DNA of 20,312 nt, taken from NCBI GenBank assembly GCA_009996555.1, contig JAACZX010000003.1:1-20312 (forward strand). The letters are read 5' to 3'. Shown here in pieces: positions 1-20,312 of the stretch. The position numbers were made by a program, and so were the translations under genes. This stretch comes from Chitinophagaceae bacterium. GTDB taxonomy: Bacteria > Bacteroidota > Bacteroidia > Chitinophagales > Chitinophagaceae. How positions within the stretch are numbered: position 1 is the first letter of the stretch; each line of letters opens with the position of its first letter. The notes below the pieces were generated by a model. That model saw only the letters and a list, made by a program, of their open reading frames with translations. It searched no databases and was not told where the DNA came from.

Positions 1-2
1 GT

Positions 3-194
3 GGCGGGGCCGATATTGGTCCGTTACGTCCGTTGGGTACAGTGCTGTCGGGTCTTCGTCCCGATTCACAACGTTACTTTGATCACCACCATGCTGCTAA
101 CGATACATTTGAAATGGTGAGCAAACGGGAACTGGAGTTAGGCGCAGTAAATATGGTGCTGCTGCTTTATGTGGTGGATCAGTACGGGTTATAA
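3..194 (+). CDS. M28-family metallopeptidase, C-terminal fragment
   Basis: The gene enters from the left edge; only the last 63 residues are present, in the frame whose first complete codon is at base 3. The fragment contains RYFDHHHAANDTFE, which resembles the last metal-ligand His segment of M28 zinc aminopeptidases. It ends ELGAVNMVLLLYVVDQYGL, a C-terminal helix common in Bacteroidota M28 peptidases. By family, the enzyme would be a secreted or periplasmic peptidase using two zinc ions, but its N-terminus, signal peptide and other ligands lie outside the window. A strong terminator starts 12 bases after the stop codon, so this gene ends its transcript. The family call rests on this short tail only. 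Confidence 0.75.
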   Translation, partial: GGADIGPLRPLGTVLSGLRPDSQRYFDHHHAANDTFEMVSKRELELGAVNMVLLLYVVDQYGL

Positions 195-206
195 AAAAAG
201 TTATTG

Positions 207-240
207 AAAAGGTGAGTGAGCAATCACTCACCTTTTTTTT
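207..240 (+). terminator. Rho-independent terminator after the M28 peptidase gene
   Basis: A perfect 9-bp stem (GGTGAGTGA at 211-219 with TCACTCACC at 224-232) closes on a GCAA tetraloop of GNRA type. It is followed by eight T residues and preceded by four A residues that can lengthen the stem. It separates the peptidase gene from the LiaF-like operon. Confidence 0.9.
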
Positions 241-315
241 GTGCTTTTTGTTGCAGCAGTTTACCGACGTCTTCCTGTCGTTCACCGACTTTTTGTGCTG
301 ATTGCTCTATCATGC

Positions 316-347
316 CTTGTCAACTGTTTGATGTGATGATAGTTTTG
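316..347 (+). promoter_or_regulatory. Candidate Bacteroidota housekeeping promoter for the LiaF-like operon
   Basis: TAGTTTTG at 340-347 matches the Bacteroidota -7 box TAnnTTTG. CTTG at 316-319 lies 20 bases upstream and can serve as the TTG core of the -33 element. Transcription would start near 353-355, so the leader to the ATG at 365 would be only about 10 bases and to the ATG at 380 about 25. The -33 match is partial. Confidence 0.45.
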
Positions 348-364
348 TTCTAAATTCATTCAAA

Positions 365-1138
365 ATGACAAGTGATTGTATGAGATCAACAAATAAAACA
401 TCAAATGAAAAGTGGATCGGTCTTACGCTGTTGGGCGTAGGTGTACTTATTCTCCTTCGTAACCTTGATCTGCCTTTTCCGTCTATTATTTTTTCATGGC
501 CCATGATCCTGATCGTTGTAGGTGTGGTGGTGGGGCTGAAAGAAAATTTTAAAGGCCCTTCATGGATGATCCTTTTAGGGCTGGGTGGATTTTTCCTGAC
601 CATGAAATTATTTCCCGACTGGAACCTCCGCAATTTTATTGCACCCGCCATTCTCATCGCCATTGGTCTTTCTTTTGTATTGAAAAGAAAAAACAATTTT
701 ATTGACGATACACAAACCACAAGCACAACGGCAAACAGCAGTATCAGTTCGCCTTATACTGAAACCTCATCTTCTTCTTCATCATCAACTGCTGAAGGCC
801 CCGAAGACCTGCTTGATGTCGTGTCGATCTTTGGAGCTGTAAAAAAGAATGTGTATTCAAAAAATTTCAGAGGAGGAGAAACCGTATCCATTTTTGGCGG
901 CTCTGAAATTAACCTGATGCATGCCGACTTTAACGGTACCATTAAACTTGAAATTGTGAATGTATTTGGCGGTACTACTTTGTTTATACCGGCACATTGG
1001 CAAATACAAAGTGAAGCAACAGCTATTTTTGGCGCCATTGAAGATAAACGCCAGCGCCCTGCAGGCATTACCACCGATAAAATACTGGTGATAGAAGGAT
1101 TTGTGATGATGGGTGGAATCGATATTAAATCGCTTTGA
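365..1138 (+). CDS. LiaF-like membrane protein (cell-wall-active antibiotic response type)
   Basis: The 257-residue protein has four hydrophobic helices (about 17-33, 40-58, 66-83 and 90-107), as in the LiaI/LiaF-like transmembrane region. A Ser/Thr-rich linker (about 115-145, including seven serines in a row) follows. The C-terminal domain repeats an IFG motif about every 22 residues (VSIFGAVKKN, VSIFGGSEIN, VNVFGGTTLF, TAIFGAIEDK), the beta-solenoid pattern of LiaF/DUF2154. In Firmicutes, LiaF restrains a sensor kinase that responds to cell-wall damage. Here it is the first gene of a cluster that also encodes a histidine kinase and response regulator, so a similar sensory or inhibitory role is a reasonable inference. 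An in-frame ATG at 380 (MRSTNK) is an alternative start. Confidence 0.8.
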   Translation: MTSDCMRSTNKTSNEKWIGLTLLGVGVLILLRNLDLPFPSIIFSWPMILIVVGVVVGLKENFKGPSWMILLGLGGFFLTMKLFPDWNLRNFIAPAILIAIGLSFVLKRKNNFIDDTQTTSTTANSSISSPYTETSSSSSSSTAEGPEDLLDVVSIFGAVKKNVYSKNFRGGETVSIFGGSEINLMHADFNGTIKLEIVNVFGGTTLFIPAHWQIQSEATAIFGAIEDKRQRPAGITTDKILVIEGFVMMGGIDIKSL

Positions 1139-1191
1139 TAAAATAATCACCTTAACCATTACCTTATCTCATTTAAATGTTAACTGCAACC

Positions 1192-1545
1192 ATGAAATGG
1201 TTTTTAGTAAAAATATTGTTCCGGATCGTGTGCGGCAATGGTAAACATGCTGCACAGTTTGACGAACAGTTACGACTGATCCATGCAACCGATGCATGCG
1301 ATGCAATGGAAAAAGCAACTGCCATTGGCATACAGGAGCAGGAAAGTTTTTTTAATCAGCAACAACAGCCTGTAGCGTGGCAGCTGGTGGCAGTAACAGA
1401 TATTTACCCGGTTAGTTGTGATATGGATGGCGCAGAAGTTTTTTCACGCATCAGTGAAGAGCAACACCCTGCCTTGTTCATTCATGCCATGCAACTGCGT
1501 TCTGCCGGTGCTGTAAACCGTTGTTATGCATTTGCTCAATACTAA
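1192..1545 (+). CDS. DUF4288-like small protein
   Basis: This 117-residue protein begins MKWFLVKILFRIVCG and continues with AQFDEQLRLIHATD. I associate this pattern with DUF4288, a family of unknown function that typically starts MKWY/F. There is no signal peptide or membrane helix, so it is probably cytoplasmic. I chose the ATG at 1192 because the conserved domain starts there; an ATG at 1177 would add MLTAT. Neither start has a clear Shine-Dalgarno sequence. It lies 53 bases after the LiaF-like gene and 10 bases before the kinase gene, so co-transcription is likely. No function can be given beyond a possible accessory role in that signalling cluster. Confidence 0.65.
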   Translation: MKWFLVKILFRIVCGNGKHAAQFDEQLRLIHATDACDAMEKATAIGIQEQESFFNQQQQPVAWQLVAVTDIYPVSCDMDGAEVFSRISEEQHPALFIHAMQLRSAGAVNRCYAFAQY

Positions 1546-1555
1546 ATAAACAAGA

Positions 1556-2608
1556 GTGGCAGTATCTCCGTTTCGTTCACGTCAGTTCATGATTCCTTTC
1601 AGCATTTGCTGGTTTGCATGGATCAGCATGCAGCACCTGGCACTGTACACCATGGGCATGAATTGGTTTGAAGCATTAACGGACAGCCTGGTGAGTAACA
1701 CATTACTCATTTATGTATCGATGTTGCTGTTCACCATCCTGCGTTTTTATCTGCCACGTACCAATACTGTTATCACTTTATTTATATGGATCATTTTATT
1801 AACAACAGGATGGTTCTTTGCTTCCGACATGATCCTGAACCTGATCTTTAATAAAGACTCGCATTATCAAACACTGCTTGCAAATACATGGCCCGTGCGC
1901 TTTGCTATTGGGTTTTTGATTAATGGCTGTGTGAGTCTTGTAGGTTATGCATATTTCAATTGGCAGGAACGTACAGATACTGAACAAAAGAAAAATGAAG
2001 CAGAAAAACTGAGTAAAGAAGCTGAGCTGTATAAACTACGCCAGCAGTTACAACCACATTTTTTATTCAATGCGCTGAACTCTATTAATGCACTCATTGG
2101 TTCACGCCCCGCTGAAGCAAGAGAGATGGTGCAACAGTTGTCGGATTTTTTACGCACTACATTACGTAAAGATGAACAGCAATGGATAAAACTGGAAGAC
2201 GAAATTCAATCGCTGCAATTGTATCTTGATATAGAAAAAGTGAGGTTTGGCCACAGGTTACATACCCAGCTTGAAATGGAAAGCGGTGCGCTTGCCATGC
2301 AGCTGCCAGCATTGCTGCTACAGCCACTGGTGGAGAATGCCATTAAATTTGGCCTGTATGATACAACAGATGAATTACGTATTTACATGCTTGCAAAAAC
2401 AATCAACGGACAGCTGGAGATAACAGTTGAAAACCCTTTTGATGCATCAACAGCGCAGGGGCAAAAAGGAACCGGCTTTGGATTGAGTTCTGTACAGCGG
2501 CGCTTGTACCTGATGTTTGGCCGAAACGATCTGCTGCAAACAACGGTAAAAGAAAATATCTTTAGCACAACTGTTATAATACCACAGCCAATTGCAACGA
2601 ACAAATAA
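1556..2608 (+). CDS. LytS/YehU-type sensor histidine kinase
   Basis: The 350-residue protein has four N-terminal membrane helices (about 12-31, 43-66, 70-93 and 114-134). A short charged coil (about 138-163) leads to the His_kinase domain with LRQQLQPHFLFNALNSIN, phospho-acceptor H168. An ATPase domain follows with N-box LLQPLVENAIKFG (N261) and glycine box GTGFGLSS (305-312). This is the LytS class, in which His kinase and HATPase domains follow integral membrane helices with no large periplasmic sensor. It should phosphorylate the LytTR regulator encoded next. The start used is GTG at 1556; an ATG at 1589 (MIPFSICW) would still keep all four helices. The LiaF-like protein upstream is a candidate sensor or inhibitor. 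Confidence 0.92.
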   Translation: MAVSPFRSRQFMIPFSICWFAWISMQHLALYTMGMNWFEALTDSLVSNTLLIYVSMLLFTILRFYLPRTNTVITLFIWIILLTTGWFFASDMILNLIFNKDSHYQTLLANTWPVRFAIGFLINGCVSLVGYAYFNWQERTDTEQKKNEAEKLSKEAELYKLRQQLQPHFLFNALNSINALIGSRPAEAREMVQQLSDFLRTTLRKDEQQWIKLEDEIQSLQLYLDIEKVRFGHRLHTQLEMESGALAMQLPALLLQPLVENAIKFGLYDTTDELRIYMLAKTINGQLEITVENPFDASTAQGQKGTGFGLSSVQRRLYLMFGRNDLLQTTVKENIFSTTVIIPQPIATNK

Positions 2609-2609
2609 C

Positions 2610-2637
2610 AAGTACGAAATACGAAGTTGGAAGTACG
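2610..2637. repeat. AAGTACGAA-type dispersed intergenic repeat, copy 1
   Basis: Three spaced units (AAGTACGAA, ATACGAAG, GAAGTACG) sit between the kinase and regulator genes. A related tract occurs in inverted orientation at 3566-3597. Reading such tracts produces strings like KYEV in spurious ORFs, a pattern I remember from Bacteroidota intergenic DNA. It shows no sign of coding or of terminator structure. Confidence 0.5.
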
Positions 2638-2703
2638 TGGAATGAAACAGATGTATAAGATTTGGTGCATATAATTGCAACAGCAAAACAGGTTTAAACG
2701 AAA

Positions 2704-3447
2704 ATGCAATACAAAGTTTTAATTATTGATGATGAGCCACTGGCACGCAGTATGGTGCTGGAATATTTGCAGGATTTTCCACAGTTGCAGGTGCTGGAAG
2801 AATGTGGCAATGGATTTGAAGGTGTAAAAGCCATTCAGCAGCATACACCTGATCTTATTTTTCTTGATATACAAATGCCAAAGATCACCGGCTTTGAAAT
2901 GCTGGAGTTACTGGAAGAACCGCCTGCAGTTATTTTCACCACAGCGTTTGATGAATATGCTGTGCAGGCGTTTGAACAAAATGCTGTAGACTATTTATTA
3001 AAACCGTTTTCGAAGCAGCGGTTTGCAAAAGCCATTCATAAATGGATGGAACAGGATCAAAGCAATACAACTCCCGTAACAGAACAGCTTTTAAAAGCAG
3101 CGGCACATCATCCGTTACAAAGCGACAGGATAGTGGTGAAGAACGGCAGCAAGATCAGCATCATACCTGTGCAGGATATTCACTACCTGGAGGCTGCAGA
3201 TGATTATGTAAAAATTGTAACTGCTGCCGGAAGTTTTTTGAAAAAGCAAACAATGAGTTTTTTTGAAGATACATTGAATGCTTCTTCATTTGTCCGCACA
3301 CACCGTTCATACATGGTACAGGTGCAACAGATCACCCGCATTGATCCGTATGAAAAAGAAAATCATGTAGCTGTGTTACGTTCCGGTATCAAAATTCCGG
3401 TGAGCCGTGCAGGCTATCCAAAGCTGAAAGCAATGTTGGGATTGTAA
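2704..3447 (+). CDS. LytTR-family DNA-binding response regulator
   Basis: In this 247-residue regulator, residues 1-118 are a receiver domain with acidic pocket D9/D10, phospho-acceptor D55 (LIFLDIQMPK), T79/T80 and K100 (YLLKPF). Residues 140-245 are a LytTR DNA-binding domain with IHYLEAADDYVKI, FVRTHRSYMV and IPVSRAGYPKLK. LytTR regulators bind direct repeats upstream of target genes, often for cell-surface functions. It is the natural partner of the LytS-type kinase 95 bases upstream. That spacer contains a dispersed repeat, so the two genes may still share a transcript. No binding site could be assigned. The ATG at 2704 immediately precedes the canonical receiver start. Confidence 0.93.
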   Translation: MQYKVLIIDDEPLARSMVLEYLQDFPQLQVLEECGNGFEGVKAIQQHTPDLIFLDIQMPKITGFEMLELLEEPPAVIFTTAFDEYAVQAFEQNAVDYLLKPFSKQRFAKAIHKWMEQDQSNTTPVTEQLLKAAAHHPLQSDRIVVKNGSKISIIPVQDIHYLEAADDYVKIVTAAGSFLKKQTMSFFEDTLNASSFVRTHRSYMVQVQQITRIDPYEKENHVAVLRSGIKIPVSRAGYPKLKAMLGL

Positions 3448-3565
3448 CAGTGTCTGACGTCTCAAAGAGAGTGTCTGTCAAATCATACATAAAGAAAGTA
3501 TAACAGGAAGATTAACTGTATCAACAATGCAACAATAAAGAAGGGTTTATTTCACATAAGGACTT

Positions 3566-3597
3566 TTCGTACTTCGAAAATCGTACCTCGTACTTCC
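3566..3597. repeat. AAGTACGAA-type dispersed intergenic repeat, copy 2 (inverted)
   Basis: The complementary strand reads GAAGTACGAGGTACGA then CGAAGTACGAAA, matching the units at 2610-2637 in opposite orientation. It ends directly next to the stop codon of the AnmK-like gene. The two copies bracket the response-regulator gene. No open reading frame of substance covers it. Confidence 0.5.
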
Positions 3598-3599
3598 TC

Positions 3600-4205
3600 T
3601 CACCATTCCTGTCCCATCCACACAGCACCACCAATACTATCACGCAAAGCACCGGTTTCTGTTGCAGACATATTGTTCTCTTCACGCCAGCGGAGCAATG
3701 CAAAGAATGCGGCATAGAACGCATTCGTATCTACATCAGCAGGTGCAGGTAATAAAGCAGATGCCAGTGAAAACACAGGGTCGCCTGTGCCATTCAATGC
3801 AAGATCGATCGAACGGAAATCACTCACCACATTTACACCTGTAATGGCAGCAACAGCAGCAGCATCGCCCAACGCATGACTGAGTTTTGTTGCCGGCGAA
3901 TGGATGACTGTGTGCCCCATTAACCCGATCAACTGCACCTGGTAATCGAACTGATGTTCATCTATGAATTGTTTTACCTGTTGGCCAGCCCAATGGCCAT
4001 AATCAACATGCAGTTGCAAATATGCAGCAGCGGCTGAGGTTGCAGCAGCCTCTAATCGTTCTTTCAGTTCGGTCGGGTAGGGAATGGAAGCTGTGTGTCT
4101 TATCTCCACATCCCATTTCTTTCCATTTACTTCAAAAGCAGCAAAAACAAGTTCAAGCGTTTGTTTACTGGCATCGCCTGCAACACCCAAGGCCCGGTAG
4201 ATCAT
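3600..4205 (-). CDS. AnmK-like protein lacking the central part of the kinase
   Basis: This 201-residue protein resembles anhydro-N-acetylmuramic acid kinase (AnmK, usually about 370-400 residues), which phosphorylates anhydroMurNAc in cell-wall recycling. The N-terminal half is recognisable: a start IYRALGVAGDAS in place of IGLMSGTSLDG, then GHTVIHSP (97-104), ALGDAAAVAAITG (111-123) and VVSDFRSIDLALNGTGDP (126-143). After about residue 155 it passes directly to what looks like the AnmK C-terminus, ALLRWREENN...TGALRDSIGGAVW. About 150 central residues appear absent with the frame kept. The nucleotide loop is altered, so kinase activity is unlikely. I chose ATG 4205 because family members start there; ATG 4256 adds 17 residues. 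It is either a decayed in-frame deletion or a repurposed non-catalytic paralogue. Confidence 0.7.
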   Translation of the reverse strand: MIYRALGVAGDASKQTLELVFAAFEVNGKKWDVEIRHTASIPYPTELKERLEAAATSAAAAYLQLHVDYGHWAGQQVKQFIDEHQFDYQVQLIGLMGHTVIHSPATKLSHALGDAAAVAAITGVNVVSDFRSIDLALNGTGDPVFSLASALLPAPADVDTNAFYAAFFALLRWREENNMSATETGALRDSIGGAVWMGQEW

Positions 4206-4268
4206 GATTCGATTAATTTTCAATGACAGAATTATTCTTCTGTCATAACTGTTCACAATTTTATCTGT

Positions 4269-4276
4269 TAGATTTG
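4269..4276 (+). promoter_or_regulatory. Candidate -7 promoter box for upp
   Basis: TAGATTTG is an exact match to the Bacteroidota TAnnTTTG -7 box. It lies in the divergent gap between the AnmK-like gene and upp, on the upp strand. No good -33 TTTG was found 19-21 bases upstream, so the promoter call is tentative. Transcription from here would give a leader of about 80 bases to the ATG at 4362. Confidence 0.35.
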
Positions 4277-4361
4277 TAAAAATACGGCAGCCGGTTCAGG
4301 ATTAATGAGCTACAAACGAAAAGCTTAAAAATGAATGTACCGGAACAGAAATTTACAACTC

Positions 4362-5012
4362 ATGGTGATCAATTTAAGTGAACAGCATTCCCTGGTAAGC
4401 AACTGGGTGGCTGAGTTAAGGGATACCGAAATTCAAACCGACCGCATGCGTTTCCGCCGCAACCTGGAAAGGATCGGCGAAGTTGCAGCTTACGAGATCA
4501 GCAAACTGCTTCCCTGGGAAGAAAAAGAAATTACCACCCCGCTTGGCAGCTCTCCATCGAAAGTATTAAAGGCGCAACCCGTGCTTGCAACAATATTAAG
4601 GGCTGGTTTGCCGTTACATCAGGGATTGTTGAACTATTTCGACAGGGCAGATAATGCATTCATTTCGGCCTACCGGAAACACCACCGGGACGGAAGTTTT
4701 GAAATAAGCCTGGATTATGTGAGTTGCCCCAGTCTTGAAAACAGGGTAGTGATCATTGCCGATCCTATGCTGGCAACAGGCAGTTCTTTAGTAAAAACGG
4801 TACAATATCTCCGGGATGAAGGACAGCCGGTGGAGATGCACATTGTTTGCGCCATTGCCTGTACAGTGGGTATAGAATATGTACACCGCAACGAGCCAAA
4901 TGTAAAGATCTGGTGCGGTGCCATTGATGATGAATTGACAGCGAAAGGTTATATTGTGCCCGGTTTAGGCGACGCTGGCGACCTGGCTTACGGAACAAAA
5001 GTGCAGATGTAA
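4362..5012 (+). CDS. upp: Uracil phosphoribosyltransferase
   Basis: UPRT converts uracil and PRPP to UMP in pyrimidine salvage in the cytoplasm. The 216-residue protein has the conserved start NLSEQHSLVSNWVAELRD, the segment RMRFRRNLERIGE, and LRAGLPLHQG. The PRPP-binding loop IADPMLATGSSLV covers about 132-144, and the uracil-binding C-terminal motif YIVPGLGDAGDLAYGTK is present. The residue after GDAGD, often Arg in bacterial UPRTs, is Leu here. The start was set at ATG 4362 (MVINLSEQ), which matches the usual length; ATG 4335 would add nine atypical residues. It appears to be a single-gene unit, divergent from the AnmK-like gene and separated by 125 bases from the PorP/SprF gene. Confidence 0.95.
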   Translation: MVINLSEQHSLVSNWVAELRDTEIQTDRMRFRRNLERIGEVAAYEISKLLPWEEKEITTPLGSSPSKVLKAQPVLATILRAGLPLHQGLLNYFDRADNAFISAYRKHHRDGSFEISLDYVSCPSLENRVVIIADPMLATGSSLVKTVQYLRDEGQPVEMHIVCAIACTVGIEYVHRNEPNVKIWCGAIDDELTAKGYIVPGLGDAGDLAYGTKVQM

Positions 5013-5137
5013 TGCAGCGAAGCCACAACCAATGTACTCAACAGTATAAACTGAATAAGTAAAAAGAAAACCCAATAACAAAAACCAAAGCAGCATAAGA
5101 TTGTTCACAACCGTCTTTGCTCCATAACCGCTCTCTA

Positions 5138-6148
5138 ATGAGAAAACTTATACTACTTCCACTGTTACTGATCGTGTTGCAAACCTATGCGCAGGATCCT
5201 AATTTCTCACAATTCTTTGCTTCACCCTTAACACTCAATCCTGCATTAACAGGTAAGTTCAACGGGCTGGTGCGTGTGGCCGGTAATTACCGCAACCAGT
5301 GGCCCACGATCAATAATGCATTCCGCACAACAACATTATCAGCTGATTTTGGCATTCTTGGCAACAGGATTCCGGAGTTTGATCAGTTTGGTGTGGGTGT
5401 AATGGGTATGTATGATATTAATGGTGATGGTGTGATGAAAAACAGTTTCATCTCCGGTTCAGTAGCTTACCATAAAGGTATTGATGAAGATGGCCGCCAC
5501 CAGATAGGCGTAGGTTTCAGCGGAACCTATGTTCAACGCAGGCTGGATGTAAATAAGCTTGATTTTCAGGATGAGCTGACAAGCCTTGGTTTTACCGGCA
5601 ATACAGCTGAAATATTTGGAAGCTCAGGGTTTTTAAATATCAATTATGCCGATGTAAATGCAGGCTTTATTTACAATGGTGCAACCAACGATTATAATAA
5701 TTTTTATATCGGCGCCTCCGTATATCATATCAACCGGCCGAAAGTAAGTTTCATGGGTGCAGAATATATTATGAACCCACGTGTTACTGTTCATGGCGGT
5801 GGTTATTTTCCTATTGCGGATGCCACTACGTTATTTGTAAGTGCTAATCACCAGCGCCAGGCAGGTGCCAGCGAAACCATTTTTGGGGCTGCACTTGGCT
5901 ACACTGTTAATAGTGATTTCGATAGTCCTACGGATGTATACGCCGGTGCTTTTGTACGTTGGGGCGATGCCGTGATCCCTTATATCGGCCTTGAATTTGG
6001 CAACTACCGTTTTGGTGTTTCGTATGATGTAAACACATCACGACTTGCAGCAGCTTCACAAAGGAGAGGGGGTATGGAAGTATCACTTATCTGGACAAAA
6101 AAACATGTTGATCCAAACAAGAAAAAACTTAACTGTCCAAGGTTTTAA
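5138..6148 (+). CDS. PorP/SprF-family type IX secretion outer-membrane protein
   Basis: From ATG 5138 the 336-residue protein has a signal peptide (MRKLILLPLLLIVLQTYA, cleaved before QD). The family signature DPNFSQFFASPLTLNPALTG follows at once, then a beta-rich body of alternating residues expected to form an outer-membrane barrel. PorP/SprF proteins work with the T9SS and, in gliding bacteria, with large surface adhesins. ATG 5117 would add seven residues (MLHNRSL) before the signal and is less likely. The gene converges with a T9SS-tailed protease across a shared terminator, so they are not an operon. There is no adjacent adhesin gene, so the partner is unknown. Confidence 0.92.
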   Translation: MRKLILLPLLLIVLQTYAQDPNFSQFFASPLTLNPALTGKFNGLVRVAGNYRNQWPTINNAFRTTTLSADFGILGNRIPEFDQFGVGVMGMYDINGDGVMKNSFISGSVAYHKGIDEDGRHQIGVGFSGTYVQRRLDVNKLDFQDELTSLGFTGNTAEIFGSSGFLNINYADVNAGFIYNGATNDYNNFYIGASVYHINRPKVSFMGAEYIMNPRVTVHGGGYFPIADATTLFVSANHQRQAGASETIFGAALGYTVNSDFDSPTDVYAGAFVRWGDAVIPYIGLEFGNYRFGVSYDVNTSRLAAASQRRGGMEVSLIWTKKHVDPNKKKLNCPRF

Positions 6149-6163
6149 TTGCACAGTTTAAAT

Positions 6164-6204
6164 ACAAAAGACAAAGCCCGCATGTTGCGGGCTTTGTCTT
6201 TTGT
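6164..6204. terminator. Bidirectional terminator between convergent porP-like and protease genes
   Basis: A perfect 19-bp inverted repeat (ACAAAAGACAAAGCCCGCA at 6164-6182 with its complement at 6186-6204) closes on a 3-base TGT loop. The GC-rich core CAAAGCCCGCA is flanked by A-rich and T-rich outer stems, so it gives a terminator with U-rich tail in both directions. It lies 15 bases after the porP-like stop and 16 bases beyond the protease stop. Confidence 0.93.
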
Positions 6205-6220
6205 TCAGGCTTGTTACTTA

Positions 6221-9200
6221 TCAATTTGTTTTGATGAGCTTCAGCTGTTTGCTGAGTTTGCCCTGTACTACTTTTACAAAGTAAGTGCCTGTTCTATAAT
6301 TATCTCCAAACCTGATGTAGCTTCCGTTTCCGGTAACATGTGTTTCAAGTATGCGTCCGTAAAGATCGTACACAGTTACAGCTATCTTTTCTTCATTGTT
6401 TCCTGTAATGTACATGTTAAAGAAACTGCTGGTTGGGTTTGGCATTGGCTTCGCATCCAGTTTGCCTGCGGTAATAATAGCAGGTAATTCTTCTTCTCTT
6501 GTAACTGGTTTGCCGCCGGGTGATGCTACCACAACAGTGCTGTTAGCTCCAACCTTCATAACAGGTGCATCTGCATCACTTGCTCCGGGTTGATTATCGT
6601 AATACACTTCACCTGTGTTTTTGTTATAGATCTTCATCCTGATCTTGTCTTCTGTGTCATCCATAACAGTCATGATAAAGCTGATACCACTTTGTAAACC
6701 TGTAATGCGGCCGCTGCCTTTGATCTGGGCTTTTTTACCGCTGATTGAGAGGTATTCAAAATTCACAGCATTGTATTCAAAATCGCCCACCTTAAACACA
6801 AACTGTGTTTCGCCTTTTGGATTGGTTGATTTTTTGAAATAGTTAGCTGCAAATCCAAATGTGGCTTTACCCGTAGCTGCTGGATTGCTTTTTAACGCAC
6901 CGGCAGGAGATTCATACCAGCCACCACCAAAAGTATGTCCGCCTTCAGGATCATAAATAACAATGATCTGTTCCTGATCAGCATTGGTGGTTGCATAAGA
7001 GTTAAATCCATTTTGATTAGTAATACTCATTTTTACTTTGTACACACCAGCGGTAGTAAACTTATAACTGCCACTCACCAATCCTTTTCTGCTGCCCGAT
7101 GGTTCAGTTACTGAAGCTGCGGCTGCAGTGCTTTCATCCAATATCCATTTGGCGGTATGTTTATTACCCGGCACATCCCAAAAATCACCATTCATCGTAA
7201 CCGTGCTGCCAATTTTAAATGGCTTGCCCGATGACGGACCCGTGATGTTGTGTACCACATACACTTTTGTACTGTCTGTTGTGCTGTTACCGCAATCATC
7301 TGTTGCTGTAATGTAGATGGTGTAAATGCGTCCATCACCATTGCCCGCACGTTCAGCACGAAGGCGTACAGTATGTGCATCATCACCCACCACTTCATAA
7401 TCGATCGGTTCTGTATCACCATCGCCCAATCCATTGATGGGTTCGTTACTTACAATTGAAAGTTGTTTGGTGATATGAGCCAGGTCTGAACAATTATCAG
7501 CTACAGTATAGTTGATTTTAACCTGTACCATTTTATGGTTAGGAGGCCACAGGTAAGAAGGATCTGCACTGATGTTTGAAATAACAGGTGCAGTGGTGTC
7601 CTTAACAGTAATGGTTTGATTTTTCTCCGTTTTATTACCACAGTCGTCCTGCACTTTCCATGTACGTGTAATGATCACTTCACCCATACAACTGCCCGGC
7701 ACTTCCAGATCGCTGTAAGTAACTGCAGGAGCTGGGTCGCAGTTATCTGCAGCATCTGTTACATTACCTGTTACCGATGGATCAGCATTGTGGTTGCAGT
7801 TATCATCTTTGTAAATGGTGATGTTTGCAGGAACTGTAAATGTTGGAGCTGTTACATCTTTGATGGTGATGGTTTGCAGTTTTGTTGTTTTGTTACCACA
7901 ATCATCTTCCAGCGTCCATGTGCGTTCAATAATGGTTTCTCCAACGCATGAACCTTCTTTTATTACATCAACTGAAGTTGCATTCAATGTAGCATCACAA
8001 TTATCTGCTTCATCGGTTACATCGCCTGTAACGCCAACTGCTGCATCATAATTACAATTGGCATCTTTTTCAATCGTAATATCAGCAGGTACTGTAAAGG
8101 TTGGTGCTGTGTTATCACCAATTGTAAAATTGGTATTGCTGATGTCGAAAAAGATATTACCAATTGCTTCCACTTTAATACGTGCTGTATTGCTGTAAGC
8201 ACATGCAATTGTAACACCAGCCGATCCATCGTTTGCTGTACTTGCAACCAATGTGCTGAATGTTTGTCCGCCATCGGTTGATAAAGAGATCTTCACATTT
8301 GCAGCAAGTGCATCGCTGCCATTAACATCCCAAGTAACAGTATGTGTGCCGGGGCACCAGGTTACTGCACTGTTAGGAGAGGTAACAGTAAAAGGTCCGT
8401 ACGCATCATCAATGGTTACAACCATATTATCACTGTTGGTTTGCCCGGCTCCGGGATGGTTATCTCTTACCGTTAAGCGGAAGTTGAGCGTGCGTGATAC
8501 TGATGGAAGTTTTTCCCAGCGATTGGTATTACTGCCGTCGAGAATATTTTCAAGTATCGGCATAATGCGTATAGCAGAAGCAGATGGTGGTCTTGAACGG
8601 AACTCCGGACCAAACGTGTGAGTTGGGTTGGGCTCCCATGGAAAATCATCTTCATCTGTTACATTATCCATTTGCTCCCATGTGTAAGTAAGATTGTCTT
8701 CATCAACATCTGAACCACTTCCTGTTAATTGAAAAGGAGTTGATCTTGGAATGGTGTAACTGTTTCCTGCATCAGCTGCAGGTGCAGTATTACCTGCTGA
8801 TTGTGTAGTGCCGCATGTAACAGTTGCAAGGTATGCTGTTACCTGCTGAATACTGATGGCATGAAAGTAATGATCCCTGATAGGCACCACATGAAATCCT
8901 TCTGAATCCGAATTGCCACCATAGCTCATAATGGTGCTGCCGCTGCCGGGTTCCATTTGTGCACCATGACCCTCGTCTTTATGTGTAAAGGTGTGATTGG
9001 CGCCAAACTGGTGACCAAACTCATGTGTTAACATAATTTCAGAATACACACCTGTTTCATCCCAATCGGTACGGCCGGTAAAGCCTCTTGCTTTTGTTGC
9101 ATCATTACAAATACTTCCAATAGCTCCGGCATTGCCACCGCTGCCACTTGTTCTGCGGCGGATAAGATGACCCACATCAAAATTGTCTGATCCTATTTCA

Positions 9201-10087
9201 TCGGTAATAACTGTTTGTGCTTCGGCATTAATTTCATCCGTTTCAGTAGCAGTAAACGGATCGGTATCCGGGTCAAGAAAAATAACATCTTCATTATTAT
9301 TGATCATTACAATGCGTACGCCAAAGTCACGCTCAAGGTGTCCGTTCACAATAGTGATTTGTTCAACCTGCTCGGCAAGAACTTTTGCTATGCGTTCGGC
9401 ATCATTTGCTTCTGTACCATCCAGACACCATTCTGAAAATTCGCCTTGTGCAGCAAAGGCCAAGCGAAACACACGCAGCTCGCCGGTGTTTGCATTGAGT
9501 GTACCAAAGCCGGATGTGGCAGCGGATACTTTTGATTTTAATCCTGTTGAAGAACTGCCAGTGGTTGTACATTCAAAGTCATCGATCTCGGGCAATGCCT
9601 GTTGCGAAACAATCATGTACAGGTTGTTGCCCCGTTCAAGTTTTTCGATATACACTGCAGGTTTTGTATTTGAAAGAATCACGGCATTAAACCCTTGTGG
9701 TGTAAACGAAAAACGAATAGTTGTACCTGCATCTTTTGTACTGTAACCAAGGTAAGAACGTATGCGGCTGTGTTTACTTTGAAGACCAGCCTGCATTACA
9801 GATGCTTCAACAACCCTGAACTGAATAAGATTACCTTCTTCATCGGGCACGGTTAACAGAAAACCCGAACGTTTTGCAGCAACAGATTTTTCCGAAGGTG
9901 CATTGCGTAACTGTGCCTCCATTGCATTTTCCTGCAGGCGGAATACAAGAAATTTTGAAGGACGTTTTGATTTTGTAAAAGCTGCTTTGCGTAGCGATGC
10001 TTCACTGTCCCTGCTCCAGGGATTTTGTTGTGCGGCAGCAACAAAGGCAAACAGAACTACTGCCCACACAAGTAGAAATTTTCTCAT
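6221..10087 (-). CDS. Secreted metzincin metalloprotease with Ig-like repeats and T9SS sorting tail
   Basis: In this 1288-residue precursor, a signal peptide (about 1-19, ending FVAAA-QQ) precedes a propeptide-like region. A reprolysin-like zinc protease follows with HEFGHQFGANH (ligands H355, H359, H365; catalytic E356) and Met-turn IMSYGG (M387). Next come a PKD/cadherin-like module (about 430-575), an Ig-like module (about 575-655), two tandem 86-residue repeats starting APTFTVPA at 661 and 747, and a divergent third at 833. A domain around 1045-1190 with GGGWYESPAG resembles post-COAP-1. The tail (about 1211-1288) has PMPNPTSSFF, VYDLYGRI and GTYFVKV, the type A T9SS sorting pattern. It is probably exported across the outer membrane as a secreted or surface-attached protease; its substrate is unknown. 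Confidence 0.93.
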   Translation of the reverse strand: MRKFLLVWAVVLFAFVAAAQQNPWSRDSEASLRKAAFTKSKRPSKFLVFRLQENAMEAQLRNAPSEKSVAAKRSGFLLTVPDEEGNLIQFRVVEASVMQAGLQSKHSRIRSYLGYSTKDAGTTIRFSFTPQGFNAVILSNTKPAVYIEKLERGNNLYMIVSQQALPEIDDFECTTTGSSSTGLKSKVSAATSGFGTLNANTGELRVFRLAFAAQGEFSEWCLDGTEANDAERIAKVLAEQVEQITIVNGHLERDFGVRIVMINNNEDVIFLDPDTDPFTATETDEINAEAQTVITDEIGSDNFDVGHLIRRRTSGSGGNAGAIGSICNDATKARGFTGRTDWDETGVYSEIMLTHEFGHQFGANHTFTHKDEGHGAQMEPGSGSTIMSYGGNSDSEGFHVVPIRDHYFHAISIQQVTAYLATVTCGTTQSAGNTAPAADAGNSYTIPRSTPFQLTGSGSDVDEDNLTYTWEQMDNVTDEDDFPWEPNPTHTFGPEFRSRPPSASAIRIMPILENILDGSNTNRWEKLPSVSRTLNFRLTVRDNHPGAGQTNSDNMVVTIDDAYGPFTVTSPNSAVTWCPGTHTVTWDVNGSDALAANVKISLSTDGGQTFSTLVASTANDGSAGVTIACAYSNTARIKVEAIGNIFFDISNTNFTIGDNTAPTFTVPADITIEKDANCNYDAAVGVTGDVTDEADNCDATLNATSVDVIKEGSCVGETIIERTWTLEDDCGNKTTKLQTITIKDVTAPTFTVPANITIYKDDNCNHNADPSVTGNVTDAADNCDPAPAVTYSDLEVPGSCMGEVIITRTWKVQDDCGNKTEKNQTITVKDTTAPVISNISADPSYLWPPNHKMVQVKINYTVADNCSDLAHITKQLSIVSNEPINGLGDGDTEPIDYEVVGDDAHTVRLRAERAGNGDGRIYTIYITATDDCGNSTTDSTKVYVVHNITGPSSGKPFKIGSTVTMNGDFWDVPGNKHTAKWILDESTAAAASVTEPSGSRKGLVSGSYKFTTAGVYKVKMSITNQNGFNSYATTNADQEQIIVIYDPEGGHTFGGGWYESPAGALKSNPAATGKATFGFAANYFKKSTNPKGETQFVFKVGDFEYNAVNFEYLSISGKKAQIKGSGRITGLQSGISFIMTVMDDTEDKIRMKIYNKNTGEVYYDNQPGASDADAPVMKVGANSTVVVASPGGKPVTREEELPAIITAGKLDAKPMPNPTSSFFNMYITGNNEEKIAVTVYDLYGRILETHVTGNGSYIRFGDNYRTGTYFVKVVQGKLSKQLKLIKTN

Positions 10088-10113
10088 AATGGTTGTTTTA
10101 GATTAGAAATACA

Positions 10114-10142
10114 GGCAACCACTTTTTTGTAAAAGGGTTGCC
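10114..10142 (-). promoter_or_regulatory. Hairpin in the upstream region of the protease gene
   Basis: GGCAACC (10114-10120) and GGTTGCC (10136-10142) form a perfect 7-bp stem. Inner A/T stretches can extend it after one mismatch. It begins 27 bases before the protease start codon on the minus strand. It could be a leader structure of the protease mRNA or a terminator of upstream transcription; the sequence does not decide. Confidence 0.4.
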
Positions 10143-10492
10143 ATTTAAAAAGAAAATTGATTTCGATAGAGGGGACCTGGTACTTCACAAAGCATTGGAT
10201 AAATTTTGCGTTCGATCAACGGCATAGCAATTCCTGTTGTGTTGATCGTAACACAAAACAATTCCTGATTTCAACTCGTAGTAAGATGGTTTACTGTACT
10301 GAACCTGGGCGAAGAAATGTTTGCAGATTATCTCCGGAGCATGAATGATAAAGTTTACTCTTAATCTGAAACAGGAGTTAAAAGTATAAAATCCAAAACA
10401 GGATGCAAGTTTTTTTAATGTTATTTTAAGGCTATCACCCAAAAGTGGTATATGGCCATTCGCATCAGCAATAATAAGTGTGAAGAATGATT
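10143..10492. other. Intergenic region without a supported gene
   Basis: These 350 bases lie downstream of the oxidoreductase gene and upstream of the protease gene, both on the minus strand. Two short reading frames here (63 and 85 codons on opposite strands) lack family-like sequence and are probably chance. A perfect 8-bp inverted pair, CGATCAAC at 10213-10220 and GTTGATCG at 10241-10248, is the only structure of note and might be an operator. No convincing promoter box was found. Confidence 0.5.
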
Positions 10493-11350
10493 TTAAACAG
10501 AGAGCTTACGTTCGAGATATTCTTTAAGCTGCATTTGTCCCAGCCTTGGTGCAATTGTATCATGTTGTATCACTTCAACAAAGAATGCCATTTTATCAAA
10601 CAGGTTTCGGTTAATTAATTTCACAAGCGGAAGCATTCCTTTTACCATACCAAGCGGAATGGTTCTTATTTTTTTACCGGGGTTTACAGCTTCCTGTATC
10701 ATTTCATTGATCTGTTTACGGCTGAGTATTTCCGGTCCGCCTATTTCAATGTTGCTTTTATTTTCATGAATGGCATTGATGCATGCAATGGCAACATCAG
10801 CTTCATCAACAGGGTTCGTCAGCTTATCGCCTTTTCCAATATGTACAAGTCTTCCTTTTTTTGCAAGATCGATCAGATCAAGAAATGCGCTGAAGAGGGC
10901 AGGAGGTTTAATGATGGCATAATCAAGATCAGTACGAATGAGGCGTTCGGCAAACTGTTGATGCGCATGAAAATAGGTGAGCTGCGGATAACGTTCGGCA
11001 TGGCAGGCAGAGATATAAATGAATTTCTTTACACCGGCTTTTACTGCTTCCGTAAGAATAGTAGTATTGGCCGTAAGATCAATATCCATAAAACCGGGCT
11101 TACTGTTGTCGTTAATAGAAACAGATTTTCCTAATGCAGAAATCACCACATCAAACCCCTTGCAAATATTTACAAGCGATGAAGCATCGGTTACGTCTGC
11201 CACAATGGTATTGCAGCTGATTGTTTGCTTCAATGCGTTTTCCTTTGCTGCATTGCGCACAACTGCGGTTACAGCATAACCACGCTTCACTGCTTCTGTG
11301 GCAATTGCTTTTCCTAAATGACCGGTGGCACCAAAGAGGATAATATTCAT
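10493..11350 (-). CDS. NAD(P)-binding SDR/NmrA-like oxidoreductase
   Basis: This 285-residue protein starts MNIILFGATGHLGKAI. The Rossmann glycine motif GATGHLG (7-13) is typical of atypical SDR and NmrA-like proteins. Later landmarks are VVISALGKS, KKFIYISACHAERYP and YAIIKPPALFSAF. No standard YxxxK catalytic pair is evident, so it may be a redox sensor or an enzyme on an unknown substrate. It has no signal peptide and is likely cytoplasmic. It lies 18 bases after the small membrane protein gene, so the two probably form an operon. The ATG at 11350 sits exactly at the family's usual start. Confidence 0.85.
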   Translation of the reverse strand: MNIILFGATGHLGKAIATEAVKRGYAVTAVVRNAAKENALKQTISCNTIVADVTDASSLVNICKGFDVVISALGKSVSINDNSKPGFMDIDLTANTTILTEAVKAGVKKFIYISACHAERYPQLTYFHAHQQFAERLIRTDLDYAIIKPPALFSAFLDLIDLAKKGRLVHIGKGDKLTNPVDEADVAIACINAIHENKSNIEIGGPEILSRKQINEMIQEAVNPGKKIRTIPLGMVKGMLPLVKLINRNLFDKMAFFVEVIQHDTIAPRLGQMQLKEYLERKLSV

Positions 11351-11368
11351 AAGATGCTATTCAAAAAA

Positions 11369-11647
11369 TCATTCTCTCATCCAGAGAATAATGATTGTTA
11401 TTAACAGAATTGCAAGGCTTAGTAACGCCAGCGAACGAATAGCTGCTTTTTGTTTTATCCATTGAACAATGCTTAAAATAAACAGCACGGCAAAAAGAAA
11501 TAACATAAAGAGAGCCATAAGCTCATACAATGCTGCAGCTGCTTTCCATTGATAAACATCTACCCATTGAACAACAAGCCAGAAGCAGGCATTGAACAGC
11601 GATAGAAAAAGAACAATGCGTTGTGTTTTGATACTGCTTATATCCAT
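11369..11647 (-). CDS. Small three-helix membrane protein of unknown function
   Basis: This 92-residue protein has three hydrophobic helices (about 12-30, 41-63 and 71-90) and no recognised motif. The ATG at 11647 (MDISSIKTQ) was chosen over a TTG two codons upstream. It is the first gene of a probable two-gene unit with the oxidoreductase (18-base gap). The strongly hydrophobic make-up and tight spacing support a real gene, but I do not recognise a family and assign no role. Confidence 0.65.
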   Translation of the reverse strand: MDISSIKTQRIVLFLSLFNACFWLVVQWVDVYQWKAAAALYELMALFMLFLFAVLFILSIVQWIKQKAAIRSLALLSLAILLITIIILWMRE

Positions 11648-11698
11648 ACACAATGGTTTTGAAATTGGGTACTTAAATATAAGCTTATTTCCAGCTCA

Positions 11699-11738
11699 CT
11701 GTCTGCACCTGAATGATAAATGGCATTGATGCAGACAG
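11699..11738. repeat. 9-bp perfect inverted repeat upstream of the small membrane protein gene
   Basis: CTGTCTGCA (11699-11707) and TGCAGACAG (11730-11738) are exact complements separated by 22 bases. The pair lies about 50-90 bases upstream of the ATG at 11647, next to the terminator of the lipoprotein gene. It could be an operator or a second hairpin following that terminator. Confidence 0.4.
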
Positions 11739-11742
11739 AAAG

Positions 11743-11775
11743 AAACAACCCCGACGTTACAGCCGGGGTTTGTTT
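11743..11775 (-). terminator. Terminator after the lipoprotein gene
   Basis: On the minus strand AAACAAACCCCG pairs with CGGGGTTGTTT (one bulged base) around a 10-base loop, followed by a T-rich run. It lies 37 bases beyond the lipoprotein stop codon and separates it from the small membrane protein/oxidoreductase unit. Confidence 0.8.
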
Positions 11776-11812
11776 CATAGTACAGATGTTTTCGACGGAT
11801 GAACAACGGACC

Positions 11813-12880
11813 TTATTTGGTATTTAATTGTTGAATCAAAGCAAGCAATTGGGCTTCGGTTACTTCGGTAAGATTAAATGTTACACCATAATATGTTTTA
11901 CCACTTGCAGGCGCTCCTACTGTTACATCCTGCATCTCTGCATAAATTTTATTGTCTTTAAACGTGATAGCGAGGAATGTACCTTCAATACCAATGGGGA
12001 AACTGTTCTGGTAACTTAACAAACCTTCTTTACCTGCAGGTGCATTTACGATCTTGTTATACAATTTCACCAAAGTGTTTTGTTGTTTCACTTTAAAGAA
12101 GAGCATGCTTGGTTCACCACCCATATAACTGGTACTTGTTGCAGGGTTCCATTGGTTGCTGAAATAACCAAGTACTGTTGTCTTCGGACGTGGATCACCC
12201 ATCAACGCATCGCAGTTACGCCATACACCAAGACTATCAAGATTAAAAGTTGAAGTGCCGTTGTTATTGTTTACTGCAAAGTCGCCGTTTTGTACCCAGT
12301 TTACACCACGTGGCAGATAACCTGTTTGCGAAAGTGTTACCGGAATATTTTCATGATCATTACCATTGATAGTATAAGTAACTGCACTATCGCCACGCCA
12401 CATTGGTACTTCACGCAAGAATTGTCCGTTAGCTCCTGCTTTTGGTGCAGCTGGTACTACTACTTGTGCAGGAGCGTTGAGTTGTAATTCGTCTGCACCC
12501 TGGTTTGCTTTTACCGTCATCTCACCATAAGAGATCAGCATTTGTCCACCGGCTTCAGTTGGTCTGTTGGCCAATAACATATCTGCTGCCTGGTACATAT
12601 CTTTTACCTGTACGGTAACACTGCCTGTTACAATTTGTCCGTTTGCTTTTTTGAAAGCGTTTGCAGGGAAATTGATCTTTGTACCCTTGCTGGTAATGAA
12701 GTTGCCGCCCGTTGTTGCATCGATGGTAAATGCTTCATACCTGGGTGCATTGGCATCGAAGAAAGTTTTTACTTTTTGTTCGAACACATGCGGCTGCACA
12801 TACGTGTCTTTATTTTTCTTACAAGCAGTAAAACTGATGGCTGCTGCGATTGCTACGGTTGAAAGGATTGACTGTTTCAT
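11813..12880 (-). CDS. Outer-envelope lipoprotein with a ZU5-like domain
   Basis: From ATG 12880 the 355-residue protein has a lipoprotein signal MKQSILSTVAIAAAISFTAC, with acylated Cys at 20 followed by KKNKD. Residues about 58-135 (GGNFITSKGTKINFPANAF, GSVTVQVKDMY, GGQMLISYGEMTVKA) look like the ZU5-like beta domain found in some Bacteroidota surface proteins; this call is tentative. The remainder is unrecognised. An upstream start at 13033 is rejected: it would place 51 residues translated from promoter and repeat DNA before the signal sequence. The promoter carries the same AGGGTAACA-N16-GATATAC element as the PKD-CHAT operon. That links the gene to the nearby sigma factor, probably as an envelope component of the same response. 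Confidence 0.85.
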   Translation of the reverse strand: MKQSILSTVAIAAAISFTACKKNKDTYVQPHVFEQKVKTFFDANAPRYEAFTIDATTGGNFITSKGTKINFPANAFKKANGQIVTGSVTVQVKDMYQAADMLLANRPTEAGGQMLISYGEMTVKANQGADELQLNAPAQVVVPAAPKAGANGQFLREVPMWRGDSAVTYTINGNDHENIPVTLSQTGYLPRGVNWVQNGDFAVNNNNGTSTFNLDSLGVWRNCDALMGDPRPKTTVLGYFSNQWNPATSTSYMGGEPSMLFFKVKQQNTLVKLYNKIVNAPAGKEGLLSYQNSFPIGIEGTFLAITFKDNKIYAEMQDVTVGAPASGKTYYGVTFNLTEVTEAQLLALIQQLNTK

Positions 12881-12917
12881 AATAAGAAGTTTAATTGTTT
12901 TTGTTTGTTGTTTGGAA

Positions 12918-12949
12918 GTATATCCGCAGCAGTAAAAGATTGTTACCCT
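12918..12949 (-). promoter_or_regulatory. Putative ECF-sigma promoter of the lipoprotein gene
   Basis: On the minus strand AGGGTAACA is followed after exactly 16 bases by GATATAC. The start codon is 38 bases downstream of the second box, giving a leader of about 30 bases. The same two boxes with identical spacing occur at 17785-17816. The layout, with a -35-like box containing GTAAC and a -10-like box, is typical of ECF sigma promoters. No TAnnTTTG box is evident here. Confidence 0.65.
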
Positions 12950-13027
12950 GTTTGGGGAAGAATTTTTTAGAATTTTTCTAAGTCGCTGATTTTGAATAAA
13001 TAGCAGCGGGTAGTTATTTTGAATTGG

Positions 13028-13211
13028 GGCCACAAAGGCACGAAGACTTAAAGCAGCACAAAGAAGAATAGAAAGAACAAATGAGCTGCGTTACAGGCTG
13101 TACAAAGATTGCCGTAAAAATAGCGGGTCGCTTTGCTATGGATTTGTAATTGCATGCTAAAGGAACGTTTTCTTCTTTGTGTTCCTTTGTGCACTTAGCG
13201 ACTTCGTGGCC
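13028..13211. repeat. Inverted-repeat-flanked element with CACAAAG/CACGAAG arms
   Basis: Left arm 13028-13068 (begins GGCCACAAAG, ends CACAAAGAAGAA) is an imperfect inverted copy of right arm 13170-13211 (complement begins GGCCACGAAG, ends CACAAAGAAGAA). The outer 10 bases match with one mismatch and the inner 12 match exactly. Each arm is built of roughly 8-base units ending AAAG or GAAG. The 101-base core shows no gene. It lies 5 bases beyond the stop of the CHAT gene and could form a long hairpin that ends or stabilises that transcript. Together with the lipoprotein promoter region it fills the 336-base gap between the two genes. Confidence 0.65.
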
Positions 13212-13216
13212 AAAGA

Positions 13217-15808
13217 TCAGTGAGTACGACTGCGCAAAAAGTAATAACCAACCGGCAGTACTAAAAGAAGCAACAACCAATACCAATTGAATGAAGATGT
13301 TTGTAATTGCAGCTGTTGATCAACACCCATATAGCAAAACCCACTCCACAACAATGGATTTTTTTGAGCAAGACTTGTTGCGTTTTGCAGGTATTGTTTT
13401 CTTGCATCCTGTAATGCAGTAACAGGTGAATGTTGTTTTTGTAACGAAGTATAAAATGACTGAACAAATAATGGTGCAACAGCATCATCTACCGGCCAAC
13501 GACTTGCAACCACTCCTTTTACCCCTTTGCTGATGAATGCACGACCAATACTTGCAACGCCTTCCCCATCCTGTATTTTTCCTGCGGCTGTTTCGCAAGC
13601 TGTAAGCACAACCAACGGTGCAGCTGTAACCACATACTGCAACTGCCCGAGATAAAATTTTTGTTTCAGTACAAGAAAAGGCTGTTGTGAGCTGTCGGCA
13701 ACCGCATGTGCAGCTATATGCAACACTGCTCCCGATTGCATGGATGCAACAAATGCATTCGCATCAGTTGTTGTGGCTTCGTAAGTTGTTGTGTTGAGTT
13801 TTTTGCGCAACTGTTTTGCTTCAACAATTGAGTTGGGCAAAGCAGCAAATCCATTCTGCTGCTGATTGAATGTATAAACGGTGACCGGTATTTTTTCTGT
13901 TGACTGCTTTGCTTCCCGTACATATTGCAGAAACGAGTACACATAACTTACTGCGGTTTGTTCTGCAAAGAACTGTTGCTTACCCTGTCCGGCTTCGCCA
14001 TCCAGGCGGGCATCAATACTTAAAGCTTCGAAAGGAAGATTGTGCAGCCACCCATCAGCTGATACGATGAGCGATTTGTTTTTCAGTTCAAATGGGAGCA
14101 AGTGCTCACGTACTTCATTTGATAACTGAAAATAACCAGCCGGGTTATTATTGTAAGCAGCTGATGTTGGAGAGAAATAATTTTGCATCAAAGAATCTGC
14201 TTCCTGTTTTGCAGAAGCCGGCAATTGTTTACAGTAAATCGCTCCTGCTGTAGCATGTAATAAATAAACCTGTTCATTTGCGATTGCAAAGCTGATGAAG
14301 TCTGCTTTCGCTGTTATTTTTTTTAATTTAAGTTGAAACTGCTCGAAAGAAGGTTGCTCCAGCAATTGTGCAAAACGGTTTTCCTGCAAGCCGAGTTGTA
14401 ATTCCTGCTTGCGAATACGTTCACTGATGATCGTTTTCTTTGCCGCATCATTTGTTTCGGCCAATAACAAATAATCGTTGCGCAACTCTGCAAACAACTG
14501 CTGCTGCAATAAATCGGTACTGTCGGCCTGCCATTGCTTACTTCTGCTTTGCTCGTTCAACAACTTGCGACCTTTTGATAATTCAACAAGCCATAATAGC
14601 TGCTGCAACAATTCCTGCTTACCCGTTCGTTTGTATTGCTCTTCAAAAAACACAATCGCCTCTTCGCTGAAACTGTTGATATTTCTGCTTTGCAAACTAT
14701 TGGAAGAAGTTGTGATCAATTGATTGCAGTAATAGTCATTGGCAACAGCAAGTTGATAATAATGTATGGCACTATCGGGTTGCTGCTTTGTAAACGATTT
14801 TGCCAAACCGGCGTACAAAGCAGTTACGGTATGATCGGGATAATAAACACTGTTGCTTATGTCGAAGAAATGCAGTCCTGCGTTGAAATTATAAATACTG
14901 CTGTCAACTTGTTGCAACTGATAAAACAGATTCCCTTTTTCTACTTTCAGTTTTGCTTTATCTCTTTGCCTGCTGTCGGGATAAGTTTGTTCAAGTATCT
15001 TTTCTGCATTTTGCAATTTTTGCAAAGCTTTGTTCCATTGTTTCTGATCGTAAAGGAGTTTAGCAGAGAGCTGTAAGGCACTCACCATCCACGAAGCATC
15101 TGCATCAACTGCATCAGCCGAACGAAAGAATGCCAATGCTTTTTCATTGTAATAAAATGCATTATCGTTTTGCTTTGTTGCATAAAAAGCATCCGCTTTT
15201 ACGTTGTACAATAAACCGGTTACTGTTGGTTGCTCCGTTATAAACTGCAGGCCTTTGTTGCAGCTTATTTGTGTTGCCTCATAATCTCCCAACCAGTAAT
15301 ATGTAATCGCTTTGTTACTGTAAAGCGACGGAAGCAAATTATATTTCTGTTCTGCTGTTGCCCGTTCAATCGCCGATTGTTGCAGGCCAATTGCTTTATC
15401 ATAATCACCCAAACGAACATAGTTATTGCCAAGGGGCTTAATGATAAATTCTTCCGCTTCATACAATACTTTCTGTTGCTGCTGGTAATTCAATCCTTTT
15501 TCATACCAACGTGTGCTGGCCTGTATTTGTCCTTGCTGTAATAAATGATAAGCGATGTTGAGTACAAAATCGAGATAAGCAGTTTGTTCTTCTTTCAGCT
15601 TTGGTCTGCGCCACAAGGTTTGTTCTAACGAATCGGCTTTGTTAGAAAGATAGAACGGCTGTTCATCAGTGAGATCATATAGCTTCTCCAAATAAGACTG
15701 CAACTGATCTTTTGGTTGATAGACTTCATTCCACTTTGCTTTTTGCTGCGGCTGATCATCACCCGAAAAAAATAACAACAGGAATGCAATGCTGCTGAAG
15801 GGCAGCAC
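13217..15808 (-). CDS. TPR-CHAT caspase-like protease with membrane anchor
   Basis: In this 863-residue protein an N-terminal hydrophobic signal (LPFSSIAFLLLFFSG) is followed by TPR-like helical pairs (about 70-480). A CHAT domain (about 500-825) carries both catalytic signatures: LHIAAHA with H701, and VVLTACETAAG with C738. It also has the typical GVASIGRAFISKGVKGVVASRWPVDD. A C-terminal helix WYWLLLLLVLPVGYYFL (842-858) ends in RSRTH, so the TPR and CHAT parts are predicted periplasmic and the tail cytoplasmic. CHAT domains are caspase/separase-like cysteine proteases. The start is GTG 15808, the only usable start in frame. It lies 29 bases after the PKD gene, as the second gene of the operon. 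The substrate is unknown; the linked TPR-bearing membrane protein is a candidate partner. Confidence 0.92.
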   Translation of the reverse strand: MLPFSSIAFLLLFFSGDDQPQQKAKWNEVYQPKDQLQSYLEKLYDLTDEQPFYLSNKADSLEQTLWRRPKLKEEQTAYLDFVLNIAYHLLQQGQIQASTRWYEKGLNYQQQQKVLYEAEEFIIKPLGNNYVRLGDYDKAIGLQQSAIERATAEQKYNLLPSLYSNKAITYYWLGDYEATQISCNKGLQFITEQPTVTGLLYNVKADAFYATKQNDNAFYYNEKALAFFRSADAVDADASWMVSALQLSAKLLYDQKQWNKALQKLQNAEKILEQTYPDSRQRDKAKLKVEKGNLFYQLQQVDSSIYNFNAGLHFFDISNSVYYPDHTVTALYAGLAKSFTKQQPDSAIHYYQLAVANDYYCNQLITTSSNSLQSRNINSFSEEAIVFFEEQYKRTGKQELLQQLLWLVELSKGRKLLNEQSRSKQWQADSTDLLQQQLFAELRNDYLLLAETNDAAKKTIISERIRKQELQLGLQENRFAQLLEQPSFEQFQLKLKKITAKADFISFAIANEQVYLLHATAGAIYCKQLPASAKQEADSLMQNYFSPTSAAYNNNPAGYFQLSNEVREHLLPFELKNKSLIVSADGWLHNLPFEALSIDARLDGEAGQGKQQFFAEQTAVSYVYSFLQYVREAKQSTEKIPVTVYTFNQQQNGFAALPNSIVEAKQLRKKLNTTTYEATTTDANAFVASMQSGAVLHIAAHAVADSSQQPFLVLKQKFYLGQLQYVVTAAPLVVLTACETAAGKIQDGEGVASIGRAFISKGVKGVVASRWPVDDAVAPLFVQSFYTSLQKQHSPVTALQDARKQYLQNATSLAQKNPLLWSGFCYMGVDQQLQLQTSSFNWYWLLLLLVLPVGYYFLRSRTH

Positions 15809-15837
15809 TCGACGAAGGAAAGATTGATATGCATTTG

Positions 15838-17772
15838 TTACAGTCGCCAGGATGCATAAAAATAGAGATAAGATCTGTTTGTTCCGCCATAATAAAAACG
15901 GGTACCTATTTGCGGACCAAGACGGACCTTTCCAAACTGCACATCAACAAACGGAAGAAACTGTGCATTGGAGAAAGTTTTGATCGAATTGTTTTTTGTA
16001 AGGTCGTAAGGGAAGTTCGCCTGTCCGTTGAAATTGCTCAGCAAATACGTGCGGCTTGTATCAACCGAACCTGCAAAGTCGGCATCTACACGCACACCTG
16101 CACCGGCCGACAAAAGATCGTTGAAATTATACCGCAGATGCAGGGGCACTAAACCAATGCGTGTAATACTCGATTTTAATTGCTCCCTGTAACCACGGTA
16201 ATCATAATTCTTTCCATCGATCACCACTACACCCTGCGTTTGAAACGTTTGCTGTGCAGTTTTTGTCTGGTAATATTTACCGAATAACTCAAACTGGAAA
16301 TAAGGTTTGTACGGTGCAAGTCGTGCAATACCCACGCCCACATTCACGCCATCACTTAAACCATTTGCACCAAGGTTCATTTCATAACCGGCCATTACAA
16401 TTGGTGATAAGGCAGGTTTAAATTTTCCCGTAGCGAAGTTGGTGATCACCGGTTCGTTCTTATCAAAATAAATAGCAGTTCTTCCTTTGAACGGAAGATT
16501 ATCCAGTTTCTTTTTTGTTTTTACATCAAACTCTACAAAACCTTTGGTACTGTCTTTATCATTCACGCCTTTCTGATTGGTGCCCGGCAGATAAATGCCG
16601 TTGAAGATAAATGCAGCGCTGTCCTTGTTTGTAACTAATTCCCAGCAACCGGTTCTTGTGGGCACACTATCGCAGGACAAACAATAAGGCGACATATCTC
16701 TAATGCTGATCGTTTGCGGATCCATGGCCGATGGCAGTGTAATAGCCAGTTTTATTTTTCTTGCAGGACCTTCACCATCGTTCTGGAAACGTATTTTATA
16801 ACTGAGCGATTTACTTTTCTTGAGCGTGCGGTAATTCAATCGCCCCTGTTTTAAATTCATTTTGTTGGGATCATGCGATGTAACAACAGGAATGTTCAAC
16901 TGATGCATGTACACGCCACCTGTATCGGGCACAAACAAACCCGTAATGATGATCGTTGCATTTGTGTCTTTGATCAAACCTGGTGTAACATATAAATTGG
17001 TGAACATAAACTGTGCATCGGTTGTTGCCTGCTTAATATCTACTGCAAATACATTGCTGTAACTTTTCAATGTATTCATCAAGAACGTTTTGCTTTCTAC
17101 GCCGCTGAACTTTTTCTCCTCTTTAAAATGCGATGCCGGGCTACCACTGCTTGTCAACAACATATTGTCAAACGGACGAACAGATGCAATTGCATTTTTA
17201 TCGTTGATCAATGCAGCTTCGTTGTACAAACGAAAACCGGCTGTATCAAAACTGTTTTGTCCGAATTGCTTTTCATTGATGAAGAGATACACTTTACCAT
17301 TCACTGCCACATCATTTTTCCAGCCTGCCATCAACACCATCGTATCGCCGGGCTTGGCCATGCAGTTATACTTCAGCTCAAAAAAACCATTTGCTTTAAA
17401 GAAGTTTTGTTCTGCAGGCGTTACTGCTGCGAGGTAGGTTTTGTTCACCTGTTTTACAGCTACCTTCTTCGGTTTGCGGCCGGGCTTCTTGCCATCATCA
17501 TAATTATTAACAGCATATAACACGGCTTCGTAATCGCCTTCCTTTGCATACACATGTTCCGGATTTTCTTCGTTGCTGAAATGACCATCACCAAAATCCC
17601 ACAAATAAGTATAGAAAGGTTTAGGAGCGCCGGGTATTTGTGTCAATGGCGGAAGACTTGCTTTAAACGTAACCTTGTTTTCTTTCTGTTGCACCACAAC
17701 TGAGGAATCGGTTTGCGCCGAAGCAGCAAAGCAAGCCAGCAGGAGAATACTATGAATGATTATTTTTTTCAT
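15838..17772 (-). CDS. Secreted PKD/DUF11-like protein with barrel-like C-terminus
   Basis: This 644-residue protein has signal peptide MKKIIIHSILLLACFAASA. A PKD domain follows with YTYLWDFGDG (54-63), ENPEHVYAKEGDYEAVLYAVN and a basic linker GKKPGRKPKK. A DUF11-like beta module (about 320-390) contains LSYKIRFQNDGEGPARKIKL. The last 190 residues are strands rich in alternating aromatics and end YLYFYASWRL, as in outer-membrane barrels; the barrel reading is inference. It is probably a cell-envelope sensor or ligand-binding component. It is the first gene of the operon with the TPR-CHAT protease, and its start codon lies 12 bases downstream of an ECF-like -10 box, giving an unusually short leader. 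Confidence 0.82.
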   Translation of the reverse strand: MKKIIIHSILLLACFAASAQTDSSVVVQQKENKVTFKASLPPLTQIPGAPKPFYTYLWDFGDGHFSNEENPEHVYAKEGDYEAVLYAVNNYDDGKKPGRKPKKVAVKQVNKTYLAAVTPAEQNFFKANGFFELKYNCMAKPGDTMVLMAGWKNDVAVNGKVYLFINEKQFGQNSFDTAGFRLYNEAALINDKNAIASVRPFDNMLLTSSGSPASHFKEEKKFSGVESKTFLMNTLKSYSNVFAVDIKQATTDAQFMFTNLYVTPGLIKDTNATIIITGLFVPDTGGVYMHQLNIPVVTSHDPNKMNLKQGRLNYRTLKKSKSLSYKIRFQNDGEGPARKIKLAITLPSAMDPQTISIRDMSPYCLSCDSVPTRTGCWELVTNKDSAAFIFNGIYLPGTNQKGVNDKDSTKGFVEFDVKTKKKLDNLPFKGRTAIYFDKNEPVITNFATGKFKPALSPIVMAGYEMNLGANGLSDGVNVGVGIARLAPYKPYFQFELFGKYYQTKTAQQTFQTQGVVVIDGKNYDYRGYREQLKSSITRIGLVPLHLRYNFNDLLSAGAGVRVDADFAGSVDTSRTYLLSNFNGQANFPYDLTKNNSIKTFSNAQFLPFVDVQFGKVRLGPQIGTRFYYGGTNRSYLYFYASWRL

Positions 17773-17784
17773 GATGATTCAGGT

Positions 17785-17816
17785 GTATATCAATAAGGCC
17801 GGCCAACTGTTACCCT
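17785..17816 (-). promoter_or_regulatory. Putative ECF-sigma promoter of the PKD-CHAT operon
   Basis: On the minus strand AGGGTAACA is followed after exactly 16 bases by GATATAC. This repeats the element at 12918-12949, while the 16-base spacers differ (this one contains the palindrome GGCCGGCC). The conserved boxes with a free spacer are what is expected of a promoter rather than a copied segment. It points away from the adjacent sigma gene, which starts 39 bases from the far edge of the element. Confidence 0.65.
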
Positions 17817-17854
17817 AAATATAAAAATCTTATTTTTAACCCACTACTAAACCA

Positions 17855-18430
17855 TTGCCTTTGCACGCCGATCAGAAATATATCACTGCTTTGCTTGAAC
17901 ACGATCAACGAACGATCAGTGAAATTTACCAACGCTTTGCACCCAATATGAAGGCTTACCTGCTTTCACGTGGTTGCAGTGAAGAGGATGCAGGTGATGT
18001 GTTCCAGGAAGCACTCATTGATATTTATAAGCTGGCGAACGACAAACAGTTTGTGCTAACCTGTCCGTTTGAAGCGTTTCTTTTACTGCTCTGCAAACGT
18101 AAGTTCATCAACAAAACGAAAAAAACTTCGCTTACCGTGGTAACAAATGGCGAAGAAGATGCATATACCCATATACCGGACGATGCTAATGCAGGTGCCG
18201 CCGAACATGCAGCGCAGGTTGAAAAAGAACAATTGGTCATGCTTGTACTGGATGAAATGGGCAACTGCAAAGAAGTGATTTTAAAAAGTCTGCTGAAAAA
18301 GCCGCAGGAAGAAATTGCTGAAGAACTGGGTATGACTTATGCCTATTACCGCAAACGAAAAAGTAATTGCATGGGTGAACTGGCAGAACTGGTACGCAAC
18401 AAACCACAATTTAAAGAACTGATGTCATGA
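17855..18430 (+). CDS. ECF-type RNA polymerase sigma factor
   Basis: This 191-residue protein has sigma region 2 at about 24-90 (IYQRFAPNMKAYLLSRG, EEDAGDVFQEALIDIYKLA). A short acidic linker leads to region 4 at about 130-185 (CKEVILKSLLKKPQEEIAEELGMTYAYYRKRKSNC), the helix-turn-helix that reads the -35 box. There is no region 1 or 3, so it is ECF-like. The start is TTG at 17855: the frame is closed upstream by TAA at 17837, and the first ATG, at residue 32, would remove part of region 2. Its stop overlaps the start of the TPR membrane protein gene (ATGA), implying coupled translation. The likely targets are the two AGGGTAACA-N16-GATATAC promoters in this window. No copy precedes its own gene, so autoregulation is not supported. 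Confidence 0.88.
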   Translation: MPLHADQKYITALLEHDQRTISEIYQRFAPNMKAYLLSRGCSEEDAGDVFQEALIDIYKLANDKQFVLTCPFEAFLLLLCKRKFINKTKKTSLTVVTNGEEDAYTHIPDDANAGAAEHAAQVEKEQLVMLVLDEMGNCKEVILKSLLKKPQEEIAEELGMTYAYYRKRKSNCMGELAELVRNKPQFKELMS

Positions 18431-19143
18431 CCTACACGTACTCCGATATTGATGCTTACCTCAACGGCGAACTGACTGCTGAAGAACAGCAGCAGTTTGA
18501 ACAGGAACTCCGCAGCAACCAACAACTGCAGGAGCAGGTGAATGCCTATCGTTTACTCAACAGTACAGTAGGAAAACATCAGCAGGCCGAACAAACATTA
18601 CCACAACTGAAACAAATACTTGGTCCGCTTACACATCACTACTTCAAAAAAGAAAAGGCGAAAGTGTTTACGATGAAGCGAACGATGTATATGCTGGCAG
18701 CAGCAGCATCAATCGTGTTGATCTTATTGGTTGCATTGCCGGGCACATCACCTGATGATTATTCGTTTGATGCCATGCCGGGTGCCATTGTACGTGGTGC
18801 TGAAGATGATAAAGCAAAAGCAGCACAGCTGTTCAACAACGAACAATATGCAGATGCAGCAAAAGCTTTTCAGCAATTAAAAACAACTTTTCCAGCTGAT
18901 GCGGCTGTTGATTTTTATCTCGGCCTCAGTCTGCTGAAAACAGAACAATATGCTGATGCATTGCCTTTGTTTGAAACATTAGCCAACGGCACATCTGTGT
19001 ATGCAGAAGATGCGAACTTCTTTGCAGCGTTAACTGCATATCATTTAAAGCAAAACGAGAAAGCAAAACAATATGCGGAGAAGGTGAAAGAAGAAAGCAG
19101 GTATTGGAAGAATGCGAAGGCAATAAAGAAGAAGGTGAAGTAA
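18427..19143 (+). CDS. Putative anti-sigma factor: single-pass membrane protein with periplasmic TPRs
   Basis: In this 238-residue protein the N-terminal 80 residues resemble Bacteroidota anti-sigma starts (DIDAYLNGELTAEEQQQFEQEL) and are predicted cytoplasmic. One TM helix follows (about 86-105), then a periplasmic segment with two to three TPR-like units (AAQLFNNEQYADAAKAFQQL, LSLLKTEQYADALPLFETL). The classical zinc-binding HxxxCxxC motif is absent. Its ATG overlaps the sigma stop by four bases. This order and topology are typical of a sigma/anti-sigma pair in which the outer domain senses a signal. The TPR region could contact the TPR region of the divergently encoded CHAT protease. The anti-sigma role is inferred from arrangement and topology, not from a diagnostic motif. 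Confidence 0.8.
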   Translation: MTYTYSDIDAYLNGELTAEEQQQFEQELRSNQQLQEQVNAYRLLNSTVGKHQQAEQTLPQLKQILGPLTHHYFKKEKAKVFTMKRTMYMLAAAASIVLILLVALPGTSPDDYSFDAMPGAIVRGAEDDKAKAAQLFNNEQYADAAKAFQQLKTTFPADAAVDFYLGLSLLKTEQYADALPLFETLANGTSVYAEDANFFAALTAYHLKQNEKAKQYAEKVKEESRYWKNAKAIKKKVK

Positions 19144-19194
19144 CTTACTTTGTGGATTTTTTAGATAGCTGAATCTTCATTACAAACTTTTCAA

Positions 19195-19623
19195 ATGCGT
19201 ATTTTCTTAACCCTTTTTATTTTGCTTTTGTCAAGTACAGCTTATTGTTGTTCATGCATACCCCTTGGAGAAATTGATGATGAGCAGTACAATGAATACG
19301 ATGCGATTTTTTCCGGCAAAGTTGTATCAATAAAGAAGAAGCAATGGACGAAGGAAATTACTTTTGAAATTCAAAGACGATTTAAAGGCATTCAGAAACT
19401 TTCCCAAATCACAATCACAACTTCAGCTCAGGAAGGTACATGTGGAATCTCTCCAAAAGTCGGTGAGCGGTGGCTGATATTTGCATACAGGGAGAAAGAA
19501 AGGTTTCAAACTAGCCTTTGTACAAGAACAAAAAGTATGAACAAGAAAGCATGGGACTATAACAAAGACGAATTGCAGAAAGATATCGAGTTCTTAAATC
19601 GAAAAATAAGAGGATTGTTCTAA
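19195..19623 (+). CDS. Small secreted protein with TIMP/NTR-like cysteine pattern
   Basis: This 142-residue protein has signal peptide MRIFLTLFILLLSSTAY. The mature protein starts CCSCIPLGE, then EYDAIFSGKVVSI, an ITFEIQRRFKG strand, GTCGISPKVGERWLIFAY (C83) and TSLCTRT (C109). A CxC at the mature N-terminus with two later cysteines and a KVGERWLIFA-like strand resembles bacterial proteins annotated as tissue-inhibitor-of-metalloproteinase or netrin-like. In animal TIMPs the terminal Cys caps the protease zinc; whether that holds here is unknown. It lies 51 bases after the anti-sigma-like gene and 21 bases before a membrane protein gene, with which it is probably co-transcribed. Confidence 0.75.
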   Translation: MRIFLTLFILLLSSTAYCCSCIPLGEIDDEQYNEYDAIFSGKVVSIKKKQWTKEITFEIQRRFKGIQKLSQITITTSAQEGTCGISPKVGERWLIFAYREKERFQTSLCTRTKSMNKKAWDYNKDELQKDIEFLNRKIRGLF

Positions 19624-19644
19624 TAAGTCTTTCATTTTATTGCT

Positions 19645-20205
19645 ATGCGCAAATTCGGCGTTTTCACTTCATTCATCTTTATTGCCATAATCATTGCAGG
19701 CATCTACGGCATCCTTCACGATCAAATAACATACTCCATCTCTCCCGAATATTTTACAAAATTCAAATACAGGCAATTTGGATTTGAACCGGAATGGTTT
19801 GGCGGCCATCGTGCAACGGTTGCTGCAATTGGTTTTCTCGCCACCTGGTGGATGGGTTTGTTTATCGGTATTCTTCTTGGCTTGCTTTCATTGATTTTTT
19901 CTACACATACAACTATGCTTTCTACATTACGAAAAGCCGTTTTTCTTGTATTAGCAATAACAGTTATTGCAGGAGTTGCAGGCTTTTTATATGGCAAGTT
20001 TTATTTAGCAGAAAAAGCAGTAAGCTGGTGGCTTCCCGAAAACTTATTAAACAGAGATGCGTTCATCATTGTTGGTTCAATACATAATTTCAGTTATGCA
20101 GGTGGTTTGGTTGCAGTGTGTATAGCTGCTGTTTATATTTTTAAAACATACAAGGTTGTAAAAGCTAAACAAAACACTCTCTGCTCAGAAAAAAGTGTTC
20201 TGTAA
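19645..20205 (+). CDS. Four-helix membrane protein of unknown function
   Basis: This 186-residue protein has predicted helices at about 5-24, 57-85, 97-118 and 140-166. Between helices 1 and 2 is a conserved-looking segment, YSISPEYFTKFKYRQFG, followed by GFEPEWFGGHRATVAAIG and ATWWMGLFIG. I remember similar sequences as conserved hypothetical proteins but know no function. Helix 2 holds the WW pair and a glycine-rich stretch. The ATG at 19645 follows the TIMP-like gene by 21 bases, which suggests one transcript. The short 3' region up to the window edge shows no clear terminator. Confidence 0.8.
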   Translation: MRKFGVFTSFIFIAIIIAGIYGILHDQITYSISPEYFTKFKYRQFGFEPEWFGGHRATVAAIGFLATWWMGLFIGILLGLLSLIFSTHTTMLSTLRKAVFLVLAITVIAGVAGFLYGKFYLAEKAVSWWLPENLLNRDAFIIVGSIHNFSYAGGLVAVCIAAVYIFKTYKVVKAKQNTLCSEKSVL

Positions 20206-20312
20206 TTTATTTTATTGATCTTTTAGCGAACCATTTTTTTTATTTGCTGTTACTTCTCACACAAATCCATTACAACAACCTTCTGCAGTATCCCCGAAAA
20301 ACCAATCATTCA

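Follow-up and report, generated by a model that had tools for sequence, protein, structure and literature searches.

ECF promoters are characterized by a -35 box with an AAC core and a fixed spacing of about 16. Among the Bacteroidota, SigP, the regulator of T9SS, is an ECF sigma factor that comes with an anti-sigma factor. RshA is a soluble redox anti-sigma factor, unlike the predicted anti-sigma factor of the locus described here, which is a membrane TPR protein. The type III-E CRISPR module includes a sigma factor together with its inhibitor. In Corynebacterium glutamicum, a SigH-dependent promoter inside sigH transcribes only rshA, and a role in shutting down the response was proposed (PMC3489674). 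In the type III-E CRISPR module, a TPR-CHAT protease occurs in genetic linkage with a sigma factor (PMC10028731).

The window, by which we mean the whole analysed stretch of 20,312 nucleotides (contig JAACZX010000003.1 of a Chitinophagaceae bacterium), can be compared with each of these systems. Like sigH-rshA, it combines an ECF sigma gene and a putative anti-sigma gene in one operon with a candidate sigma-dependent promoter inside the sigma gene and a spacer within the range of 16-19 (PMC3489674). In contrast, the C. glutamicum system belongs to another phylum and has a GGAA-type -35 and a GTT -10, which amounts to another specificity; the available text makes no mention of codon-level conservation (PMC3489674). 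The ECF promoter motif SM6 of Flavobacterium psychrophilum likewise goes with a Bacteroidota ECF sigma factor that has an anti-sigma factor and envelope targets, but SM6 has a CGT -10 box and T9SS targets (PMC9723704), whereas the window motif has GATAT and its candidate targets are PKD, CHAT, OmpA-family and lipoprotein genes. As in the type III-E module, a TPR-CHAT protease shares its locus in the window with a sigma factor and the putative inhibitor of that factor; unlike there, the CHAT protein appears, by eye, to be exported and membrane-anchored, and its partner is a putative transmembrane TPR anti-sigma factor. The parts of the circuit proposed below have precedents. Searches of the open-access literature turned up neither a conserved promoter that is built into the codons of a sigma gene in this phylum, nor the motif itself, nor a CHAT-sigma link outside CRISPR.

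The sigma factor, its putative anti-sigma factor and the candidate target genes

The features of the window are as follows.

17855..18430, plus strand: ECF-type sigma factor with sigma2 and sigma4, ~190 aa (191 aa), from profile matches and alignments A1 and A2
18427..19143, plus strand: putative anti-sigma factor with N-terminal helices, one membrane helix and a C-terminal TPR domain, from homology and a structure model
15838..17772, minus strand: candidate target gene for an exported protein with PKD, DUF7619 and C-terminal DUF7849 domains, from Pfam
13217..15808, minus strand: TPR-CHAT protease-like protein, next gene on the same strand (PF12770, 154 bits)
11813..12880, minus strand: candidate target gene for a beta-rich lipoprotein of 355 aa, no Pfam match
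12918..12949, minus strand: candidate promoter element 1, -35 AGGGTAACA, 16-base spacer, -10 GATATAC, exact match
17785..17816, minus strand: candidate promoter element 2, AGGGTAACA, 16-base spacer, GATATAC, upstream of the PKD gene, exact match
18137..18168, plus strand: intragenic promoter-like element, GGTAACA at 18139-18145, 16-base spacer, CATAT at 18162-18166, three mismatches, from conservation

The sigma gene starts with TTG at either 17855 or 17861. Its product contains only sigma2 and sigma4 and lies within the size range of ECF sigma factors (about 160-200 aa), with a conserved Y-x-RKKK region at the C-terminus (alignment A1). It scores 41.5 bits against TIGR02937 over residues 22-178, just below the cut-off of 42.9, and 38.1 bits against TIGR02985, far below the cut-off of that model; no Pfam match was obtained at 1e-3. 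The sigma factor is 97% identical to the orthologue of L. luteus and 96% to that of L. cauensis; judged from its sequence, the window belongs near Lacibacter.

As is typical of ECF sigma factors, an anti-sigma gene is adjacent (18427-19143), overlapping the 3' end of the sigma gene. The anti-sigma assignment rests on a weak match to NF052375 (25.9 bits) and on the topology of the AlphaFold2 model (mean pLDDT 83.8), in which N-terminal helices are followed by one membrane helix and a TPR domain. The TPR part of the model is matched to YbgF by Foldseek. Considering the membrane helix and the YbgF-like TPR domain, it is probable that the anti-sigma factor responds to a periplasmic signal.

The locus was compared with 80 named loci, the best 80 of 347 matches, which we take to belong to Chitinophagaceae, Sphingobacteriaceae, Flavobacteriaceae and Dyadobacter. 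An anti-sigma homologue is found in all of these best 80 of 347, with 78 of the 83 matches starting 500-650 nt past the sigma start. Homologues of the PKD protein, the TPR-CHAT protein and the lipoprotein occur in 73, 69 and 57 of the same 80 loci (best 80 of 347), respectively, counts that are depressed by contig ends and simple gene calls; all 74 PKD matches in this set lie on the strand opposite to the sigma gene. The TPR-CHAT gene probably shares an operon with the PKD gene. Judged by eye, its product carries a signal peptide and, at the C-terminus, a membrane helix, and appears to be exported and membrane-anchored; H701 and C738 (His701 and Cys738) of the CHAT domain are invariant in 17 aligned sequences. 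The model of the lipoprotein (mean pLDDT 75.3) gave no Foldseek match at E 0.001, with no clear solved relative. Of the five window proteins submitted to PADLOC, four had no match and the CHAT protein only a weak match to BovA (E 4e-6); the scanned window proteins included no recognisable CRISPR effector, which in a type III-E module would be Cas7-11.

Intergenic elements and their co-occurrence with the sigma gene

A sequence-only reading of the window had proposed two identical copies of AGGGTAACA-N16-GATATAC with unrelated spacers, both directed at start codons. Both copies, at 12918-12949 and 17785-17816, are indeed exact and on the minus strand. Their 16-base spacers, ATCTTTTACTGCTGCG and GTTGGCCGGCCTTATT, show no resemblance, and the elements stand 37 nt from the lipoprotein ATG (12880) and 12 nt from the PKD ATG (17772). 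With up to three mismatches allowed, the window contains three matches, versus a mean of 0.12 in 100 shuffles. In a scan of the 4.13 Mb draft genome (4,133,759 bases, 801 contigs, 92.87% complete), these two are the only exact matches. The 24 genome matches with up to three mismatches equal the 24 of the reversed-pattern control, so that on the genome scan alone only near-exact copies are meaningful. The next-best match (C222:504-535, 2 mismatches) lies antisense within a coding region, judged by eye, and was attributed to chance. Based on the initiator pattern in 82 aligned sites of relatives, transcription is predicted to start at 12913 for element 1 and at 17780 for element 2, the latter with a leader of about 8 nt.

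Relatives have the boxes at their sigma loci too, with spacers that have diverged. Lacibacter cauensis (L086) has those of element 1 with the spacer unchanged and L. luteus (L085) with a diverged spacer, in each case upstream of a 355-aa gene; element 2 retains GGTAACA and GATAT with an altered spacer in both of these loci and in L087. In the 80 named loci (best 80 of 347), GGTAACA-N16-GATAT has 87 matches, of which 82 do not lie in the sigma gene; the remaining gaps between 10 and 22 give 14 matches in total and the reversed control pattern gives none. If sites are chosen by GGTAACA only, in the 700 bp 5' of the sigma gene and on the divergent strand, the result is 72 sites in 65 of the 80 loci (best 80 of 347); GATAT follows at gap 16 in 48 of them, at gap 15 in one and at no other gap from 10 to 22. 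GATAT at gap 16 is missing in 24 of the 72 sites, and GGTAACA is absent within 700 bp on the divergent strand in 15 of these best 80 of 347 loci.

Outside the sigma gene, 93% of the 82 aligned sites have a pyrimidine at -1 and a purine at +1. This step lies 6 nt past GATATA and is mostly followed by two A, none of these positions having been used in the selection of the sites; we read it as the probable transcription start. GGTAACA at gap 16 provides the AAC core and the spacing of an ECF -35 box. The CGT-type -10, frequent among ECF promoters but not universal, is not present, the box being mostly GATAT and sometimes GATCT. A TAnnTTTG housekeeping box ahead of the sigma gene is not enriched (9 of the 80 named loci, best 80 of 347, versus 6.5 shuffled). 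Classical autoregulation is not indicated in these best 80 of 347 loci either: 10 copies of GGTAACA were found on the sigma strand within 700 bp upstream, none of them with a -10.

An ECF match of some kind is present in 138 of 147 family genomes, and a clear sigma orthologue (E 1e-39 or better, identity at least 39%) in 17 (loci L025-L041), a weaker relative in G055 (E 2.6e-32) being left out of this class. Exact copies of GGGTAACA-N16-GATATAC occur within 1.5 kb of the sigma gene in nine of the 17 orthologue loci, in one case only within the sigma gene (L028) and in another both within and outside it (L027). Seven further loci have copies with 1 to 3 mismatches of 16 positions, some only within the sigma gene, and L029 has no copy within 1.5 kb even with up to three mismatches. 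The 13 other ECF genes (L042-L054) have no exact copy, with scattered 2-3-mismatch matches in four loci. When the gap was left free from 13 to 19, 27 of 35 matches in the 17 orthologue genomes fell at gap 16, versus 12 of 46 in the other 130 genomes (Fisher P 6e-6). The latter proportion is a mild excess for family genomes lacking the orthologue.

A sample of 150 genomes from one genus of family f5 was searched with GGTAACAW-N15-GATATA. The motif is present in all 50 genomes with an intact sigma gene (154 matches; one of the 50 genes is cut by a contig end), in 3 of 96 without the sigma gene and in 2 of 4 with a sigma-antisigma fusion, and the reversed control gave 3, 5 and 1 matches in the three classes, respectively. 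The sigma-less genomes of this sample tend to be smaller. In a set of 34 genomes, 32 with an orthologue and 2 with a fusion, GGTAACAW-N15-GATAT gave 82 matches versus 8 for the reversed pattern, with at least one in 33 of the 34. Comparison among relatives establishes the bipartite element, its fixed spacing, its putative start-site signature and its co-occurrence with the sigma gene. The earlier proposal that the neighbouring ECF sigma factor reads the boxes gains support from this comparative genomics, from which we infer the link.

The small and mostly local regulon suggested for the window agrees with the 0 to 7 sites found per genome; in some loci the motif stands kilobases away from the sigma gene. 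Thirty-two distal sites were fetched, and an open frame lies downstream of 28. Sites L231, L242, L246 and L254 have no ATG-started frame of at least 70 codons within 400 nt and are likely due to chance. Ten distal-site products were scanned with Pfam: an OmpA domain was recognised in five (L226, L227, L230, L235, L240), the PKD-DUF7619-DUF7849 architecture in two (L228, L256) and a weak carbohydrate-binding domain in one (L244); nothing in Pfam matched the remaining two (L225, L236). The motif-preceded gene at L236, which lies 124 kb from the sigma gene of genome G103, encodes a protein 49% identical to the window lipoprotein.

A promoter-like element within the sigma gene

The sequence-only reading had found no third copy of the motif, which proved to be wrong: a match with three mismatches lies within the sigma gene, and its core is kept in relatives. 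Its predicted start is at 18173, about 254 nt ahead of the anti-sigma start. The element sits in the linker between sigma2 and sigma4, where GTAACA is read in frame as Val-Thr, a pair that is invariant in the otherwise variable linker of 16 aligned orthologues. As in sigH-rshA, a copy of the sigma factor's own putative promoter is found within the sigma gene, in the same sense and upstream of the anti-sigma gene.

In-frame GTAACA is present at all 165 orthologous loci examined, the union of partly overlapping family, named, phylum and genus sets. All 17 family orthologues use the codons GTA ACA, as do all 80 named loci (best 80 of 347), all 20 phylum orthologues and all 50 sigma4-bearing genes of the genus sample. 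From 161 of the 165 loci, 152 distinct 120-nt contexts were obtained, forming 35 clusters at 75% identity; L092, L114, L131 and L150 are outside this context set and were counted from the named-locus codon tally. At L117 the site is in frame, but the gene looks fragmented. Among the distinct contexts, the base before GTAACA is G in 149 of 152 and AT occupies the -10 position in all 152. The -35 core and the AT of the -10 are present in all orthologous loci examined, with the full -10 often deviating: TATCT (59), TATTA (25) and CATCT (21) account for 105 of the 152 contexts and GATAT for 10, the window itself having CATAT. Since the intragenic -10 is seldom GATAT, the element may be weak or serve another purpose.

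The constraint extends to bases that the protein sequence leaves free. In 77 of the 80 named loci (best 80 of 347), GTA is preceded by a G, which is contributed by the third position of nine different codons. In all 80 (best 80 of 347), the A of the -10 occupies the wobble position of GTA, TTA, GGA, CAA or GCA (V, L, G, Q, A); no other four- or six-fold codon column in these best 80 of 347 loci is more than 66% uniform. A G before, an A after and AT at the -10 position are combined in 96% of the 80 intragenic sites (best 80 of 347) and in 1.1% of the 180 in-frame GTAACA sites found elsewhere at these loci. The pyrimidine-purine step at the predicted start is found in 78% of the intragenic sites versus 38% of the 180 background sites, a difference to which coding constraint may contribute. 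In three subsamples of 18 orthologues, both motif codons were uniform every time. One of the three subsamples also had a completely uniform arginine codon column (12/12) away from the motif. Among 18 other ECF genes there is no comparable codon column (best 0.69), and none of the eight ECF genes in the phylum sample that are not orthologues has GTAACA in frame.

Four sigma genes of the genus sample (L186, L187, L304, L305) lack sigma4 and run into the anti-sigma frame. Val-Thr is kept in all four and GGTAACA in none; the AT of the -10 is lost in the most diverged fusion and kept in the other three. Three of the four are closely alike, so that perhaps two events are represented. The loss of the motif fits a sigma factor which, without sigma4, should not read the -35 box, and also a fused anti-sigma factor that needs no separate message. 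Comparison of the orthologues, at the level of sequence, establishes that the intragenic copy is under selection as DNA.

Proposed circuit and competing explanations

We consider it likely, with good confidence, that the sigma factor encoded at 17855-18430 reads AGGGTAACA-N16-GATATAC, and that it drives an envelope regulon as well as a promoter within its own gene that serves the anti-sigma gene. The released sigma factor would transcribe the divergent PKD-CHAT operon and the lipoprotein gene, and in relatives a few other exported proteins. It would also fire the promoter embedded in its own coding sequence at 18137-18168, giving rise to additional mRNA for the membrane anti-sigma factor encoded downstream, and the added anti-sigma factor would let the response limit itself by negative feedback. 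We infer the binding by this sigma factor, the transcription start at the sites and the supply of anti-sigma factor from the intragenic transcript.

The most serious competitor takes the intergenic copies to be sigma promoters and the intragenic copy to be a site at which sigma-RNA polymerase lands and pauses or blocks read-through, or a decoy that titrates the sigma factor, instead of a feed for the anti-sigma gene. It predicts the same constraint at the DNA level, and the mostly degenerate intragenic -10 (TATCT, TATTA, CATCT) fits binding without strong initiation. However, both boxes stand at promoter spacing, the pyrimidine-purine start step is enriched (78% versus 38%, with a possible contribution from coding constraint), and an anti-sigma gene is present in 80 of 80 named loci (best 80 of 347). 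In addition, a sigH-internal promoter serving only the anti-sigma gene is known from Corynebacterium glutamicum (PMC3489674). We regard this explanation as unlikely.

It appears quite improbable that a different DNA-binding regulator uses the bipartite element as its operator, in place of a promoter, and that the sigma gene is a mere neighbour. A -10 without the usual ECF CGT and the distance of kilobases between motif and sigma gene in some loci would suit such an operator, but the boxes have no mutual symmetry, their spacing is exactly 16, and an initiator lies at the right distance. The motif also tracks the sigma gene (50 of 50 genomes versus 3 of 96), and genes that have lost sigma4, which reads the -35, show decay of the intragenic copy. 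The invariance of Val-Thr in the 16 aligned orthologues could by itself reflect a requirement of the protein, the codon match being coincidental. This has a negligible chance of being correct, considering that GTA ACA is used at 165 of 165 loci versus 262 of 1859 Val-Thr pairs overall (sigma sites included), that wobble bases are frozen at the -35 and the -10 across codons for differing residues, that the fusions retain Val-Thr and lose the motif, and that no column of this kind is seen among the 18 other ECF genes (best 0.69). The codon controls and the fusions rule out Val-Thr as a protein constraint only.

Beyond the promoter circuit favored here, the signal peptide and membrane helix of the CHAT protein, as seen by eye, invite the idea that the TPR-CHAT protease acts on the anti-sigma factor, which is conjecture. 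A more speculative scheme, to which we give little credence, is a self-contained envelope-sensing circuit conserved throughout Bacteroidota. A single segment of the sigma gene would be dual-coding, as linker and as anti-sigma promoter, and the caspase-like TPR-CHAT protein of the regulon would cut the periplasmic TPR domain of the anti-sigma factor, a positive loop opposed by the feedback.

The locus connects a CHAT protease with sigma signalling in a setting other than CRISPR. For a sigma factor that is widespread yet uncharacterised, the analysis proposes a promoter code together with a regulon and a feedback rule, all testable in a single strain. As a natural example of a promoter-like element that lies in protein-coding DNA, the intragenic element is unusually clean: residues change around it, while the key -35 and -10 nucleotides are frozen across families, and a purely synonymous mutation at this copy could separate promoter function from protein function.

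TPR-CHAT protein and metalloprotease genes

13217-15808, TPR-CHAT protein with an apparent signal peptide and an apparent C-terminal membrane helix
6221-10087, large metalloprotease of the M12B reprolysin-like type, which matches HYR and PKD and ends in a sorting tail for T9SS

The catalytic His and Cys of the TPR-CHAT protein show no variation across 17 relatives. Judged from its sequence, in which the signal peptide is apparent, this protein would be an exported caspase-like protease linked to the ECF-type sigma factor. The motif scan of the window found no copy of the putative sigma target, a -35 box GGTAACA and a -10 box GATAT(AC) separated by a 16-base spacer, before the metalloprotease gene.

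Putative promoter rows and a distal site in relatives

On four contigs of relatives (G538:C5, G571:C105, G588:C5 and G594:C108), the promoter occurs five times in tandem, spanning ~0.3-1.5 kb and adjoining the sigma gene. These five-copy rows suggest local amplification of target genes. A distal site, observed at loci L241, L248 and L249 and as matches in genomes G531, G565 and G603, precedes a gene of ~520 codons and retains the boxes together with much of the spacer, as CGTAACTAATTGATATA or close to it. Locus L250 has a homologue of the same gene, but the spacer of its site has diverged. The spacer conservation may reflect an extra regulator bound there, or merely recent copies. Two genomes of this set, those of L249 and L250, carry a fused sigma.

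Fused sigma genes and a possible signal at other ECF genes

Natural fusions were found at L186, L187, L304 and L305, where the sigma lacks the sigma4 domain and reads on into the membrane and TPR parts of the anti-sigma. They may represent a membrane protein of a new kind, or else a gene in decay. Separately, at L044, L045, L047-L051 and L054 an inverted pair like AAAAGTAACCC ... GGGTTACCTTTTT occurs upstream of an ECF gene unrelated to this sigma, in the gap that separates it from the adjacent, divergently oriented gene. The pair may be what a different ECF group of the Bacteroidota recognises as its target signal.
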